Source: Xanthomarina sp. F2636L
GTDB lineage: Bacteria; Bacteroidota; Bacteroidia; Flavobacteriales; Flavobacteriaceae
Length of the DNA stretch: 64,000 nt
Assembly (NCBI RefSeq): GCF_026410195.1
Contig: NZ_JAPMLM010000069.1
Location: forward strand, 434,001-498,000
Direction: 5' to 3'
Notes under the pieces: generated by a model
Database searches by the model: none
Told to the model about the DNA's origin: nothing
What the model saw: the letters and a program-made list of their open reading frames with translations, nothing else
Shown here: positions 1 through 64,000 of the stretch, piece by piece
Position numbering within the stretch: position 1 is the first letter of the stretch
Layout of the letters: each line of letters starts with the position of its first letter
Position numbers and translations under genes: made by a program

Positions 1-1
1 T

Positions 2-358
2 CGTGTAGGAATTGAATTATCTCAATCTAACGCTGATTTTGCTCTTAAGGAGATGCGTGGATTTTTAGAGAGTATTCAGCAAATAAATGAACGTATTTTA
101 AATAAAGACAGCGAACAGATTTATGTAGCAGCCAGACAGTCTGGAGCGAATGTTGTGCATGAAGCTCCACAAGGAATGATGGCTAGTTTGCCTATTGGTT
201 TTAAAAAAATGGGACTCAATGTTCACGCTAAATTTGACGAAATAGCTGATAGCATAAAAGCAAATAATAATTTTAATTATGCACAAAAAGAGTTAAATAC
301 CCTATTGAATTCTTGTATTACTTGTCACAGAACTTATAAAATTGAAGTTCGGAATTAG
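2..358 (+). CDS. Cytochrome c'-like monohaem protein, 5' end outside the window
   Basis: The frame is already open at base 2, so the gene begins upstream of the window. The ATG at 53 is probably internal. The visible 118 residues are mostly helical and end with a single haem-binding CITCH motif about ten residues from the C terminus. A C-terminal CxxCH after helices is the arrangement of four-helix cytochrome c' type proteins, so a periplasmic or exported c-type cytochrome is likely. The N terminus and any signal peptide cannot be seen. Its stop codon overlaps the stop of the convergent gldA by three to four bases, with no room for a terminator between them. Family assignment is moderate; the haem motif itself is clear. 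Confidence 0.7.
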   Translation, partial: RVGIELSQSNADFALKEMRGFLESIQQINERILNKDSEQIYVAARQSGANVVHEAPQGMMASLPIGFKKMGLNVHAKFDEIADSIKANNNFNYAQKELNTLLNSCITCHRTYKIEVRN

Positions 359-1254
359 CGCGAACTTGTCAACTCTCTAAATAGGTTTTCCAAGCTGGTG
401 TTTTTTTGATTCAGCTGAAGAATTTTCAACTGATTATCATGTGCAAAATCAAAAACATGAGAACGCATATCTTCTGTTGTAGAAAAGGTGATTTCATAAA
501 TAAAATCGTGTGTATTTAAGACCTGTTTTGCTTTAGGTAAATTTAATAGAAAAGCATCTTCAACTCTGTAATCAAACTCTACAATAACTATTTGTTCTTG
601 ACCTTCTCTTAGATCTTTTAATTTTTTGTCTGTCACAATTTCTCCGTTATTAATAATAATTACACGATCGCACATGGCTTCCACCTCTTGCATGATGTGA
701 GTAGAAAGAAAAACAGTTTTTTCCTTTCCTATATTTTTAATTAAGGTTCTGATTTCTACCAATTGATTTGGGTCTAAACCTGTAGTGGGTTCGTCTAAAA
801 TTAAAACATCTGGATTGTGCAATAGCGCATTTGCCAGACCTACACGCTGTCTGTAACCTTTAGAAAGTTGTTGAATTTTTTTATGAGCCTCAGAAGTTAA
901 TCCGGTTAGTTTTATAACTTCTTCAATACGTTCTTTTTCAACCCCATAAACCTGTGCGTTAAAGGTTAAATATTCTCTAACATACTGTTCTAAGTACAAA
1001 GGGTTGTGTTCAGGTAAGTATCCAACACTTTGTTGCACCTTTTGTTTATTGGTGTTTACATCAAAATCATTCACTTTAGCTTGTCCTTCAGAAGCCTCAA
1101 TATAGGTGGTTAAAATCTTCATCATAGTCGATTTTCCAGCACCATTAGGACCTAGAAAACCAACAATTTCTGGTTTATTCACTTTAAACGACACCTTGTT
1201 TAATGCTTTTTGCGACCCGTAAATTTTTGAGATGTTTTCAACTTCAATAGACAT
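355..1254 (-). CDS. gldA: Gliding-motility ABC transporter ATP-binding protein GldA
   Basis: A 299-residue ATPase with all ABC motifs: Walker A GPNGAGKST near residue 36, signature LSKGYRQR near 130, Walker B LILDEPTTGLDP near 150 and the H-loop STHIMQEVE near 185. The C-terminal 90 residues form the extra domain seen in GldA-like proteins. In Flavobacterium, GldA works with GldF and GldG as an ABC transporter needed for gliding; gldF and gldG are not in this window, which fits their usual separate location. The gene stands alone on the minus strand, convergent and slightly overlapping with the cytochrome gene. GldA is the best match, but closely related multidrug-type ABC ATPases could look similar. 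Confidence 0.88.
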   Translation of the reverse strand: MSIEVENISKIYGSQKALNKVSFKVNKPEIVGFLGPNGAGKSTMMKILTTYIEASEGQAKVNDFDVNTNKQKVQQSVGYLPEHNPLYLEQYVREYLTFNAQVYGVEKERIEEVIKLTGLTSEAHKKIQQLSKGYRQRVGLANALLHNPDVLILDEPTTGLDPNQLVEIRTLIKNIGKEKTVFLSTHIMQEVEAMCDRVIIINNGEIVTDKKLKDLREGQEQIVIVEFDYRVEDAFLLNLPKAKQVLNTHDFIYEITFSTTEDMRSHVFDFAHDNQLKILQLNQKNTSLENLFRELTSSR

Positions 1255-1323
1255 AAAACTTGTATATTTTTTGTAAAAATAACTATTTAGTAAACGATTT
1301 CAATTAAAAATTAGTCTATACAT

Positions 1324-1353
1324 TTTGTTTTTTCATTTTATTAGCTACATTAG
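1324..1353 (+). promoter_or_regulatory. Candidate promoter of the aromatic operon leader
   Basis: TTTG at 1324-1327 and TACATTAG at 1346-1353 are separated by 18 bases. The Bacteroidota consensus is TTTG then TAnnTTTG at about 18-21 bases; the second box has one mismatch. Transcription would begin a few bases before the leader-peptide ATG at 1364. Confidence 0.4.
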
Positions 1354-1363
1354 CAGTCTGAAA

Positions 1364-1444
1364 ATGAAAGCAACATTGAATTTTGCATATTATAACTGGA
1401 ATTATTTCTTTTTTAACAGAAGAAACGAGACCTCGTATATGTAA
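1364..1444 (+). CDS. Aromatic leader peptide of the pheA operon (attenuator peptide)
   Basis: A 26-codon frame with ATG at 1364 and TAA at 1442-1444. Its middle reads FAYYNWNYFFF, giving four Phe, four Tyr and one Trp in 26 residues, with nine aromatic residues overall. It lies 82 bases upstream of pheA and is followed by a strong hairpin plus T-run at 1468-1500. A six-base segment at 1426-1431, overlapping the last codons of the peptide, is complementary to the 5' arm of that hairpin (1472-1477). This is the classic layout of a transcription attenuation leader: ribosome stalling at Phe/Tyr codons would free the 1426-1431 segment to block the terminator. The aromatic content and RNA geometry are seen directly; the mechanism is inferred. 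Confidence 0.8.
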   Translation: MKATLNFAYYNWNYFFFNRRNETSYM

Positions 1445-1477
1445 TTTTTATTAATAATACATGATATAAAAGTCTCG
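1426..1477 (+). promoter_or_regulatory. Predicted antiterminator pairing of the aromatic attenuator
   Basis: CGAGAC at 1426-1431 is the exact complement of GTCTCG at 1472-1477, which is part of the 5' arm of the downstream terminator. The two structures are mutually exclusive. Segment 1426-1431 falls within codons 21-23 of the leader peptide, so a ribosome reaching the leader stop would cover it, while one stalled at the YFFF codons (1403-1414) would leave it free. A small ACGA/TCGT self-complementary hairpin (1425-1436) also overlaps it. Confidence 0.65.
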
Positions 1478-1500
1478 ATGAAAATCGGGACTTTTTTTTT
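1468..1500 (+). terminator. Intrinsic terminator (attenuator) before pheA
   Basis: The arms 1468-1479 and 1484-1495 form a 12-bp stem containing one T-G pair, closed by a GAAA loop (1480-1483) and running into an uninterrupted T tract to 1500. It sits between the leader peptide and pheA on the coding strand, where a terminator makes sense only as a conditional one. Confidence 0.8.
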
Positions 1501-1526
1501 GATAAAATTTAAACTTAAGAATAATT

Positions 1527-2354
1527 TTGATTAAAACTGTAGCCATACAAGGAGTAAAAGGATCATTCCATCATATTGTGGCTCAGCAATACTTTGGAAG
1601 TGGAGTAACATTAAAAGAATGTTTGACTTTTGATGAAGCAGTACAAAGCTTAGTTTCAGGATCGACAGATGCTGTTGTTATGGCCTTAGAAAATTCTATT
1701 GCTGGATCGATTATTCCTAATTATGCATTGATAGACACTCATAATTTGCACATAGTTGGGGAGCATTATTTAGATGTGCAACATCATTTAATGGCTTTGC
1801 CAAAGCAAGATATTAGTGATATTGTTGAGGTATTTTCTCATCCCATGGCTTTGTTACAATGCAAAGAGTTTTTTAAAAGGCATTCACATATTAAACTTGT
1901 GGAAGACAAAGATACAGCCGAAGTCGCCCAGCGAATTCAAAATAAAAACTTAAAAGGAGTGGCAGCTATAGCAAGTAAATTAGCTTCAGAATTATTTGAA
2001 TTAAACATCATATCAGAAAGTATCCAAACTATACGAAACAATGAAACACGATTTGCGATAATCAAAAGAGAAAATCATGAAATACCTCAGAAAGAGATAA
2101 ATAAAGCATCCATAAAATTCCAATTAGAGCACAAAAGAGGTAGTCTGGCAGCTATATTAAATGTTATGAGCGACTGTAAACTGAATTTAACCAAAATTCA
2201 ATCCTTACCAAAGATTGAAACTCCTTGGAAATATGCTTTTTTTGTGGATATCACTTTTAAAGATTTCGAAGATTATAAAAAAGCAAAATCCATTATGGAA
2301 ATCATGACCGAAGAATTTAAAATATTAGGAGAATATAAAAACACAAAACAATGA
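1527..2354 (+). CDS. pheA: Prephenate dehydratase
   Basis: Converts prephenate to phenylpyruvate in phenylalanine synthesis. The 275-residue protein has the bilobed dehydratase domain (about 1-185) with the catalytic TRF motif at 174-176, followed by an ACT domain (about 195-272) that in this family binds phenylalanine and inhibits the enzyme. There is no fused chorismate mutase; that activity is carried by the fourth gene of the operon. The start is a TTG codon, chosen because the translation IKTVAIQGVKGS from there matches the family N terminus and no ATG is available nearby. It begins about 27 bases after the attenuator T tract and overlaps the next gene by four bases. Confidence 0.93.
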   Translation: MIKTVAIQGVKGSFHHIVAQQYFGSGVTLKECLTFDEAVQSLVSGSTDAVVMALENSIAGSIIPNYALIDTHNLHIVGEHYLDVQHHLMALPKQDISDIVEVFSHPMALLQCKEFFKRHSHIKLVEDKDTAEVAQRIQNKNLKGVAAIASKLASELFELNIISESIQTIRNNETRFAIIKRENHEIPQKEINKASIKFQLEHKRGSLAAILNVMSDCKLNLTKIQSLPKIETPWKYAFFVDITFKDFEDYKKAKSIMEIMTEEFKILGEYKNTKQ

Positions 2355-3496
2355 TTGAAGCAGCGCAAAGATTGCAATCCATTGAAGAATACTACTTTTC
2401 GAAAAAACTTCGGGAAGTAAGATTGTTAGAAGCCAATGGCAAACCAATCATTAATTTAGGGATTGGGAGTCCGGATTTGCAGCCATCACAAAAAGTAATT
2501 ATAGCTTTAAACACCAGTTTAAACGATGCTCAAGCTAACCAATATCAAAGCTATCAAGGTTTGCCAGAACTACGGGAAGCTATGGTATCTTTTTATAGAG
2601 ATCAGTTTCAAGTGTTTTTAAGCCCAAACACAGAAGTATTACCACTTATGGGGAGCAAAGAGGGCATCATGCATATTTCAATGGCTTTTTTAAATCCCGG
2701 AGATCAGGTGCTTATTCCAAACCCAGGATACCCAACCTATGCCTCGGTTACAAGCCTAGTTGGGGCGAAGCCTGTTTTGTATAACTTAAATGAAGATAAT
2801 AATTGGATACCCGATCTAGAAATGCTGGAGGAAAAAGACTTGTCAAAAGTAAAATTAATGTGGATTAATTACCCTCATATGCCAACTGGAGCAGTTGCAA
2901 CTGAAGCCTTTTTTGTTAAGCTAGTAGCATTTGCAAAAAGACATCGGATTTTGATAGTGAATGATAATCCCTATGGTTTTATTTTGAACAACTCCCCTAG
3001 AAGTATTTTAAGTATTCCGGGAGCAAAAGATGTGTGTTTAGAACTAAATTCTTTAAGCAAAACTTTTAATATGTCTGGCTGGAGAATTGGGATGGTTTTG
3101 GGGAAATCGGATTATATAAATCATATTTTAAAAGTTAAAAGCAATATGGATTCTGGTATGTTTTATGGCATTCAAAAAGGTGCTATTGAAGCTTTAAAAT
3201 GCTCAAAGTTATGGTATGTAAGTTTGAATAATGTGTATGAAGAAAGGCGCAAATTAATTTGGCAATTAGCTGATAAATTAAACTGTTCGTATGATAAAAA
3301 TGCTGCAGGATTATTTGTTTGGGCAAAAACACCACCTTTTATAAAATCGGAAGAGTTTATCGACTTATTACTTAAAGAATATAACATTTTTATAGCTCCA
3401 GGCACTGTTTTTGGAAGTCAAGGTGAAGGGTATGTTAGGTTTTCACTTTGTGCGACTACAGACATTATAGAAGAAGCTATTGCTAGAATTAAATAA
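2351..3496 (+). CDS. Class I/II PLP-dependent aminotransferase, probably aromatic
   Basis: A 381-residue fold-type I aminotransferase. The PLP lysine is K237 in SLSKTFNMSGWRIG; D205 and Y208 in NDNPYG are the usual cofactor contacts, and a C-terminal YVRFSL arginine would bind the substrate carboxylate. The usual NPNNPTG loop reads NYPHMPTG (about 173-180), so the asparagine that normally contacts the PLP phenol oxygen is replaced. Its ATG overlaps the pheA stop (ATGA), indicating translational coupling. Sitting between prephenate dehydratase and prephenate dehydrogenase, it most likely transaminates phenylpyruvate and 4-hydroxyphenylpyruvate to phenylalanine and tyrosine. Substrate choice is inferred from context. 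Confidence 0.88.
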   Translation: MIEAAQRLQSIEEYYFSKKLREVRLLEANGKPIINLGIGSPDLQPSQKVIIALNTSLNDAQANQYQSYQGLPELREAMVSFYRDQFQVFLSPNTEVLPLMGSKEGIMHISMAFLNPGDQVLIPNPGYPTYASVTSLVGAKPVLYNLNEDNNWIPDLEMLEEKDLSKVKLMWINYPHMPTGAVATEAFFVKLVAFAKRHRILIVNDNPYGFILNNSPRSILSIPGAKDVCLELNSLSKTFNMSGWRIGMVLGKSDYINHILKVKSNMDSGMFYGIQKGAIEALKCSKLWYVSLNNVYEERRKLIWQLADKLNCSYDKNAAGLFVWAKTPPFIKSEEFIDLLLKEYNIFIAPGTVFGSQGEGYVRFSLCATTDIIEEAIARIK

Positions 3497-3498
3497 GG

Positions 3499-4350
3499 AT
3501 GAAAAACATATATATTATAGGAGTTGGATTGATAGGAGGAAGCATTGCCAAAGATGTTAAGAAACTGAATCCAGAGATTATTATTTTTGGGATTGATAAT
3601 AATGAAGTACATCTAGAGGAGGCTCTTTCACTAAAGTTCATAGATAAAAAAGCTACTTTTGATGATTTAGACCAAGCTGATTTAGTCATTGTTTCCATAC
3701 CAGTTGATGTTACAGAAATGTTACTGCCACAAATTTTAGATAAAGTCTCAGACGAAACGTTGGTAATAGATTCTGGATCAACTAAAGCAAGTATCTGTAA
3801 AGCAGTAGAGAATCATCCAAAACGACGAAATTTTTTAGCGACACATCCCATTGCTGGAACTGAATTTTCAGGGCCAAAAGCAGCCATGGAAGGTTTATTT
3901 GTAAACAAAACAAACATAATTTGTGAAATAGAAAAAACGGCTTTTAAATTGCAAGAACGCGCTTTAACTATTTTTAAAATTATGGGTATGAATATGCGCT
4001 ATATGAATCCAGATGCACATGATAAACACATTGCTTATGTATCACATTTATCTCATATTAGTGCGTTTATGCTAGGTAAAACAGTTATAGAGAAAGAAAA
4101 GAACGAACGAGATATTTTCGATTTAGCAGGAAGTGGATTTGCATCAACGGTTCGTTTGGCAAAAAGTTCGCCACAGATGTGGACCCCTATTTTTAAACAA
4201 AATAAAACAAATGTTATTGAAACTCTTGAAGAATATATAAGCAATCTTACTAAATTTAAAGAGTTTATGGAAGCTGATAATTTTGACGACATTTTTAATG
4301 AAATGGAGAATACAAATCATATTAAAAAGATATTAAACGGAATACAATAA
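3499..4350 (+). CDS. tyrA: Prephenate dehydrogenase
   Basis: Oxidative decarboxylation of prephenate to 4-hydroxyphenylpyruvate for tyrosine. The 283-residue protein starts with a Rossmann NAD(P) motif IIGVGLIGGSIA (about 4-16) and contains ATHPIAGTEFSGP near residue 115, which carries the family's catalytic histidine. It is a stand-alone enzyme without a fused chorismate mutase or ACT domain. Only two bases separate it from the upstream aminotransferase stop, so it is co-transcribed. A 97-base gap with an inverted repeat separates it from the DAHP synthase gene. Confidence 0.92.
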   Translation: MKNIYIIGVGLIGGSIAKDVKKLNPEIIIFGIDNNEVHLEEALSLKFIDKKATFDDLDQADLVIVSIPVDVTEMLLPQILDKVSDETLVIDSGSTKASICKAVENHPKRRNFLATHPIAGTEFSGPKAAMEGLFVNKTNIICEIEKTAFKLQERALTIFKIMGMNMRYMNPDAHDKHIAYVSHLSHISAFMLGKTVIEKEKNERDIFDLAGSGFASTVRLAKSSPQMWTPIFKQNKTNVIETLEEYISNLTKFKEFMEADNFDDIFNEMENTNHIKKILNGIQ

Positions 4351-4373
4351 TTAAAAAAAACAAATCCCAAAAA

Positions 4374-4418
4374 CTAAATTCCAACAGGTGTTAGTTTTAA
4401 TCTGCAATTGGAATTTAG
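4374..4418 (+). repeat. 11-bp inverted repeat in the tyrA-DAHP synthase gap
   Basis: CTAAATTCCAA at 4374-4384 and its exact complement at 4408-4418 flank a 23-base spacer. There is no T-run after it, so it is not a typical terminator. Similar AAATTCCAA/TTGGAATTT pieces recur locally (4428-4436), suggesting a small dispersed repeat or an mRNA-stabilising hairpin inside the operon. Confidence 0.5.
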
Positions 4419-4447
4419 GACTTGAATTTTGGAATTATTAAAATATT

Positions 4448-5530
4448 ATGGAAAACAAAAAAGAACTAAAAAACTGGTTACATGCATTCAATCTAGAGCA
4501 TCCTCTAGTGATTGCAGGACCATGTAGTGCAGAAACCGAAGAACAAGTATTAACCATTGCTCATCAATTAAAAGCTAGTGACACAACTGTTTTAAGAGCT
4601 GGAATCTGGAAACCAAGAACGCGTCCAGGAAATTTTGAAGGAGTAGGAGCTTTAGGCTTAAAATGGTTGCAAAAAGCTAAAGCAGAAACTGGCTTAATGA
4701 CTGCAACAGAAGTTGCTAATGCCAATCATGTGGATTTGGCCATGCAACACGATGTGGATGTTTTATGGATTGGTGCCAGAACAACTGTAAGTCCGTTTAT
4801 AGTTCAGGAAATTGCTGAAGCTTTAAAAGGAACAGATAAAATAGTCTTGGTTAAAAATCCAGTAAACCCAGATTTAGCACTTTGGTTAGGTGCTGTAGAG
4901 AGATTTCATACGTCAGGAATAAATAATTTAGGGGTCATTCACAGAGGGTTTTCAACCTACGAAAAAACGAGATATAGAAACAATCCGGAATGGCAATTGC
5001 CCATTGATTTACAGAATCGGTTTCCAGATTTGCCACTTATTTTAGATCCGTCACATATTGCTGGTCGAAGAGATATTATTTTCGATTTGTGCCAAACGGC
5101 TTTAGATTTAAATTACGATGGCTTGATGGTAGAAACACACCATAATCCAGACAAAGCCTGGAGCGATGCATCGCAGCAAATTACACCAGAAACACTTATT
5201 CAATACACCAAAGATTTACGTATTAGAAAGGAAATTGGTGAAGCCGCAGAATTTAAAAATAAAATAAACACGTTGCGTACTCAAATAGATGTTATAGATC
5301 ATCAATTAATAGAAATGTTGGGCAAACGTATGAAAGTGGCTGATGATATTGGAGCTCTAAAAAAATCTCATAATGTAGCTGTTTTACAAACCAAACGTTG
5401 GAATGAGATTTTAGGAAAAATGATTCTTCAAGGAGAAGAAAAGAATTTAAGTGAAGAATTTATTTTACGTGTTTTTAAAGCAGTACATCAAGAGTCTATT
5501 AATCATCAAGAGAAAATTATTAATAGCTAA
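4448..5530 (+). CDS. Bifunctional DAHP synthase (type I beta) / chorismate mutase
   Basis: Catalyses the first committed step of the shikimate pathway and the chorismate-to-prephenate step. The N-terminal domain (about 1-265) is a type I beta DAHP synthase, with LVIAGPCSAE near residue 20, KPRTRPGNFEG near 55 and LDPSHIAGRRD near 200. The C-terminal 90 residues are an AroQ-type chorismate mutase, beginning LRTQIDVIDHQLIEMLGKRM. DAHP synthase with chorismate mutase at the C terminus is known in other Bacteroidota, where prephenate or chorismate binding at the mutase domain gives feedback control. As the last gene of the operon it supplies prephenate to both PheA and TyrA. Confidence 0.93.
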   Translation: MENKKELKNWLHAFNLEHPLVIAGPCSAETEEQVLTIAHQLKASDTTVLRAGIWKPRTRPGNFEGVGALGLKWLQKAKAETGLMTATEVANANHVDLAMQHDVDVLWIGARTTVSPFIVQEIAEALKGTDKIVLVKNPVNPDLALWLGAVERFHTSGINNLGVIHRGFSTYEKTRYRNNPEWQLPIDLQNRFPDLPLILDPSHIAGRRDIIFDLCQTALDLNYDGLMVETHHNPDKAWSDASQQITPETLIQYTKDLRIRKEIGEAAEFKNKINTLRTQIDVIDHQLIEMLGKRMKVADDIGALKKSHNVAVLQTKRWNEILGKMILQGEEKNLSEEFILRVFKAVHQESINHQEKIINS

Positions 5531-5544
5531 ATATGAATAGTTCG

Positions 5545-5589
5545 TGCCATTATTAACGAATCTCTTTTAATTATTAATTAATAATGGCA
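5545..5589 (+). repeat. 12-bp perfect inverted repeat before rsgA
   Basis: TGCCATTATTAA at 5545-5556 is matched exactly by its complement at 5578-5589, with a 21-base AT-rich loop. It follows the DAHP synthase stop by 14 bases and ends 11 bases before the rsgA ATG. It could terminate or stabilise the aromatic transcript, but there is no good T tract. The right arm overlaps a CATCTTTG box (5588-5595) resembling a -7 element for rsgA. Confidence 0.5.
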
Positions 5590-5600
5590 TCTTTGTAATA

Positions 5601-6554
5601 ATGACAGGAATAGTATATAAATCTACGGGAAGTTGGTACACTGTGAAAACAGATTTAGGTGCTACATATCAATGCCGAATTAAGGGGAAATTCCGAATTC
5701 AAGGCATAAAAAGCACCAACCCAATTGCTGTTGGAGATCGCGTGGATTTCGATTTAGATACGGATAATAACGATGAACCTGTTGGAATTGTAACACATAT
5801 TCACGATAGAAAAAACTACATTGTAAGGAAGTCCGTGAATCTTTCAAAGCAAACACATATTATTGCTTCAAATATCGATCAGGTTTTTTTATTGGTTACT
5901 ATTGATAATCCTCCAACTTTTACAAGTTTTATCGATCGATTTTTGGTAACTGCCGAAGCTTATTCTATCAAAACAATTTTACTGTTTAACAAGATTGATA
6001 CTTATAACGAAGAGACTTTAAACGAAGTGAGATATTTAGCTCATGTTTATAGGCAAATAGGTTATGAGTGTATTGGTATTTCGGCAGAAACAGGTAAGAA
6101 TATCGATAAAGTAAAAGCGTTGATGCAAGATAAAGTGAGCATGTTTGCTGGGCATTCAGGAGTTGGGAAATCGACTTTAGTCAATGCCATTGAGCCAGAA
6201 TTAGATTTAAAAACAAAAGCAATTTCAAGTCAACACATGCAAGGACAACATACCACCACTTTTGCTGAAATGTATGACTTAAGTTTTGGAGCAAAAATTA
6301 TAGATACTCCTGGAATTAAAGGTTTTGGTGTTGTAGATATGGATAAGGCTGAGGTTGGCGATTATTTTCCTGAATTTTTTAAGCTAAAACAAGATTGTAA
6401 GTTTAATAATTGCATTCATGTGGACGAGCCCAAATGTGCTGTAAAAGATGCTTTAGATCGAGATGAAATTGCCTATTCTAGATATAGAAGTTATTTACAA
6501 ATTCTTGAAGGGGAAGACGAACATTATAGAACCGATACTTGGGAAAAAGAGTAA
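5601..6554 (+). CDS. rsgA: Ribosome small-subunit-dependent GTPase A
   Basis: A late-stage 30S assembly factor of 317 residues. An N-terminal OB fold (about 1-85) precedes a circularly permuted GTPase domain in which the G4 motif NKID (about 130) and G5 SAE come before the P-loop GHSGVGKST (about 184) and DTPG (about 233). A C-terminal zinc module carries CKFNNCIHVDEPKC near residue 270. All expected motifs are intact. The ATG lies five bases after a CATCTTTG box, so its message may have almost no 5' leader. It is followed three bases later by dtd, forming a two-gene unit. Confidence 0.95.
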   Translation: MTGIVYKSTGSWYTVKTDLGATYQCRIKGKFRIQGIKSTNPIAVGDRVDFDLDTDNNDEPVGIVTHIHDRKNYIVRKSVNLSKQTHIIASNIDQVFLLVTIDNPPTFTSFIDRFLVTAEAYSIKTILLFNKIDTYNEETLNEVRYLAHVYRQIGYECIGISAETGKNIDKVKALMQDKVSMFAGHSGVGKSTLVNAIEPELDLKTKAISSQHMQGQHTTTFAEMYDLSFGAKIIDTPGIKGFGVVDMDKAEVGDYFPEFFKLKQDCKFNNCIHVDEPKCAVKDALDRDEIAYSRYRSYLQILEGEDEHYRTDTWEKE

Positions 6555-6557
6555 AAA

Positions 6558-7010
6558 ATGAAGGTAGTTATTCAAAGAGTTTCTAAAGCCAATGTAACCA
6601 TTGATGGAAAGCAAGTAGCGTCTATTGCCAATGGGATACTTGTTTTATTGGGTATTGTAGATGAAGATACCAAAGAAGATATTAAATGGCTATCCAATAA
6701 AATAACAAATCTTCGAGTTTTTAATGATGAAAATAATGTGATGAATCAATCTTTAAAAGATATTCATGGAGATGCAATTGTTGTTAGCCAGTTTACGCTT
6801 CATGCAAACACAAAAAAAGGAAATAGGCCAAGTTATATTAAAGCAGCCAAACCAGATATTGCCATTCCTTTGTATGACTCTTTTGTAAGACAATTAGAAT
6901 CAGATCTAGGAAAACCAGTTCAAACCGGAGAATTTGGTGCAGATATGAAAGTGGGGCTTGTAAACGACGGTCCTGTAACCATTATCATTGACACTAAAAA
7001 TAAAGAATAA
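6558..7010 (+). CDS. dtd: D-aminoacyl-tRNA deacylase
   Basis: Removes D-amino acids (and glycine from tRNA-Ala) mischarged onto tRNA. The 150-residue length is normal. Both signature segments are present: SQFTL near residue 78 and the Gly-cisPro NDGPVTI near residue 137, which form the chirality-selecting pocket across the dimer. It starts three bases after rsgA and is expected to be translated from the same transcript, so the pair joins ribosome biogenesis and translation quality control. Confidence 0.95.
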   Translation: MKVVIQRVSKANVTIDGKQVASIANGILVLLGIVDEDTKEDIKWLSNKITNLRVFNDENNVMNQSLKDIHGDAIVVSQFTLHANTKKGNRPSYIKAAKPDIAIPLYDSFVRQLESDLGKPVQTGEFGADMKVGLVNDGPVTIIIDTKNKE

Positions 7011-7032
7011 AAGCATTAATTGTACTTTTAGC

Positions 7033-7062
7033 TTTGTTTCTACATAATTAATTCTATTTTTG
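7033..7062 (+). promoter_or_regulatory. Promoter for the DUF3857 gene pair
   Basis: TTTG at 7033-7036, then 18 bases, then TATTTTTG at 7055-7062, an exact match to the Bacteroidota TTTG/TAnnTTTG consensus. It lies 24 bases upstream of the ATG at 7087. Confidence 0.6.
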
Positions 7063-7086
7063 AGATAGAGAAAAGAAGTTACCTAC

Positions 7087-8988
7087 ATGCAAAAAATAAT
7101 ACTTTTAGTACTCTCCTCACTAATTTATACGCAAATAGCAGCTCAGGATGATTATTTACTTCATGTAAATTCCATCCCTTTAGAACTTAGAGTAAAGTCG
7201 AATGCTGTGGTTAGATTTAATGATGTTCAAATAAATATCATTGCCTACAACAAAGTGGTATATACCAATAAAAGAATTATTACAGTTTTAAATAAGGAAG
7301 GCGATTATAAAGTAGATGCTTATCATCATTATGACGAGAATATCAACATTCAAAATCTTGAAGCTCGCGTATTTAACTCCAACGGAAAGGAAATTAAGAA
7401 ATTTAAAAAAAACGATTTTAAGGATGTTAGTGCTGTTTCAGGAGGTACTTTATATTCAGATAGTCGCGTAAAATACCTAGATTATACACCAATTAATTAT
7501 CCATACACCATTCTTTTTGAAACCAAGGTAATTTATAATTCTACGGCTTTTATACCAAGCTGGCTTCCCATTGAAGGGTTTTATGTAAGTTCAGAAAACA
7601 ACGAGTATAAAATTACAAACACTTCAGAAATTCCTATTAAAATAAAAACTTCAAATTTTGAAGCGTATAACATTAAAAAAATTAGTGACTTTCATTATCG
7701 ATCAGAAAATTTACAAGCCATAGAGCCTGAAGCTTACAGTCCAGACTTTAAAACGTATGCTCCAATTTTAAAAGCAGCCTTGACCCAGTTCGATATGGAA
7801 GGTATAAAAGGAGTTAATACTAATTGGGAGGATTTTGGCTTATGGATTAATAACAGCCTTATTAGTGGGACACAAGAATTACCTCAAGCCGTTAAAAATA
7901 ATATAAAATATCTTACAGAAAACGCTAATTCTAACATGGAAAAAGCTAAGATTGTCTATGAATATATGCAAGATAAAACACGCTATATTAGTGTTCAAGT
8001 TGGTATTGGAGGATGGAAGCCTATGGAGGCGCAAGATGTAGATAGGTTAGCCTATGGAGATTGTAAAGCCTTAACTAATTACACTCAGGCTTTATTAAAA
8101 GAAGTTGGTGTACCTTCTTATTACACTATTATTTACGGAGCTGATAACCTAATAGATATAGATCAAGATTTTTCGGCAACCCAAGGCAATCATGCTATTT
8201 TATGTTTACCTAATAATGGGGATTATGTCTGGCTTGAATGCACAAGTAAAACCAATCCGTTTGGTTATAATGCTAATTTTACAGACGATAGAGAGGCCTT
8301 AATAATTACTCCTGAAGGTGGAAAAATTGTTCGTACCAAAGTGTATCATGCAAAAGAAAATCTACAAGAAATACAGGCAGATATCATTCTAGATGATACC
8401 GGAACTGTTATTGGAGAAATTAAAATCCAGTCAAAAGGAGCGCAATATGGCAAACATGAAGGCATCCAAACAACCACTGTAAAAGAACAGGAATTATACT
8501 ATAAAAACGATTTTTGGAGCGATTTAAACAATCTAGAAATTCTAAAAATGAATTTTAATAATAATAAAGATAGTATTGTTTTTACAGAAGATATTAAAGT
8601 AAAAATACCTAGATATGCTTCTAAAGCTGGAAATAGATTATTGTTTCAACCTAATTTGTTTAATAAAATAACAAAAACACCGCCAAGATATAAAAATAGA
8701 AAATTACCATTTGTAATTGAGAGAGGATATACAGATGTAGATACCTACGAAATTCAATTTTCAAATAGCCTGCATGTGGAAGCTATTAAAGAACCTGTGA
8801 CTATTAAAAATAAATTTGGTTCTTATAAGTTAAGCATAACTACTGCAAATAATATTATAACTTACAAACGTGAATTGATACTTAATAAAGGAACTTATTC
8901 TAAAGAAGACTATCAGGAATTTAGGGATTTTTGCTTAAGTATAAAGAAACACGATAGCTCCAAGATAGTATTTAACTCAAAAACCTAA
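7087..8988 (+). CDS. Exported DUF3857/transglutaminase-like protein
   Basis: A 633-residue protein with an N-terminal signal peptide ending around AAQDD (residues 18-22), so it is exported. The first half is a beta-rich DUF3857 region. The middle holds a transglutaminase-like core: the expected cysteine is in YGDCKALTNY (about residue 325), the histidine in GNHAIL, and the third position reads WLECT, with Glu where Asp is usual. The C-terminal third is a DUF2569/DUF3858-like beta region. Such proteins are frequent in Bacteroidota periplasm or outer membrane, but their substrate is unknown. It is followed seven bases later by a related gene and is likely the head of a transcript running into the MazG-like gene. 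Confidence 0.8.
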   Translation: MQKIILLVLSSLIYTQIAAQDDYLLHVNSIPLELRVKSNAVVRFNDVQINIIAYNKVVYTNKRIITVLNKEGDYKVDAYHHYDENINIQNLEARVFNSNGKEIKKFKKNDFKDVSAVSGGTLYSDSRVKYLDYTPINYPYTILFETKVIYNSTAFIPSWLPIEGFYVSSENNEYKITNTSEIPIKIKTSNFEAYNIKKISDFHYRSENLQAIEPEAYSPDFKTYAPILKAALTQFDMEGIKGVNTNWEDFGLWINNSLISGTQELPQAVKNNIKYLTENANSNMEKAKIVYEYMQDKTRYISVQVGIGGWKPMEAQDVDRLAYGDCKALTNYTQALLKEVGVPSYYTIIYGADNLIDIDQDFSATQGNHAILCLPNNGDYVWLECTSKTNPFGYNANFTDDREALIITPEGGKIVRTKVYHAKENLQEIQADIILDDTGTVIGEIKIQSKGAQYGKHEGIQTTTVKEQELYYKNDFWSDLNNLEILKMNFNNNKDSIVFTEDIKVKIPRYASKAGNRLLFQPNLFNKITKTPPRYKNRKLPFVIERGYTDVDTYEIQFSNSLHVEAIKEPVTIKNKFGSYKLSITTANNIITYKRELILNKGTYSKEDYQEFRDFCLSIKKHDSSKIVFNSKT

Positions 8989-8995
8989 CCAAGCC

Positions 8996-11023
8996 ATGAA
9001 ATTAGTTTTTTTATTCGTATCTGTATTTGCTTTGCAGATGGCAACAGCCCAAGATTATAAATTTGGAAAAATAAGCAAAGAAGAACTTCAAGAAACATCA
9101 GACCCTGAAGATCCAGAAGCCAATGCAGCTGTTTTATATAGAAGTCAAGAAATCAAATTTGAATATATAGAAAGTAAAGGGTTTGTTCAGAAAAATGATA
9201 TTCACGAACGCATTAAAATTTATAATAAAGAGGGTTTTGATCAAGCAACAAAATCTATTAAACTTTATAATGAATCTAATGAGTTAGAAGAAAGCTTAAC
9301 AGGATTTAAAGCATATACCTATAATTTAGAAGGGAATAAAATTACTGAAGACAAGTTGAAAAATGATGGCATTTTCGAAGAGGAAACCAATAAATATTGG
9401 TTAACAACCAAATTTACCATGCCTAATATTAAGGAAGGCTGCATTATAGAATATAAGTATACCATTCAATCAGAACTTATTAGAATAGATGATATTGAAT
9501 TTCAGCAGGAAATACCTATTAGAAAATTAGATTTTAAAATGGTAACTCCAGAATTTTATAATTATTCAAAATACCCGAATCTAAGGGCTGCTTACTATCC
9601 GCAATTAAATGATAGTTATAAAGAAAAAACCGTGTCATTATCAGGAGAAATGCAAACGTCTATAGAACATGCTGGTGGAAGAAGAGAAGCTCGATCAGAT
9701 TTTAGTAGAAATGATTGGAAATATTCAGAAAATATAACAACTGCTAATTTAGACAACATTCCTGCCATGAAAAGTGAAACTCATGTATCTAATTTAGACA
9801 ACTATAGAGCCGTCATGAAGATGGATTTAAATTATATTCAATATCCAAACCAACCAAGAAAAGATTATTCTACTAATTGGGAGAGGGTAACTACAACCAT
9901 TTATAATAGTAACGATTTTGGTGAGCAATTAAAAAAATCAGGATACTTTAGTAACGATTTAAGTGCTGCCATAGCAGGTGCTACAGACCCTATAGAACAA
10001 ACCTATAACATTTTTAACTTTGTAAAACATAAAGTTAAGTGGAATGGGCTTCATGGTTACTATACAGATTTAGGAGTTAGACAAGCATATAAACAAGGAG
10101 TAGGTAACGTGGCAGATATTAATTTAATTTTAATAGCCATGTTACGTGAAGCCGGATTAGAGGCCAACCCAGTTTTAATTAGTACCAAAGACAATGGCGT
10201 GCCATTGTTTCCAACTCGAAACGGTTTTAATTATGTTATTTGTGCCGTTAATACAGCACAAGGAATTATACTATTAGATGCTTCCGATAGCTTTACTAGT
10301 TTGAATGTTATACCGGTTAAAGCATTAAATTGGCAAGGACGTTTAATCCGTAAAGATGGAAGTTCAGACTGGATTAATTTATCTGTTCAAAACCCTTCAA
10401 AAGAAATTGTTTCATTAAACATGAAACTAAATCCAGATTTATCAGCAACAGGAAAAGTTAGAAATCAATATACAGATTATAGTGCTTTAGATTATAGAAA
10501 TACGTTTGAAAATTATTCACAAGACGATTTAATAAAAGAAATTGAATCTGAAAATGGAAACTTACAGGTTTCAAATATTGAAGTTGCAGATATGGTTGTT
10601 CCAATAAAACCTGTACTTTTATCTTATGAATATCAATTAGATGAAGCTTTAGAGGAAATTGGGGATAACTATTATTTTTCACCTTTGTTATTTTTGAAAA
10701 TAAAAGAATCACCTTTTAAACTTCAAAACAGAAAGTACCCAATAGACTTAAATTTCCCTACCTCAAGAAAATACATGGTAAATATTATGTTGCCTGAAGG
10801 GTTTCAGGTAGAATCTTTGCCAGAAAATCAAAAAGTACAGTATAATAAAACAGAAGGCGAATTTACATATTTAGTAAAAGAAAATGGCTCGATGCTTCAG
10901 TTGGTAATTACATTAGACTTAAATAACACCTTAATTTTACCAGCTAATTACCAGGAGTTTAAAAAGTTTTTTGAGTTATTGGTCAGTAAGCAAGCCGAAA
11001 AAATTGTTCTTAAAAAAGTATAG
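8996..11023 (+). CDS. Exported DUF3857-type protein with a degenerate transglutaminase core
   Basis: A 675-residue exported protein (signal peptide ending near ATAQD, residue 19) with the same overall plan as the preceding gene. In the transglutaminase-like region the segment aligned with YGDCK reads GVGNVADINLILIAML, so the catalytic cysteine is missing. The position of the histidine is also replaced (NYVICAV), though a LLDASD aspartate remains. It is therefore probably not a protease or transglutaminase and may have a binding or structural role. The seven-base spacing to its upstream neighbour suggests a functional pair, possibly acting together at the cell surface. Function unknown. Confidence 0.75.
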   Translation: MKLVFLFVSVFALQMATAQDYKFGKISKEELQETSDPEDPEANAAVLYRSQEIKFEYIESKGFVQKNDIHERIKIYNKEGFDQATKSIKLYNESNELEESLTGFKAYTYNLEGNKITEDKLKNDGIFEEETNKYWLTTKFTMPNIKEGCIIEYKYTIQSELIRIDDIEFQQEIPIRKLDFKMVTPEFYNYSKYPNLRAAYYPQLNDSYKEKTVSLSGEMQTSIEHAGGRREARSDFSRNDWKYSENITTANLDNIPAMKSETHVSNLDNYRAVMKMDLNYIQYPNQPRKDYSTNWERVTTTIYNSNDFGEQLKKSGYFSNDLSAAIAGATDPIEQTYNIFNFVKHKVKWNGLHGYYTDLGVRQAYKQGVGNVADINLILIAMLREAGLEANPVLISTKDNGVPLFPTRNGFNYVICAVNTAQGIILLDASDSFTSLNVIPVKALNWQGRLIRKDGSSDWINLSVQNPSKEIVSLNMKLNPDLSATGKVRNQYTDYSALDYRNTFENYSQDDLIKEIESENGNLQVSNIEVADMVVPIKPVLLSYEYQLDEALEEIGDNYYFSPLLFLKIKESPFKLQNRKYPIDLNFPTSRKYMVNIMLPEGFQVESLPENQKVQYNKTEGEFTYLVKENGSMLQLVITLDLNNTLILPANYQEFKKFFELLVSKQAEKIVLKKV

Positions 11024-11025
11024 AC

Positions 11026-11352
11026 ATGGACATAAAAAACGCACAAAAAATAGTTGACAGTTGGATAAAAGAACACGGGGTTCGTTATTTTAACGAGCTC
11101 ACTAATATGGCACAACTTACAGAAGAAGTGGGCGAGGTAGCTAGAATTATTGCTAGACGTTATGGCGAACAAAGCGAGAAGGAAAGCGATAAAGACAAAG
11201 ATTTAGGCGAAGAGTTAGCAGATGTTGTATTTGTAGTTTTATGTTTAGCCAACCAAACAGGAATAGATTTACAAGCTGCTTTCGATAAAAAAATGGATAT
11301 TAAAACCAAACGCGACCACGATAGACACCATAATAACAAAAAACTAAAATAA
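11026..11352 (+). CDS. MazG-like nucleotide pyrophosphohydrolase
   Basis: A 108-residue all-helical protein of the MazG/dUTPase-like superfamily. The metal-binding pattern is visible as EEVGEVAR (about residues 33-40) and EELADVVF (about 62-69), the EExxE and ExxD elements of single-domain MazG-like enzymes. These hydrolyse (d)NTPs to monophosphates and pyrophosphate, often as housecleaning. The highly charged C terminus has His and Lys runs. It begins two bases after the DUF3857 protein and 53 bases before aroA, so it may share a transcript with both. Confidence 0.82.
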   Translation: MDIKNAQKIVDSWIKEHGVRYFNELTNMAQLTEEVGEVARIIARRYGEQSEKESDKDKDLGEELADVVFVVLCLANQTGIDLQAAFDKKMDIKTKRDHDRHHNNKKLK

Positions 11353-11405
11353 AATACAAACGTCACATCTAGCGTTGTCAAGACGTCCCTTGTTTCTAGA
11401 TACTT

Positions 11406-12629
11406 ATGAACATTCAACTTAATAAATCTACTTTAAATAAAAAGTCAGCTATCAATATAACAGGTTCTAAAAGTGAGTCTAATAGAATGTTGTTGTTACA
11501 GGCTTTATATCCAAATATAGAGATTGATAATCTTTCAAACTCTGATGATACTAAGGTTATGTTGGAAGCTTTGTCTACATCTTCAAGAAATATAGATATC
11601 CATCATGCAGGTACAGCCATGCGTTTTTTAACAGCTTATTTTGCAACACAAAGTGGTAGAGACGTTGTTTTAACAGGTTCAGATAGAATGAAACAGCGAC
11701 CAATAAAAATTTTGGTCGATGCCCTTAAAAATCTTGGAGCAGAAATCACGTATTTAGAGTCTGAAGGGTTTCCTCCATTAAAAATTACAGGAAAGAGTCT
11801 AACTAAAAATAAAGTCACCTTAAAAGCCAATATAAGCAGTCAGTACATTTCAGCTTTATTACTTATTGCTCCTAAGCTGGAAAACGGTTTAGAACTTACT
11901 TTAGAAGGAGAAATCACCTCTATTCCTTATATAAATATGACTTTAAGTTTGTTAAATCAGATAGGTGTAAATACAAACTTTCATAATAATGTTATTAAAG
12001 TCAATCAACAATCAGAAATCGTCAATCAACAATCGTTAATTGAAAGCGACTGGTCGTCAGCATCTTATTTTTATAGTATGGTGGCTTTAAGTGATGTGGG
12101 CACAGAAATTACTTTGTCTTCTTATAAACAAAACAGTTTGCAAGGAGATTCTATATTAGCAAAAATATATCAAGATTTTGGAGTAGAAACCAGCTTTCAA
12201 AATAATTCTGTAAGTCTTTCAAAAGTAAAATTCTGCTCGCAGAACAGGCTAAATTATCAGCTAAATAATTCTCCGGATATTGCTCAAACCATTGCCATAA
12301 CTTGTTTTGCTTTAGGATTGGAATGCCAATTAACAGGACTTCATACCTTAAAAATAAAAGAAACAGATAGACTTTTGGCACTTAAAACCGAAATTGAAAA
12401 ATTAGGAGGTGAAGTTTCCATTACAGAGGATAGTTTGTTTTTAAAAGCTTTTAAATTTATAAATCCCCAAGTAAATATTGATACATATAACGATCATAGA
12501 ATGGCTATGGCATTTGCTCCTTTAGCTCTAGTAACTTCAATAGGAATCAATGATGCCGAAGTAGTTTCAAAATCGTATCCAACGTTTTGGGAAGATTTAA
12601 AAGGTATCGGATTTCAAGTATCTAAATAA
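11406..12629 (+). CDS. aroA: 3-phosphoshikimate 1-carboxyvinyltransferase (EPSP synthase)
   Basis: Adds enolpyruvate from PEP to shikimate 3-phosphate in the shikimate pathway. The 407-residue protein has the N-terminal GSKSESNR motif (about 20-27), HAGTAMRF (about 62-69) and DRMKQRPIKIL (about 88-98) that form the substrate sites, and the C-terminal KETDRL and NDHRMAMAFAPLAL segments. The family is usually around 420-430 residues; a few loops are short here. A short low-complexity insertion NQQSEIVNQQS occurs near residue 200. The gene is about 6 kb from the rest of the aromatic pathway genes and is not covered by the attenuator. Confidence 0.93.
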   Translation: MNIQLNKSTLNKKSAINITGSKSESNRMLLLQALYPNIEIDNLSNSDDTKVMLEALSTSSRNIDIHHAGTAMRFLTAYFATQSGRDVVLTGSDRMKQRPIKILVDALKNLGAEITYLESEGFPPLKITGKSLTKNKVTLKANISSQYISALLLIAPKLENGLELTLEGEITSIPYINMTLSLLNQIGVNTNFHNNVIKVNQQSEIVNQQSLIESDWSSASYFYSMVALSDVGTEITLSSYKQNSLQGDSILAKIYQDFGVETSFQNNSVSLSKVKFCSQNRLNYQLNNSPDIAQTIAITCFALGLECQLTGLHTLKIKETDRLLALKTEIEKLGGEVSITEDSLFLKAFKFINPQVNIDTYNDHRMAMAFAPLALVTSIGINDAEVVSKSYPTFWEDLKGIGFQVSK

Positions 12630-12644
12630 TAAATGCCTAAATAC

Positions 12645-12682
12645 TTGACAACGCCTACTTTCAGGTTGTATATTTGCAACCT
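12645..12682 (+). promoter_or_regulatory. queA promoter embedded in a small hairpin
   Basis: TTG at 12645-12647 and TATATTTG at 12669-12676 are 21 bases apart, matching the Bacteroidota consensus. The -7 box is exactly the loop of a perfect six-base inverted repeat, AGGTTG (12663-12668) and CAACCT (12677-12682). The palindrome centred on the core promoter may be an operator or a coincidence. Confidence 0.5.
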
Positions 12683-12731
12683 TTACAAAAACAAATCACT
12701 TTCATTTTAACATAAAAATTGATAGACACTT

Positions 12732-13781
12732 ATGAAATTATCACATTTTAGTTTTGACCTTCCAGAAGAATTATTAGCAGAATATCCATCTGAAAACAGA
12801 GACGAATCTCGTTTAATGGTTTTAAATAGAGAAAAACAAACTATTGAACATAAAATGTTTAAAGACATTATAGATTATTTCGATAAAGATGATGTGATGG
12901 TACTTAATAATACCAAAGTCTTTCCTGCCAGACTTTTTGGAAACAAAGAAAAGACTGGAGCGAGAATTGAAGTGTTTTTATTAAGAGAATTAAACGAAGA
13001 GCAACGTCTTTGGGATGTGCTTGTAGATCCAGCTAGAAAAATTAGAATTGGAAACAAATTATACTTTGGCGAAGGAGAATCTTTAGTTGCAGAGGTTATC
13101 GACAATACAACTTCAAGAGGTAGAACATTACGTTTTTTATATGATGGGTCTTATAGAGATTTCCGTGTAAAACTTAAAGAACTAGGCGAAACACCACTTC
13201 CAAAATACATAAAAAGAGAAGTAGAACCAGAAGATGAAGAGCGTTACCAAACCATTTTTGCTAAAAATGAAGGTGCTGTAGCAGCTCCAACTGCCGGATT
13301 ACATTTTTCTAAACACCTTTTAAAGCGTTTAGAAATTAAAGGCGTTAATCTTGCTGAAGTCACTTTACATGTTGGCTTAGGAACTTTTAATCCAGTAGAG
13401 GTTGAAGATTTATCGAAGCACAAAATGGATAGTGAAGAAATAATCATTAAAAAAGATGCTGTAGATACTATTAATACTGGTATTAAAACTAAAAGACGTG
13501 TGTGTGCTGTTGGAACAACTGCCATGCGTGCCATTGAAAGCTCTGTGTCATCAAGTGGAACTTTAAACGAATTTGATGGATGGTCTAATAAATTTATTTT
13601 CCCACCATACGAATTTAGTATTGCAAACAGTATGATTACTAACTTCCATACACCAAAATCAACCTTATTAATGATGGTTTCTGCTTTTGCAGGACACGAT
13701 TTCATTAAAAAGGCTTACGATGAAGCTATTAAAGAAAAATATAAATTCTATAGTTATGGTGATGCCATGCTAATTATTTAA
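12732..13781 (+). CDS. queA: tRNA preQ1(34) S-adenosylmethionine ribosyltransferase-isomerase
   Basis: Transfers and isomerises the ribosyl part of S-adenosylmethionine to preQ1 at tRNA position 34, giving epoxyqueuosine. The 349-residue length is normal. Family segments include SRLMVL near residue 34, [10 protein letters not shown] near 184, [10 protein letters not shown] near 215, and the C-terminal [18 protein letters not shown]. It stands alone, with a promoter 55 bases upstream and a strong terminator directly downstream. Confidence 0.95.
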
Positions 13782-13801
13782 TTTCGAAATATATCTATTT
13801 G

Positions 13802-13828
13802 AAAAGCCTTGTTTTTACAAGGCTTTTT
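13802..13828 (+). terminator. Intrinsic terminator after queA
   Basis: Arms 13802-13812 and 13817-13827 form an 11-bp perfect stem around a TTTT loop, followed by T. It starts 20 bases after the queA stop. Confidence 0.85.
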
Positions 13829-13976
13829 CTATTTGATAACATGGATTAAAACGAAGTGTTTTAAAGAATATTTCTACAAATAACTCAGTTTAACTCTAAG
13901 GATCTCTTTATATCAAGCAAAAAACATAAATCAAAAAATCGCTAATCGAAAATCCTTTGCTTACTTTTGCAATTAC

Positions 13977-15017
13977 ATGGAAACAAAAAAGAAAGACATA
14001 CGTGCATTAACGAAAGAGCAACTTCGAGATTTTTTTGTTAAAGAAGGAGATCAAGCCTTTCGTGGAAATCAGGTTTATGAATGGTTGTGGAGTAAAGGAG
14101 CTCATACCTTTGAAGATATGACTAATATCTCCAAAGAAACTAGGCAGATGCTGGAATCTAATTTTGTTATTAACCACATTCATGTAGATACCATGCAGAA
14201 AAGTAACGATGGCACCATAAAAAATGCAGTGCGTTTACATGATGGTTTAATTGTGGAATCTGTTTTAATTCCTACAAAAACCAGAACAACAGCTTGCGTT
14301 TCAAGTCAGGTTGGTTGTAGTTTAGATTGTAGATTTTGTGCAACCTCTAGGCTAAAGCGTATGCGAAACTTAAATCCAGACGAAATTTTCGATCAGGTAG
14401 TTGCCATCGATAAAGAGAGCAGGTTGTATTACGATAAACCTTTAAGCAATATTGTGTTTATGGGGATGGGAGAACCTCTTATGAACTACAATAACGTCTT
14501 AAAAGCTATTGATAAAATTACTTCAGATGAAGGTTTGGGAATGTCGCCAAAACGTATCGTCGTTTCTACATCTGGAGTGCCTAAAATGATTAAAAAAATG
14601 GCAGATGATGAGGTGAAATTTAAATTAGCTGTATCGCTTCACTCAGCCATTGATAAGGTTAGAACATCTATTATGCCTTTTAATGAAACGTTCCCTTTAG
14701 CCGATTTACGTGAAGCTTTGGAGTATTGGTATGCTAAAACAAAAAATAGAATTACGTATGAATATGTGGTTTGGAAAGATATTAACGATAAGAAGAAAGA
14801 TGTAGATGCTTTAATCGCTTTTTGCAAGTTTGCACCAAGTAAGGTTAATTTAATAGAATATAACCCCATAGACGACGGCGAGTTTCAACAAGCAAATAGC
14901 GAGGCTATTGATATGTACGTGTCCATGTTGGAAGCCAATAACATTACTGTAACTGTTAGACGTTCCAGAGGAAAAGATATTGATGCTGCTTGTGGGCAAT
15001 TGGCAAATAAAAGTTAA
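13977..15017 (+). CDS. rlmN: 23S rRNA/tRNA adenine-C2 methyltransferase RlmN
   Basis: A radical-SAM enzyme that methylates C2 of A2503 in 23S rRNA and A37 in some tRNAs. The 346-residue protein has the CxxxCxxC cluster motif as CSLDCRFC (about 115-122), GMGEPLMN (about 163-170) for SAM binding, and the C-terminal CGQLA cysteine that carries the methyl-transfer mechanism. The N-terminal helical domain is intact. A TACTTTTG box lies at 13962-13969, leaving only seven bases before the ATG, so the transcript probably starts at or next to the start codon. Confidence 0.95.
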   Translation: METKKKDIRALTKEQLRDFFVKEGDQAFRGNQVYEWLWSKGAHTFEDMTNISKETRQMLESNFVINHIHVDTMQKSNDGTIKNAVRLHDGLIVESVLIPTKTRTTACVSSQVGCSLDCRFCATSRLKRMRNLNPDEIFDQVVAIDKESRLYYDKPLSNIVFMGMGEPLMNYNNVLKAIDKITSDEGLGMSPKRIVVSTSGVPKMIKKMADDEVKFKLAVSLHSAIDKVRTSIMPFNETFPLADLREALEYWYAKTKNRITYEYVVWKDINDKKKDVDALIAFCKFAPSKVNLIEYNPIDDGEFQQANSEAIDMYVSMLEANNITVTVRRSRGKDIDAACGQLANKS

Positions 15018-15051
15018 ATATATTATTTGAATTGCTATATTTGATACTTCA

Positions 15052-16029
15052 GTGAAAATAGTAGAACAAATAAAACAGCCCATCGAGTATGAAATGGAAC
15101 TTTTCGAACAAAAGTTTCTGTTGTCTATGTCTTCAAAAGTGGCGCTTTTAAACCGAATTACACACTATATTGTCAACAGAAAAGGGAAGCAAATGCGACC
15201 TATGTTTGTGTTTCTTGTAGCAAAAATGGTTTCTAATGGCGAAATTAGCGAACGTACCTATCGAGGAGCATCTGTTATAGAACTTATTCATACAGCTACT
15301 TTAGTACATGATGATGTAGTTGACGAAAGTAACAGACGTAGAGGTTTTTTCTCTATCAATGCGCTTTGGAAAAATAAAATTGCTGTTTTAGTTGGAGACT
15401 ACTTACTCTCAAAAGGCTTACTGCTTTCCATTGATAATAATGATTTCGACTTACTTAAAATTATTTCCATAGCGGTAAGGGAAATGAGTGAAGGCGAATT
15501 ACTTCAAATTGAAAAAGCTAGAAAATTAGATATTACTGAGGAGGTTTATTACGACATTATTCGTCAAAAAACAGCGACTCTTATTGCTGCTTGTTGTAGT
15601 CTAGGCGCAGCTTCGGTAAAACCGGACTCTGATCATGTAGAACGTATGCGAAAATTTGGAGAGCTTATAGGCATGGCTTTTCAAATTAAAGATGATTTGT
15701 TCGATTATGGAAATGAAGCTATTGGCAAACCTACAGGAATAGATATTAAAGAACAAAAAATGACTTTGCCTTTAATTTATGTGCTTAACCAGGCAGATAA
15801 AAAGGACAAACGCTGGCTTATAAATTCTATTAAAAATCATAATAGAGACAAAAAGCGTGTTAAAGAAGTAATTAGCTATGTCAAGGAAAATGGAGGCTTA
15901 GATTACGCTGTTTCTAAGATGAAAGAATTTCAGGAGGAAGCCCTTCAAATTCTTCATATATATCCAGAATCTACTTTTAAAAGTTCTTTAGAGTTAATGG
16001 TTAATTATGTGATTGACAGAAAGAAATAA
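15052..16029 (+). CDS. Long-chain polyprenyl diphosphate synthase (menaquinone side chain)
   Basis: A 325-residue trans-isoprenyl diphosphate synthase. Both Asp-rich motifs are intact: DDVVDE (about residue 86) and DDLFDY (about 213), with RGKQMRP near residue 43. The residues before the first motif are small (HTATLVH), which permits a long product; in flavobacteria the likely product is the hexaprenyl tail of menaquinone-6, but this is inference. The start is GTG at 15052, eight bases after TATATTTG (15036-15043), giving a nearly leaderless message. A strong bidirectional terminator follows. Confidence 0.87.
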   Translation: MKIVEQIKQPIEYEMELFEQKFLLSMSSKVALLNRITHYIVNRKGKQMRPMFVFLVAKMVSNGEISERTYRGASVIELIHTATLVHDDVVDESNRRRGFFSINALWKNKIAVLVGDYLLSKGLLLSIDNNDFDLLKIISIAVREMSEGELLQIEKARKLDITEEVYYDIIRQKTATLIAACCSLGAASVKPDSDHVERMRKFGELIGMAFQIKDDLFDYGNEAIGKPTGIDIKEQKMTLPLIYVLNQADKKDKRWLINSIKNHNRDKKRVKEVISYVKENGGLDYAVSKMKEFQEEALQILHIYPESTFKSSLELMVNYVIDRKK

Positions 16030-16060
16030 TTTTTTAAAAAACACTCAAAATACGTCAACA

Positions 16061-16095
16061 AAAAAGCCCGTAACTAGTTTAGTTACGGGCTTTTT
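16061..16095. terminator. Bidirectional terminator between convergent genes
   Basis: Perfect 15-bp arms 16061-16075 and 16081-16095 with a five-base loop; A-run on the left and T-run on the right let it work for both the polyprenyl synthase gene and the convergent secreted-protein gene. Confidence 0.88.
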
Positions 16096-16113
16096 ATATT
16101 TATAATAATTATG

Positions 16114-17796
16114 TTATTTAATAATTAATTGCTTAGTTACTGATCCATGGCTGCTTTTTATAGTCACAAAATAATTTGCAGAACCTAGTGAAGAAACATC
16201 AAGAGTTCTTTCTGAATCCAGTGTTCCTGTTAAGTCGAAAGTTTTAATTATACGACCGGTTACATCAATTATTGTTGCTGTTTGCAATTCTACTTTATTA
16301 GGATTAGAAATAGTAACTATATTACTTGCTGGATTAGGATATAAACCAACAGAAATAGTTTTAGAATAATCTTCTACACCAACAATAGCAGCAGTGAAAT
16401 TAGGACGAATTAAGTATGCAATTTCAAAAGCGAAATCTTCACTATTTGCCCAAGTTCCCATTGGATTGGTAGGCCAATTTACCCATGTTGCTCCTGTAGT
16501 AAAAATGGCTGAAGTTGTAACCACTTGAATATTTTCACCAGTAGGCATTCCTGCTGCAGCATCTGGTTCTTCAATAGCAACAAGGTATTGTCCTGGTGTT
16601 AAAGAAAATGGACCTCCAGCAATAGTTGCTGTATACATATCATTTTCTACAGCTGTTATAACTATTGGATCTGTTTCTGCAATAATAGCATTTGGAACTC
16701 CTCCAACCATATCCCATACGGTTGCTTTAACATTAAGTCCAGTTAATATACCACCTATATTTCCAATAGAAAAAGTAACTGATTCAATATCTTGAGTTGC
16801 AATAATATCATATTGGTTTCCTAAGTATCCACCATTATCTGCTCCAATACCAAGCGTTCCAGTAGGAGTATTATCATCTCTAGCATAGGTTATTTCAGAA
16901 ATTACAGTGCTAGTAGCAACTGAGTTATTTGATGCTACAGAATCTGTCTCACTAATAGTTACCGAGTAAGTTACTGTGTACGTGCCATCTGAAGTTGGAG
17001 TATAACCAGCAAAGGTAACGGCTTGACTGGCTCCAACAGCTAAATTGTAAGGTATGCTTGTTTCGGTATAAACAGTTCCTGTACCATCTGTAATGGTTAC
17101 TGTAGCTTCAGCATTTGTAACGGCATCACTACCTAAATTTTCTATAGTAGCACTTGTCCCTAAAGAAGTAATTTGACCAAGTGGTATTTGCGTATATTGA
17201 TCTAGTGATGAAGCTGGAGTTGAGATAGCCACATCGTATGCTGCAATGGCTTCTACCATCACATTGTTTATCATTAAAATAAATTGATCTGTTGAGTTGT
17301 TTCTCCATGCAATATAGACAGTCTCTCCAAGGTAAGGAGTTAAGTCAGCACTTTGAGATGTCCAAACGGCACCAGAGGCTGCTGTAGTTGTATATAATAC
17401 ATTGGTGAAATCGGCAAGCGCAGTAGTTGCTGTAGATAATCGAACTTCATATCCATCAGGAAAAGATGCGTCTTGTCCTTCCTCATCCCATGTTAAAATG
17501 GCCGCATCTGTAAGCGTTATAGCAGGAGTAATCATCCAATCGTCAGCAGTTCCTGCAGGAGCGTACCAAGAAGTACTCATAGCAACCACATCGCCAGGAT
17601 TGTCAAAGTCATCTGCTTCAATCCATGCATTTGTAAATTGAGACACACCACTAGCTGGAGTAAGTCCATCTACATTTACTAATGTCCATCCTGCTAAACC
17701 AGGACCAGAACCATCAAAATCGTCTTCGAATAACACTTGCGAGAAAGTAAAATTGACAGTTAATAATAAAGTAATTAATAAGGTAAATTTTTTCAT
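16114..17796 (-). CDS. Secreted protein with cleaved-adhesin domain and type A T9SS sorting domain
   Basis: A 560-residue export substrate. A Sec signal peptide (about 1-19, ending TFSQ) is followed by a jelly-roll of the choice-of-anchor J/cleaved adhesin type (about 22-185, with WTLVN and DDWMITPAI). Next come a CARDB-like Ig region (about 190-300) and a second beta region to about 465. The last 80 residues are a type A C-terminal T9SS signal, starting near GLYPNPAS and ending in KQLIIK. It should be carried across the outer membrane by the T9SS, whose core genes gldKLMN lie at the other end of the window. There is no protease or nuclease motif; an adhesin or surface role is likely. It is transcribed alone. 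Confidence 0.87.
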   Translation of the reverse strand: MKKFTLLITLLLTVNFTFSQVLFEDDFDGSGPGLAGWTLVNVDGLTPASGVSQFTNAWIEADDFDNPGDVVAMSTSWYAPAGTADDWMITPAITLTDAAILTWDEEGQDASFPDGYEVRLSTATTALADFTNVLYTTTAASGAVWTSQSADLTPYLGETVYIAWRNNSTDQFILMINNVMVEAIAAYDVAISTPASSLDQYTQIPLGQITSLGTSATIENLGSDAVTNAEATVTITDGTGTVYTETSIPYNLAVGASQAVTFAGYTPTSDGTYTVTYSVTISETDSVASNNSVATSTVISEITYARDDNTPTGTLGIGADNGGYLGNQYDIIATQDIESVTFSIGNIGGILTGLNVKATVWDMVGGVPNAIIAETDPIVITAVENDMYTATIAGGPFSLTPGQYLVAIEEPDAAAGMPTGENIQVVTTSAIFTTGATWVNWPTNPMGTWANSEDFAFEIAYLIRPNFTAAIVGVEDYSKTISVGLYPNPASNIVTISNPNKVELQTATIIDVTGRIIKTFDLTGTLDSERTLDVSSLGSANYFVTIKSSHGSVTKQLIIK

Positions 17797-18022
17797 AATA
17801 GCATATTTAATAATTTAGACTAAGATAACGATTATTTAATCATTTACAATCTTTTACAGATTGGGATCATTCATCTAGTTCCAATCAATATAAACAATAT
17901 TTTTTAAGGTTATTTCTTGATTCTTTACTTGTTTTTTTGATAAAGAAATAACTCTTAACCATTACATTTACAGTGATTTTGTTTTATTAAATTAATTTTT
18001 TCAAAATAAATTTACCTGTCAG

Positions 18023-18048
18023 GCAACCTTTTGCATGATTTTTTCGTC
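18023..18048 (+). promoter_or_regulatory. ECF-type promoter, probably autoregulatory
   Basis: GCAACC at 18023-18028 and CGTC at 18045-18048 are 16 bases apart and followed by TTTATAA. AAC-containing -35 and CGTC -10 elements with this spacing are typical of ECF sigma-factor target promoters. It stands 33 bases before the GTG of the ECF sigma gene, suggesting self-activation. The 284-base gap from 17797 to 18080 shows no other feature I can name. Confidence 0.55.
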
Positions 18049-18080
18049 TTTATAAATAGTAGCAGAACAAAACCCTTTAA

Positions 18081-18644
18081 GTGAAAGTAATTCAACTCTA
18101 CAAAAACGAATCAGTGCTTATTAAAAAAGCCATAAAAAACAATCGTGAAGCACAACACGTTTTGTTTGAAATGCATGCACCTAAAATGCTGAGTGTTTGT
18201 AGATACTATATTAAAGATGTACAACATGCCGAAGATGCTATGTTAAATGGTTTCTTTAAAGTGTTTAAAAACCTTAAAAGCTATAAAGCAGAAGGTAGTT
18301 TTGAAGGATGGATTAGGCGTATTATGGTTAGGGAGTCTATTTCGTTTTTAAGACAACAAAAGCACATTGAATTTCCCGTTGAACAGCTAATAGAAACTAA
18401 GGAGTTTTCAATTCAAACAGACACAGGTCTTGAAGTTGCTGAGATTCAGAAATTAATAGATAATTTGCCAGAAGGATATAAAATGATTTTTGTAATGTAT
18501 GCTATTGAAGGCTATAAACATGCCGAAATAGCTGAGCTTTTACAAATCTCTGAAGGGACTTCGAAATCGCAATTATATAAAGCAAGAAAACAGCTTCAAG
18601 AACAGATTAATAAACAAAACAAAACAAATTATGGCTCCAAATAA
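18081..18644 (+). CDS. ECF (sigma-70 family) RNA polymerase sigma factor
   Basis: A 187-residue extracytoplasmic-function sigma factor. Region 2 spans about residues 25-95 (with KDVQHAEDAMLNGFFKVF and SFEGWIRRIMVRESISFLR) and region 4 spans about 125-180, with the helix-turn-helix HAEIAELLQISEGTSKSQLYKARKQL split across its two helices. The start is GTG. It overlaps the next gene by 14 bases, the usual coupling of sigma and anti-sigma genes. The ECF-like sequence at 18023-18048 suggests that it drives its own operon. Confidence 0.9.
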   Translation: MKVIQLYKNESVLIKKAIKNNREAQHVLFEMHAPKMLSVCRYYIKDVQHAEDAMLNGFFKVFKNLKSYKAEGSFEGWIRRIMVRESISFLRQQKHIEFPVEQLIETKEFSIQTDTGLEVAEIQKLIDNLPEGYKMIFVMYAIEGYKHAEIAELLQISEGTSKSQLYKARKQLQEQINKQNKTNYGSK

Positions 18645-19371
18645 ATTTGAAGAAGATATTAAGGATACTCTTGAAAAAAGAACTCTTGAGCCATCAAGCG
18701 AGGCTTGGGATACCCTTTCAGGAAAACTGGAAGCAGATAATAAGAAGCCTTTTAAGAAAACAATTATTTGGTTTGGAATTGCAGCAAGTTTAGCAGGAAT
18801 TCTTTTTATGGGGAATTTGTTTCTTAATACGTCCGAAACTAGGAATTCTAAACCTGTTATAGTGGATACTAAAACGAATGAAGTAGAAGTATTTCAGAAT
18901 AAGAATGAAGAGAAACCTGATGAAACTTTAGTCGCCATAGAAAATTCTAAAGAAGCAGATAAAAGTCTTAAGGAAGATGAAATAATAACGAATGGTGCCC
19001 AAAATAAGCCAAAAAGTATAACAAATTCACCAAAAATAAATACAGAAATAGCTCAAGTTGCATCTCTTCAAAAGACAGAAGAAAGCGAAACACAAACAAT
19101 TCTTGAAACTTCTGTAGCAGACATAGAATTAATAGAAATAAATTCTCAAGAAAGAACACATACCACACAAACTAATATTGATTCCTTATTGAAAAAAGCA
19201 CAACAAAAATTGGCTAAAAATATTAAAAATAAGGGTCAAACCATAGATGCTCATGCGCTACTTCAAGACGTTGAAGAAGATATAGAGTCGTCTTTTAGAG
19301 ACAAAGTTTTCGAAACTTTAATAACAAGTTACAAAAAGGTAAAAACTGCAGTTGCCGAACGTAACGATTAA
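18631..19371 (+). CDS. Probable membrane anti-sigma factor
   Basis: A 246-residue protein with a short cytoplasmic N terminus (about 1-45), one membrane helix (about 46-64, IIWFGIAASLAGILFMGNLF) and a long Glu/Lys/Thr-rich periplasmic part. There is no recognisable zinc-finger HxxxCxxC. Its overlap with the ECF sigma gene and its topology make an anti-sigma role likely: the N terminus would hold the sigma factor at the membrane and the periplasmic part would sense a signal. The sequence itself has no strong family signature, so the assignment rests on context. Confidence 0.7.
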   Translation: MAPNKFEEDIKDTLEKRTLEPSSEAWDTLSGKLEADNKKPFKKTIIWFGIAASLAGILFMGNLFLNTSETRNSKPVIVDTKTNEVEVFQNKNEEKPDETLVAIENSKEADKSLKEDEIITNGAQNKPKSITNSPKINTEIAQVASLQKTEESETQTILETSVADIELIEINSQERTHTTQTNIDSLLKKAQQKLAKNIKNKGQTIDAHALLQDVEEDIESSFRDKVFETLITSYKKVKTAVAERND

Positions 19372-19400
19372 CAAATTCATCAATAAAAAAACAAACAGTT

Positions 19401-20483
19401 ATGCAAACAATTACAAAATACTTCGCACTAATAGTGCTTATGTTTTCTGTGCAATTAATCTCCGCACAAGAAAATGCTAACAGTGAAAAGATTAAGGCCT
19501 TAGAAGCCCAGAAAGAACAAGTTATAACCCAAGAAAAAGAATGGCTAAGAATAGATGTGGAAGCCATTAATGTACAATTAGATAATAACGAAATTACACA
19601 AGAAGTTGCCAATACCTTAAAAGAAGAACTTGCTACCAAACATGCGTTAAACATTGAAAACAGATTAGCAATTTTAGATAATAGAATTTCTCTCTTGGAA
19701 AGAAATGAACATGTTCCTTATGATACTGGAGCCAATCTAGATGGTTTTACAATTACTATTGGTAAGAGCGAAGAATCTGATGAATACGATTTAAAGAGCT
19801 TATATATTGGACCACAAACGAAGAAAGAACCAAAAAAGTACGACCGACGTACCACCAGCGATTTAGTTTTTGCTATAGGATTTAACAATGCTATTATTGA
19901 AGGACAATCTCTTAACGATTCTCCATATAAAATAGGAGGCTCAGGCTTTGTAGAGTTAGGTTGGGCATGGAAAACCAGATTGCTAAATAATAGCAATGCT
20001 GTACGTTTAAAATATGGGGTTTCTTTTCAATGGAATAAATTGGATATTAAGGATAATCTGTATTTTCAAGAAGTGGATGATGTAGTGACTTTAGAAGAAT
20101 TCCCAATTAATTTAAGTAAATCGAAATTTAGATCTACCAACTTAGTCATTCCTATACATTTTGAATTTGGACCTTCCAAGAAGATTGAACGAGAGAACTA
20201 TTTTAGATACTCCACACATAAAAAGTTTAAAATAGGAGTTGGAGGTTATGGAGGCTTTGTGCTTCAGTCTATGCAGAAGTTGAAGTATGATGATATGAAT
20301 GGCGATTTCCAAAAAGACAAAATCAAAGATTACAACACCAATAACTTTGTTTATGGTTTAAGCACGTATATTTCTTGGGGACATGTTGGGATTTATGCTA
20401 AATACGATTTATCCACCATTTTTAAAGATCAAGTTATAGACCAAAATAATATCTCATTAGGTCTACGTTTTGATATGGATTAG
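19401..20483 (+). CDS. Outer-membrane beta-barrel protein with N-terminal coiled coil
   Basis: A 360-residue exported protein with a signal peptide ending at ISAQ (about residue 22). Residues 25-105 are a Lys/Glu-rich coiled coil, and residues 155-360 have alternating aromatic beta strands, ending in ISLGLRFDMD, the kind of C-terminal strand typical of outer-membrane barrels. It is the third gene of the ECF sigma operon, 29 bases after the anti-sigma gene, so it may be an output or a sensor of that system. No enzyme motif is visible. A terminator directly follows. Confidence 0.7.
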   Translation: MQTITKYFALIVLMFSVQLISAQENANSEKIKALEAQKEQVITQEKEWLRIDVEAINVQLDNNEITQEVANTLKEELATKHALNIENRLAILDNRISLLERNEHVPYDTGANLDGFTITIGKSEESDEYDLKSLYIGPQTKKEPKKYDRRTTSDLVFAIGFNNAIIEGQSLNDSPYKIGGSGFVELGWAWKTRLLNNSNAVRLKYGVSFQWNKLDIKDNLYFQEVDDVVTLEEFPINLSKSKFRSTNLVIPIHFEFGPSKKIERENYFRYSTHKKFKIGVGGYGGFVLQSMQKLKYDDMNGDFQKDKIKDYNTNNFVYGLSTYISWGHVGIYAKYDLSTIFKDQVIDQNNISLGLRFDMD

Positions 20484-20504
20484 TTTAAGTAGTTAATTTT
20501 TATT

Positions 20505-20542
20505 AGACTTTTCAGGATTTTTAAACCTGAAAAGTCTTTTTT
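20505..20542 (+). terminator. Intrinsic terminator of the ECF sigma operon
   Basis: A perfect 12-bp stem (20505-20516 with 20526-20537), a nine-base loop and a T tract follow the stop of the beta-barrel gene by 21 bases. Confidence 0.85.
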
Positions 20543-20624
20543 AGTTAAATATTAAAAACAATTAGTTTTATTACTTTTACTATCCGATGTATATTGTAAT
20601 TTTGTATCCTCTAATCTTTTTAAT

Positions 20625-22583
20625 TTGATATCAAAATCCACCATAGATCAAGTATTTGAAACTGCTCGCGTAGAGGAGGTTATTGGCGATTTTGTTCAAT
20701 TAAAAAAATCTGGAAGCAGCTTTAAAGGCTTAAGTCCGTTTAGCGATGAACGCTCTCCAAGTTTTATGGTGTCGCCAGTAAAACAAATCTGGAAAGATTT
20801 TTCAAGTGGAAAAGGAGGGAATGTCGTGGCATTTTTAATGGAACATGAACATTTTACCTATCCGGAAGCCATAAAGTATTTAGCCAATAAGTATAATATT
20901 GAAGTTGAAGAAACCGAACAAACCAATGAGCAAAAGGAGCAGGCAAACGAACGTGAAAGCCTCTATTTGGTTAGTGAGTACGCCAGTAAGTATTTTCAGA
21001 ATATTTTACATAAAACAGACCAGGGCAAGTCTATTGGCTTGAGCTATTTTAAGGAACGTGGTTTTACAGAAGAAACCATAAAGAAATTCCATTTAGGGTA
21101 TTCTTTAGACGAATGGCAAGCCTTTACAGACGAAGCTTTAAAACAAGGTTATAATCTAGATTATTTAGAAAAAACAGGAGTTACTATTGTAAAGGAAGAG
21201 AAGCGTTTTGATAGGTTTAAAGGACGTGTTATGTTTCCTATTAGAAGTATGAGTGGCCGTGTTTTAGGTTTTGGAGGACGAATTTTAATCACTGATAAAA
21301 AAGCAGCTAAATATTTAAATTCTCCAGAAAGCGATATCTATCATAAAAGTAAAGTACTTTATGGTATTTTTCACGCCAAGCAAAGCATTGCCAAAGAAGA
21401 TAATTGTTATCTGGTTGAAGGTTATACAGATGTGATTCAGTTCCATCAAAGAGGTATTCAAAATGTGGTGTCTTCTTCAGGAACGGCTTTGACACCAGAT
21501 CAAATTCGACTTATAAACAGACTGACAAAAAATATCACGCTTCTTTTTGATGGTGATGCTGCAGGAATTAGAGCCTCCCTGAGAGGTGTCGATTTAATCT
21601 TGGAGCAAGGCATGAACGTGAAGATTTGTACATTCCCTGAAGGCGAAGATCCAGATAGTTTTGCTAAGCAAAACACCTTAGAAGAGCTAACACTTTATTT
21701 AGAGGCCCATGCTCAAGACTTTATTCAGTTTAAAGCCTCTATGTTATTTGAAGCTTCTAAAAACGATCCAATAAAAAAAGCAGAAACCGTTAGAGATATT
21801 GTTAATAGTATTTCTAAAATTCCTGATAGAATAAAACGTGAAATTTATATTCAGGAGTGTTCTAAAATTATGGAAATTAGTGAGGATGTGTTGTATAGTA
21901 CGTTGGCACAATCTTCAAAAAAAGACTTTCAGGAAGCGAACAAACAATTTAAAGAAGAGCAAAAGTCTTTTCAGGTTATTAAAAATCAGCAATCGCAAAC
22001 CAAGGTAGATGTTCAATATGAATTAGAGCGAAAAATTATTCAAATCTTATTACTTTATGGGAACAGGACGGAAGATTTTGAAGATTTAATTCTAAAAGAA
22101 AACGATAAAAGCGAACTTATTCTAGAGCCAGTTGTTCACCAAGCCAAGGTTTTTGAGAAAATATATTTAGATCTTCAGGAGGACGAAATGGAGTTTACTA
22201 ATATAAAATTTAAAGGTCTTTATTATAAAATTATCGACACCTTAAACCAAAATCCTGACTTTGCATTAGATAACTTTGTAAATAATGTAGATGCAGATGT
22301 AGCAAGCGAAATGACTACCATTTTAATGGAAGACGAGCGTTATACATTATCTAACTGGCACAGTAAAAATATTTTCCCAAAAGAAAAAACAGATACGATT
22401 GCTCAATTAGTAAACGAGACCATTTTAAGCTTAAGGTGTTTCTTAATTAGTAAAAAAATAAACGAGTTAAGCCAAGAAACAAAAGGCAATTTAGAGGTTC
22501 AATACAGAGAAATATTAGAAGAGGTTGTTGGTTATAAGAAATTAGATAACCTATTGTCTAGGAAATTAAATAAAGCCCTTTAA
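20625..22583 (+). CDS. dnaG: DNA primase with a degenerate zinc-binding domain
   Basis: Makes RNA primers at the replication fork. The 652-residue protein has an N-terminal CHC2-like domain (1-100), a TOPRIM catalytic core (about 255-345; EGYTDVI and the acidic DGDAAG motif) and a C-terminal helicase-binding region. The four zinc ligands of the CHC2 finger are all replaced: S37 and S40 in LSPFS, and D58 and S61 in KDFSSGKGG. The start is TTG; the translation ISKSTIDQVFETARVEEVI matches the family N terminus. TAATTTTG at 20597-20604 is a good -7 box, with no clear -33 partner. Its stop overlaps the stop of the convergent response-regulator gene. Confidence 0.95.
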   Translation: MISKSTIDQVFETARVEEVIGDFVQLKKSGSSFKGLSPFSDERSPSFMVSPVKQIWKDFSSGKGGNVVAFLMEHEHFTYPEAIKYLANKYNIEVEETEQTNEQKEQANERESLYLVSEYASKYFQNILHKTDQGKSIGLSYFKERGFTEETIKKFHLGYSLDEWQAFTDEALKQGYNLDYLEKTGVTIVKEEKRFDRFKGRVMFPIRSMSGRVLGFGGRILITDKKAAKYLNSPESDIYHKSKVLYGIFHAKQSIAKEDNCYLVEGYTDVIQFHQRGIQNVVSSSGTALTPDQIRLINRLTKNITLLFDGDAAGIRASLRGVDLILEQGMNVKICTFPEGEDPDSFAKQNTLEELTLYLEAHAQDFIQFKASMLFEASKNDPIKKAETVRDIVNSISKIPDRIKREIYIQECSKIMEISEDVLYSTLAQSSKKDFQEANKQFKEEQKSFQVIKNQQSQTKVDVQYELERKIIQILLLYGNRTEDFEDLILKENDKSELILEPVVHQAKVFEKIYLDLQEDEMEFTNIKFKGLYYKIIDTLNQNPDFALDNFVNNVDADVASEMTTILMEDERYTLSNWHSKNIFPKEKTDTIAQLVNETILSLRCFLISKKINELSQETKGNLEVQYREILEEVVGYKKLDNLLSRKLNKAL

Positions 22584-23209
22584 AACTCTAATAATTTCGC
22601 TCTATTAATTAAATCTACAATATTATCTACATGTAGCTTTTTCATTAATCTAGCTTTATAGGTACTTACGGTTTTTTCGTTTATTTCTAACTCTTCAGCA
22701 ATTTCTTTGTTCTTTTTTCCAACTGAAATAAGTTTTAATACCTCAATTTCTCTAGTAGAAAGTTTCTTATAAGGCGATTTAGAAGATTTATTAATGCCTC
22801 TGCCAAATGCTAATTGACTTGCTAAATTATTGCTAAGATATGTTTCTCCACTAGCAACTTTCTCGATGGCTTCTTTAATTGTAATGATGTTAGAATTTTT
22901 GGATAAATATCCAGATGCACCAGCTTTTATGGTGTTAAGCGCATAAATTTCTTCTGGCTGATTAGAAAACATGAGTACCTTAATATTAGAATACTCTTTA
23001 GATAAACGTCTTAAAGCAGTGATGCCATTAAGTTTTGGTAAATCTATTTCAGATAAAATTACATCTGCTTCTTCCTGTTTTAGAAAATCGAAAATAGCTT
23101 CGCCATTGCTAACTCCTCCAACAACTTTAATGTCTTTGGAAGCAACAAATAGAAGTTCAATACCTTTTCTAATAATTGGGTGACTATCAACAACCAACAG
23201 TTTTATCAT
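22580..23209 (-). CDS. NarL/LuxR-family response regulator with Glu at the phosphoacceptor site
   Basis: A 209-residue regulator with a receiver domain (1-120) and a LuxR-type helix-turn-helix (about 145-205; LSTREIEVLKLISVGKKNKEIA). The canonical phosphoacceptor aspartate (position 54 in ILSEIDLP) is glutamate, and the usual DD acidic pair near residue 8 reads DS. The conserved Ser/Thr (FSNQ) and Lys (LSKN) remain. Loss of these acidic residues suggests phosphorylation-independent, perhaps constitutive, activity. No histidine kinase gene is adjacent. It is convergent with dnaG and overlaps it by four bases. Confidence 0.88.
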   Translation of the reverse strand: MIKLLVVDSHPIIRKGIELLFVASKDIKVVGGVSNGEAIFDFLKQEEADVILSEIDLPKLNGITALRRLSKEYSNIKVLMFSNQPEEIYALNTIKAGASGYLSKNSNIITIKEAIEKVASGETYLSNNLASQLAFGRGINKSSKSPYKKLSTREIEVLKLISVGKKNKEIAEELEINEKTVSTYKARLMKKLHVDNIVDLINRAKLLEF

Positions 23210-23301
23210 TTTAATAAGTTTTTAAAGATTAAGACTGTTGAGGCAAAAAAAATGTAACATGATAAGTAAAGATAGTAAATTTCCGTTAAAATATAATTTT
23301 T

Positions 23302-24090
23302 TTATTTTAAATTATTAGGAATCATGCAAATAGGAATTGGATTCATTTTGTGCTTATTAGAATTGTTTAATCTTTTATAAATTCTAAAAACCTCTTTTTG
23401 TCTACCTTCAAAAAGGTCTTCAGTTTTGTTTAGTTCAACCATCTTCATGGCCCATTCTAATTCTGGGTAAGAAGCTCCAATCTGCTCTTCATCGCTTCTG
23501 GCATCGCCAAACAAACCATCGCTAGGAGCAGCTTTCATAATCGATTCTGGAACTTGAAGCGTTTCGGCTAATAGGTAAACCTCAGTTTTCATCAAATCTG
23601 CAATAGGACTTAAATCCACGCCACCATCTCCATACTTTGTGTAAAACCCAACACCAAAATCTTCTACTTTATTTCCAGTTCCCGCTACCAATAACTTTTT
23701 TAAACCCGCATAATAATATAAGGTTGTCATTCGTAATCTAGCTCTAGTATTAGCTAAAGCCATGTCTACAATGGCTTGATCTCCTTCAAGCGAAACTTCG
23801 GTTTTAAATTCTTCGAAAACAGGGGTTAAATCGGTTTTAATATCGCTTACATTTTTATATTTCGATTTAAGAAATGATATGTGTTCTTGCCCTCTTGTTA
23901 CATGACTTTTTGCTTGGTGGATAGGCATTTCAAGACATAAAACATCCAATCCGGTTTTGGCACATAAAATTGAAGTAACAGCTGAATCTATTCCTCCAGA
24001 AATACCTATAACAAAACCATTAACTTTTGCGTTTAATGCATAATCTTTAAGCCAAGAAACGATATGATTGACAACTTTTTCTGTTTGCAT
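23302..24090 (-). CDS. nadE: NAD+ synthetase (ammonia-dependent type)
   Basis: The final step of NAD synthesis, amidating deamido-NAD. The 262-residue protein has the PP-loop GISGGIDSAV (about 28-37) and the GTGNKVEDFGVGFYTKYGDGG segment (about 138-158, split by the P2 loop) that binds ATP and substrate. There is no N-terminal nitrilase domain, so ammonia or a partner glutaminase supplies nitrogen. It is transcribed divergently from gldB; the shared 93-base gap holds opposing -7 boxes. Confidence 0.93.
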   Translation of the reverse strand: MQTEKVVNHIVSWLKDYALNAKVNGFVIGISGGIDSAVTSILCAKTGLDVLCLEMPIHQAKSHVTRGQEHISFLKSKYKNVSDIKTDLTPVFEEFKTEVSLEGDQAIVDMALANTRARLRMTTLYYYAGLKKLLVAGTGNKVEDFGVGFYTKYGDGGVDLSPIADLMKTEVYLLAETLQVPESIMKAAPSDGLFGDARSDEEQIGASYPELEWAMKMVELNKTEDLFEGRQKEVFRIYKRLNNSNKHKMNPIPICMIPNNLK

Positions 24091-24117
24091 TTTAAATGAA
24101 TTTTAAACAAAGAACCT

Positions 24118-24138
24118 TACCTTTGCATGGCAAAAGTA
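24118..24138. promoter_or_regulatory. Overlapping face-to-face -7 boxes between nadE and gldB
   Basis: TACCTTTG at 24118-24125 (plus strand, toward gldB) and CAAAAGTA at 24131-24138 (minus-strand TACTTTTG, toward nadE) both match TAnnTTTG and sit only five bases apart. Neither has a convincing TTTG partner at 18-21 bases. The arrangement would make the two start sites overlap. Confidence 0.4.
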
Positions 24139-24183
24139 ATTGAAACCCATTATTAATAAAAATTAAGACCCTTTTTGTTTTGT

Positions 24184-25146
24184 ATGAAGAATTTTAGTCT
24201 GCTATTATTAATGCTAATATCTGTTTCTGCTTGTAAGAAAGATAATAAAATTGAGAAAGAAATAGCTGAAATACCTATAGATTTTATTATTGAAAGATTC
24301 GATAAAGCTTTTGGTAAAACTACAGCAAGTAATTTAGCTGAAACAAAGAAAGCCTATCCTTTTATGTTTTCTGAAAAGTATCCAGATTCCTTTTGGATAG
24401 CTAAAGTAAAAGACACCATTCAACAACAATTATCCGAAGAAACTGAACGTGTTTTTCCAACATTACAACAAGAAAAGCAAGAAATTAAGCAGTTGTTTCA
24501 ACACCTTGCCTTTTATTTTGCTGAATTTCGTACACCTAGAGTTATCACAACGACTTCAAATGTAGATTACAGAAATAAAGTAATAGTAACAGATACCATT
24601 GTTTTAATTTCATTAGACACCTATTTAGGGAGTGATCATGAGTTTTATCTAGGCAATCAAAAGTATATAAGGCAGAACTTCAATAAAGACCAAATTGTGG
24701 TCGATATGGCCTCGGAGTATGCAGATAAGTATATATATCAGTTAGAATTAAAAACCTTGTTGGATGAAATGATTTATTATGGAAAGCAACTGTATTTTAA
24801 AGATGTGGTTATTCCTTTTAAAACAGACGCCGAAAAAATAGGTTATACCCAAAATCAATTGGATTGGACAATAGCCAATGAAACTGAAGTATGGAGGTTT
24901 TTTGTTGAAAAAGAACTGTTGTTTAGTACAGACTCTAAACTTCCTAATAGATTTATAAATCCAGCTCCTTTTTCAAAGTTTTATTTAGAAGAGATAGATT
25001 CTGAGTCTCCAGGTCAAATAGGACGTTATATGGGTTGGCAAATAGTAAAAGCTTATATGAAGCATAATGATGTATCTTTAAAAGATATGTTGCAAAAAGA
25101 ACCATTAGATATATTTAATAATTCCAATTTTAAACCAAAAAAATAA
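24184..25146 (+). CDS. gldB: Gliding-motility lipoprotein GldB
   Basis: A 320-residue lipoprotein required for gliding in Flavobacterium. The N terminus MKNFSLLLLMLISVSAC is a lipoprotein signal with the lipobox cysteine at about residue 17. The body contains IPIDFIIERFD and a C-terminal ESPGQIGRYMGWQIVKAYM, typical of GldB. The ATG at 24184 is preferred over an in-frame TTG nine bases upstream because it gives a normal lipoprotein signal. It runs directly into gldC with no gap, the same order as in other gliding flavobacteria. Its molecular role in gliding and T9SS is unclear. Confidence 0.9.
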   Translation: MKNFSLLLLMLISVSACKKDNKIEKEIAEIPIDFIIERFDKAFGKTTASNLAETKKAYPFMFSEKYPDSFWIAKVKDTIQQQLSEETERVFPTLQQEKQEIKQLFQHLAFYFAEFRTPRVITTTSNVDYRNKVIVTDTIVLISLDTYLGSDHEFYLGNQKYIRQNFNKDQIVVDMASEYADKYIYQLELKTLLDEMIYYGKQLYFKDVVIPFKTDAEKIGYTQNQLDWTIANETEVWRFFVEKELLFSTDSKLPNRFINPAPFSKFYLEEIDSESPGQIGRYMGWQIVKAYMKHNDVSLKDMLQKEPLDIFNNSNFKPKK

Positions 25147-25479
25147 ATGGCAAATACAACATCTAAAATTCAATTAACTGTTGAGCTAGACGAGAATAGA
25201 GTTCCTGAAAAATTAAACTGGACAGCCGAAGATGGTGGTATAAAGAATGAAGAGGCAAAAGCTATGTTATTATCTGTTTGGGATAGTAAAGAGCAAGAAA
25301 CCTTAAGAATTGATTTGTGGACTAAAGATATGCCCGTAGATGAAATGAAGTTGTTTTTTCATCAAACCTTGGTGGCGATGAGCGATACGTTTAATAGGGC
25401 TACTCAAGATGATAAAATGACTGCGACTATGAAAGATTTTTGTGATTATTTTGCGGAGAAACTAGAACTTAGAAAATAA
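25147..25479 (+). CDS. gldC: Gliding-motility protein GldC
   Basis: A 110-residue soluble protein with no signal peptide or membrane helix, immediately after the gldB stop. The segments KIQLTVELDENRVPEKLNW and DGGIKNEEAKAMLLS are characteristic of GldC. Biochemical function is unknown; loss of gldC in Flavobacterium impairs gliding. A terminator follows directly, so gldB-gldC is a two-gene unit. Confidence 0.9.
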   Translation: MANTTSKIQLTVELDENRVPEKLNWTAEDGGIKNEEAKAMLLSVWDSKEQETLRIDLWTKDMPVDEMKLFFHQTLVAMSDTFNRATQDDKMTATMKDFCDYFAEKLELRK

Positions 25480-25510
25480 AAAAAGGCACATATTTTGTGC
25501 CTTTTTTTAT
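25478..25510. terminator. Terminator between gldC and the aquaporin gene
   Basis: Perfect 13-bp arms (25478-25490 and 25496-25508) and a five-base loop. The left arm begins inside the gldC stop codon. The A- and T-runs suggest it works for both convergent genes. Confidence 0.85.
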
Positions 25511-25525
25511 TCAATTTTTTATTAA

Positions 25526-26227
25526 TTAGTTCTTATTTGGAGCCATAAATTTATATACCAATCCGGCAAGTATAGCTCCTACTATTGGTGCCACCCAAAA
25601 CATCCAAAGTTGTCCCAAAGCTTCACCTCCTACAAATAAAGCCTGACTTGTACTTCTGGCAGGATTTACAGATGTGTTTGTTACTGGAATACTAATTAAA
25701 TGAATTAGCGTTAGAGCTAATCCTATAGCTATACCGCCAAAACCAGGAGACGCATTTTTATGAGTTGCTCCAAGAATAACTATTAAGAACATAAAGGTCA
25801 TCACTATTTCTGTTACTAGTGCTCCTACTAAGCCATAGTTAACGCCATATACATTGGCATCGTAAAAATTGCTTGCAAATGCACCTGGTCCTGAAAATCC
25901 TGTAAAATCAGTTGAACTACTAATAATTAAATATAGTATTGCCGCGCCTAAAATTCCTCCTAATACCTGAGCGATTATATAACCAGGTAAATCCCTTGCA
26001 TCAAAACGTCCACCCATCCATAGGCCAACAGATACTGCCGGATTAAAATGACCCCCTGAAATGTGCCCAAGAGCATATGCTCCAGTTAATACGGTTAAAC
26101 CAAATGCAAGTGCTACACCTGCCAGGCCGATTCCTACGTTCTCTACGCCAGAAGCAATTACAGCAGCTCCACAACCTCCAAGCACAAGCCAGAAAGTTCC
26201 AATAAATTCAGCTAAAAGTTTTTTCAT
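25526..26227 (-). CDS. aqpZ: Aquaporin (AqpZ-type MIP channel)
   Basis: A 233-residue inner-membrane water channel with six helices and both half-helix motifs: HFNPAV (about residue 61) and VNPARS (about 188). The arginine after the second NPA is part of the selectivity filter. Glycine-rich helices such as [13 protein letters not shown] are typical of the orthodox aquaporin branch. The start lies in a 10-bp tandem duplication that creates a second, out-of-frame ATG ten bases upstream. It is convergent with gldC. Confidence 0.93.
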
Positions 26228-26238
26228 GTTTTTTCATG
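26219..26238 (-). repeat. 10-bp tandem duplication of the aquaporin start region
   Basis: TTTTTTCATG occurs twice in a row on the plus strand (26219-26228, 26229-26238), so the minus strand reads CATGAAAAAA twice. Only the downstream ATG is in frame with AqpZ. Confidence 0.7.
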
Positions 26239-26332
26239 TTTAGTTAGTAAAATTTTGATATTTAGTTAAATATGAGAAATATACAAGTAAATGTTTTTAA
26301 ATTCTTACACCATTTATGCAATTATTAAATAT

Positions 26333-27133
26333 TTAATTTGATTCGGGCAGTTGTTCTAATTGAACTTCTTTAGAAGGGTTAGATAGTTTTCCTTTATAGA
26401 CTCTAATTCTCAAAATAAAATCGCTAGAACTTTTATTAGTTTCAGTACTATTTTTGGTTTCATTAAATATAAGGTATACCTCAAATCTCCATTCGTTTTT
26501 AAGCCTGTATCCAATTCCTGGTGAGATCCTTATTAGATCGTTGTAGCGGTCTGATTTTTTTAAATTAAAGAACATTTCAAGACTTAGAGGAATATAAATT
26601 CCATCTGTAAATTTTGTAAGATGTTTTTTCCAATTAATTTCAGTTGAAATTCTATACCTAAAGCGGTAACCAGTAGTCCAACCAGAGTTATTAAATGTAT
26701 TTTGAAAACGTTCTTCTAAACGGATATAATTTGAAATACTAACGCCTCTTAAAGTTGGAATAAGAAATTTAAATCCTTGTGCTAACCTAAATTCTAAGTT
26801 ATCATCTGTGTTGTAGTTATGCGTATAATAAATCCCTGCTCCTAATTGGAACGACTCAATAATTGGTTTCTTAAGATTTAAAAAGTCAAGGCTTTTTTCA
26901 TGAGGTATGTTTAAAGTGGAATGTACAAGAAATCTATTAAAAACTTTTGGAGTTATTTTTCTATATCCTATCTCTGTTGCTAAAACTTTTGTGCTATCGA
27001 TTAAATTTAAAAAATTATAATCTAACCACAACTGTTGATTTACTTTAATCTCTTGATCAGGTATACTGTCTTGAGCCTTTACTTGGAGTACAGAAAGGAA
27101 TAGGCATAAAAGCAAGAAAAAAAAGTGTTTCAT
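26333..27133 (-). CDS. DUF2490 outer-membrane beta-barrel protein
   Basis: A 266-residue exported protein. The signal peptide (about 1-20, ending VKAQ) is followed by amphipathic strands of the DUF2490 family: QQLWLDYNFLN near the start, YIRLEERFQNTF in the middle and RISPGIGYRLKNEWRFEVYL near the end. A YRFRYRIS strand and C-terminal FILRIRVYK fit an outer-membrane barrel. DUF2490 proteins have no established biochemical function. It is 38 bases downstream of the HAD lipoprotein gene and may share its transcript. Confidence 0.75.
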   Translation of the reverse strand: MKHFFFLLLCLFLSVLQVKAQDSIPDQEIKVNQQLWLDYNFLNLIDSTKVLATEIGYRKITPKVFNRFLVHSTLNIPHEKSLDFLNLKKPIIESFQLGAGIYYTHNYNTDDNLEFRLAQGFKFLIPTLRGVSISNYIRLEERFQNTFNNSGWTTGYRFRYRISTEINWKKHLTKFTDGIYIPLSLEMFFNLKKSDRYNDLIRISPGIGYRLKNEWRFEVYLIFNETKNSTETNKSSSDFILRIRVYKGKLSNPSKEVQLEQLPESN

Positions 27134-27171
27134 TCTAATAAGATATATTAGATAGCTATATAATTTCTTAG

Positions 27172-28221
27172 TTAATCTTCTTTATATATAGCATCTAATT
27201 GAAACGTATAGATTACTTTCCAGTCTTTTTTCATATCAACAAGTGTCCACTTTTTTGCTTTAGCTTCGTCTAGCCCTATATTTAATTCACCCATAGAGGA
27301 ACCTCTGTCGTACGCCCATTCTCTGTCGGCATCTGTATGGTGCACAAATAATTGAAAAGATTTATAAGTATTAGAGTCTGTCCACTGTAACATTTGCAAG
27401 TCGCCATCAGAATTTCCAGCAGCAAACACAGGTTTTCTTCCAATAAATCTATGGATACCTATAGGTTTTCCATTGCCATCATCAATGAAATTTATTTTAG
27501 CCAAACGTTTTATTACTGGATTACCTTCATTATAATCGAATTCTGAAGCAATACTACTGCCTACTACTTGGTCTTTAGGGATGCCATAAGCTTCTTCTAC
27601 CCAAGGTCTCATAAACTCAATGCCACCACCTGAAACTATGTAAGTTTTAAACTCGTTAAACCTTAAATAATCTAATAGCTCTAGCATGGGTTGAAAAACC
27701 AACTCATTATAAGCCTTATCAAAACGAGGATGTTTAGCCGTTTTAATCCATTCCTTTACAATTTTTTCAAAGTCATCCGTAGTCATTCCAGCATGAGATA
27801 CCATAAGCAGTTCCATGAGTCCTTTTTCGCCAGAAGCTACTAAAGATTTCATATCATTTTCTATAACAGCTTTAAAGGGTTGTTTGGTTTCCCACTCTGG
27901 ATGCTCAGGAGCCAAAGCTTTTACGCGATCTATAGCAAAAGCTAATTGAAAATAAATAGGTTGTTCAGACCATAAAGTGCCATCGTTATCAAATGTGGCT
28001 ATTCGGTCTTCAATGGGGATAAAATTTACACCTTCTTTATTAGTAATGTCGGTAACATAATTAATAATAGCCTTTTTAGCTGTTTTGTCGTTCCAAGATG
28101 GAAGTGGGTCCATGGCTACTATTAAGGAGTCTGAAACTATTTCAACCTGTTGGCTTTCTGGGGATTTTAAACAACCTGTAAAAAGCAAGAAGCTAATACA
28201 TAAAAGGAATAAGTTTTTCAT
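27172..28221 (-). CDS. HAD-superfamily phosphatase, lipoprotein
   Basis: A 349-residue protein with a lipoprotein signal (lipobox LFTGC, cysteine about 17), so it is probably anchored in the periplasm. The haloacid-dehalogenase motifs are intact: FDNDGTLW (about 70-77) with the nucleophile and acid Asp, a SGGG motif II (about 200) and GNSDGD motif IV (about 280). Homologues are annotated as phosphoserine-phosphatase-like, but the physiological substrate is unknown. A periplasmic HAD enzyme next to several envelope proteins suggests a role in scavenging or surface modification. Confidence 0.8.
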   Translation of the reverse strand: MKNLFLLCISFLLFTGCLKSPESQQVEIVSDSLIVAMDPLPSWNDKTAKKAIINYVTDITNKEGVNFIPIEDRIATFDNDGTLWSEQPIYFQLAFAIDRVKALAPEHPEWETKQPFKAVIENDMKSLVASGEKGLMELLMVSHAGMTTDDFEKIVKEWIKTAKHPRFDKAYNELVFQPMLELLDYLRFNEFKTYIVSGGGIEFMRPWVEEAYGIPKDQVVGSSIASEFDYNEGNPVIKRLAKINFIDDGNGKPIGIHRFIGRKPVFAAGNSDGDLQMLQWTDSNTYKSFQLFVHHTDADREWAYDRGSSMGELNIGLDEAKAKKWTLVDMKKDWKVIYTFQLDAIYKED

Positions 28222-28340
28222 AAAGTAAGAATAAAAATTTGTTAGTGTATAACGATGTTTATCTATTAAAAGTAGGTTAATTTATTTAAGCTACAAAAGT
28301 ATTTTTATTAAGACAATTCCAATATTTAGACTAAAATAGC

Positions 28341-28363
28341 CGATGGGACACTAAAACCCATCG
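28341..28363 (-). terminator. Possible hairpin between two minus-strand genes
   Basis: CGATGGG (28341-28347) and CCCATCG (28357-28363) pair perfectly around a nine-base loop in the 238-base gap. There is no T-run on either side, so termination is uncertain. Confidence 0.3.
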
Positions 28364-28459
28364 ACTTTCTTGTATTAATAAGTTTTACATAAAAAATTAA
28401 CTTGTTTTAAATGAGTTTGGTGAAGAGGACAATCCTTTCCTGATAATAATTGAACTTTA

Positions 28460-29254
28460 TTATTTAGATTTCAAAATAAAAGTAGCTTGTGCTTGAATTA
28501 GCCAATCTGCATCTGTTGGGTGTGCCACATATTTAAAAAGGCCTGCTTTTACATTTATTGGAAGGTATCTGTTATGCGTTATCAGTTTTCCAGCTCCAGC
28601 TCCTAATGGAATGGTCCATTGTTTGTCACTAGCAGCATTCCAGTCTGCTGTAATATTCGGACTGGAATAAACATACCAACCCTTGTTGAGTTTTTTAGAT
28701 AAAATAACTTGTGTGTACAAATAATTAACATCTCCAACATCGCTAGGACCAGCAACCGAAAAGAAGTTCTGTAACAATAAGCCATAAGTAAAACCATTGT
28801 TTTGTTTTAAAGCAACAACAGAAGGTCCAATAGAGAATTTTTCATAACCTAGACCTTTAATTCCAGTTGGGAGCATAATTGCAGGACCAGCACCCCAAGT
28901 AAAGCTGCCTTTATTTGCAGGAGTAATAGCTCCAAGAAAAGTAACGTTTCCTACGCCGTTTGTGTAACCGGATTGTGATGGAACATTTATAAAAGGAATA
29001 ATAGTTCTGGTAACTAACAGCCATTTTTTTGATAATTGTATAGGAAGAACAGGCTGAAAGTTGACAATATTTGAATTTTTGTCGCTGATAGATAAGTTGT
29101 AGTTAATAGGAATACTCACCATATTAGCAATGGGATTTTGAATCATGTCTTCCAGACCATGACCATCTTCAGGATCTGCACTAGTTCTGTTTTCTTGAGC
29201 GCTAAGGGTTGTAATAAACATTATAACAAGTCCAAATAGTATTTGTGTTTTCAT
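28460..29254 (-). CDS. Outer-membrane beta-barrel transporter-like protein
   Basis: A 264-residue exported protein with a signal peptide ending near LSAQ (about 19). The phrase IQNPIANMVSIPINYNL followed by INFQPVLP-like strands (here VNFQPVLPIQLSKKWLLVTRTIIPFI) resembles the bacterial family misleadingly annotated as neuromedin U, related to MetA-pathway transporter-like barrels. The rest consists of Gly/aromatic beta strands ending QAQATFILKSK. No substrate can be given. It has its own promoter upstream (29321-29352) and is monocistronic. Confidence 0.72.
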   Translation of the reverse strand: MKTQILFGLVIMFITTLSAQENRTSADPEDGHGLEDMIQNPIANMVSIPINYNLSISDKNSNIVNFQPVLPIQLSKKWLLVTRTIIPFINVPSQSGYTNGVGNVTFLGAITPANKGSFTWGAGPAIMLPTGIKGLGYEKFSIGPSVVALKQNNGFTYGLLLQNFFSVAGPSDVGDVNYLYTQVILSKKLNKGWYVYSSPNITADWNAASDKQWTIPLGAGAGKLITHNRYLPINVKAGLFKYVAHPTDADWLIQAQATFILKSK

Positions 29255-29320
29255 GTGACGGTTTTTTAAAGATTAATAACATGTTCTTATTTTTTTTAAT
29301 AAAATTATTTAGATGACTTA

Positions 29321-29352
29321 TAAAGATACTTTAATTTGCTGACTAGTACAAA
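29321..29352 (-). promoter_or_regulatory. Promoter of the 28460-29254 barrel gene
   Basis: On the minus strand, TTTG (plus 29349-29352) and TATCTTTA (plus 29321-29328) are 20 bases apart, one mismatch from the Bacteroidota consensus. The -33 part touches the terminator of the next gene upstream. Confidence 0.45.
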
Positions 29353-29389
29353 AAAGAAAAAGCAGCAAGGTGTTGATTTGCTGCTTTTT
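29350..29389 (-). terminator. Terminator of the DUF6515 gene
   Basis: The 12-bp arms 29357-29368 and 29378-29389 pair perfectly around a nine-base loop; on the minus strand the stem is followed by a T-rich run (29350-29360). It is 24 bases beyond the stop at 29413. Confidence 0.75.
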
Positions 29390-29412
29390 ACTAATGTTGT
29401 GTAAATAATATT

Positions 29413-30486
29413 TTACTCTTTTTTAACTTCAACAATTTCGTACATGTCTTTACCATCTACTTGAATTGGTTGATAGTACGTTTCTCCAAACTGCACATAG
29501 GTTACTTCACCTATTTTAATTTCTTCTCCACCTTCAGGTAGGTTAGGCACTATAGTTCCAGCAGTAGCAGGAACAACCATATAACCGTCTTTGTTTTGCT
29601 CATAAAAAGCACCCCCATAATAATAATTAGTGGTATTATTTACTTCAACTTTTTCAGCTTCATCAGGTATTTCGGAGACTTCAGCACCTACTGGAGCTTG
29701 AACTGCAACAAAACCATCTTCAGTTTTTAAGTAGTAATTACCGTTTTCATAGTGGTATTCGTCATCGTCGTCGTCAATGTCGTTCGTAATACTAACAATA
29801 ATGGCTGTTGTTGCTAGAGAGGTTACAAAATATCCCCAAGGGTGGTAATATGGACCCCAATAAAAAGGTTTATACGGGTGGTAATAGTATGGTCTATGAC
29901 AGTAATAACCATAACCACCATAGCGATATGGAGGTCTAGAATAATGAACTGGACTCGGTCTGACATATGTATTACCACGATTAATGTTTATGTTTCTGCT
30001 ATTATCAATGTTGATATTTCCTCTATTAATGTTGTTTCCATCCCCTCTAGTTCTATCACCTCTTTTAATGTCATTTGTTTTAATGTTAGACGTTTTATGA
30101 TTTCTTGAGTTCGTATTTAGCTTTGGAGCGCTATTTGCCCCTTTTTTATTTGCTACTTTACTTTTAGCATTACTAGTTGTTGCTCTATTATTTGCAGGCC
30201 TACTAGTCGTATGCGAAGGCTTTGAGAAATTTCGGTTATTAGACTTTGTATGTCCTCCATTTATAGATCGAGAAGGAGTTCTATTCGAAGTAGTAGGTCT
30301 ACTTGTTGGTCTGCTAGCAGGTCTTGACATGGTATGTCCACCACCTCTTGACATGGTATGTCCACCACCTCTAGATACTGAGTGCCCCATTCTTTGGGCT
30401 TGTAATTCTTCTGTAGGCATTACAAATGCTAAAAACACGAATAAAATACCCGCCTTAAATTTTAAATTTGAAAAATATATTGACAT
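29413..30486 (-). CDS. DUF6515 exported protein with basic repeat region
   Basis: A 357-residue protein. After a signal peptide (cleavage near LQAQ, about 31) comes a basic, low-complexity part (about 35-175) with GGGHTMSR tandem repeats and Ser/Arg/Asn-rich sequence. A Tyr/His/Pro-rich stretch (about 180-215) and one hydrophobic segment (about 219-232) follow, then DDDDDEY and three related beta repeats (YYLKTEDGFVAVQAPVGA, YEQNKDGYMVVPATAGT, YQPIQVDGKDMYEIVEV). The last part is the DUF6515 family pattern. The function is unknown; the basic and Tyr-rich parts could interact with surface polymers. It is followed upstream by the DUF2092 gene with 21 bases between them. Confidence 0.72.
   Translation of the reverse strand: MSIYFSNLKFKAGILFVFLAFVMPTEELQAQRMGHSVSRGGGHTMSRGGGHTMSRPASRPTSRPTTSNRTPSRSINGGHTKSNNRNFSKPSHTTSRPANNRATTSNAKSKVANKKGANSAPKLNTNSRNHKTSNIKTNDIKRGDRTRGDGNNINRGNINIDNSRNININRGNTYVRPSPVHYSRPPYRYGGYGYYCHRPYYYHPYKPFYWGPYYHPWGYFVTSLATTAIIVSITNDIDDDDDEYHYENGNYYLKTEDGFVAVQAPVGAEVSEIPDEAEKVEVNNTTNYYYGGAFYEQNKDGYMVVPATAGTIVPNLPEGGEEIKIGEVTYVQFGETYYQPIQVDGKDMYEIVEVKKE
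30323..30370 (-). repeat. 24-bp coding tandem repeat in the DUF6515 gene
   Basis: Two identical 24-base units (30323-30346 and 30347-30370) encode GGGHTMSR twice. A degenerate third unit (GHSVSRGG) lies beside them. Perfect identity implies recent duplication or slippage. Confidence 0.8.
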
Positions 30487-30507
30487 AATTTTGTTTTAAT
30501 GTTGTTA

Positions 30508-31233
30508 TTATTTTTTCAAGATGCTAATCAATCTTGCTGAGGGAGGGGCAATAAAAGAAAAAGTCGACTCTGGAATGATTGGATTTATATACCAATTACT
30601 GAAAGTAGACTCATATTGGACATTCGATTTATCCTTATAGATTATAATGAAGTGTTTAGGTAACAAAAATGTTTCATTTGATATCCACATTTGTACACTT
30701 AGTTTTTCATTTGATGCTATAATATGATAACATTCTTCTCCATGAACAATTCTTTTACCAATATATGAAATAGTGTCAAATTGTTCTATTATATCGTCTG
30801 TTAGACTCGGGTAAAAGAAATCGGCAGCTGGAAATTGAAAATTATAATTTAAGTGCATGGAGTCAATCATTTCAATGGTTGTTTCAGGAGCTTCAAGTGT
30901 GACATAATTGTTTTCATCAAATGAATAATAGGTAACATAGGTTCCATCATACCAATAGCCTATTTTTCCCTTTGTTCCTTCAGTTCTAATTAATAATTTA
31001 TTAGGGCCAGAAAGGTTAATAGTGCTTTTTGAAAATTGTGTAATAATTCGATTTTGATCATCAAATTCGTCGACAGAATTACTTAAATTGAAAGTTACAG
31101 ATTGTAAATCCCCTATATTATCTGCCATTTGATCTAAAATATAAATAGCCGTAGAATCTATTGTATTGGATTGTTGTGAATGTCCAATAAGCGAGAATAA
31201 TATAAAGATAAATATTGATACAGTGTTTTTCAT
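30508..31233 (-). CDS. DUF2092 periplasmic protein
   Basis: A 241-residue exported protein with signal peptide ending near GHSQ (about 19). The body resembles DUF2092, a LolA/LolB-like half-barrel family: AIYILDQMADNIGDLQSVTF at the start, then RTEGTKGKIGYWYDG and MWISNETFLLPKHFIIIY. LolA-like folds bind lipids, but binding has not been shown for this family. It lies 21 bases upstream of the DUF6515 gene and is probably transcribed with it. Confidence 0.75.
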   Translation of the reverse strand: MKNTVSIFIFILFSLIGHSQQSNTIDSTAIYILDQMADNIGDLQSVTFNLSNSVDEFDDQNRIITQFSKSTINLSGPNKLLIRTEGTKGKIGYWYDGTYVTYYSFDENNYVTLEAPETTIEMIDSMHLNYNFQFPAADFFYPSLTDDIIEQFDTISYIGKRIVHGEECYHIIASNEKLSVQMWISNETFLLPKHFIIIYKDKSNVQYESTFSNWYINPIIPESTFSFIAPPSARLISILKK

Positions 31234-31331
31234 AATTTATTTTTCAGTAAGTCGATTGCAGGTTTTAAGTCTTTATAAATATTATAAAACGTTATCAACT
31301 AGTTTTAAAGGGTGTACTAAAATTTTAAATA

Positions 31332-31913
31332 TTATTTCTTAGGTTTAACAGGGAATTTCTTCATTAATTTACTCACCTTTTTAGGAATCGTCTTGTCTCT
31401 CTTTTCAGCTTTCTCCTGAACATCGGTAGTCATATCACCTTGCCAGATTAGTTTCTTTTCTGCAGTATCATACATGTCAATAACAAGTGTGCCAACTCTA
31501 TAATTAGTTTCAGAAACTGAGGTACTAGCGTTACCCATGCCACCATAAAAACCCCTGCCATACCCCCAACGACCTGCATAGCCCATACCACCATTAAAAT
31601 TTGTATATGCAGTAAGATTAGATTTTGTTTTAATTACTAAATATAGTGTAATGGTAGCATCTCCATCAGCTTCCACAAGATTGAAGCCTCTTGATTTAAA
31701 TTCGCTGGTTAAGGCATCTGTAATTCTTTTCTTGTCGAAATCGTTTAATACTTTGTCGCTTTCTTTTTCCCAGCCTCCAAAACTTACCGTTTTGTATTTT
31801 GAGAAATCTATAGTTTTATCATAATCGCTATTAACTTGCGCATATGCATTACTAGTAAAAATAACGGAAGCAAATAAGATACATAGTGTTTTAAATAGTG
31901 TTTTCATAATCAT
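31332..31913 (-). CDS. DUF4136 exported protein
   Basis: A 193-residue protein with a signal peptide ending near AYAQ (about 26). The body begins DYDKTIDFSKYKTVSFGGW and contains IDMYDTAEKKLIWQGDM, both characteristic of the DUF4136 family, which resembles LptE/LolA-like lipoprotein folds. A Gly/Tyr-rich segment (about 107-127) is a local insertion. Two possible starts exist (31913 or the ATG two codons later at 31907); both give a workable signal peptide. The role is unknown. It heads the DUF4136-DUF2092-DUF6515 group. Confidence 0.75.
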   Translation of the reverse strand: MIMKTLFKTLCILFASVIFTSNAYAQVNSDYDKTIDFSKYKTVSFGGWEKESDKVLNDFDKKRITDALTSEFKSRGFNLVEADGDATITLYLVIKTKSNLTAYTNFNGGMGYAGRWGYGRGFYGGMGNASTSVSETNYRVGTLVIDMYDTAEKKLIWQGDMTTDVQEKAEKRDKTIPKKVSKLMKKFPVKPKK

Positions 31914-32191
31914 GTTTTTTTATGGTAATCTATGTTGTTTAGAATAAATTACCCATTAAAAGTACGAAATAATGAAATTTAAATTAGTAATTATTTTGCG
32001 TTTTTTATGTAGTTAAGTAATACGCACATATTGTAAGACTTAGGCATTAATATAGTTAAAACAAATTCTGACCATTTTGAGCTTTTATTATTAGAAGGGT
32101 TTTTAAATTATGTTTCATTTTAGATTAAAGTAAATTTAGGAAACAAAAAGAACTGTTTTTGAGAGTAACAGTTCTTTGAATACATACAATT

Positions 32192-32359
32192 TTACTTCAT
32201 AAACAGTAAATGAATGCCATTCAGAACTTGAAAAACAGGTTGTACACCTTCTACATAGATAGAATATTGTGGTTCGCTGTTTATAATAAAATCGACATTA
32301 GGTTTTGTGCCTTTTAAAAAATTAATATATCTCCTAATAATTTGTGTTCTGTTTTGCAT
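32192..32359 (-). CDS. Small open frame of 55 codons, coding doubtful
   Basis: In the 568-base gap (31914-32481), a minus-strand frame from ATG at 32357-32359 to TAA at 32192 encodes 55 residues, including RRYINFLKGTKPNVDFIINS and VEGVQPVFQVLNGIHLLFMK. The translation has a protein-like mix of residues but no family I recognise. The sequence upstream of the ATG is not A/T rich as is usual for starts here, and it overlaps the regulator fragment on the other strand. It could be a remnant. Confidence 0.25.
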   Translation of the reverse strand: MQNRTQIIRRYINFLKGTKPNVDFIINSEPQYSIYVEGVQPVFQVLNGIHLLFMK

Positions 32360-32458
32360 ATCTCGAAGGACGGACTTAAAAAGAAACGTAATAGACTAAG
32401 AAAAAAACTAGATATTAAGACAGCGGTTGGTTTAGAGGAATATATTGTTTCTTTATAA
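32318..32458 (+). pseudogene. Decayed C-terminal fragment of a helix-turn-helix regulator
   Basis: The plus-strand frame 32318-32458 has no ATG and begins after an in-frame stop at 32315. It reads SVLHISKDGLKKKRNRLRKK and then LDIKTAVGLEEYIVSL before the stop. This resembles the C terminus of LuxR/GerE-type helix-turn-helix regulators with a TPR N terminus that are common in flavobacteria. Only about 46 codons are left. It is the only substantial trace in the 568-base gap besides the doubtful frame above. Confidence 0.45.
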
Positions 32459-32481
32459 GATCTGATTGAAGTTTTTGGATA

Positions 32482-33759
32482 TTACCACTCATTAATTCTA
32501 TTAGAATCCAGCTTGATAAAGATAAAGAGCAGAATAGTAAAGCCCCAAAGTCCAGAACCGCCATAGCTAAAAAATGGAAGAGGAATACCAATGGTAGGAA
32601 TTAAACCCATAACCATCCCAATGTTTATCATAAAGTGAAAGAATAAAATAGAAGCAACACTATACCCAAACACCCTACTAAATTGCGATTTTTGTAATTC
32701 GGCTAAATGCAAGATTCGTAATAATAAAAGAACAAAAAGTATTACCACAAAGGACGTTCCTGCAAAGCCCCATTCTTCGCCAACGGTACTAAAAATATAA
32801 TCTGTATGTTGTTCTGGAACAAATTTTCCGGTGGTTCTAGTGCCTTGTAAAAAACCTTTTCCTGTGAGGCCTCCTGAGCTTATGGCTTTTTCAGACTCGT
32901 AGAGATTGTATAAAATATCTCGACGCAATTCAGCAATTTTGCCAGGATCGGATTCTAGTCTTAACCATAAACTAATTCTATCTTTTTGATGTGCTTGTAA
33001 GATGTTATCATATAAAAATTCAACTCCAAAACTTAGAATAAGACAGGCTAAAATGGCAAATACAGTTTTTAGAATGGCAGGTTTTTTTCGTCTTGTAAAG
33101 TGATAAACTAAAATAATTATAGTGACAATTACACCAGTGGTTATATCTCCTAGTTTTAATGAGCCTACCGAAATAAGAATAAGTAATAATCCGATAGTTA
33201 AATATATTTTAGGGAGCCCTTCTCTGTAAAAGACAAAAAAGAATGATGCATATACAACCGCACTTCCAGTATCGTTTTGTAGTAATATTAAAAGTGCTGG
33301 AATGGTTATAATAATAAAAGCTTTAATTTGATCTTTAAAATGTCTTAAATCGGTATGTAAGTCGCTTAAATACTTGGAAACAGCTAAGGCTGTGGCTGCT
33401 TTAGCAAATTCACTAGGTTGTATAGTCATACCTCCAATTCCATACCAAGCTGTTGCGCCATTAACACTTTTTCCAAAGGCAAACAGTCCAACCATAGATA
33501 ACATTGAAATGATAAAAATGACACTAGAAAAGCGCTCGTAAAATTTGGATTCTATAGAAAGTATAAGAATTATTAACGCTATGGTAAGAAAGATGAATAT
33601 AAGTTGTTTTCCGTATGGTTGCGTAAAATTAAAGTAATCTACAGTTTCTCCAACATGAGACGCAGATAAAATGTTTAACCAACCAAAACCTACTAGAAGT
33701 AAGAAAATGATGATGGTTATCCAGTCGAATTTAAAATGTCTGTTGGTCTCTCTGTACAT
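32482..33759 (-). CDS. rodA: Rod-shape-determining protein RodA (SEDS glycosyltransferase)
   Basis: A 425-residue SEDS-family peptidoglycan glycosyltransferase of the elongasome, with about ten membrane helices. Family segments include FGKSVNGATAWYGIGGMTIQPSEF (about 93-117, in two parts) and the C-terminal GIPLPFFSYGGSGL. It forms a complex with PBP2. Its ATG shares a base with the PBP2 stop (33759), so the pair is translationally coupled. It is the last gene of the mre operon, in the standard order. Confidence 0.95.
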   Translation of the reverse strand: MYRETNRHFKFDWITIIIFLLLVGFGWLNILSASHVGETVDYFNFTQPYGKQLIFIFLTIALIILILSIESKFYERFSSVIFIISMLSMVGLFAFGKSVNGATAWYGIGGMTIQPSEFAKAATALAVSKYLSDLHTDLRHFKDQIKAFIIITIPALLILLQNDTGSAVVYASFFFVFYREGLPKIYLTIGLLLILISVGSLKLGDITTGVIVTIIILVYHFTRRKKPAILKTVFAILACLILSFGVEFLYDNILQAHQKDRISLWLRLESDPGKIAELRRDILYNLYESEKAISSGGLTGKGFLQGTRTTGKFVPEQHTDYIFSTVGEEWGFAGTSFVVILFVLLLLRILHLAELQKSQFSRVFGYSVASILFFHFMINIGMVMGLIPTIGIPLPFFSYGGSGLWGFTILLFIFIKLDSNRINEW

Positions 33760-35618
33760 TATCTATTAATCGTAAATGGTTTCCCTGAATAAGGTTTTAA
33801 GTATTCTTCTTCTAAGCTTTTCTCTAAAACCATTTTTTCCATTTGTTTTAAAGTAACCTCGCCTTTTAAATACTTTTCTATCATTAAACTGGCAATTCTT
33901 CCTGCCCAACGAGCGCCATAATAACCATTTTCAACAAATACAGCTAAAGCAATTTGAGGATCGTCTTTTGGAGCAAAGGCAATAAATATGGAATGGTCTG
34001 TTAATTGAGTTCTTTTCCCATCTATAATGGTAAAATTTTCTGAAGTTCCAGTTTTCCCACATATTTCTATATCTGGAACTTTAAGAAACCATGCTGTACC
34101 ATTGTTATATACATCATGCAAGCCTTGAATAATAGGATCGAAATGTTTTTGATCTATGGTGGTTTGATGTTTTGTTGTGTATTTTTCGTCTATAGGCTCT
34201 CCATCAATTTGTTTTATAATATGTGGTGTGTAATAAAACCCTTTATTAGCAATGGCAGCAGTAGCATTTGCCAATTGGATAGGAGTAACTAAAACTTCTC
34301 CTTGTCCGATAGAGTTTGAAAGAATGGTTGTAGCTCCCCATCTAAAATCTGGATACCATTTGTCATAGTAAGCACCATTTGGGATGTTTCCTTTTTTTCC
34401 AATAGCTAGGTCGTAGCCTAAGAAATCTCCAAATCCGAAACTTTTTATGTGGTTGCTCCATATATCCATAGAATTACTAGCATCTGGATACATATTAATA
34501 CTTTTTCTAAAAGCATCTGCAAAATAGGAGTTACAGGATTTGGCAATCCCTAAAACTAAATCTCGATTACCACCACCACAATGACATCCCATAGGTTTTC
34601 TGCCTCCATAATGGTATGCTCCAGTGCAATATATGCTGGTTTGAGGTGTTATGGCATTCTCTTGTAAGGCAACCAAAGAAACAAATACTTTAAAAGGTGA
34701 TCCAGGTTCGTGCATACGTAACAAACCTCTATCTACTAAGGGGCGGTTTATGGTGTCGTTATAAAGTTTGGTGAAATTTCTGGAACGTTGTCTGCCAACC
34801 AATAAATTTGGATCGTAAGTTGGTGCAGATATTAGAGCCAAAATCTCTCCTGAACTTGGTTCAATGGCTACAATCCCACCATGTTTCATCTGCATCAGTC
34901 TTTCGCCATATTTTTGAAGTCCTGCATCAATAGAAATGGTAATATCTCTTCCTTGTTTAGGAAGTGTGTCGAAAACGCCATCTTTATAAGGACCAATATT
35001 TTTATTAAATCTATCTTTTTGAATAAATTTTATACCTTTAACACCTCTAAGTTCTTCTTCGTAAGATAATTCAATCCCTTGCTTTCCAATAAGATCTCCC
35101 ATGTTGTAATAAGGGTCATTTTCTATTTGGTAAGGAGTAGCTTCGGCTATATAACCTAAAACGTTGGCGCCAATAGATGTTTGGTAATCTCTTAATGAGC
35201 GCTTCTGGATATAAAAGCCTTCATATTTTCTCATTTTTTCCTGTAGTGCTGCGTAATCTTCTTTAGATAATTGTGGAACAAATACAGATGGTAATCTTGG
35301 GGAATAATGATATGCTCTTTTATAGATTTTTTTAAATTGTTCGATGTCAATTTTTAGAAGTGAACAAAACTCCAGTGTGTCTAAAGGTTTTACTTCACGG
35401 GGAATCACCATCACATCATAAGAAGGTTGATTAGAAACCAGAAGTTTTCCATTTCTGTCGTAAACAAAACCTCGTTTAGGATAATCGTAAACTTTTCTAA
35501 TAGCATTATCATCGTATAAACTGTGTTCTTCAGAATTATAAACCTGTAAATAAAACAGCCTAGCAATAAAGGTAATGCCTACTAAGATGATGGTAATAAA
35601 AAGTAATAATTGTCTCAT
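33759..35618 (-). CDS. mrdA: Penicillin-binding protein 2 (elongasome transpeptidase)
   Basis: A 619-residue class B PBP. An N-terminal membrane helix (about 1-22) is followed by the dimerisation/pedestal domain and the transpeptidase domain. The active-site SxxK motif appears as GSPFK (about 307-311), SxN as SCNSYF, and KTG as GKTGTSE. It cross-links peptidoglycan during side-wall growth with RodA. The stop and start codons on both sides overlap by single bases, showing tight coupling within the mre operon. Confidence 0.95.
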   Translation of the reverse strand: MRQLLLFITIILVGITFIARLFYLQVYNSEEHSLYDDNAIRKVYDYPKRGFVYDRNGKLLVSNQPSYDVMVIPREVKPLDTLEFCSLLKIDIEQFKKIYKRAYHYSPRLPSVFVPQLSKEDYAALQEKMRKYEGFYIQKRSLRDYQTSIGANVLGYIAEATPYQIENDPYYNMGDLIGKQGIELSYEEELRGVKGIKFIQKDRFNKNIGPYKDGVFDTLPKQGRDITISIDAGLQKYGERLMQMKHGGIVAIEPSSGEILALISAPTYDPNLLVGRQRSRNFTKLYNDTINRPLVDRGLLRMHEPGSPFKVFVSLVALQENAITPQTSIYCTGAYHYGGRKPMGCHCGGGNRDLVLGIAKSCNSYFADAFRKSINMYPDASNSMDIWSNHIKSFGFGDFLGYDLAIGKKGNIPNGAYYDKWYPDFRWGATTILSNSIGQGEVLVTPIQLANATAAIANKGFYYTPHIIKQIDGEPIDEKYTTKHQTTIDQKHFDPIIQGLHDVYNNGTAWFLKVPDIEICGKTGTSENFTIIDGKRTQLTDHSIFIAFAPKDDPQIALAVFVENGYYGARWAGRIASLMIEKYLKGEVTLKQMEKMVLEKSLEEEYLKPYSGKPFTINR

Positions 35619-36121
35619 TAATTTCTCCTGCTAAATATAATGGTTGTCAATACACATAATATAATAGTGAATATACTGGAGAATAACGTGTTTTGGAGTA
35701 TTAAAATTATTTTATAAAAGTTAAAAATTTCTAATGAAAATAAAATAAAGTGATGAATTAGTGTTAAGATGACTATATAAGTAAGTTTTGAACCAAATTC
35801 CACATTGCTAAACTTCATGGTTTGGTGGTCGTAAACAGCACCAAAAGTAAACTTTAAAACAACTGGTCTAATAAATGCAATTGTAACAGATGCTGCTGCA
35901 TGAACACCTCCCGAGTCTAAAAACATGTCGATAGTTAAACCCAATAAAAAACTTAATAGAATAAAAACAATCCTGTTGTTTTTCAGAGGATATAATAAGA
36001 TGAATATAATGTATAAGTATGGGTTGATATAGCCTAAAAAATTGATATGACTCAATACTAGCACTTGCAATAAAGCAAGGATGATAAAACGAAAGGTATG
36101 AGTAAAAATTAGACTATTCAT
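35618..36121 (-). CDS. mreD: Rod-shape-determining protein MreD
   Basis: A 167-residue integral membrane protein with five to six predicted helices and no soluble domain, as expected for MreD. Sequence conservation in this family is weak, so the call relies partly on position between mreC and mrdA. It overlaps mreC by eight bases and mrdA by one. It probably links MreC to the rest of the elongasome in the inner membrane. Confidence 0.85.
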   Translation of the reverse strand: MNSLIFTHTFRFIILALLQVLVLSHINFLGYINPYLYIIFILLYPLKNNRIVFILLSFLLGLTIDMFLDSGGVHAAASVTIAFIRPVVLKFTFGAVYDHQTMKFSNVEFGSKLTYIVILTLIHHFILFSLEIFNFYKIILILQNTLFSSIFTIILCVLTTIIFSRRN

Positions 36122-36935
36122 TGATGTTATTAATTAATGCATTTATTTCATTAGCATCTTTGTTTTCAATAATATAAACATGCTCTAAACTTGTCATGTC
36201 GTTAAACAAACGCACATTAATAATATAATAGTTTTCTGAAGCATCTAAATTGAAACTATCTATAGTTCCAATTGGAATGTTCTTAGGAAATATAGAAGAA
36301 CGTCCAGAAGTAATAATAGTATCTCCAGCAGTTAAGGGAGCAATTTTAGGGATCTCGGTTAATTGAACTAAATAAGGCGACTTCCCATTCCAAACTAAAG
36401 AACCAAAATGGTTAGATTTTTTTAATTGCGCACTTATTCTACTGCTTGTATTTAAAACTGAAATAACTGTAGCATATTTTTTACTGGTATTGTCAACAAT
36501 ACCCACCAAGCCTTTAGGAGATACAACACCAAAATCTTGTTGAATACTATCTCTTTTTCCTTTGTTTAGTAACAAGATATTATTGTTTAAAGAATAGCTG
36601 TTTTTTATAACAATGGCAGGTGTAAAATTATAAGAAACTCCTGAATAAGTCGTATCTGTAAAGGTTTTGTTTATAGTGTCTTTTTGATTGTATAAAATTG
36701 ATTTTAAATGGTTGTTTTCTTCTTGAAGAAGCTCATTTTGAGTTCTTAGATGAATGTATTCACTTACATTATTTACAGAATTGTAAATCCCTCCAGACAA
36801 AAAATTTGCTGAATTTATAAATTTGCTTTTATGATACGAATGCGATTGAATAGTAAAAACAAAAGCAATTGAAAACAACAATAAGTATAACAAAAACGAT
36901 TTGTTTCTTATGATGAAGTTTATTATTTGCTGCAT
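36114..36935 (-). CDS. mreC: Rod-shape-determining protein MreC
   Basis: A 273-residue bitopic protein: one N-terminal membrane helix (about 12-30), a coiled coil (about 50-80, NELLQEENNHLKS), then a periplasmic beta domain with VVSPKGLVGIVDN and GDTIITSGRSSIFPKNIPIG, characteristic of MreC. It forms a periplasmic scaffold that activates PBP2. It follows mreB by nine bases and overlaps mreD. Confidence 0.93.
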   Translation of the reverse strand: MQQIINFIIRNKSFLLYLLLFSIAFVFTIQSHSYHKSKFINSANFLSGGIYNSVNNVSEYIHLRTQNELLQEENNHLKSILYNQKDTINKTFTDTTYSGVSYNFTPAIVIKNSYSLNNNILLLNKGKRDSIQQDFGVVSPKGLVGIVDNTSKKYATVISVLNTSSRISAQLKKSNHFGSLVWNGKSPYLVQLTEIPKIAPLTAGDTIITSGRSSIFPKNIPIGTIDSFNLDASENYYIINVRLFNDMTSLEHVYIIENKDANEINALINNINE

Positions 36936-36944
36936 TTGCTAGGG

Positions 36945-37973
36945 CTATTTTATCAACACACTTTTGTATTTAGGTAAGTTTTTAAGGGTAATTCCTGTAC
37001 CACGAACTACTGCTCGTAATGGATCTTCGGCAATATAAACAGGTAAATCTGTTTTTTGCGATAAACGTTTATCCAATCCTCTAAGCATCGATCCACCACC
37101 GGCTAAATAAATACCTGTGTTGTAAATGTCTGCAGCCAATTCTGGAGGTGTCTGGGATAAGGTTTCCATAACGGCATCTTCTATACGTAAAATAGATTTA
37201 TCTAAAGCTTTAGCAATCTCTCTATAAGAAATTTGCACTTGTTTAGGTTTTCCCGTTAATAAATCACGTCCTTGAACGCTCATATCCTCTGGAGGAAGTT
37301 CTAAATCTTCTGTAGCAGCTCCAATTTGAATTTTTATTTTTTCGGCAGTGCGTTCTCCAACATATAAGTTATGTTGTGTACGCATATAATAGATAATATC
37401 GTTTGTAAAAACATCGCCCGCAATTTTAACAGATTTATCGCAAACAATTCCTCCTAAAGCTAAAACTGCAATTTCAGTAGTTCCTCCACCTATATCAACA
37501 ATCATGTTTCCTTTAGGTTGCATAATGTCTACGCCAATACCAATAGCAGCTGCCATTGGTTCATGAATTAAATAAACTTCTTTTCCATTAACACGTTCGG
37601 CACTTTCCTTTACAGCTCGCATTTCTACTTCTGTAATTCCAGATGGAATACAAATAACCATACGTAAAGCTGGAGTAAAGAATTTCTTTTTTAATGCAGG
37701 AATATTTTTAATAAACATACTTATCATTTGCTCACTGGCATCAAAATCTGCAATTACACCATCTTTCAATGGTCTAATGGTTTTTATGTTTTCATGCGTT
37801 TTTCCTTGCATCATGCTGGCTTCCTTACCAACGGCAATTATTTTTCCAGAAATTCTATCTCTGGCAACAATAGAAGGGCTATCCACAACCACTTTGTCGT
37901 TATGAATAATAAGTGTGTTAGCAGTACCTAAATCTATCGCTATTTCCTCGGTTAGGAAGTCAAAAAATCCCAT
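36945..37973 (-). CDS. mreB: Actin-like cell-shape protein MreB
   Basis: A 342-residue bacterial actin that organises side-wall synthesis. It shows IDLGTANTLI (phosphate 1, about 13-22), IVDIGGGTTEIAVL (phosphate 2, about 158-171) and IYLAGGGSMLRG (adenosine, about 287-298). It is the first gene of the mre operon. In the 137-base gap to purH there are two perfect hairpins (arms 38063-38069/38076-38082 and the all-AT 38085-38097/38102-38114), which may separate the two transcripts. Confidence 0.97.
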   Translation of the reverse strand: MGFFDFLTEEIAIDLGTANTLIIHNDKVVVDSPSIVARDRISGKIIAVGKEASMMQGKTHENIKTIRPLKDGVIADFDASEQMISMFIKNIPALKKKFFTPALRMVICIPSGITEVEMRAVKESAERVNGKEVYLIHEPMAAAIGIGVDIMQPKGNMIVDIGGGTTEIAVLALGGIVCDKSVKIAGDVFTNDIIYYMRTQHNLYVGERTAEKIKIQIGAATEDLELPPEDMSVQGRDLLTGKPKQVQISYREIAKALDKSILRIEDAVMETLSQTPPELAADIYNTGIYLAGGGSMLRGLDKRLSQKTDLPVYIAEDPLRAVVRGTGITLKNLPKYKSVLIK

Positions 37974-38110
37974 GCGTTTTAGTCGTTTATTTGAGGGTTG
38001 TTAATCAAATCTTGTAAATGTAATAAAAGTTAAGCAATAATTATCTTCGGTTTTCTTTTAGAATCTCATTTTTCGATGAGATGCTTAATTAAAATAAGAT
38101 ATTATTTTAA

Positions 38111-39643
38111 TTAATGCTTAAAATGTCTTGTTCCAGTAAACACCATAGCCAGATTATTTTCATTGCAATAATCAATACTTAATTGATCTTTTATAGAACC
38201 ACCAGGCTGAATAACTGCCGAAATTCCAGCATTATCTGCAATCTCTACACAATCTGGAAATGGAAAAAAAGCATCACTAGCCATAACAGCACCTTTTAGG
38301 TCAAATTTAAAAGATTGCGCTTTATGGATGGCCTGATTTAAAGCGTCTACACGACTGGTTTGTCCTGTTCCACTAGCGCATAATTGTTTGTTTTTTACTA
38401 AAACAATGGTATTCGATTTGGTGTGTTTACAAACTTTAGATGCAAATATTAAGTCTTCTAACTCGCTTTCTGTTGGTTTATTGTTGGTGGCATAAGATAA
38501 ACCTGAAATGCCATCAGTTAAATGGTCTCTATCTTGAACTAAAACACCGTTTAAACAAGTTCTAACCGTTTTTTGTGGTAAGTTGATGTCTTTCAGAATT
38601 AATAAAATGCGATTCTTTTTTCCTTTTAATAACTCTTCAGCTTCAGATGAAAATGAAGGCGCAATTACTACTTCACAAAATAAATTATGAATTTCCTCTG
38701 CAGTTGCTAAATCTATTTCAGTATTACTAATTAAAATCCCACCAAAAGCAGAGACAGGATCTCCAGCTAAAGCATCTACGTAGGCTTGATGAATCGAGTC
38801 GCGTTGTGCAAAACCGCAAGCATTGTTATGTTTTAAAATAGCGAAAGTTGGCGCTTCTCCTTTAAATTCGTTCATTAAATTAACGGCAGCATCCACATCC
38901 AATAGGTTGTTATAACTTAATTCTTTTCCATGAAGTTTGGTGAAAATATCATCGAAATTCCCAAAGAAAAACCCTTTCTGATGAGGGTTTTCGCCATAAC
39001 GTAATACCTGACCTTGAGTTTCGCTAATTTTTAAAGTTGTTATCTCATGATTTTTATTGAAATAGTTGAAAATAGCAGAATCGTAATGTGAAGACACGTT
39101 AAACGCTTTAGCTGCAAAACGTTTTCTATCGTCTTCAGAGGTTTCACCGTTCTTAGTCTGAAGTAATTCTAAAAATTCGCTGTAATCGTCAACGGAAGAG
39201 ACACAAATAACATCAGCATAATTTTTAGCTGCTGCGCGAATTAATGAAATACCACCTATATCAATTTTCTCAATAATATCTTGATTGTTAGCTCCAGAAG
39301 CAACTGTTTTTTCAAAAGGATATAAATCAACAATGACAATATCAATTTGAGGAATCTCGAAATCGATAAGTTCTTTTACGTCACTTGCATTATTTTGTCT
39401 GTTTAAAATTCCACCAAACACTTTTGGGTGTAATGTTTTTACACGTCCACCAAGAATAGAAGGGTAAGACGTAACGTCTTCCACAGGAACTACAGGAACA
39501 CCTAAATCTTTAATAAATTTCTCGGTGCCTCCTGTTGAATAAATTGTGACGTTTTGTAGATGAAGTTGTTTGACAATAGGTTCTAATCCGTCTTTACTGA
39601 AAACAGAAATTAAAGCCGATTTAAAAGTTTTGTTGTTGCTCAT
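38111..39643 (-). CDS. purH: Bifunctional AICAR transformylase / IMP cyclohydrolase
   Basis: The last two steps of purine synthesis. The 510-residue protein has an N-terminal IMP cyclohydrolase domain (about 1-190; ALISVFSKDGLEP and GGRVKTLHPKVFGGIL) and a C-terminal transformylase domain with KHNNACG and the ending SIKDQLSIDYCN. The ATG at 39643 is preferred to an in-frame ATG 34 codons upstream, because the protein family starts with this segment. A TACTTTTG box on the minus strand (39724-39731) is a candidate -7 element 80 bases upstream. The perfect AT hairpin 38085-38114 overlaps its stop. Confidence 0.95.
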   Translation of the reverse strand: MSNNKTFKSALISVFSKDGLEPIVKQLHLQNVTIYSTGGTEKFIKDLGVPVVPVEDVTSYPSILGGRVKTLHPKVFGGILNRQNNASDVKELIDFEIPQIDIVIVDLYPFEKTVASGANNQDIIEKIDIGGISLIRAAAKNYADVICVSSVDDYSEFLELLQTKNGETSEDDRKRFAAKAFNVSSHYDSAIFNYFNKNHEITTLKISETQGQVLRYGENPHQKGFFFGNFDDIFTKLHGKELSYNNLLDVDAAVNLMNEFKGEAPTFAILKHNNACGFAQRDSIHQAYVDALAGDPVSAFGGILISNTEIDLATAEEIHNLFCEVVIAPSFSSEAEELLKGKKNRILLILKDINLPQKTVRTCLNGVLVQDRDHLTDGISGLSYATNNKPTESELEDLIFASKVCKHTKSNTIVLVKNKQLCASGTGQTSRVDALNQAIHKAQSFKFDLKGAVMASDAFFPFPDCVEIADNAGISAVIQPGGSIKDQLSIDYCNENNLAMVFTGTRHFKH

Positions 39644-39811
39644 TTTAGTTGTGTTGTGTGTCTGTCCATTCTTTAGTAAAACGAAAATATTTCGTGTTGG
39701 AATGTTCGTTGTTTTTATGTGTGCAAAAGTAGGTAATTCAATCAAAAAATAACGACTGTAGCCAGGCTAAAATGAAGCGTTTTTTTAACTTAAATAGAAA
39801 GTTATTAACAA

Positions 39812-40267
39812 CTACAGAATTGTTGCAACTTTCTGACAGACAAATTCTAAAAATCGTTCGTCTTCTTCGGTAAATGGATCGGGTGTATTTGAGTCAATAT
39901 CTATTTGTCCTATGTTTTTATTATTTACAAAAATAGGAATCACAATTTCGGCTTTTACGGTCATACTGCAGGCAATATAGTTGTCCTGTGCTGCTACATC
40001 TGGAACTACAAAATTAGTGTTGCTAACAGCTACCTGTCCACATATACCTTTACCAAAAGGAATGATTATGTGGTCTGTAGGTTCTCCAACATAAGGCCCT
40101 AATTTCAGTTCGTTTTTATCACCATTTTTAAAATAAAAACCTACCCAATTGTAATATGGAATTTCAGCTTCTAGAAGTTCGCAAATGTTTTTTAAACGCT
40201 GATCAACCGTTTTTTCTGATGAAGAAATAATAGTGTCTATTTGTGGTTTTAGTGATGTGAAAGTCAT
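39812..40267 (-). CDS. GAF-domain protein, free methionine-(R)-sulfoxide reductase-like
   Basis: A 151-residue single GAF domain with IPFGKGICGQVA (about 69-80) and DNYIACSMTVKAEIVIPI (about 95-112), the pattern of fRMsr enzymes that reduce free methionine-R-sulfoxide. Two of the three conserved cysteines are present (C76 and C100); the first, which precedes IPFGKG in E. coli, is replaced here by His (H66). The enzyme may use fewer cysteines for recycling or may have lost activity. A TACTTTTG box (plus 40285-40292) lies 18 bases upstream of the ATG. Confidence 0.8.
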   Translation of the reverse strand: MTFTSLKPQIDTIISSSEKTVDQRLKNICELLEAEIPYYNWVGFYFKNGDKNELKLGPYVGEPTDHIIIPFGKGICGQVAVSNTNFVVPDVAAQDNYIACSMTVKAEIVIPIFVNNKNIGQIDIDSNTPDPFTEEDERFLEFVCQKVATIL

Positions 40268-40359
40268 TGTTCAAAAATTTTTAACAAAAGTATTTAAAAA
40301 GACAGCAAACTCACTTCTAATTTGTATAATTTTAACGTTGGAAACAAACTCATTTTTTT

Positions 40360-40908
40360 GTGAAAGAACTCATTTTAAAATATAAAACAGTTATCAAGTT
40401 TATACTCACTTTTCTTTTGGTATATGCTGTTTTGTCTTTTTCATATAAATTGTATTTACAATACGGTTCTAGCGAAACCTACTACCCAGATTATATGACC
40501 AATTTGGTAGCTAAGCAAAGTAAAGAGTTACTGGAAACTTTTGGTTATAATGCGCAAATTATTCCACATCCAGATGAGCCTTCCATGAAATTAATTATTA
40601 ATAATAAGTATGTGGCTCGAGTTATTGAGGGGTGTAATTCGGTAAGTGTTATTATCTTATTTGCGTCTTTTATCATTGCCTTTGCAGGAAAAATTAAAAC
40701 CACATTTTTTTATTTACTTGCAGGAAGTGTTTTAATTTATATAGCTAATTTAGTTCGAGTTGTTATTCTGTCTGTTGGATTATATCACTATCCTTGGCGA
40801 AAAGATATTTTGCATACCGTTATTTTTCCAGCCATTATTTATGGTATGGTTTGTTTGCTTTGGTTGTTTTGGGTTAATAGGTTTTCTAATAGCGCAAAAA
40901 AATCATGA
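40360..40908 (+). CDS. xrtF: Exosortase XrtF
   Basis: A 182-residue integral membrane transpeptidase-like protein of the exosortase family, flavobacterial subtype F. The three catalytic positions are visible: C92 in EGCNSVSV, R133 in NLVRVV and H152 in LHTVIFPAIIYG. Exosortases cut and attach proteins bearing a C-terminal PEP-CTERM-like tail. The start is GTG. It overlaps the next gene by four bases. No protein with a matching sorting tail is seen in this window. Confidence 0.88.
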   Translation: MKELILKYKTVIKFILTFLLVYAVLSFSYKLYLQYGSSETYYPDYMTNLVAKQSKELLETFGYNAQIIPHPDEPSMKLIINNKYVARVIEGCNSVSVIILFASFIIAFAGKIKTTFFYLLAGSVLIYIANLVRVVILSVGLYHYPWRKDILHTVIFPAIIYGMVCLLWLFWVNRFSNSAKKS

Positions 40909-41333
40909 ATAAATTATTAAAATACATATCGTTTTTTGTTTTAGTATGTTTATTAGTGTCCATTCGGGTTTTTGAAGAACAGTTATTCTACGATCCCTAT
41001 TTGGCGTTCTTTAAAAACGATTATTTATATATAGATTCTCCAAGACAAGAAGTTTTAAAACTGGCAGCTTCTACTACGCTAAGGTATGTGTTGAATACAA
41101 TTATTTCTTTAGGAATTCTGTTTGTGCTCTTTAAAGATAGAAGTATCTTAAAGTTTTCTACACTTATATATAGCATCGCTTATGTGGTGTTCATGTCTTT
41201 ATTTCTCTATTTTGTAATTAACCCAAGACAAGAAGATTATTATCTGTTTTTTAATGTGCGTCGCTTTTTAATCCAGCCGTTAATTGCCTTACTGCTTATT
41301 CCAGCTTTTTATTATCATAAGCAGCGTTTGTAA
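40905..41333 (+). CDS. Exosortase F-associated membrane protein
   Basis: A 142-residue protein with about four membrane helices. Characteristic segments are FEEQLFYDPYLAFFK (about 23-37) and LFFNVRRFLIQPL (about 115-127). It belongs to the small family found only next to xrtF in flavobacteria. The ATG overlaps the xrtF stop (ATGA), so the two are translated together and probably act as one complex. Its biochemical function is not established. Confidence 0.85.
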   Translation: MNKLLKYISFFVLVCLLVSIRVFEEQLFYDPYLAFFKNDYLYIDSPRQEVLKLAASTTLRYVLNTIISLGILFVLFKDRSILKFSTLIYSIAYVVFMSLFLYFVINPRQEDYYLFFNVRRFLIQPLIALLLIPAFYYHKQRL

Positions 41334-41390
41334 GTGTTAATCCTTTAATAAAATCTCGATTTCAATTGATTTTTTTGTAATTTCGCAAAA

Positions 41391-41804
41391 GTGATAAAAG
41401 TATTTTTACATAAAACTTTTTCAGCAACATTAGCTTGCTTGGTGTTGTTTTCAACCTTGTCTTTTACAGTTGAAAAGCACTACTGTGGCGAAAATTTAAT
41501 AGATGTTGCCATTTTTACCAAAGCCAATAATTGTGGCATGGATATGGAAACTGTAGCAGCTAATTATAAAGAAAAAAAGCATTGCTGTAAAGATGAAGTT
41601 GAGGTTTTAAAAGGTCAAGACCAACTTAAAAAGACTTCTTTTGAAGACTTAGAATTTGATCAACAAATATTTCTTAGCACGTTTGCTTATTCTTATTTAA
41701 ATCTTTTTGAAGGCTTACCCGAATTGGTAATACCTCATAAAGATTACTCTCCACCAATCTTGATAGTTGACATACAAGTTCTCGATCAGGTATTTATAAT
41801 TTGA
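41391..41804 (+). CDS. HYC_CC_PP family exported protein
   Basis: A 137-residue protein with a signal peptide (about 1-25) and the family's three marks: HYCGE (about 30-34), HCCKDE (about 62-67) and a C-terminal SPPIL (about 120). The Cys/His pairs could bind a metal ion. Such proteins are usually next to heavy-metal TonB receptors and HMA proteins, as here. The start is GTG, with a TAATTTCG box (41378-41385) close upstream. It is likely a periplasmic component of the following metal-handling module. Confidence 0.75.
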   Translation: MIKVFLHKTFSATLACLVLFSTLSFTVEKHYCGENLIDVAIFTKANNCGMDMETVAANYKEKKHCCKDEVEVLKGQDQLKKTSFEDLEFDQQIFLSTFAYSYLNLFEGLPELVIPHKDYSPPILIVDIQVLDQVFII

Positions 41805-41820
41805 TACATAGATTGTTTTC

Positions 41821-41887
41821 ATTCTCTTGAGCTTTTCTGACTAAAGAAGTCAAGAGAATTTATGACGATTTTCGCCTTTGCGGAAAT
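41821..41887 (+). repeat. Two hairpins after the HYC_CC_PP gene
   Basis: A 10-bp perfect inverted repeat (41821-41830 with 41850-41859) is followed by a second hairpin (41868-41875 with 41880-41887, loop CTTT, one T-G pair). The second, with core CGCctttGCG, resembles short REP-like hairpins of other bacteria. Confidence 0.5.
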
Positions 41888-41921
41888 GTAAAATGATTTT
41901 TCATCAAATATAAATTTAATA

Positions 41922-42116
41922 ATGACAAGTAGATATCGCGTTGCAGGTACCACCTGTAATAACTATAAAGAAGCAATTATAGAAACCTTCCTGAAGTTAA
42001 AAAAACATTTTAAGACTGAATTGGTTTCATATAATATTCCAAAAACTAAACTTATTGAAAACAGCATCATACTAGCTGTAGCAACTAGTAAGGAGACTAA
42101 TACTGTTCAGTTATGA
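41922..42116 (+). CDS. Small HMA-like protein lacking the second metal cysteine
   Basis: A 64-residue protein. The first 25 residues resemble a heavy-metal-associated domain (YRVAGTTCNNYKEAIIETFL), but the metal-binding CxxC reads CNNY, so one of the two thiolates is gone. The second half (TELVSYNIPKTKLIENSI) fits the fold poorly. The start is preceded by an AT-rich stretch, and the stop overlaps the ATG of the TonB receptor by four bases, so it is probably translated. It may be an altered copper chaperone or a decaying gene. Confidence 0.55.
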   Translation: MTSRYRVAGTTCNNYKEAIIETFLKLKKHFKTELVSYNIPKTKLIENSIILAVATSKETNTVQL

Positions 42117-44350
42117 GAAAAATAGTAATATTATTAGCTTTTCTTCCTGTATTATCTTTTTCTCAAGATAAAATTAAAGGAATGATTATGGAAGTAAACG
42201 AAGCAAATAAACACATTCCTGTAACAGGAGCTAACGTATATTGGTTGGATACAACCGTTGGAACTGTAACCGATTTTGATGGAAAATTCACCATTCCATA
42301 TAAACCCGATTATAAAAAACTGGTTATTAGTTTTGTTGGATATAAAACGGATACAATATCTGTAAAAAACACCGATCATATTCACCATTTACTAGAACCT
42401 ACCAGCAGTTTGGACGAGGTAGTTGTAAAATCCAGAAAGCAAACAACAGCTAAATCTTATTTATCGTCTCAAAACGTGATGAATATAAGTAGTGATGAGC
42501 TTTTAAAAGCGGCCTGCTGTAATCTTTCAGAGAGTTTTGAAACCAATCCATCTATAGACGTCAATTTTGCAGATGCTGTTTCTGGAACCAAACAAATTAA
42601 AATGTTAGGATTAACAAGTCCGTATATTTTAATAACTACAGAAAACATTCCATCCATCCGTGGAGCTTCTCAGGCTTATGGTTTGAGTTTTATTCCTGGA
42701 ACCTGGGTAGAAAGTATCCAAATTACTAAAGGTGGTGGGAGTGTTGTAAATGGTTACGAAAGTATTGCCGGACAAATTAATGCTGAATTGGTAAAGCCAA
42801 AAACGGATAGTCCACTGTTTGTAAATGTCTATGCAGGCAGCAATGAAAGACTGGAACTAAATACACATTTAAATACCAAAGTTTCGGATAAATGGGATAC
42901 AGGTTTGTACATTCATGGAAATATCCACAATAAAAAACACGATGTAAATAAGGATGGTTTTATGGATATGCCTATCTATAATCAGATTAATTTAATGAAT
43001 CGTTGGCAATACACCAACCCAGAAAAAGGCCTGGTAAGTTTTATTAATGTGAAATACCTAAATGATGGAAAACAAACAGGACAACTAGATTTTAATCCTG
43101 ATACCGATAAGCTTACAACCAATGCATGGGGAAGTGAAATAGATACCCAGCGTTTTGAAGCAGCAGCTAAATTGGGCTATGTAAATACAAATATTCCTTA
43201 TCAAAGTATGGGTTTACAGGCTGCCTTTAGTTGGCATGAGCAAGAATCCTATTTTGGATTAAATGTTTATGATATTGTCCACAATAGTTTGTATGCAAAT
43301 GCTGTTTACAATACTATTATTAGCGATTCAAGGCATAAGGTTAAAACCGGATTGAGTTATTCCTACGATCATTATAACGAATTGGTAAACACCACGGAAT
43401 ACGGGCGAACTGAGTCTTCACTTGGTGGCTTTTTTGAATATAATTACGATAATTTAGATGAACTAAATGTTACAGCAGGCGTGAGAGTAGATTATCACAA
43501 TTTATTCGGTGTTTTTGTAACGCCAAGAGTACATGCTCGTTATTCTCCTTGGGAGAAATCGGCTTTAAAAGCATCTGTTGGAAGAGGAAAACGCAGTGCT
43601 AATATTTTTACAGAAAACCAAAATATGTTTGCAACGTCCAGGGTTATAAATATTTTGAATTCTGGAGGAGATATTTATGGGCTTGATCCAGAAATAGCAT
43701 GGAATTATGGAATCTCTTTCTTGCAAGGCTTTAATCTGTTTGGTAAAAAAGCAGATGTGGCTGTAGATTTTTATAGAACCGATTTTCAAAATCAAGTGGT
43801 GGTAGATTATGAAAATCCGCAAGCTGTTAATTTTTATAATTTAAAAGGAGAAAGTTATGCAAATAGCTTTCAATTTGAATTTAATTATAATGTATTTACG
43901 CATTTCGATGTACGAATGGCCTATAAATTCTACGATGTAAAAACCGAATATATGTCTGGGAAATTAGAAAATCCGTTAACCCCTCAACATCGTTTGTTTG
44001 CAAATGCTTCTTACCAAACGCATGTTAAATCCAATGGAGCTAACTGGAAGTTTGACGCCACTTATAATTGGTTGAGCAAACAACGTTATTCCTCAACTTT
44101 AACAAATCCTATAGAATACCAAGTGGCAGAATACTCGCCAACAGTTGGAACACTAAATGCTCAAATAACAAAAGTGTTTTCTCCTAAATTTGAAATATAT
44201 TTTGGAGGAGAAAATATGACAGATGTTAGACAAGAAAACCCTATTTTAGCAGCAGATGATCCTTTTGGCTCCTTTTTTGATACTACTTTTGTGTACGGAC
44301 CAGTATTTGGAAGTACGTATTATGCAGGATTAAGATTTAAAATTCAATAA
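42113..44350 (+). CDS. TonB-dependent receptor, heavy-metal (probably copper) type
   Basis: A 745-residue outer-membrane receptor. A signal peptide (about 1-17) is followed by a carboxypeptidase-like beta domain (about 20-105), then the plug (about 125-225, with AACCNLSESFETNPSIDV and GGGSVVNGYESIAGQINAEL) and a beta barrel that ends in AGLRFKIQ. The adjacent cysteines in the plug are typical of the receptors found beside HMA and HYC_CC_PP genes, suggesting a metal substrate. It is translationally coupled to the small gene upstream, and an HMA protein follows 29 bases later. The substrate is inferred from context. Confidence 0.87.
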   Translation: MRKIVILLAFLPVLSFSQDKIKGMIMEVNEANKHIPVTGANVYWLDTTVGTVTDFDGKFTIPYKPDYKKLVISFVGYKTDTISVKNTDHIHHLLEPTSSLDEVVVKSRKQTTAKSYLSSQNVMNISSDELLKAACCNLSESFETNPSIDVNFADAVSGTKQIKMLGLTSPYILITTENIPSIRGASQAYGLSFIPGTWVESIQITKGGGSVVNGYESIAGQINAELVKPKTDSPLFVNVYAGSNERLELNTHLNTKVSDKWDTGLYIHGNIHNKKHDVNKDGFMDMPIYNQINLMNRWQYTNPEKGLVSFINVKYLNDGKQTGQLDFNPDTDKLTTNAWGSEIDTQRFEAAAKLGYVNTNIPYQSMGLQAAFSWHEQESYFGLNVYDIVHNSLYANAVYNTIISDSRHKVKTGLSYSYDHYNELVNTTEYGRTESSLGGFFEYNYDNLDELNVTAGVRVDYHNLFGVFVTPRVHARYSPWEKSALKASVGRGKRSANIFTENQNMFATSRVINILNSGGDIYGLDPEIAWNYGISFLQGFNLFGKKADVAVDFYRTDFQNQVVVDYENPQAVNFYNLKGESYANSFQFEFNYNVFTHFDVRMAYKFYDVKTEYMSGKLENPLTPQHRLFANASYQTHVKSNGANWKFDATYNWLSKQRYSSTLTNPIEYQVAEYSPTVGTLNAQITKVFSPKFEIYFGGENMTDVRQENPILAADDPFGSFFDTTFVYGPVFGSTYYAGLRFKIQ

Positions 44351-44379
44351 TTAAACAAGAACAACCTAAAATAAATATT

Positions 44380-44736
44380 ATGAAAAAACTAGGAATATTA
44401 TTAGTCATGCTTATTGGTATGACAGCTTTTTCGCAAGACAAAAACGCAAGAGCTACCATGGATGTAGATGGAGTTTGCAACATGTGTAAAGAGCGAATTG
44501 AAAAAGCTTGTATTAAAACTAAAGGTGTGAAATCGGCTGTGTGGAATGTTAGTACGCATGAGTTGAGCCTTATTTATGATGAGCGTAAAACCGATTTAAA
44601 AACTATTGAAAACAATATTGCAGCTGTTGGACACGATACTAAAAATGTGGTAGCAACAGAAGAGGCATATAATAGTGTACACGACTGCTGTAAGTATCGT
44701 GATGAAAAAGTGGTAGATGATCATAAAGATGATTAG
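44380..44736 (+). CDS. Exported heavy-metal-associated (HMA) domain protein
   Basis: A 118-residue protein with a signal peptide (about 1-19, ending AFSQ) and one HMA domain (about 23-90) that has an intact CNMC motif in DGVCNMCKERIEKAC. A C-terminal tail has HDCCKYRDEK and ends in His/Asp. It should bind a soft metal, probably Cu(I), in the periplasm and hand it to or from the TonB receptor upstream. It ends the module and is followed by a strong terminator. Confidence 0.85.
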   Translation: MKKLGILLVMLIGMTAFSQDKNARATMDVDGVCNMCKERIEKACIKTKGVKSAVWNVSTHELSLIYDERKTDLKTIENNIAAVGHDTKNVVATEEAYNSVHDCCKYRDEKVVDDHKDD

Positions 44737-44752
44737 TAATATTTAATTATAT

Positions 44753-44783
44753 AAAAAGCCTAAACGAAAGTTTAGGCTTTTTT
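44753..44783 (+). terminator. Terminator of the metal module
   Basis: Perfect 13-bp arms (44753-44765 and 44770-44782) around a GAAA tetraloop with a T tract, 17 bases after the HMA gene. Confidence 0.88.
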
Positions 44784-44842
44784 AGTTTTGAGAATTGTCT
44801 TTAAAAAGCGTAACTTAGAATAACTTTTAAAAATTATATAAG

Positions 44843-45046
44843 ATGGATAGAATCTTAATTTATTCAGGAAACTCTCAAGTACTAGTATCGGGAATTAAAA
44901 ATGTTCTCGACGAGACAGGAATAACTTATTACGAAATCAATAAATCAGACTCCTCTTATCCTGGAATTCTTGGTGAAATCAAAATTTTCGTTGATGAAAC
45001 AGATGGGTTAAAAGCAAAAGCTCTTATTGCAGATATTTTGGAATAG
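44843..45046 (+). CDS. DUF2007 family small protein
   Basis: A 67-residue soluble protein with the DUF2007 pattern: an N-terminal strand, helix, and the ending IKIFVDETDGLKAKALIADI. The fold is a GlnB-like ferredoxin type, sometimes called putative signal-transducing protein. Role unknown. It stands alone between the metal module and an unknown exported protein. Confidence 0.75.
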   Translation: MDRILIYSGNSQVLVSGIKNVLDETGITYYEINKSDSSYPGILGEIKIFVDETDGLKAKALIADILE

Positions 45047-45139
45047 ATAACAATAAAAAAAACTATTTTAGCAGAAAAACGGCCCAAGCAAATGTGTGGG
45101 CTTTTATATAAAACGGAACGTATTAACTAACCAAATTTC

Positions 45140-45745
45140 ATGAAAAATCTCCTATTTATTATTACTTGTTCATTTTTTTTTAATACCTATTCTCAAACCG
45201 ATTTTATAATAACGGTTAACAACCAATCGCAAGAAATTGCGTTAGATGAAGATTATGAGTTTAATATTGATGGAAAAACCATTCGTATTTCGGTAAAAGA
45301 GAAAGACACCTTATTATATAATGATACATTTTATAATTTTAAATACTCTAAAAGACACAAAGTATCTAAAACACAACTGGATGAAGGAATTGAACAAATT
45401 ATGCTGATGACAGCGAGTGGTTCTGGAATAATTATTCAAAAATATGATGCTTTTGACCCTACCATGCTGCAAGAAATGATGTTGAATGAAGTAACAAAAG
45501 AAAGCGTTTCTTATGGTTATACTTTAGAACGAAAAGATTATAACAAAACTTTAAAATCTGGTGAAGAACTTAAAATTCTAAAAGCCGAATTAGAATATAA
45601 AGGTGAAATAGAGGTCTATGAAGTTTCTGCTGTTGGTAGAAAAGATGAAGGAATTCTCATCATGACTATGAATCTAGGTGGTGATGTAGATAGCGATGGC
45701 GAGAATATGATAAACCTTCTCTGGGACACAATGACTCTTAACTAA
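45140..45745 (+). CDS. Exported protein of unknown function
   Basis: A 201-residue protein with a signal peptide (about 1-18, ending TYSQ). The rest is acidic, with beta strands (ITVNNQSQEIALDEDYEFNI) and a helix near residue 110 (LQEMMLNEVTKESV). I do not recognise a family. There are no cysteines, metal-binding motifs or sorting domain. It is followed by a convergent terminator shared with groEL. Confidence 0.6.
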   Translation: MKNLLFIITCSFFFNTYSQTDFIITVNNQSQEIALDEDYEFNIDGKTIRISVKEKDTLLYNDTFYNFKYSKRHKVSKTQLDEGIEQIMLMTASGSGIIIQKYDAFDPTMLQEMMLNEVTKESVSYGYTLERKDYNKTLKSGEELKILKAELEYKGEIEVYEVSAVGRKDEGILIMTMNLGGDVDSDGENMINLLWDTMTLN

Positions 45746-45768
45746 TCATTTTAAAAAATACGGAAACA

Positions 45769-45800
45769 AAAAACGCCCCAATCTTTTGAGGCGTTTTTTT
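45769..45800. terminator. Convergent terminator between 45140-45745 and groEL
   Basis: Arms 45769-45781 and 45786-45798 pair with one C-A mismatch around a four-base loop, with an A-run on the left and T-run on the right. Confidence 0.75.
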
Positions 45801-45848
45801 ATTGTTTACATGGCAATTCACCATTTGGCTAACTTAATTATTTTAAAG

Positions 45849-47495
<1,647 letters not shown>

Positions 47496-47498
47496 TTA

Positions 47499-47576
47499 TT
47501 CCTGTCTATGCAGGAAACTATTTGTTTTAATATTATTTTTTGAAAGTTGATTGGTGAGATTCCTGCAACAGCAGGA
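47499..47576 (-). repeat. Pair of CCTG/CAGG hairpins in the groES-groEL spacer
   Basis: TTCCTG (47499-47504) pairs with CAGGAA (47511-47516), and TCCTGC (47561-47566) pairs with GCAGGA (47571-47576). Both share the TCCTG/CAGGA core and short loops, resembling fragments of a REP-like dispersed repeat. They could also modulate the groES to groEL mRNA ratio. Confidence 0.55.
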
Positions 47577-47583
47577 GTTACAA

Positions 47584-47859
47584 TTATATAATTGCAAGAA
47601 TATCGCTCTCACGCATCATTAAATAATCTTTTCCTTCAAGTTTAAGTTCGGTTCCGGCGTATTTTCCGTAAAGTACAGTATCACCAACTTTTACAGTCAT
47701 TGGTTCGTCTTTTGTACCTTTACCCATAGCCATAACTTTACCTTGTTGCGGTTTTTCTTTGGCATTATCAGGAATGATAATTCCAGAAGCTGTTTTAGTT
47801 TCTGCTTCTACTGGTTCTATAAGAACACGATCTGCTAAAGGTTTAATGTTTAAGCCCAT
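47584..47859 (-). CDS. groES: Co-chaperonin GroES (Hsp10)
   Basis: A 91-residue lid of the GroEL chamber. Family segments are [11 protein letters not shown] at the start, the mobile loop ([14 protein letters not shown], about 20-33), and the C-terminal MRESDILAI. It is the first gene of groES-groEL. The 5' leader is about 40 bases long if transcription starts from the -24/-12 sequence at 47911-47926. No CIRCE element is visible upstream. Confidence 0.97.
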
Positions 47860-47910
47860 AGTTATATTGTTTTTTATTTAGTTAATAAATTGTTTACTGC
47901 CATTGGAGAT

Positions 47911-47926
47911 TGCTAAAAATGTGCCA
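47911..47926 (-). promoter_or_regulatory. Sigma-54-type (-24/-12) promoter of groES-groEL
   Basis: On the minus strand the sequence reads TGGCACATTTTTAGCA. Compared with the sigma-54 consensus TGGCACRNNNNTTGCA it differs at one base of the -12 box, and the GG-to-GC spacing is exactly right. The predicted start lies about 40 bases before the groES ATG. A gene for a sigma-54 activator is about 2 kb away on the same strand (49835-51094). Confidence 0.7.
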
Positions 47927-47954
47927 TTATAGGTTGGCTGACAAATTTTCATTT

Positions 47955-47985
47955 AAAAAAAAATGCCAACTAAAAATAGTTGGCA
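47955..47985 (-). terminator. Terminator of the miaB-to-secG run
   Basis: AAATGCCAACT (47961-47971) and AGTTGGCA (47978-47985) form a stem of at least eight pairs; on the minus strand it is followed by a run of T (plus-strand A, 47955-47963). It separates secG from groES. Confidence 0.7.
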
Positions 47986-48014
47986 AGTTTGATGTTTTAT
48001 TTAAGACAAAGATT

Positions 48015-48371
48015 TTACTCTGAATCTGTTTCAGTTTCAGTATTGTTTGCTGGAACTGGAGCAGCTGGTGTTACAGGAACAACCGGTTGTGTAGTTGCTT
48101 CAGTATCTAAAGCTTTAGAATCTACTACGCCTGATCCTCTGTTAATAGCCACATTAGAAAGTAAAATTAATACTAACATTAATGTTGCTAAAGTCCAAGT
48201 ACTTTTGTCTAAGAAATCGGTTGTCTTTTTTACACCACCAAGTTGTTGTGTTCCACCACCACCAAAAGAAGAAGATAATCCTCCACCTTTAGGATTTTGT
48301 ACCATAATAACTACTACTAGTAAAAAGGCTACAACTACAATTAGTGCTAAAAATATTGTAAACGTACTCAT
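48015..48371 (-). CDS. secG: Protein translocase subunit SecG
   Basis: A 118-residue inner-membrane protein with two membrane helices (about 3-22 and 55-75) separated by a cytosolic loop containing MVQNPKGGGLSSSFGGGG, the SecG signature. The C-terminal 35 residues are Thr/Pro/Glu-rich, an extension common in Bacteroidota. It stimulates SecYEG-dependent export. It is the last gene before a terminator and starts two bases after the TPR gene stop. Confidence 0.93.
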   Translation of the reverse strand: MSTFTIFLALIVVVAFLLVVVIMVQNPKGGGLSSSFGGGGTQQLGGVKKTTDFLDKSTWTLATLMLVLILLSNVAINRGSGVVDSKALDTEATTQPVVPVTPAAPVPANNTETETDSE

Positions 48372-48373
48372 TG

Positions 48374-49315
48374 TTATTTATTGTTTTGTTCTTGTAATTT
48401 TTTTATTGCTTTAATTTGGTCTGCAAAGAAACCACTTTTTTCTGGATATTTCAAACTTAAAATGTTGTAAGATTGAATTGCTTTTTTATAGTTTTTTTGC
48501 TCCACATAAATCCTTGCTAAAGTTTCAGTCATGAGTGATTCTGTTTGAATCATTTGTTCCTCAGCTATATTGGCATTATTACTAGTGTGTTGCTGGGGTT
48601 TTAACTTTGGGTTTTTGGAGATAAACCTATCTATTAAATCAAACTTTTTATTTCTATCAGATTGAGAATCATCCATAGAAATATTTGTTTCTTTTGTGTT
48701 TTTTTCATCAGAATCAAACCTTTCAATAGGTTTAAAACGTGTTAATTTCAACCATTCGTTAAAGGAATGTGTTTCGTTTTGATTAAATTGTAAGGGCTTG
48801 CCTAATTGCAAGATAGAATCTGGAGAAGATTTATCTTGTGGTGCCTTCTTATTTAATGTTTCTATATTCTCATTTAAATTGAAGTTAGCTATTTCTTCCT
48901 TTTTTACTTTTGGATGAAATAAATTTGGATCCAACACGCCTGTAGTATCTTCAATTTGTTTGTTTAAAGTGTCATCTATAGTCACATTTTTATTTACTGA
49001 AATATCCTCAATATCTACAGTGATATCTTTTAAATGTGCTGTGTTTAGTTTTATAAATTGTGAGATTTTATTTTGAAGAAATTCTTCAGAAGTAATAAAA
49101 TCGAATAAAATACTTCTGTCTGCAGTATAGGCAGCAGTTGTTTTTAATTCTTGATTGTATTTGAAGCTTCCTATGTTTTTTAAACCTTTAAGATATAGAG
49201 CTCTAGCCGATTGAAAATATGGAAACTCTTTAGTGATAGCGGATAACGCAGACGTATTCTCATGAGTCGTGTTTTGAGGATTTTGAAGAATTTCTATAAA
49301 TGTTTCTTGATTCAT
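48374..49315 (-). CDS. TPR-containing protein between lptE and secG
   Basis: A 313-residue soluble protein without a signal peptide. The N terminus (about 1-90) includes ALSAITKEFPYFQSARALYLK. A long low-complexity linker follows, and a C-terminal TPR pair (about 260-310; LARIYVEQKNYKKAIQSYN and LSLKYPEKSGFFADQIKAIK) ends it. The location between lptE and secG is conserved in flavobacteria in my experience, but the function is unknown. It could scaffold envelope or export components. Confidence 0.75.
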   Translation of the reverse strand: MNQETFIEILQNPQNTTHENTSALSAITKEFPYFQSARALYLKGLKNIGSFKYNQELKTTAAYTADRSILFDFITSEEFLQNKISQFIKLNTAHLKDITVDIEDISVNKNVTIDDTLNKQIEDTTGVLDPNLFHPKVKKEEIANFNLNENIETLNKKAPQDKSSPDSILQLGKPLQFNQNETHSFNEWLKLTRFKPIERFDSDEKNTKETNISMDDSQSDRNKKFDLIDRFISKNPKLKPQQHTSNNANIAEEQMIQTESLMTETLARIYVEQKNYKKAIQSYNILSLKYPEKSGFFADQIKAIKKLQEQNNK

Positions 49316-49319
49316 TAGT

Positions 49320-49826
49320 TTACCACTTAGCTAAAGTTGCATTAAAAATATCTTGTGTTAGCCTCTCAAAAATTTCCTCAATTGCAGTTACTTTTTGAGT
49401 TCCAACAAGGTTGGCGTCTCCCGGATAATCGTAATAGAATGAAAAACGTTGTTCCATATCGTCGTCTTCCTTCTTTTTGTTGTAAAAACGAACGTTTACA
49501 GTAATCGTTAGCTTGTTTTGAGCAGCTGTATTATCTGCTGTAGCCGTAGTTGGAGAGATTCTATATTCGGTAATTTCACCTTCGTAAACTAAGTCTCCAT
49601 TAAAAGTTACTAATTCTAAATTGGTTTGGTTTATAAGCAAATCTTGTAAGGCAAGTGTAAACTGTCTGTCTAAACCAGGTTCTACTAAAATAGCATTATT
49701 TTGAAAATAATTAACCTGAAAGGATTTCGTGTTGGCGGGAATGGAAGCTCCAGTAAAAGAGTATGCTCCACAACCTAAAATAGTTAGCGAAATAAGGACT
49801 AAAAGAGTAATTTTGAATAATTTCAT
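49320..49826 (-). CDS. lptE: LPS-assembly lipoprotein LptE
   Basis: A 168-residue outer-membrane lipoprotein with lipobox LTILGCG (cysteine about 19). The body has the LptE-type pattern GASIPANTKSFQVNYFQN and LTQDIFNATLAKW. In this role it plugs LptD and helps insert lipopolysaccharide in the outer membrane. It lies eight bases after the sigma-54 activator and four bases before the TPR gene, so all three are co-transcribed. Confidence 0.87.
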   Translation of the reverse strand: MKLFKITLLVLISLTILGCGAYSFTGASIPANTKSFQVNYFQNNAILVEPGLDRQFTLALQDLLINQTNLELVTFNGDLVYEGEITEYRISPTTATADNTAAQNKLTITVNVRFYNKKKEDDDMEQRFSFYYDYPGDANLVGTQKVTAIEEIFERLTQDIFNATLAKW

Positions 49827-49834
49827 TGCAAGTA

Positions 49835-51094
49835 TTATAAATCGAATTGCTTTATTTTTCTATATAAGGTGCGTTCGCTAATGCCTAATTCTGCTGCTGC
49901 CAATTTGCGTTTCCCATCATGTCGTTCTAAAGATTTTTTTATCAGTTCTAGTTCTTTATCATGTAAAGATAGGGTTTCTTCCTCTTCAATTTCTTCAGCA
50001 AAATGATATTTATCTTGAGGTTCAACTTGTGATTCAAAATTGTCATTCGATTTTTCACCAATGGATAAAACTTCTAAATCTTCAATAGTTGCTTCGTCTT
50101 CGTCTTCGTCTCCATAAATTTTTTGAATTAACCCTTCATTTTGCTTTTGAACGTCTTTGGCATTACCACTTTTCATAAGTTCCATAGTCAACTTTTTTAA
50201 GTCGTTCAAGTCACTTTTCATATCAAATAAAACTTTGTACAAAATTTCACGTTCGTTGCTAAAATCGCTTTCAGACTTTGTGTTACTTACTATGGCTGGT
50301 AAATTACTTACTTGATTTGGTAAATACCCATTAAGTGTGGCAGCGCTAATGGTTCTTGTTTGTTCTAAAACCGAAATTTGTTCGGCAACGTTTCGTAATT
50401 GTCTGACGTTTCCATTCCATCTAAATTTTAATAAGAGTGCAATGGCTTCGTCTGTTAATTTAATAGTTGGCATTTTATACTTTAGAGCAAAATCGCTAGC
50501 AAATTTTCTAAATAATAAATGAATGTCTTCTTTTCTTTCTCTTAAAGGAGGTAAGTGGATTTCAACCGTGCTTAGTCTGTAATATAAATCCTCGCGGAAT
50601 TTGTCTTTTTTAATAGCATCAAACATGTTTACGTTTGTTGCGGCAACAATACGAACGTTGGTTTTTTGTGTTTGACTAGAGCCTACTTTAATAAATTCGC
50701 CGTTTTCTAACACACGAAGTAAACGTACTTGTGTTGTAAGCGGTAATTCGCCAACTTCATCTAGAAAAATAGTACCTCCATCTGCTACTTCAAAATATCC
50801 AGAACGTGTTTGTGTGGCACCAGTAAAAGCACCTTTTTCGTGACCAAAAAGTTCACTATCAATAGTTCCTTCAGGAATAGCTCCACAGTTTACAGCAATA
50901 TATTTACCGTGTTTTCTATGAGATAATTGATGAATGATTTTTGGTATGCTTTCTTTTCCTACTCCAGATTCTCCAGTTACCAATACCGAAATATCAGTAG
51001 GAGCAACCTGAATAGCTTTTTCTATGGCACGATTAAGTTTGGCGTCGTTGCCTATAATTCCAAATCTTTGTTTTGTTGCTTGAATGGATTCCAT
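49835..51094 (-). CDS. Sigma-54-dependent transcription activator without receiver domain
   Basis: A 419-residue bacterial enhancer-binding protein. The AAA+ domain starts almost at the N terminus (about residue 11), with Walker A GESGVGKES (41-49), the sigma-54 contact loop GAFTGA (88-93), and Walker B GGTIFLDEVGEL. A 120-residue acidic linker follows, and a Fis-type helix-turn-helix (KRKLAAAELGISERTLYRKI) ends the protein. There is no N-terminal sensory domain, so it may be regulated by protein level or by a partner, as for PspF. It is the closest candidate to drive the groES promoter. Confidence 0.92.
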   Translation of the reverse strand: MESIQATKQRFGIIGNDAKLNRAIEKAIQVAPTDISVLVTGESGVGKESIPKIIHQLSHRKHGKYIAVNCGAIPEGTIDSELFGHEKGAFTGATQTRSGYFEVADGGTIFLDEVGELPLTTQVRLLRVLENGEFIKVGSSQTQKTNVRIVAATNVNMFDAIKKDKFREDLYYRLSTVEIHLPPLRERKEDIHLLFRKFASDFALKYKMPTIKLTDEAIALLLKFRWNGNVRQLRNVAEQISVLEQTRTISAATLNGYLPNQVSNLPAIVSNTKSESDFSNEREILYKVLFDMKSDLNDLKKLTMELMKSGNAKDVQKQNEGLIQKIYGDEDEDEATIEDLEVLSIGEKSNDNFESQVEPQDKYHFAEEIEEEETLSLHDKELELIKKSLERHDGKRKLAAAELGISERTLYRKIKQFDL

Positions 51095-51154
51095 GTTTTT
51101 TTAACTATGAATTAAAATGAATAATGAAAAATAATCGATACTAATTTGGAATAA

Positions 51155-52603
51155 TTATTCATTATTCTTTGATAATCCTATGGCTTCTCCTATTAAGGTC
51201 GCACTAGTACAATCGGTTATTTTTACATTTACTAAATCGCCAATTTTGTAATTTTCTTTTGGAAAAACAGCCACACTATTTTGCTGGGTTCTTCCAGACC
51301 ATTCAGCATCAGATTTTTTAGACTCTTTTTCAATTAAAACTTCTACTACAGTATTTAAGTAAGCTTCCGTTTTAATAGCACTATGTTCGCGTTGTCGCTG
51401 AACGATTTCTGCCAATCTGCGTTTTTTTACATCTTCAGGAACATCGTCTTCCAATTTACGTTCTGCCATAGTTCCAGGTCTTTCGGAATAGGTGTACATA
51501 AAACCAAAATTGTATTTTACATAGTCCAATAAACTTAATGTATCCTGATGGTCTTGCTCTGTTTCTGTTGGAAAACCAGCAATTAAATCCTGACTAATAG
51601 CACAGTCTGGAAGAATACGTTTAATATTATCTATTAATGTAAAATATTCTTCACGTGTATGCAAACGGTTCATTTCTTTTAAAATCCTATTGCTTCCACT
51701 TTGAACAGGTAAATGAATGTGCTTACAAATGTTCTCGTGTTTCGCCATAGTTTCAATTACGTCTAAAGTTAAATCTTGAGGATTAGAAGTTGAAAAACGA
51801 ATGCGCATTTTTGGATATGCTTTAGCGCACATGTCTAATAAACCAGAAAAATTAACAGCAGTTGCTTTTTGTAAGTCGCTAGCCTTATCAAAATCTTTCT
51901 TTAAGCCTCCACCATACCAAAGGTAGCTATCTACATTCTGGCCTAAAAGGGTGATTTCTTTAAAATCTCTAGCCCAAAGGTCTTTTATTTCTTCTAAAAT
52001 ACTTTGCGGATCACGACTTCTTTCGCGACCTCGAGTAAATGGTACTACACAAAACGTACACATATTATCGCAACCACGAGTAATGGAAACAAATGCAGTT
52101 ACTCCATTGCTGTTAAGGCGAACTGGCGACACATCTCCATAGGTTTCTTCTTTAGAAAGAATCACATTAATGGCTTCTCTTCCGTCTTCAACTTCTGCCA
52201 ATAGATTAGGTAAATCTTTATAAGCATCTGGACCTACAACTAAATCAACAATTTTTTCTTCTTCAAGGAATTTGCTTTTTAAGCGTTCTGCCATACAACC
52301 TAAAACGCCAACTTTCATTCCTGGATTGGTGCGTTTTACGGCATTGTATTTTTCTAAACGTTTTCTAATGGTTTGTTCGGCCTTGTCCCGAATGGAGCAG
52401 GTATTGACTAGAACCAAATCGGCGTCTTCAAGAGTTTGGGTTGTGTTGTACCCTTGGTCTGAAAGAATGGAAGCTACAATCTCACTATCGCTAAAATTCA
52501 TGGCACAGCCGTAACTTTCTATATAAAGTTTGCGTGTGTTTTGTTTTTTATTTTCTAAAACTAAGCTTTCGCCTTGTTTGCTTTCGTCAATAACCTTTTC
52601 CAT
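51155..52603 (-). CDS. miaB: tRNA-2-methylthio-N6-dimethylallyladenosine synthase MiaB
   Basis: A radical-SAM methylthiotransferase acting on i6A37 of tRNA. The 482-residue protein contains the N-terminal UPF0004 cysteines (ESYGCAMNFSD about residue 30, NTCSIRD, LGCMAERL), the radical-SAM motif CDNMCTFC (about 180-187), and a C-terminal TRAM domain. It heads the minus-strand run miaB, sigma-54 activator, lptE, TPR gene, secG. A full consensus promoter stands upstream at 52660-52692. It is divergent from the membrane-protein pair. Confidence 0.96.
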   Translation of the reverse strand: MEKVIDESKQGESLVLENKKQNTRKLYIESYGCAMNFSDSEIVASILSDQGYNTTQTLEDADLVLVNTCSIRDKAEQTIRKRLEKYNAVKRTNPGMKVGVLGCMAERLKSKFLEEEKIVDLVVGPDAYKDLPNLLAEVEDGREAINVILSKEETYGDVSPVRLNSNGVTAFVSITRGCDNMCTFCVVPFTRGRERSRDPQSILEEIKDLWARDFKEITLLGQNVDSYLWYGGGLKKDFDKASDLQKATAVNFSGLLDMCAKAYPKMRIRFSTSNPQDLTLDVIETMAKHENICKHIHLPVQSGSNRILKEMNRLHTREEYFTLIDNIKRILPDCAISQDLIAGFPTETEQDHQDTLSLLDYVKYNFGFMYTYSERPGTMAERKLEDDVPEDVKKRRLAEIVQRQREHSAIKTEAYLNTVVEVLIEKESKKSDAEWSGRTQQNSVAVFPKENYKIGDLVNVKITDCTSATLIGEAIGLSKNNE

Positions 52604-52659
52604 ATTTAAAATAAAAACTATTTTAAGTCAATTTTCATGCCTGCTAAAAGAAGCAAGTG

Positions 52660-52692
52660 CAAAGATACAATTATTTTAAGAAAAGTGACAAA
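52660..52692 (-). promoter_or_regulatory. Promoter of miaB
   Basis: On the minus strand, TTTG (plus 52689-52692) and TATCTTTG (plus 52660-52667) are 21 bases apart, an exact Bacteroidota consensus, about 57 bases before the ATG. Confidence 0.65.
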
Positions 52693-52767
52693 GTGACATG
52701 GTGTTAAAATATCTATTTCTAAATCTAAAATTTAATTACTTTTAAATGCTAATTAAAAAACAAATTA

Positions 52768-53526
52768 ATGACCTACATAGAACTAGAAGCCAGAATTAAA
52801 AAAGCAAAACCATTAGACTTTGGAAATCTTATTAATGATGTTCTAGAATTGTTTAAAAAGATCTGGCTAAAAGGATTTTTAACTATTTTGTTAATTGTAA
52901 CTTCTGCACTTTGTTTAATATTTGTTTTTGCACTAATTGGGCTTTCTCCACAAAACGATGCATTCCAAGAGACATTTAATTTAGAAGTTTTCTACGAGAC
53001 ATATTTTTCGAATATTATTTACGGTATTCCACAAACCATATTAGTAAGTACGATAACACTTGCTTTTTTAGGAGCGTTTTATAGAATGTGTAAGCAAACT
53101 GTTATGGGAGAGACAGAAGTTGATGATTATTTCTATTTCTTTAAAAAAGTCTATTTCTCAAAAGTATTTATGTTAGGAATTATTTATACTGGAATTGCTG
53201 TTTTAGCTCAGCTTTTGTTTATAATTCCGTATTTTTATGTCTATATACCATTATCTTTTTTTTCTGTAGTGCTGGCTCATAACCCAGAATTAGGGGAACT
53301 TGATATTGTTAAAATAAGTTTTAAGTTGGGTAATAAAAAGTGGGTTATTACTTTTATAACCATGTTTATTGCCGGTATTTTGGGCATGCTTGGAATAATA
53401 GCCTGTGGTATTGGATTATTGTTTACTATGGCCATTGTTTATTTGCCTTCTTTCTTTGTTTACAAAGAAGTAGTTGGATTTCATGAAAATGAAGAGGCTC
53501 AAATAGTAGAAAGTCATAACGAGTAA
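52768..53526 (+). CDS. Integral membrane protein, first of a paralogous pair
   Basis: A 252-residue protein with about six membrane helices. Its N terminus KKAKPLDFGNLINDVLELFK is closely matched by the next gene (ENSTTLDFGDIFSESIELFK), and both share EVDDYFYFFKK-like and KISFKLGNKKWVITF-like segments, so the two are a tandem duplication. No family with a known function is recognised. The N-terminal amphipathic segment before the first helix might contact a cytoplasmic partner. It is divergent from miaB. Confidence 0.65.
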   Translation: MTYIELEARIKKAKPLDFGNLINDVLELFKKIWLKGFLTILLIVTSALCLIFVFALIGLSPQNDAFQETFNLEVFYETYFSNIIYGIPQTILVSTITLAFLGAFYRMCKQTVMGETEVDDYFYFFKKVYFSKVFMLGIIYTGIAVLAQLLFIIPYFYVYIPLSFFSVVLAHNPELGELDIVKISFKLGNKKWVITFITMFIAGILGMLGIIACGIGLLFTMAIVYLPSFFVYKEVVGFHENEEAQIVESHNE

Positions 53527-53557
53527 AAAAAATATAAATAACTAAACCAACTATATT

Positions 53558-54310
53558 ATGAATGCTTTTAACAGTTTATTAGAGAAAATAGAAAATTCCA
53601 CAACATTAGATTTTGGAGATATTTTTAGCGAAAGTATTGAATTGTTTAAAAAAGTATGGGTACAAGGTTTGGTTATGCTCTTATTAATGATGGTTATACT
53701 AATCCCTTTTTATTTAATGATGTATTTGCCATTAACAGGAATGGGTATTCTAGATTCGTATCAAGATACTAGTGATATCAACCCAATATTAATGATTCCT
53801 TTTTTTATTTTTATTTTCATTTTTTCAATTGTGGCAATGGTTATTTCTTTTGGAATGAAAGCGTCTTTTTACAGAATTTGTAAGCATAAAGATTTGAATA
53901 TAGCTGGTTCTGATGATTATTTCTATTTTTTAAAAAAACCATATTTAGGAAAAGTTATAGCTTTATCCCTGATGACTTTTGGAATTTCGCTTGTCTCCAT
54001 GTTGCTATGTGTCTTGCCTCTTATTTATGCTATTGTGCCAATAACTCTAGTCAATGTTATTTTTGCATTTAATCCAGATATGTCTGCTTCAGAGATTATA
54101 AAAGCAGGATTTAAGCTAGGACATAAAAAATGGTTATTAACCTTTGGATTAATTGTTGTTTCTGGAATTTTAGCTGAATTGGTTGGGATGCTTATGTGCT
54201 TTGTTGGAATATTTGTTACAGTCTCATTTGCTTATATACCAGTTTATTTTGTTTATAAAGGAGCTGTAGGGTTTAACGATTCTGTTGAGGTAGATAACGT
54301 TCCAAACTAA
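53558..54310 (+). CDS. Integral membrane protein, second of a paralogous pair
   Basis: A 250-residue paralogue of the preceding gene with the same arrangement of about six helices, the LDFGDIFSESIELFKKVW start and a GFKLGHKKWLLTFGLI segment near residue 187. Thirty-one bases separate it from its paralogue, so the pair is presumably co-transcribed and may form a hetero-oligomer. The function is unknown. The helices include several Met-rich stretches (MLLLMMVILIPFYLMMYL). Confidence 0.65.
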   Translation: MNAFNSLLEKIENSTTLDFGDIFSESIELFKKVWVQGLVMLLLMMVILIPFYLMMYLPLTGMGILDSYQDTSDINPILMIPFFIFIFIFSIVAMVISFGMKASFYRICKHKDLNIAGSDDYFYFLKKPYLGKVIALSLMTFGISLVSMLLCVLPLIYAIVPITLVNVIFAFNPDMSASEIIKAGFKLGHKKWLLTFGLIVVSGILAELVGMLMCFVGIFVTVSFAYIPVYFVYKGAVGFNDSVEVDNVPN

Positions 54311-54417
54311 TTTTATAAATAAGACAATCCCCGAACTTTTTATAGTTAAAAGCAAAAAAATATCGATAAAAAGCACCTGAATAATTTATTAATTAGGTAG
54401 ATAAATTTTTTTTCACA

Positions 54418-54425
54418 TACATTTG
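54418..54425 (+). promoter_or_regulatory. -7 box of topA
   Basis: TACATTTG matches TAnnTTTG exactly, 19 bases before the topA ATG. The -33 partner is weak. Confidence 0.4.
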
Positions 54426-54444
54426 TAGCCTTAAAAAATCATAA

Positions 54445-56949
54445 ATGGCGAAGAATTTAGTAATAGTAGAGTCACCAGCAAAGGCTAAAACCATAGAAAA
54501 ATTCCTTGGAAAAGATTTCAAGGTGGAGTCTAGTTTTGGACATATTGCAGACTTGCCTTCAAAAGAATTAGGAGTAGATGTAGATGGAGATTTTAAACCA
54601 AAATACGAGGTTTCCAAAGATAAAAAAGCAGTAGTAAAGAAATTAAAGGACTTAGCTAAAAAAGCCGAAATGGTTTGGTTAGCAAGTGATGAGGATCGAG
54701 AAGGAGAAGCAATTGCATGGCATTTAGCAGAATCTTTAAACCTAGATAAAGAGAAAACAAAGCGTATTGTTTTTCATGAAATTACAAAAGCTGCTATTCA
54801 AAAAGCCATTGAAAACCCAAGAGGTATCGATTACGATTTGGTAGATGCACAACAAGCACGTCGTGTATTAGATAGAATAGTTGGTTATGAATTGTCTCCA
54901 GTGCTTTGGAGAAAAGTAAAAGGAGGTCTTTCGGCTGGGCGTGTACAATCTGTTTCTGTAAGATTAATAGTAGAACGTGAGCGAGACATTCAGAATTTTA
55001 ACCCTGAAGCATCTTATAGAATAGATGCCGAATTTTCTAACGAAGAAGGCCAGGCGTTTAAAGCTAAGTTGCCTAAGAATTTTGGAGCAAAAAACGAAGC
55101 TCAAGCATTTTTAGAAAAAAATGCAACGGCCAGTTTTAAGGTTTCAGACTTAGAAAAAAAACCAGCTAAAAAATCGCCAGCTGCACCATTCACAACATCA
55201 ACTTTACAGCAAGAAGCATCTAGAAAATTATATTTCTCAGTAAGTAAAACCATGACTTTAGCACAGCGTTTGTACGAAGCAGGTTTAATAACTTATATGA
55301 GAACAGATAGTGTGAACCTGTCTGATGAAGCTAGAAAAGGAGCACAAGCAGAAATTGAAAGTGCATATGGTTCTAAATTTAGTAAACCTCGAAATTATAA
55401 AGGAAAATCTAAAGGTGCTCAAGAAGCGCATGAGGCCATTCGTCCAACAGATTTTACACTCCATTCAGTAGATATCGATAGAGATCAAGCCAGGTTGTAC
55501 GATTTAATTTGGAAACGTGCTATTGCTTCACAAATGAGTGATGCCGAATTAGAAAGAACGAATGTAAAAATTAGCGCTTCAACTCATAAAGAGCTTTTTA
55601 CAGCAAATGGAGAGGTTATTACTTTTGAAGGATTCTTAAAAGTGTATCTTGAAGGGACAGATGATGAAGATTCTGAACAAGAAGGGATGTTACCAGCCAT
55701 GAAAGCTAACGAGACACTTATCAATAATTACATAACAGCTACAGAACGTTATACACGTGCACCTTATAGATATACAGAAGCTTCTTTAGTAAAGCAACTG
55801 GAAGAATTAGGTATTGGTAGACCGTCTACGTATGCGCCAACTATTTCAACTATTCAAAATAGAAATTATGTTGAAAAAGGTTCTGTTGAAGGAGTTGAAA
55901 GAGATTATTCTCAGTTAACATTAAAGAACGGACAAGTAAAAGATAAGGTGTTAACCGAAAAAGTGGGTTCTGATAAAGGAAAATTGGTACCAACAGATAT
56001 TGGAATGATTGTCACCGACTTTTTGGTGAATCATTTTGAACATATCTTAGATTATAATTTTACAGCTAAAGTTGAGGAGGATTTTGATGATATTGCTGAA
56101 GGGAAAGTAGATTGGACAAAAATGATGAAAGATTTTTATAAAGACTTTCATCCAGTAGTAGAAGATGTTCAAGAAAATGCTGACAGAGAATCTGGTGAAA
56201 GAATTCTTGGAAAAGATCCAAAATCAGGAAAGCAAGTTAGTGTGCGTTTAGGGAAATTTGGACCTATGGTTCAAATAGGAACTGTAGACGACGAAGAAAA
56301 ACCAACTTTTGCAAGTTTATCTCCAGACCAACAACTAAATACCATTACCTTTGAGGAAGCTATGGATTTGTTTCAGCTTCCAAAAGACCTAGGAGTTTAT
56401 GAGGGGGAAGAGGTTCAGGTAAATAACGGACGTTTTGGGCCATATGTAAAATTTGGCAAAACGTATGTGTCTTTGCCAAAAGGTGTTGATCCTTTAAGTG
56501 TAGAATTAGAAGACGCTATTGTTTTAATCAAAGAAAAACAAAAGGCAGATGCTCCTATATATATGTATCAAGATTTGCCTGTACAAAAAGGTAAAGGGCG
56601 TTTTGGGCCATTTATTAAATGGAACAACATGTTTATTAATGTGAATAAAAAATACGATTGGGATAACTTATCAGATACAGATATTGTAACACTTATTGAA
56701 GAAAAAATTCAAAAAGAGATAGATAAGGTTATTCACCATTGGGAAGAAGAAGGTATTAAAGTTGAAAAAGCACGTTGGGGAAGACACAATATTATACAAG
56801 GGAAAACAAAAATTGAATTGCCTAAAACTGTGGACGTGTCCGAAATGACTTTAGAAGAAGTTAAAGCTATAATCGAAGAAAAAGCGCCAAAGAAAAAAGC
56901 AACAAAAAAGAAAGCTGTTAAAAAGAAAACAACTTCTAAAAAGAAATAA
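54445..56949 (+). CDS. topA: DNA topoisomerase I (type IA)
   Basis: Relaxes negative supercoils by single-strand passage. The 834-residue protein has a TOPRIM domain (about 1-140; LVIVESPAKAKTIEKFLG and DEDREGEAIAWHLAE) and an active-site tyrosine in TYMRTDS (about residue 290). The C-terminal region carries several GRFGPYVKFG-like topoisomerase repeats rather than Cys4 zinc ribbons; there is no cysteine in it. The tail is a Lys-rich KKKATKKKAVKKK tract, common in Bacteroidota and thought to bind DNA. It is followed 27 bases later by the arginase-like gene. Confidence 0.96.
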   Translation: MAKNLVIVESPAKAKTIEKFLGKDFKVESSFGHIADLPSKELGVDVDGDFKPKYEVSKDKKAVVKKLKDLAKKAEMVWLASDEDREGEAIAWHLAESLNLDKEKTKRIVFHEITKAAIQKAIENPRGIDYDLVDAQQARRVLDRIVGYELSPVLWRKVKGGLSAGRVQSVSVRLIVERERDIQNFNPEASYRIDAEFSNEEGQAFKAKLPKNFGAKNEAQAFLEKNATASFKVSDLEKKPAKKSPAAPFTTSTLQQEASRKLYFSVSKTMTLAQRLYEAGLITYMRTDSVNLSDEARKGAQAEIESAYGSKFSKPRNYKGKSKGAQEAHEAIRPTDFTLHSVDIDRDQARLYDLIWKRAIASQMSDAELERTNVKISASTHKELFTANGEVITFEGFLKVYLEGTDDEDSEQEGMLPAMKANETLINNYITATERYTRAPYRYTEASLVKQLEELGIGRPSTYAPTISTIQNRNYVEKGSVEGVERDYSQLTLKNGQVKDKVLTEKVGSDKGKLVPTDIGMIVTDFLVNHFEHILDYNFTAKVEEDFDDIAEGKVDWTKMMKDFYKDFHPVVEDVQENADRESGERILGKDPKSGKQVSVRLGKFGPMVQIGTVDDEEKPTFASLSPDQQLNTITFEEAMDLFQLPKDLGVYEGEEVQVNNGRFGPYVKFGKTYVSLPKGVDPLSVELEDAIVLIKEKQKADAPIYMYQDLPVQKGKGRFGPFIKWNNMFINVNKKYDWDNLSDTDIVTLIEEKIQKEIDKVIHHWEEEGIKVEKARWGRHNIIQGKTKIELPKTVDVSEMTLEEVKAIIEEKAPKKKATKKKAVKKKTTSKKK

Positions 56950-56976
56950 TCAATTAAATACAATAAGAATCACTAA

Positions 56977-58143
56977 ATGAACTTTAACTTTCTTTCTCCT
57001 GTTTCCGATACGGTACTTGCTCATAACGAGCTGTTATCTCAGCAAACATTGGGAAAAAAAATCAAAATTCATTCTAAGCAAGAAGGTGTTCCAGAATTAG
57101 AGGATGTTCAATTGGCTATTATAGGTGTTTTAGAAACTAGAAACAATGTTAATTATATAGGTGAAGAATTTGATTTAAATGAAATTAGAAAATCACTTTA
57201 TTCTCTTTTTCCAGGAAATTGGCATAAAACCATTGCAGATTTAGGAGATATTAATAAAGGAGAATCTGTTGAGGATACGTATTTTGCATTAAAAACAACC
57301 ATAACTATTTTAGTTCAAAAAAACATCATCCCAATTATTATAGGAGGAAGTCAAGATTTAACCTATGCCAATTATCGTGCTTATGATGCCTTAGCTCCAA
57401 TGGTTAATATTGTTAATGTAGATTCTAAATTTGATATTGGAGATTCAGCTAAACCAATTAAGAATGATAGTTTTGTTGGAAAAATTATATTAGATCAGCC
57501 CTACAACTTATTTAATTATGCAACTGTAGGCTATCAAACCTATTTCAATTCGCAAGAGGAAATAGATTTAATGGACAAATTATATTTCGAATCATATAGG
57601 TTAGGTCAGGTTTCAAAAGATATCACCATTGTAGAACCTGTAATGAGAGATGCTAATATAGTAAGTATCGATTTGAATGCTTTAAAAGCATCTGAAGTTA
57701 GTGCCAGACAAAAAACATCACCAAATGGTTTAGATGGAAAAGAAATCTGTGCTATTTCTAGATACGCAGGTATAAGTAATAAGGTGTCTTCAATAGGTAT
57801 ATATGAATACAAGCCCTCTAAAGACGATTCAATAACGTCTATGTTGGTGGCGCAAATTATCTGGTACTTTGTTGAAGGAGTCAATTTTAGAGTTAAAGAC
57901 GACGATTTTTTAAATGATGATAGCTATCAGAAGTTCATTACCTTGGTAGAAGAGCAAGAACTTGTGTTTTATAAAAGTGTTAAAACACAACGTTGGTGGA
58001 TAGAAATTCCTTTTTTATCAGAAATAAATACTAAATTAAAAAGACATACGTTATTACCATGCATGCACCAAGATTATTTAGATGCATGTAATAATAAGTT
58101 GCCAGATAGATGGTATAAAGCCTTTCAAAAAAATTGTGTATAG
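56977..58143 (+). CDS. Arginase/formimidoylglutamase-fold protein with a degenerate metal site
   Basis: A 388-residue protein with the arginase/agmatinase/formimidoylglutamase fold. The GGDHS loop reads GGSQD (123-127), DAHxD reads DSKFD (149-153), and SFDIDxxD reads SIDLNALKASE (230-240). Thus both metal-binding histidines and the second aspartate of the last motif are replaced, while three aspartates remain. It is unlikely to have a normal binuclear manganese site and may be inactive or use another chemistry. It lies 27 bases after topA and 162 bases before gldK, a position that suggests a link to the gliding/T9SS genes. Annotation as formimidoylglutamase should be treated with care. Confidence 0.75.
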   Translation: MNFNFLSPVSDTVLAHNELLSQQTLGKKIKIHSKQEGVPELEDVQLAIIGVLETRNNVNYIGEEFDLNEIRKSLYSLFPGNWHKTIADLGDINKGESVEDTYFALKTTITILVQKNIIPIIIGGSQDLTYANYRAYDALAPMVNIVNVDSKFDIGDSAKPIKNDSFVGKIILDQPYNLFNYATVGYQTYFNSQEEIDLMDKLYFESYRLGQVSKDITIVEPVMRDANIVSIDLNALKASEVSARQKTSPNGLDGKEICAISRYAGISNKVSSIGIYEYKPSKDDSITSMLVAQIIWYFVEGVNFRVKDDDFLNDDSYQKFITLVEEQELVFYKSVKTQRWWIEIPFLSEINTKLKRHTLLPCMHQDYLDACNNKLPDRWYKAFQKNCV

Positions 58144-58166
58144 TGAAAATGTTAAATAACATGTAT

Positions 58167-58202
58167 TTCATCGTTGAAGCGCACATTTTTTACGATGAAG
58201 CG
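58167..58202 (+). promoter_or_regulatory. Operator-like repeats upstream of gldK
   Basis: TTCATCGT (58167-58174) and ACGATGAA (58192-58199) are inverted repeats. In addition TGAAGCG occurs directly repeated at 58175-58181 and 58196-58202, exactly 21 bases apart, or two helical turns. This combination upstream of a promoter suggests a regulator-binding site. Confidence 0.4.
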
Positions 58203-58222
58203 TAATTTTTTTTAAAAAAAAG

Positions 58223-58253
58223 TTGTTTTTTAAAAAATATATAGATATGTTTA
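58223..58253 (+). promoter_or_regulatory. Candidate gldK promoter
   Basis: TTG at 58223-58225 and TATGTTTA at 58246-58253 are 20 bases apart, one mismatch from the Bacteroidota consensus, about 50 bases before the ATG. Confidence 0.45.
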
Positions 58254-58305
58254 CGCTCTTAAAATTTTTAAGACACAAAATTAAATTATTAACCTCGAGT
58301 TTTCT

Positions 58306-59676
58306 ATGGATATGAAGAAGTTTATTTTATTAACCGCAGTTTTAGCATTACTTGTCAGTTGTGGCTCTGGAGACAGGGGTCAATTAGTAGGTGTTAAAGG
58401 GAAGAAGTGGCATCCAGAAAAGCCTTATGGTATGGAATTAGTACCAGGTGGAGCTTTTATTATGGGTAAAGCAGACGATGATCTTGCTGGCATTAACGAT
58501 GCGCCTTCAAAAACAGTAACTGTTAGATCATTCTATATGGACGCGACAGAAATTACAAATAGCGAATATCGTCAATTTGTAAATTGGGTAAGAGATTCTA
58601 CTATTAGAACCAAATTAGCAATTCTTGCTGATGAGATTGGTGAAACTCCTGGAAATGGAGGGATTGGAGAATACGCTTTTAGAGATTCAGATCCTGAGAA
58701 CATGACTGTGTACGAAAAGTACATGTACGATAACTATAGTGGTTTAGGACCAACTGGTTACGAGGGAAGAAAACTAAATCATGATATTGATATTGTTTTT
58801 GATACAGGAGATTATCCAGACGAATATTACGCTGAGGTAATGGATACTATGTATATTCCTTTAGAGGAGTCTTATAATGGACAAAGAACTTGGGATGTGA
58901 CTAAATTCAAATTCCAATATTCTTATATGGACATCCAAAAAGCTGCTAAAGACAGATCTTTAAAAAGAAAAGATGTCATTGTTAAGGAAGAGGTTGAAAT
59001 TTATCCAGATACAACTACCTGGATTAGAGACTTTGCTTATTCTTATAATGAGCCAATGCATAACGATTATTTCTGGCATGATGCTTATGGGGATTATCCT
59101 GTAGTTGGTGTGTCTTGGACACAAGCTAAAGCATTTTGTCAATGGAGAACATTATACCATAATGCGTATAGAAAAGAAAGAAAACAACACTTTGTAAACT
59201 CTTACAGATTACCTTCTGAAGCAGAATGGGAATATGCTGCAAGAGGAGGTCTTCAAGCTGCAACGTATCCTTGGGGTGGACCTTATACTAAAAATGATAG
59301 AGGATGTTTTATGGCTAACTTTAAGCCTTTAAGAGGAGATTATGCTGCAGATCAAGCATTATATACTGTTGAAGCTAAGTCTTACGATCCAAACGATTTT
59401 AACTTGTATAATATGGCTGGTAACGTTTCAGAGTGGGTAAGCGCATCTTATGATCCTTCTTCTTACGAATATGTGTCTACTATTAACCCAAGTGTTAACG
59501 ATGTAAATAACAAACGTAAAGTTGTTCGTGGAGGTTCTTGGAAAGATGTAAAATACTATTTACAAGTAAGTTCTAGAGATTACGAATATGCAGATTCAGC
59601 TAGAAGTTATATCGGATTTAGAACTGTTCAAGATTATATGGGAACAGAAGTAACTAAAAATTCAACAACAAATTAA
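58306..59676 (+). CDS. gldK: Gliding-motility/T9SS lipoprotein GldK
   Basis: A 456-residue outer-membrane lipoprotein that forms the T9SS periplasmic ring with GldN (PorK/PorN in Porphyromonas). A lipobox LLVSC precedes the cysteine at about 19. The body is a formylglycine-generating-enzyme-like fold: GGAFIMGKADDD, RLPSEAEWEYAARGG and the ending VRGGSWKDVKYYLQVSSRD. The start may be 58306 or the ATG two codons later at 58312. A long gene-free 5' region (58144-58305) carries a promoter and operator-like repeats. It heads gldK-gldL-gldM-gldN. Confidence 0.95.
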   Translation: MDMKKFILLTAVLALLVSCGSGDRGQLVGVKGKKWHPEKPYGMELVPGGAFIMGKADDDLAGINDAPSKTVTVRSFYMDATEITNSEYRQFVNWVRDSTIRTKLAILADEIGETPGNGGIGEYAFRDSDPENMTVYEKYMYDNYSGLGPTGYEGRKLNHDIDIVFDTGDYPDEYYAEVMDTMYIPLEESYNGQRTWDVTKFKFQYSYMDIQKAAKDRSLKRKDVIVKEEVEIYPDTTTWIRDFAYSYNEPMHNDYFWHDAYGDYPVVGVSWTQAKAFCQWRTLYHNAYRKERKQHFVNSYRLPSEAEWEYAARGGLQAATYPWGGPYTKNDRGCFMANFKPLRGDYAADQALYTVEAKSYDPNDFNLYNMAGNVSEWVSASYDPSSYEYVSTINPSVNDVNNKRKVVRGGSWKDVKYYLQVSSRDYEYADSARSYIGFRTVQDYMGTEVTKNSTTN

Positions 59677-59754
59677 TACCATTAAATAACCAAAATAAAT
59701 TATTATTAATCTACTTTAAGTAGTAACTTAAACTTAACTAAAAAAACTAAAATT

Positions 59755-60399
59755 ATGGCACAATCAAGAGCATTTAAGAAATTTATGGTAATGTCTTACG
59801 GATTTGGAGCATCCATTGTAATCGTTGGAGCTTTATTCAAGATTATTCACTTCGAACTAGGACCTTTAACCGGTAATGTTATGTTAACTATTGGTCTAGT
59901 TGCAGAGGCTATTGTATTTGCTATCTCAGCTTTTGAACCTGTTGATGACGAATTAGACTGGTCATTAGTATATCCAGAATTATCTGGTGGTCAAGGATTT
60001 TCTAAAAATCAAGAACAACCAAAAGATGCTGAAGGATTACTTTCTAAAAAATTAGATAACTTATTAAAAGATGCTAAAATAGATGCAGAATTAATGACAA
60101 GCCTAGGTGATAGCATTAAAAATTTCGAAGGCGCTGCTAAAGGAATCAGCCCAACGGTAGATTCTATTGCTGCTACTAAAAAATATGGTGAAGAATTATC
60201 TTTAGCTGCTGCACAAATGGAATCTTTAAACAGTCTATATAAAGTACAGTTAGATAGTGTTAATCGTCAAGCTACTATTAATGAAGAAGCTGTTGAAAAT
60301 GCAACTAAATTAAAAGAGCAAATGCAATCTTTAGCATCTAACTTATCATCATTAAACGGTGTTTATGGAGGAATGTTATCTGCAATGAACAAAAACTAA
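59755..60399 (+). CDS. gldL: Gliding-motility/T9SS inner-membrane motor protein GldL
   Basis: A 214-residue inner-membrane protein with two N-terminal helices (about 10-35 and 40-62) that carry the proton channel of the T9SS motor with GldM. The sequence KIIHFELGPLTGNVMLTIGL contains the conserved glutamate within the membrane. The rest is a coiled-coil cytoplasmic tail (about 90-214). It follows gldK by 78 bases in the standard order. Confidence 0.95.
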   Translation: MAQSRAFKKFMVMSYGFGASIVIVGALFKIIHFELGPLTGNVMLTIGLVAEAIVFAISAFEPVDDELDWSLVYPELSGGQGFSKNQEQPKDAEGLLSKKLDNLLKDAKIDAELMTSLGDSIKNFEGAAKGISPTVDSIAATKKYGEELSLAAAQMESLNSLYKVQLDSVNRQATINEEAVENATKLKEQMQSLASNLSSLNGVYGGMLSAMNKN

Positions 60400-60453
60400 T
60401 TAGTTGAAAAAACTAAATTTAATTCAACAATTAACTTACTAAACTGATTAGAA

Positions 60454-62001
60454 ATGGCAGGAGGAAAATTATCTGCAAGGCAGAAAATGATTAACTTGAT
60501 GTATTTAGTGTTTATAGCAATGCTAGCACTTAATATGTCGAAAGAAGTGCTATCGGCATTTGGATTAATGAATGAAAAGTTAACCGAATCTAACGAAGCA
60601 GCAACAGAAAGAAACAGTGCGTTTATGCAAGGTTTAGCAGAAAAAGTTTCTGAACAACCAACAAAATATCAACCTTTAAAGGAACAGGCAGACCAAATAA
60701 GTTCTTTAGCGAATAACTTTAATACGTATTTACAAGAGCTAAAAGGAAATATGACTGCAACTGTCGATAACCCACAAGATTATGAGGTTATGGACAAAGG
60801 AGATTACCTTGATAATCTCTTTTTTAAAGGAGATAAATTAAAACCAGAAGGACAAGAATTTTTAAACCAAATTGCTACATTTAGAGATGGAGTAGTAGAA
60901 GTGTTGTCTAAAAATCCGGATATGGCTGGGATTGCAGAAGATGTAAAAGAAAAATTTGAAACAGATGATGTTAAACGTGGCGCAGGAACTGTAGGTTGGT
61001 TAGATCATAACTTTAAAGGATTTCCATTAGTAGCATCATTAACTAAAATGACTCAGTTACAAGCAGACGTTAAAACTACAGAATCTGAGGTTTTATCTTC
61101 TATGTTAGCTGGAAAATTAAAAGTTGAAGCTTCATTAACAAACTTTGACGCGATTGTCGTGCCAAGTAAAACAGCTTTCTTCTCTGGAGAAAACTTTACA
61201 GGAACTATTATTTTAGGTAAAAAAGATAATACATTACAAGCTGATAAGGTGGTAATTAATGGTACAGAGTTACCTAAAGAATCTATGCAAGCTGGTAAAA
61301 CTATTTTAGACTTCCCAGCAGGTGCTGTTGGAGAAAGAGAAATTACTGGTGAATTCCAATTTAAAGAAGGAGATTCAATTATATCTATTCCAGTAAAGTC
61401 TACATATGCAGTAGTGCCTAAACCAAATTCAGCAACTATTTCTGCTGATAAAATGAATGTGGTTTATCGTGGTGTAACAAACCCAATGACCATTTCTTTC
61501 GCTGGTATTTCAGATAACAATGTATCTGCAAGTGCGCCAGGTTTAAGTAAAGGTTCAGGAGTTGGTAAATACAACATGAAACCAGGTACAGGTAGAGAGC
61601 TTACTATTAATGTTACAGGTACATTACCTGACGGCTCTAAAGTAAGCGATAAAGCAACTTTTAGAATTAAAGATATTCCAAAACCAACAGGAACAATAAG
61701 TGGACAAGATGGAATTGTAAAATTACCACGTAACTCTGTTGAAATATCTACTATTGGTGCTATGCTAGACGATTTTGATTTTGAATTACCAATTCAAGTT
61801 ACATCGTTTAAATTTAAAGTGCCAGGACAGCCATCTGTCTCTGTAAATGGAACTAAATTAAATTCTCAAGCAAAAAATGCTTTACGTAAAGCTAGACGTG
61901 GAGATCAAGTTTCAATATTTGATATTAAAGCACAAATTAGAGGAAATGCTTCTTACAAATTAAAAGGAGTTTCAGCTGTTATTGTTGAGATAGCAAACTA
62001 A
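60454..62001 (+). CDS. gldM: Gliding-motility/T9SS motor protein GldM
   Basis: A 515-residue inner-membrane protein with one N-terminal helix (about 11-32; INLMYLVFIAMLALNMSKEV) and a large periplasmic part of beta domains that reach the GldK/GldN ring. Segments such as RQKMINLMYLVF and SASAPGLSKGSGVGKYNMKP are typical. With GldL it forms the proton-driven motor for T9SS and gliding. It is 54 bases after gldL. Confidence 0.95.
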   Translation: MAGGKLSARQKMINLMYLVFIAMLALNMSKEVLSAFGLMNEKLTESNEAATERNSAFMQGLAEKVSEQPTKYQPLKEQADQISSLANNFNTYLQELKGNMTATVDNPQDYEVMDKGDYLDNLFFKGDKLKPEGQEFLNQIATFRDGVVEVLSKNPDMAGIAEDVKEKFETDDVKRGAGTVGWLDHNFKGFPLVASLTKMTQLQADVKTTESEVLSSMLAGKLKVEASLTNFDAIVVPSKTAFFSGENFTGTIILGKKDNTLQADKVVINGTELPKESMQAGKTILDFPAGAVGEREITGEFQFKEGDSIISIPVKSTYAVVPKPNSATISADKMNVVYRGVTNPMTISFAGISDNNVSASAPGLSKGSGVGKYNMKPGTGRELTINVTGTLPDGSKVSDKATFRIKDIPKPTGTISGQDGIVKLPRNSVEISTIGAMLDDFDFELPIQVTSFKFKVPGQPSVSVNGTKLNSQAKNALRKARRGDQVSIFDIKAQIRGNASYKLKGVSAVIVEIAN

Positions 62002-62050
62002 TAGAAATTATCATCTTACGTGATAAGCCCTAATAAATAAAATTAAAAAG

Positions 62051-62950
62051 ATGAAGTATAAAAGTTTTTTATTAACCGTTTTAAGCATATCGTTTGTATC
62101 TGCTTCCTTTTCGCAGGCTAACATTTTAAATGCTAAAAGCCCTGAACAAATTGGTGTAAGAACCGAAGCTCAGAAAGAAGTGGATAACGACAAGCCATTG
62201 GAATATGGTTATGTGGACGATAGAGACATTATGTTTTCTAAAATGACTTGGGAAAGAGTGGTTTTAGACGAACGTGTTAATTTTCCATTATACTATCCAG
62301 TGGACACCAATAATATTGGTAAAGAAAGACGTTCTTTATTTGATGTCCTTTGGAAAAATATAAAAGATGGTAATATTGAAAATATTTATGACGATTCTTA
62401 TTTTACAACCAAACGTACATTAAAAGATATTCGTTCGGCCATGTCTAAAGTAGATACTCTGGATATTGGATATGAACAATTTAATGCTGATGGATATGTA
62501 GATCCAGAATATATTATAAAACGTGATATTACCTCATACGATATTAGTGCTTATTTGATTAAAGGATTATGGTATTTTGATAAGCGTCAAGCAGAATTAA
62601 AGTATAGACTTCTTGGGATAGCTCCTGCAGCTCCAGATGTTAACTTTATTGATTCTGATGATGAAGCAAACAAAGAACCAATTCCTTTATTCTGGGTATT
62701 CTTCCCAGACGCGAGAGATATTTTGCACGAAGCAAAATCGTTTAATAACGAAAATAGTGCAGTGCCTTTTTCCTATGATCACTTATTAAATTCCAGACGT
62801 TTTAATGGCTATGTGTATAAAGAAGAAAATGTATATGGAGACCGTAAGGTAACCGAATATATTTCTGAAAATGCTTTAATGCAACTATTAGAATCTGATA
62901 GAATTAAAGAGAAGATAAGAAACTTCGAATTAGATATGTGGGCATATTAA
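62051..62950 (+). CDS. gldN: Gliding-motility/T9SS ring protein GldN
   Basis: A 299-residue periplasmic protein with a signal peptide (about 1-22, ending SFSQ). It contains the GldN-type segments DDRDIMFSKMTWERVVLDERV and FWVFFPDARDILHEAKSFN (each continuing beyond the part given). With GldK it forms the outer-membrane-associated ring of the T9SS. It ends the gldKLMN operon and is followed by a strong terminator. Confidence 0.94.
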   Translation: MKYKSFLLTVLSISFVSASFSQANILNAKSPEQIGVRTEAQKEVDNDKPLEYGYVDDRDIMFSKMTWERVVLDERVNFPLYYPVDTNNIGKERRSLFDVLWKNIKDGNIENIYDDSYFTTKRTLKDIRSAMSKVDTLDIGYEQFNADGYVDPEYIIKRDITSYDISAYLIKGLWYFDKRQAELKYRLLGIAPAAPDVNFIDSDDEANKEPIPLFWVFFPDARDILHEAKSFNNENSAVPFSYDHLLNSRRFNGYVYKEENVYGDRKVTEYISENALMQLLESDRIKEKIRNFELDMWAY

Positions 62951-62973
62951 TTAATGTCTCAGTATAAATATTT

Positions 62974-63003
62974 AAAACGCTCACTTATGGTGAGCGTTTT
63001 TTT
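62974..63003 (+). terminator. Terminator of the gldKLMN operon
   Basis: Perfect 11-bp arms (62974-62984 and 62990-63000) around a five-base loop and a T tract. The T tract ends where the next promoter begins. Confidence 0.88.
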
Positions 63004-63033
63004 GTTTTATTAATTTAAACCAAAGTATCTTTG
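63001..63033 (+). promoter_or_regulatory. Promoter of the FAD oxidoreductase gene
   Basis: TTTG at 63001-63004, then 21 bases, then TATCTTTG at 63026-63033, an exact consensus match. The ATG is only five bases further on, so the message should be leaderless or nearly so. Confidence 0.65.
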
Positions 63034-63038
63034 TGTCC

Positions 63039-64000
63039 ATGAAAGTAGATTATATAATTGTAGGATGTGGCCTGGCAGGAATTGCTTTTTCCGAGCAATT
63101 AATTGCAGCAAATAAAAGCTTTGTGGTTTTCGATAATCAGTCGCAACAATCTTCTGTTGTTGCTGGTGGCTTATATAATCCGGTAGTTTTAAAACGCTTT
63201 ACATCTGTTTGGAAAAGTAAAGAGCAATTAGATTTAGCTTTACCAATGTATCATGAAATTGAAAAGAAACTTCAGATAAAAATAGATTTTAAGATACCGG
63301 TTTACAGACGATTTACTTCAAATGAAGAACAAAATAATTGGTTTTTAGCATCAGATAACCCGTTATTAGCTGAACATCTTTCATCTAAAATAATAAAAAA
63401 TAGCAATCCTAATATTCAAGCAGAATTTGGTTTTGGCGAAGTATTACATACAGGTAGAATAGATACAAGCGCCTTAGTTTCTTCATATAGAACATATCTT
63501 AAAGATCAGAACTTACTAATGGAATCTGCTTTTCATTATAACGAATTGAAAACTCAAGAAACAGGTGTTTCCTATCAAGATATTTCAGCAACAAATATCG
63601 TTTTTGGAGAAGGGTTTGGATTAAAACAAAATCCGTTCTTCAATTACCTTCCTTTAAAAGAATCTAAAGGTGAGCTTTTAACCATTTATGCTCCAGACTT
63701 AAAAATAGATTATGTTTTAAAATCAAGCGTGTTTGTTTTGCCTCTAGGAAACGATTTGTATCATATTGGAGCAACCTATAACTGGAATGATAAAACCAAC
63801 AATATTACTAAAGAAGGAAGAGAAGAGCTCTTAAACAAGCTTAAAACCTTTTTAATTGGGGATTTTGAAGTAGTTCATCAAGTAGCGGGAATAAGACCAA
63901 CAGTTAAAGACAGAAGACCTTTGGTTGGTAAACATCCAAAACATAATAATATGTTTGTTTTAAATGGACTTGGAACTAGAGGGGTCATGATTGGTCCATA
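63039..64000 (+). CDS. FAD-dependent oxidoreductase (DAO superfamily), 3' end outside the window
   Basis: The frame from ATG 63039 is open to the window end, giving 320 residues. It starts with the dinucleotide-binding motif IIVGCGLAGIAFSEQ and has the DAO-type segments VAGGLYNPVVLKRFT (about 46-60), GIRPTVKDRRPLVGKHP and NGLGTRGVM near the visible end. D-amino-acid oxidase/MnmC-like flavoenzymes have this layout; the substrate is unknown. It follows the gldN terminator and has its own promoter. Confidence 0.85.
   Translation, partial: MKVDYIIVGCGLAGIAFSEQLIAANKSFVVFDNQSQQSSVVAGGLYNPVVLKRFTSVWKSKEQLDLALPMYHEIEKKLQIKIDFKIPVYRRFTSNEEQNNWFLASDNPLLAEHLSSKIIKNSNPNIQAEFGFGEVLHTGRIDTSALVSSYRTYLKDQNLLMESAFHYNELKTQETGVSYQDISATNIVFGEGFGLKQNPFFNYLPLKESKGELLTIYAPDLKIDYVLKSSVFVLPLGNDLYHIGATYNWNDKTNNITKEGREELLNKLKTFLIGDFEVVHQVAGIRPTVKDRRPLVGKHPKHNNMFVLNGLGTRGVMIGP

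Follow-up and report, generated by a model that had tools for sequence, protein, structure and literature searches.

The pheA leader of Escherichia coli is rich in Phe codons, has, as far as is known, no Tyr codon and is served by a Shine-Dalgarno site. Like the element described here, this attenuator (Phe_leader, RF01859) combines a short leader carrying cognate codons with mutually exclusive antiterminator and terminator hairpins in front of pheA. The element described here differs in that its leader mixes Phe, Tyr and often Trp codons, and in having, by prediction, a very short 5' untranslated region (UTR). The Rfam model RF01859 reaches 22.9 bits against the window (the whole stretch of 64,000 nucleotides that was analysed), below its gathering score of 55; on this score the element falls outside Phe_leader, yet it would work like one of its members. 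Amino-acid attenuators were reportedly predicted by Vitreschak et al. in 2004, including in Bacteroidetes/Chlorobi, likewise by a comparative approach.

In 2010, the authors of PMC2965389 knew, according to the available part of their article, of no leader-peptide system outside Proteobacteria and Actinobacteria. Leader-like small frames are mentioned in Bacteroides in the accessible text of PMC7366714, and the available parts of PMC2864571 and PMC9413887 hold nothing on a pheA leader element. The study of Guerin et al. 2021 (PMC9723704) concerns the same gene in the same family: its available text reports strong indications that amino-acid operons of Flavobacterium psychrophilum are preceded by leader-peptide attenuation, and elements before pheA and hisG that are also found in other Flavobacteriaceae and have no Rfam match, the pheA element being structured. 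The preliminary description of the present locus had called such control rarely described in Flavobacteriaceae, which is right in part only, as PMC9723704, in the portion available, had already flagged both the attenuation and the structured pheA element. The main text of that article, as far as available, gives no pheA leader sequence, antiterminator, covariation or spacing; these are resolved here and traced through the class. A search of the open-licence literature found no account of a Bacteroidia pheA leader peptide in sequence. New here are the anatomy, the covariation, the spacing rule, the class-wide reach and the rare tandem arrays; the kind of attenuator was already known.

Leader, predicted promoter and alternative hairpins before pheA

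The operon lies on the forward strand and opens with pheA, the gene of prephenate dehydratase (1527-2354, TTG start, Pfam PF00800), followed by a class I/II aminotransferase (2351-3496, PF00155), the prephenate dehydrogenase gene tyrA (3499-4350, PF02153 and PF20463), and a DAHP synthase fused to a chorismate mutase (4448-5530, PF00793 and PF01817). These Pfam matches bear out the earlier statement that the operon makes Phe and Tyr and supplies DAHP. Upstream, on the same strand, the leader peptide frame MKATLNFAYYNWNYFFFNRRNETSYM runs from the ATG at 1364 to the TAA at 1444, and contains 26 codons with nine aromatic residues, as previously described. The putative stalling region is its aromatic codon run FAYYNWNYFFF (1382-1414, forward strand), whose final Phe codon occupies 1412-1414. 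As in other leader-peptide attenuators, a short frame with a run of cognate codons, here Phe and Tyr, thus stands before an operon making these amino acids.

Between the leader and pheA lies an intrinsic terminator (1468-1500, forward strand), another hallmark of attenuators. Its arms AAAAGTCTCGAT (1468-1479) and ATCGGGACTTTT (1484-1495) enclose a GAAA loop (1480-1483) and lead into a T-run (1492-1500). The 12 pairs, including one G-U, have a predicted energy of -14.4 kcal/mol, and none of 200 shuffles is equally stable. The preliminary description had placed a 12-bp hairpin with a T-run at these positions and had recognized that CGAGAC, in codons 21-23 of the leader, complements its 5' arm. 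Both points are confirmed: CGAGAC, the 5' arm of the antiterminator (segment 2, 1426-1431, forward strand), pairs with GTCTCG (segment 3, 1472-1477, forward strand), a pairing that shows covariation. The extent of the antiterminator, however, had to be revised from this six-pair match to a hairpin in which the basal stem 1426-1431/1472-1477 carries an inner imperfect stem, with a predicted energy of -10.9 kcal/mol. Segment 3 is common to antiterminator and terminator and covaries with both partners. A further segment, TTGCATAT (segment 1, 1383-1390, forward strand), would pair, if not covered by a ribosome, with ATATGTAA (1437-1444, forward strand), which overlaps the leader stop codon.

The promoter expected upstream of a leader-peptide attenuator is present by prediction. 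A sigma-A-type promoter (1324-1353, forward strand) is predicted from TTTG at 1324-1327 and a -7 box TACATTAG at 1346-1353, which resembles TAnnTTTG, the flavobacterial promoter consensus given in the available text of PMC9723704. The transcript start is predicted at about 1358, which would leave a 5' UTR of some 6 nt. Among 76 homologous leaders, a full-score -7 box stands at most 70 nt from the leader in 57 (12.8% of shuffles), and 51 combine such a box with a predicted 5' UTR of 3-20 nt (2.9% of shuffles). The promoter statistics use this stricter box count only; a looser promoter count, which includes 74 of the 76, was discarded as uninformative, as 86.8% of shuffles pass the same threshold. 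These predictions are best read as a leader mRNA whose 5' UTR is very short.

AT-rich DNA contains many Phe and Tyr codons, and the whole arrangement might be an AT-rich intergenic frame that happens to precede the ordinary terminator of another transcript. The left-hand gene (355-1254) is encoded on the strand opposite to leader and terminator, and therefore the terminator does not serve it. When the region 1255-1467 is dinucleotide-shuffled 5000 times with the real terminator kept, an aromatic-dense frame (at least 7 of 12 codons) arises in 0.54% of the shuffles, and a G+C-rich helix with the terminator arm that matches the strength of the real helix is seen in 1.3%. The two occur together in only 0.02% (one of 5000), and in none of the 5000 with an additional spacing of 10-17 nt. 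Scoring of both strands of the window covered 22 terminator-like hairpins, of which the one before pheA is the only one preceded by an aromatic-dense frame (here at least 6 of 12 codons). In the dense aromatic clusters of the homologues, moreover, TTN codons encode Phe 348 times and Leu twice. With the class-wide conservation and covariation, these results make a chance origin extremely improbable.

Conservation and covariation across Bacteroidia

A layout of leader, antiterminator and terminator is found 5' of pheA in 76 of 88 pheA-bearing genomes of the class. PheA is present in 44 of 60 related genomes, 40 of which have the layout: 39 were found by a script looking for a terminator and an aromatic frame, and the last is L009, where leader and terminator lie more than 500 nt upstream of pheA, behind repeats. 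The layout is also present at 36 of another 44 loci from the family and class, comprising 33 accepted from the script and three (L058, L067, and L072) that, like L009, the script missed and that were accepted by eye; for L067 and L072, the terminators were entered into the script by hand. One locus listed by the script, L064, was rejected as a terminator without an aromatic leader. It is among the 12 genomes in which no layout was found within the 700-1500 nt read upstream, namely 1500 nt in L026, 800 nt in L035, L042 and L043, and 700 nt in L052, L056, L062, L064, L065, L068, L070 and L075. In L052 and L056, a long frame abuts pheA, and any leader would be further upstream.

The layout is likewise present in all of 80 named relatives, including Flavobacterium, Winogradskyella, Lacinutrix, Gelidibacter, Bizionia, Tamlana and Tenacibaculum, which are the best matches to the query rather than a sample of the class. 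The script found 79 of them, and the remaining one, L146, has its leader and terminator about 410-460 nt upstream of pheA. These named loci (L138-L217) may come from the same species as other rows and are excluded from the statistics. Both L009 and L146 contain, between terminator and pheA, repeated units with a short G+C-rich hairpin, which displace the attenuator more than 400 nt upstream.

Outside the class, where one genome with a match was sampled per family, one of 16 loci has a plausible aromatic leader, and another (L104) is readable for 281 nt only. The positive locus, L096 (G072), shows the aromatic frame MKNNYYTGFGFYYFYLTRPSCRD and then a terminator before a prephenate dehydratase gene. 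This leader, which was dropped before the tests on the 76 leaders, may reflect either an older origin or an independent invention.

The preliminary description had stated that a lack of conservation of the frame or of the two stems in close relatives would refute its reading, and had proposed aligning the region upstream of pheA orthologues. This refutation failed: the alignment reveals compensatory changes in both stems, and the frame and both hairpins recur across the family and class. It was built with MAFFT without structure, and the pairs scored were those of the window sequence. In the 44 family rows, pairing is seen in 88.6% of cells for the six antiterminator pairs, against 24.6-49.6% when slid by 1-3 columns, and in 97.7% for the eight terminator pairs, against 23.1-51.9%, differences to be read in the knowledge that a structure taken from one aligned sequence favours the real over the slid registers. 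Double changes that keep the pairing occupy 26 cells in four of the six antiterminator pairs (at most nine cells in slid registers) and 26 cells in six of the eight terminator pairs (at most five). The antiterminator that excludes the terminator is thus kept by compensatory changes, as expected for an attenuator. Over all 76 rows, the pairs form in 73.8% of cells for the antiterminator (slid, 32.2-53.1%) with 41 double-change cells, and in 92.2% for the terminator (slid, 29.2-51.9%) with 88. For the antiterminator in these 76 rows, one slid register reaches 27 double-change cells against the real 41, and the ten further pair types are not above the slid versions (6-14).

The helix between each leader and its own terminator has a mean score of 18.4, compared with 12.2 for swapped partners and 11.3 for shuffled leaders, and lies in the top 5% of its own shuffles in 55 of the 76 leaders. 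In the swap test, which used a crude definition of a different arm, 28 leaders beat 95% of the swapped partners, and the other 48 were equalled or beaten by at least 5% of them; it is because of this weakness that the structure-blind alignment was added. In 75 of the 76 leaders, the stretch from the arm to segment 3 is predicted to fold as the antiterminator, which has a median energy of -14.2 kcal/mol, against -14.3 kcal/mol for the terminator; both results are partly conditioned, as is arm placement, by the choice of the arm through complementarity. In L004, the script had picked an AT-rich helix, and the arm was reset to CGAGAC for the fold-energy, spacing and 1:2-helix tests. The 1:2 helix, formed by segment 1 and its partner, has a mean score of 16.5 against 13.1 for swapped partners and 12.8 for shuffled leaders, and is individually significant in only 27 of the 76.

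Codon-to-arm spacing, proposed mechanism and amino acids probably sensed

In the window, the first base of the final aromatic codon stands 14 nt before the arm (1412 to 1426). The corresponding distance, measured to the first G-C pair of the arm, is 10-17 nt in 70 of 76 leaders, with a median of 14, and falls outside this range in the other six; outside the family of the window it is 10-17 nt in 28 of 32, with a median of 12.5. These counts include related rows that are not independent and arms picked by complementarity, and the script could place the arm anywhere between a point 48 nt upstream of the leader stop and one 12 nt upstream of the terminator. Because this placement range is wide, the narrow 10-17 nt is not forced. 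With the ribosome footprint of E. coli, a ribosome holding the last aromatic codon in its A site would end just before the arm. The stalling codons of these 70 leaders are thus sited, by that footprint, to free the arm if the ribosome stalls and to cover it if the ribosome finishes. Relatives differ in whether the leader stop precedes or follows the arm, and in either position a ribosome at the stop codon would presumably cover the arm.

The preliminary description had read this geometry as ribosome-mediated attenuation, a reading now supported by a frame, alternative hairpins and a spacing that recur with compensatory changes. We conclude that the element is, with high probability, a ribosome-mediated transcription attenuator sensing Phe and Tyr, and possibly also Trp. 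Its frame, the covariation of both alternative hairpins, and its spacing are read directly from the sequence and its comparison, and from them we infer translation of the leader, coupling, stalling and a change in readthrough. Transcription would begin a short distance upstream of the leader, whose 26 codons a ribosome would translate behind the RNA polymerase. A shortage of charged tRNA-Phe or tRNA-Tyr would stall the ribosome within the aromatic run, and a stall even at the final Phe codon (1412) would just leave the arm 1426-1431 free. The free arm could then pair with 1472-1477, forming the antiterminator, and the operon would be transcribed. Under good supply, the ribosome would reach the stop codon and cover the arm, so that the terminator 1468-1500 would form and transcription would end. 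If no ribosome is present, the helix 1383-1390/1437-1444 would likewise favour termination.

Alternative hairpins are also used by systems in which a trans-acting RNA-binding protein or a ligand, as in riboswitches and T-boxes, switches the terminator, and the frame could be incidental to such a switch. In the Rfam scan of the window, no family reaches its gathering score, and the 13 weak matches with E values of at most 10 include neither a T-box nor a riboswitch. A switch of this kind would also have no need of the codon identity (Phe, Tyr) and the codon-to-arm distance that are conserved here, and we consider it highly unlikely. The same low probability is given to a small protein with a cellular function of its own and attenuation as a secondary role. 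There is a precedent in Sinorhizobium, where the leader peptide peTrpL acts in trans according to the available text of PMC7298713, but the present peptide differs widely between lineages in its sequence and length beyond the aromatic run, and its stop codon is found before or after the arm.

Another question concerns the amino acids sensed by the attenuator. The codons closest to the arm are often FFF, and the operon of L044 lacks tyrA and has two pheA-proximal leaders without Tyr, both of which would fit a device that senses Phe only, with neutral Tyr and Trp codons. Phe codons are found in all 76 leaders, Trp codons in 42 and Tyr codons in 75, with totals of 275 Tyr and 378 Phe codons, and this abundance of Tyr makes sensing of Phe alone rather unlikely. 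Tyr is also present in 12 of the 13 leaders whose operons have no tyrA match; these come from 42 operons compared over at most 5.5 kb, less at some contig ends. For the same reason, the idea that Tyr codons track the presence of tyrA in the operon was not supported.

The device is widespread in the class and very likely acts as a starvation sensor deciding between stop and continuation of transcription. A broader proposal, to which we give an even chance, is that a single ancestral Phe/Tyr attenuator controls the aromatic operon throughout the class Bacteroidia, working with Shine-Dalgarno-independent ribosomes, almost no 5' UTR and a codon-to-arm ruler of 10-17 nt, and that it was multiplied in some lineages to two or three serial units, upstream of pheA or of branched-chain operons, whose leaders share the amino acids in which they are rich. 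Such attenuation needs a ribosome close behind the RNA polymerase, and a covarying class-wide attenuator with a narrow codon-to-arm distance would therefore be evidence for coupling at transcript 5' ends; if the proposal is true, close transcription-translation coupling there is ancestral in the class. These bacteria lack Shine-Dalgarno sequences according to the available text of PMC9723704, and the pheA attenuator could serve as a ready reporter for coupling under such conditions. It also provides a regulatory annotation that Rfam lacks, and putative counterparts for His and Trp occur within the genus.

Candidate leaders of other operons and tandem arrays

Matches to hisG were found in seven of eight genomes of the genus, and all seven have a frame with a His run and a terminator in front. 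In the genome of the window, this is the candidate leader MTFIQSHHHHFHSGTQAS, followed by a terminator before hisG (L110, G000:C51). A TWWW frame likewise precedes a terminator at the seven chorismate-binding loci interpreted as trpE (L120-L126); the one from the genome of the window (L126, G000:C70) has the candidate Trp-run leader HTWWW. Upstream of the window lies a homoserine dehydrogenase gene, and a search for an attenuator in front of it detected no terminator in the 1.8 kb read. No ilvD was found in the genome of the window.

Tandem leader attenuators are known from Salmonella mgtCBR, where they sense two different signals according to the available text of PMC3641672. Like mgtCBR, the arrays found here would place two or more leader attenuators one after another on a single mRNA; in contrast to it, as far as that text goes, successive leaders in the pheA array of L044 and in the branched-chain arrays share the amino acids in which they are rich. 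L044 (G059:C25, 351-783), from the same order as the window, has three Phe-rich leader-terminator units in series upstream of pheA. Among genus-mates, L128 has two Ile-rich units in series upstream of ilvD, and L129 has three before an aminotransferase gene that precedes ilvD. In 30 ilvD loci of the family, the script detected two units in two loci, one in 11 and none in 17. Serial Ile-rich leader-terminator units, two or three in number, are also seen upstream of ilvD in L222 and L226.
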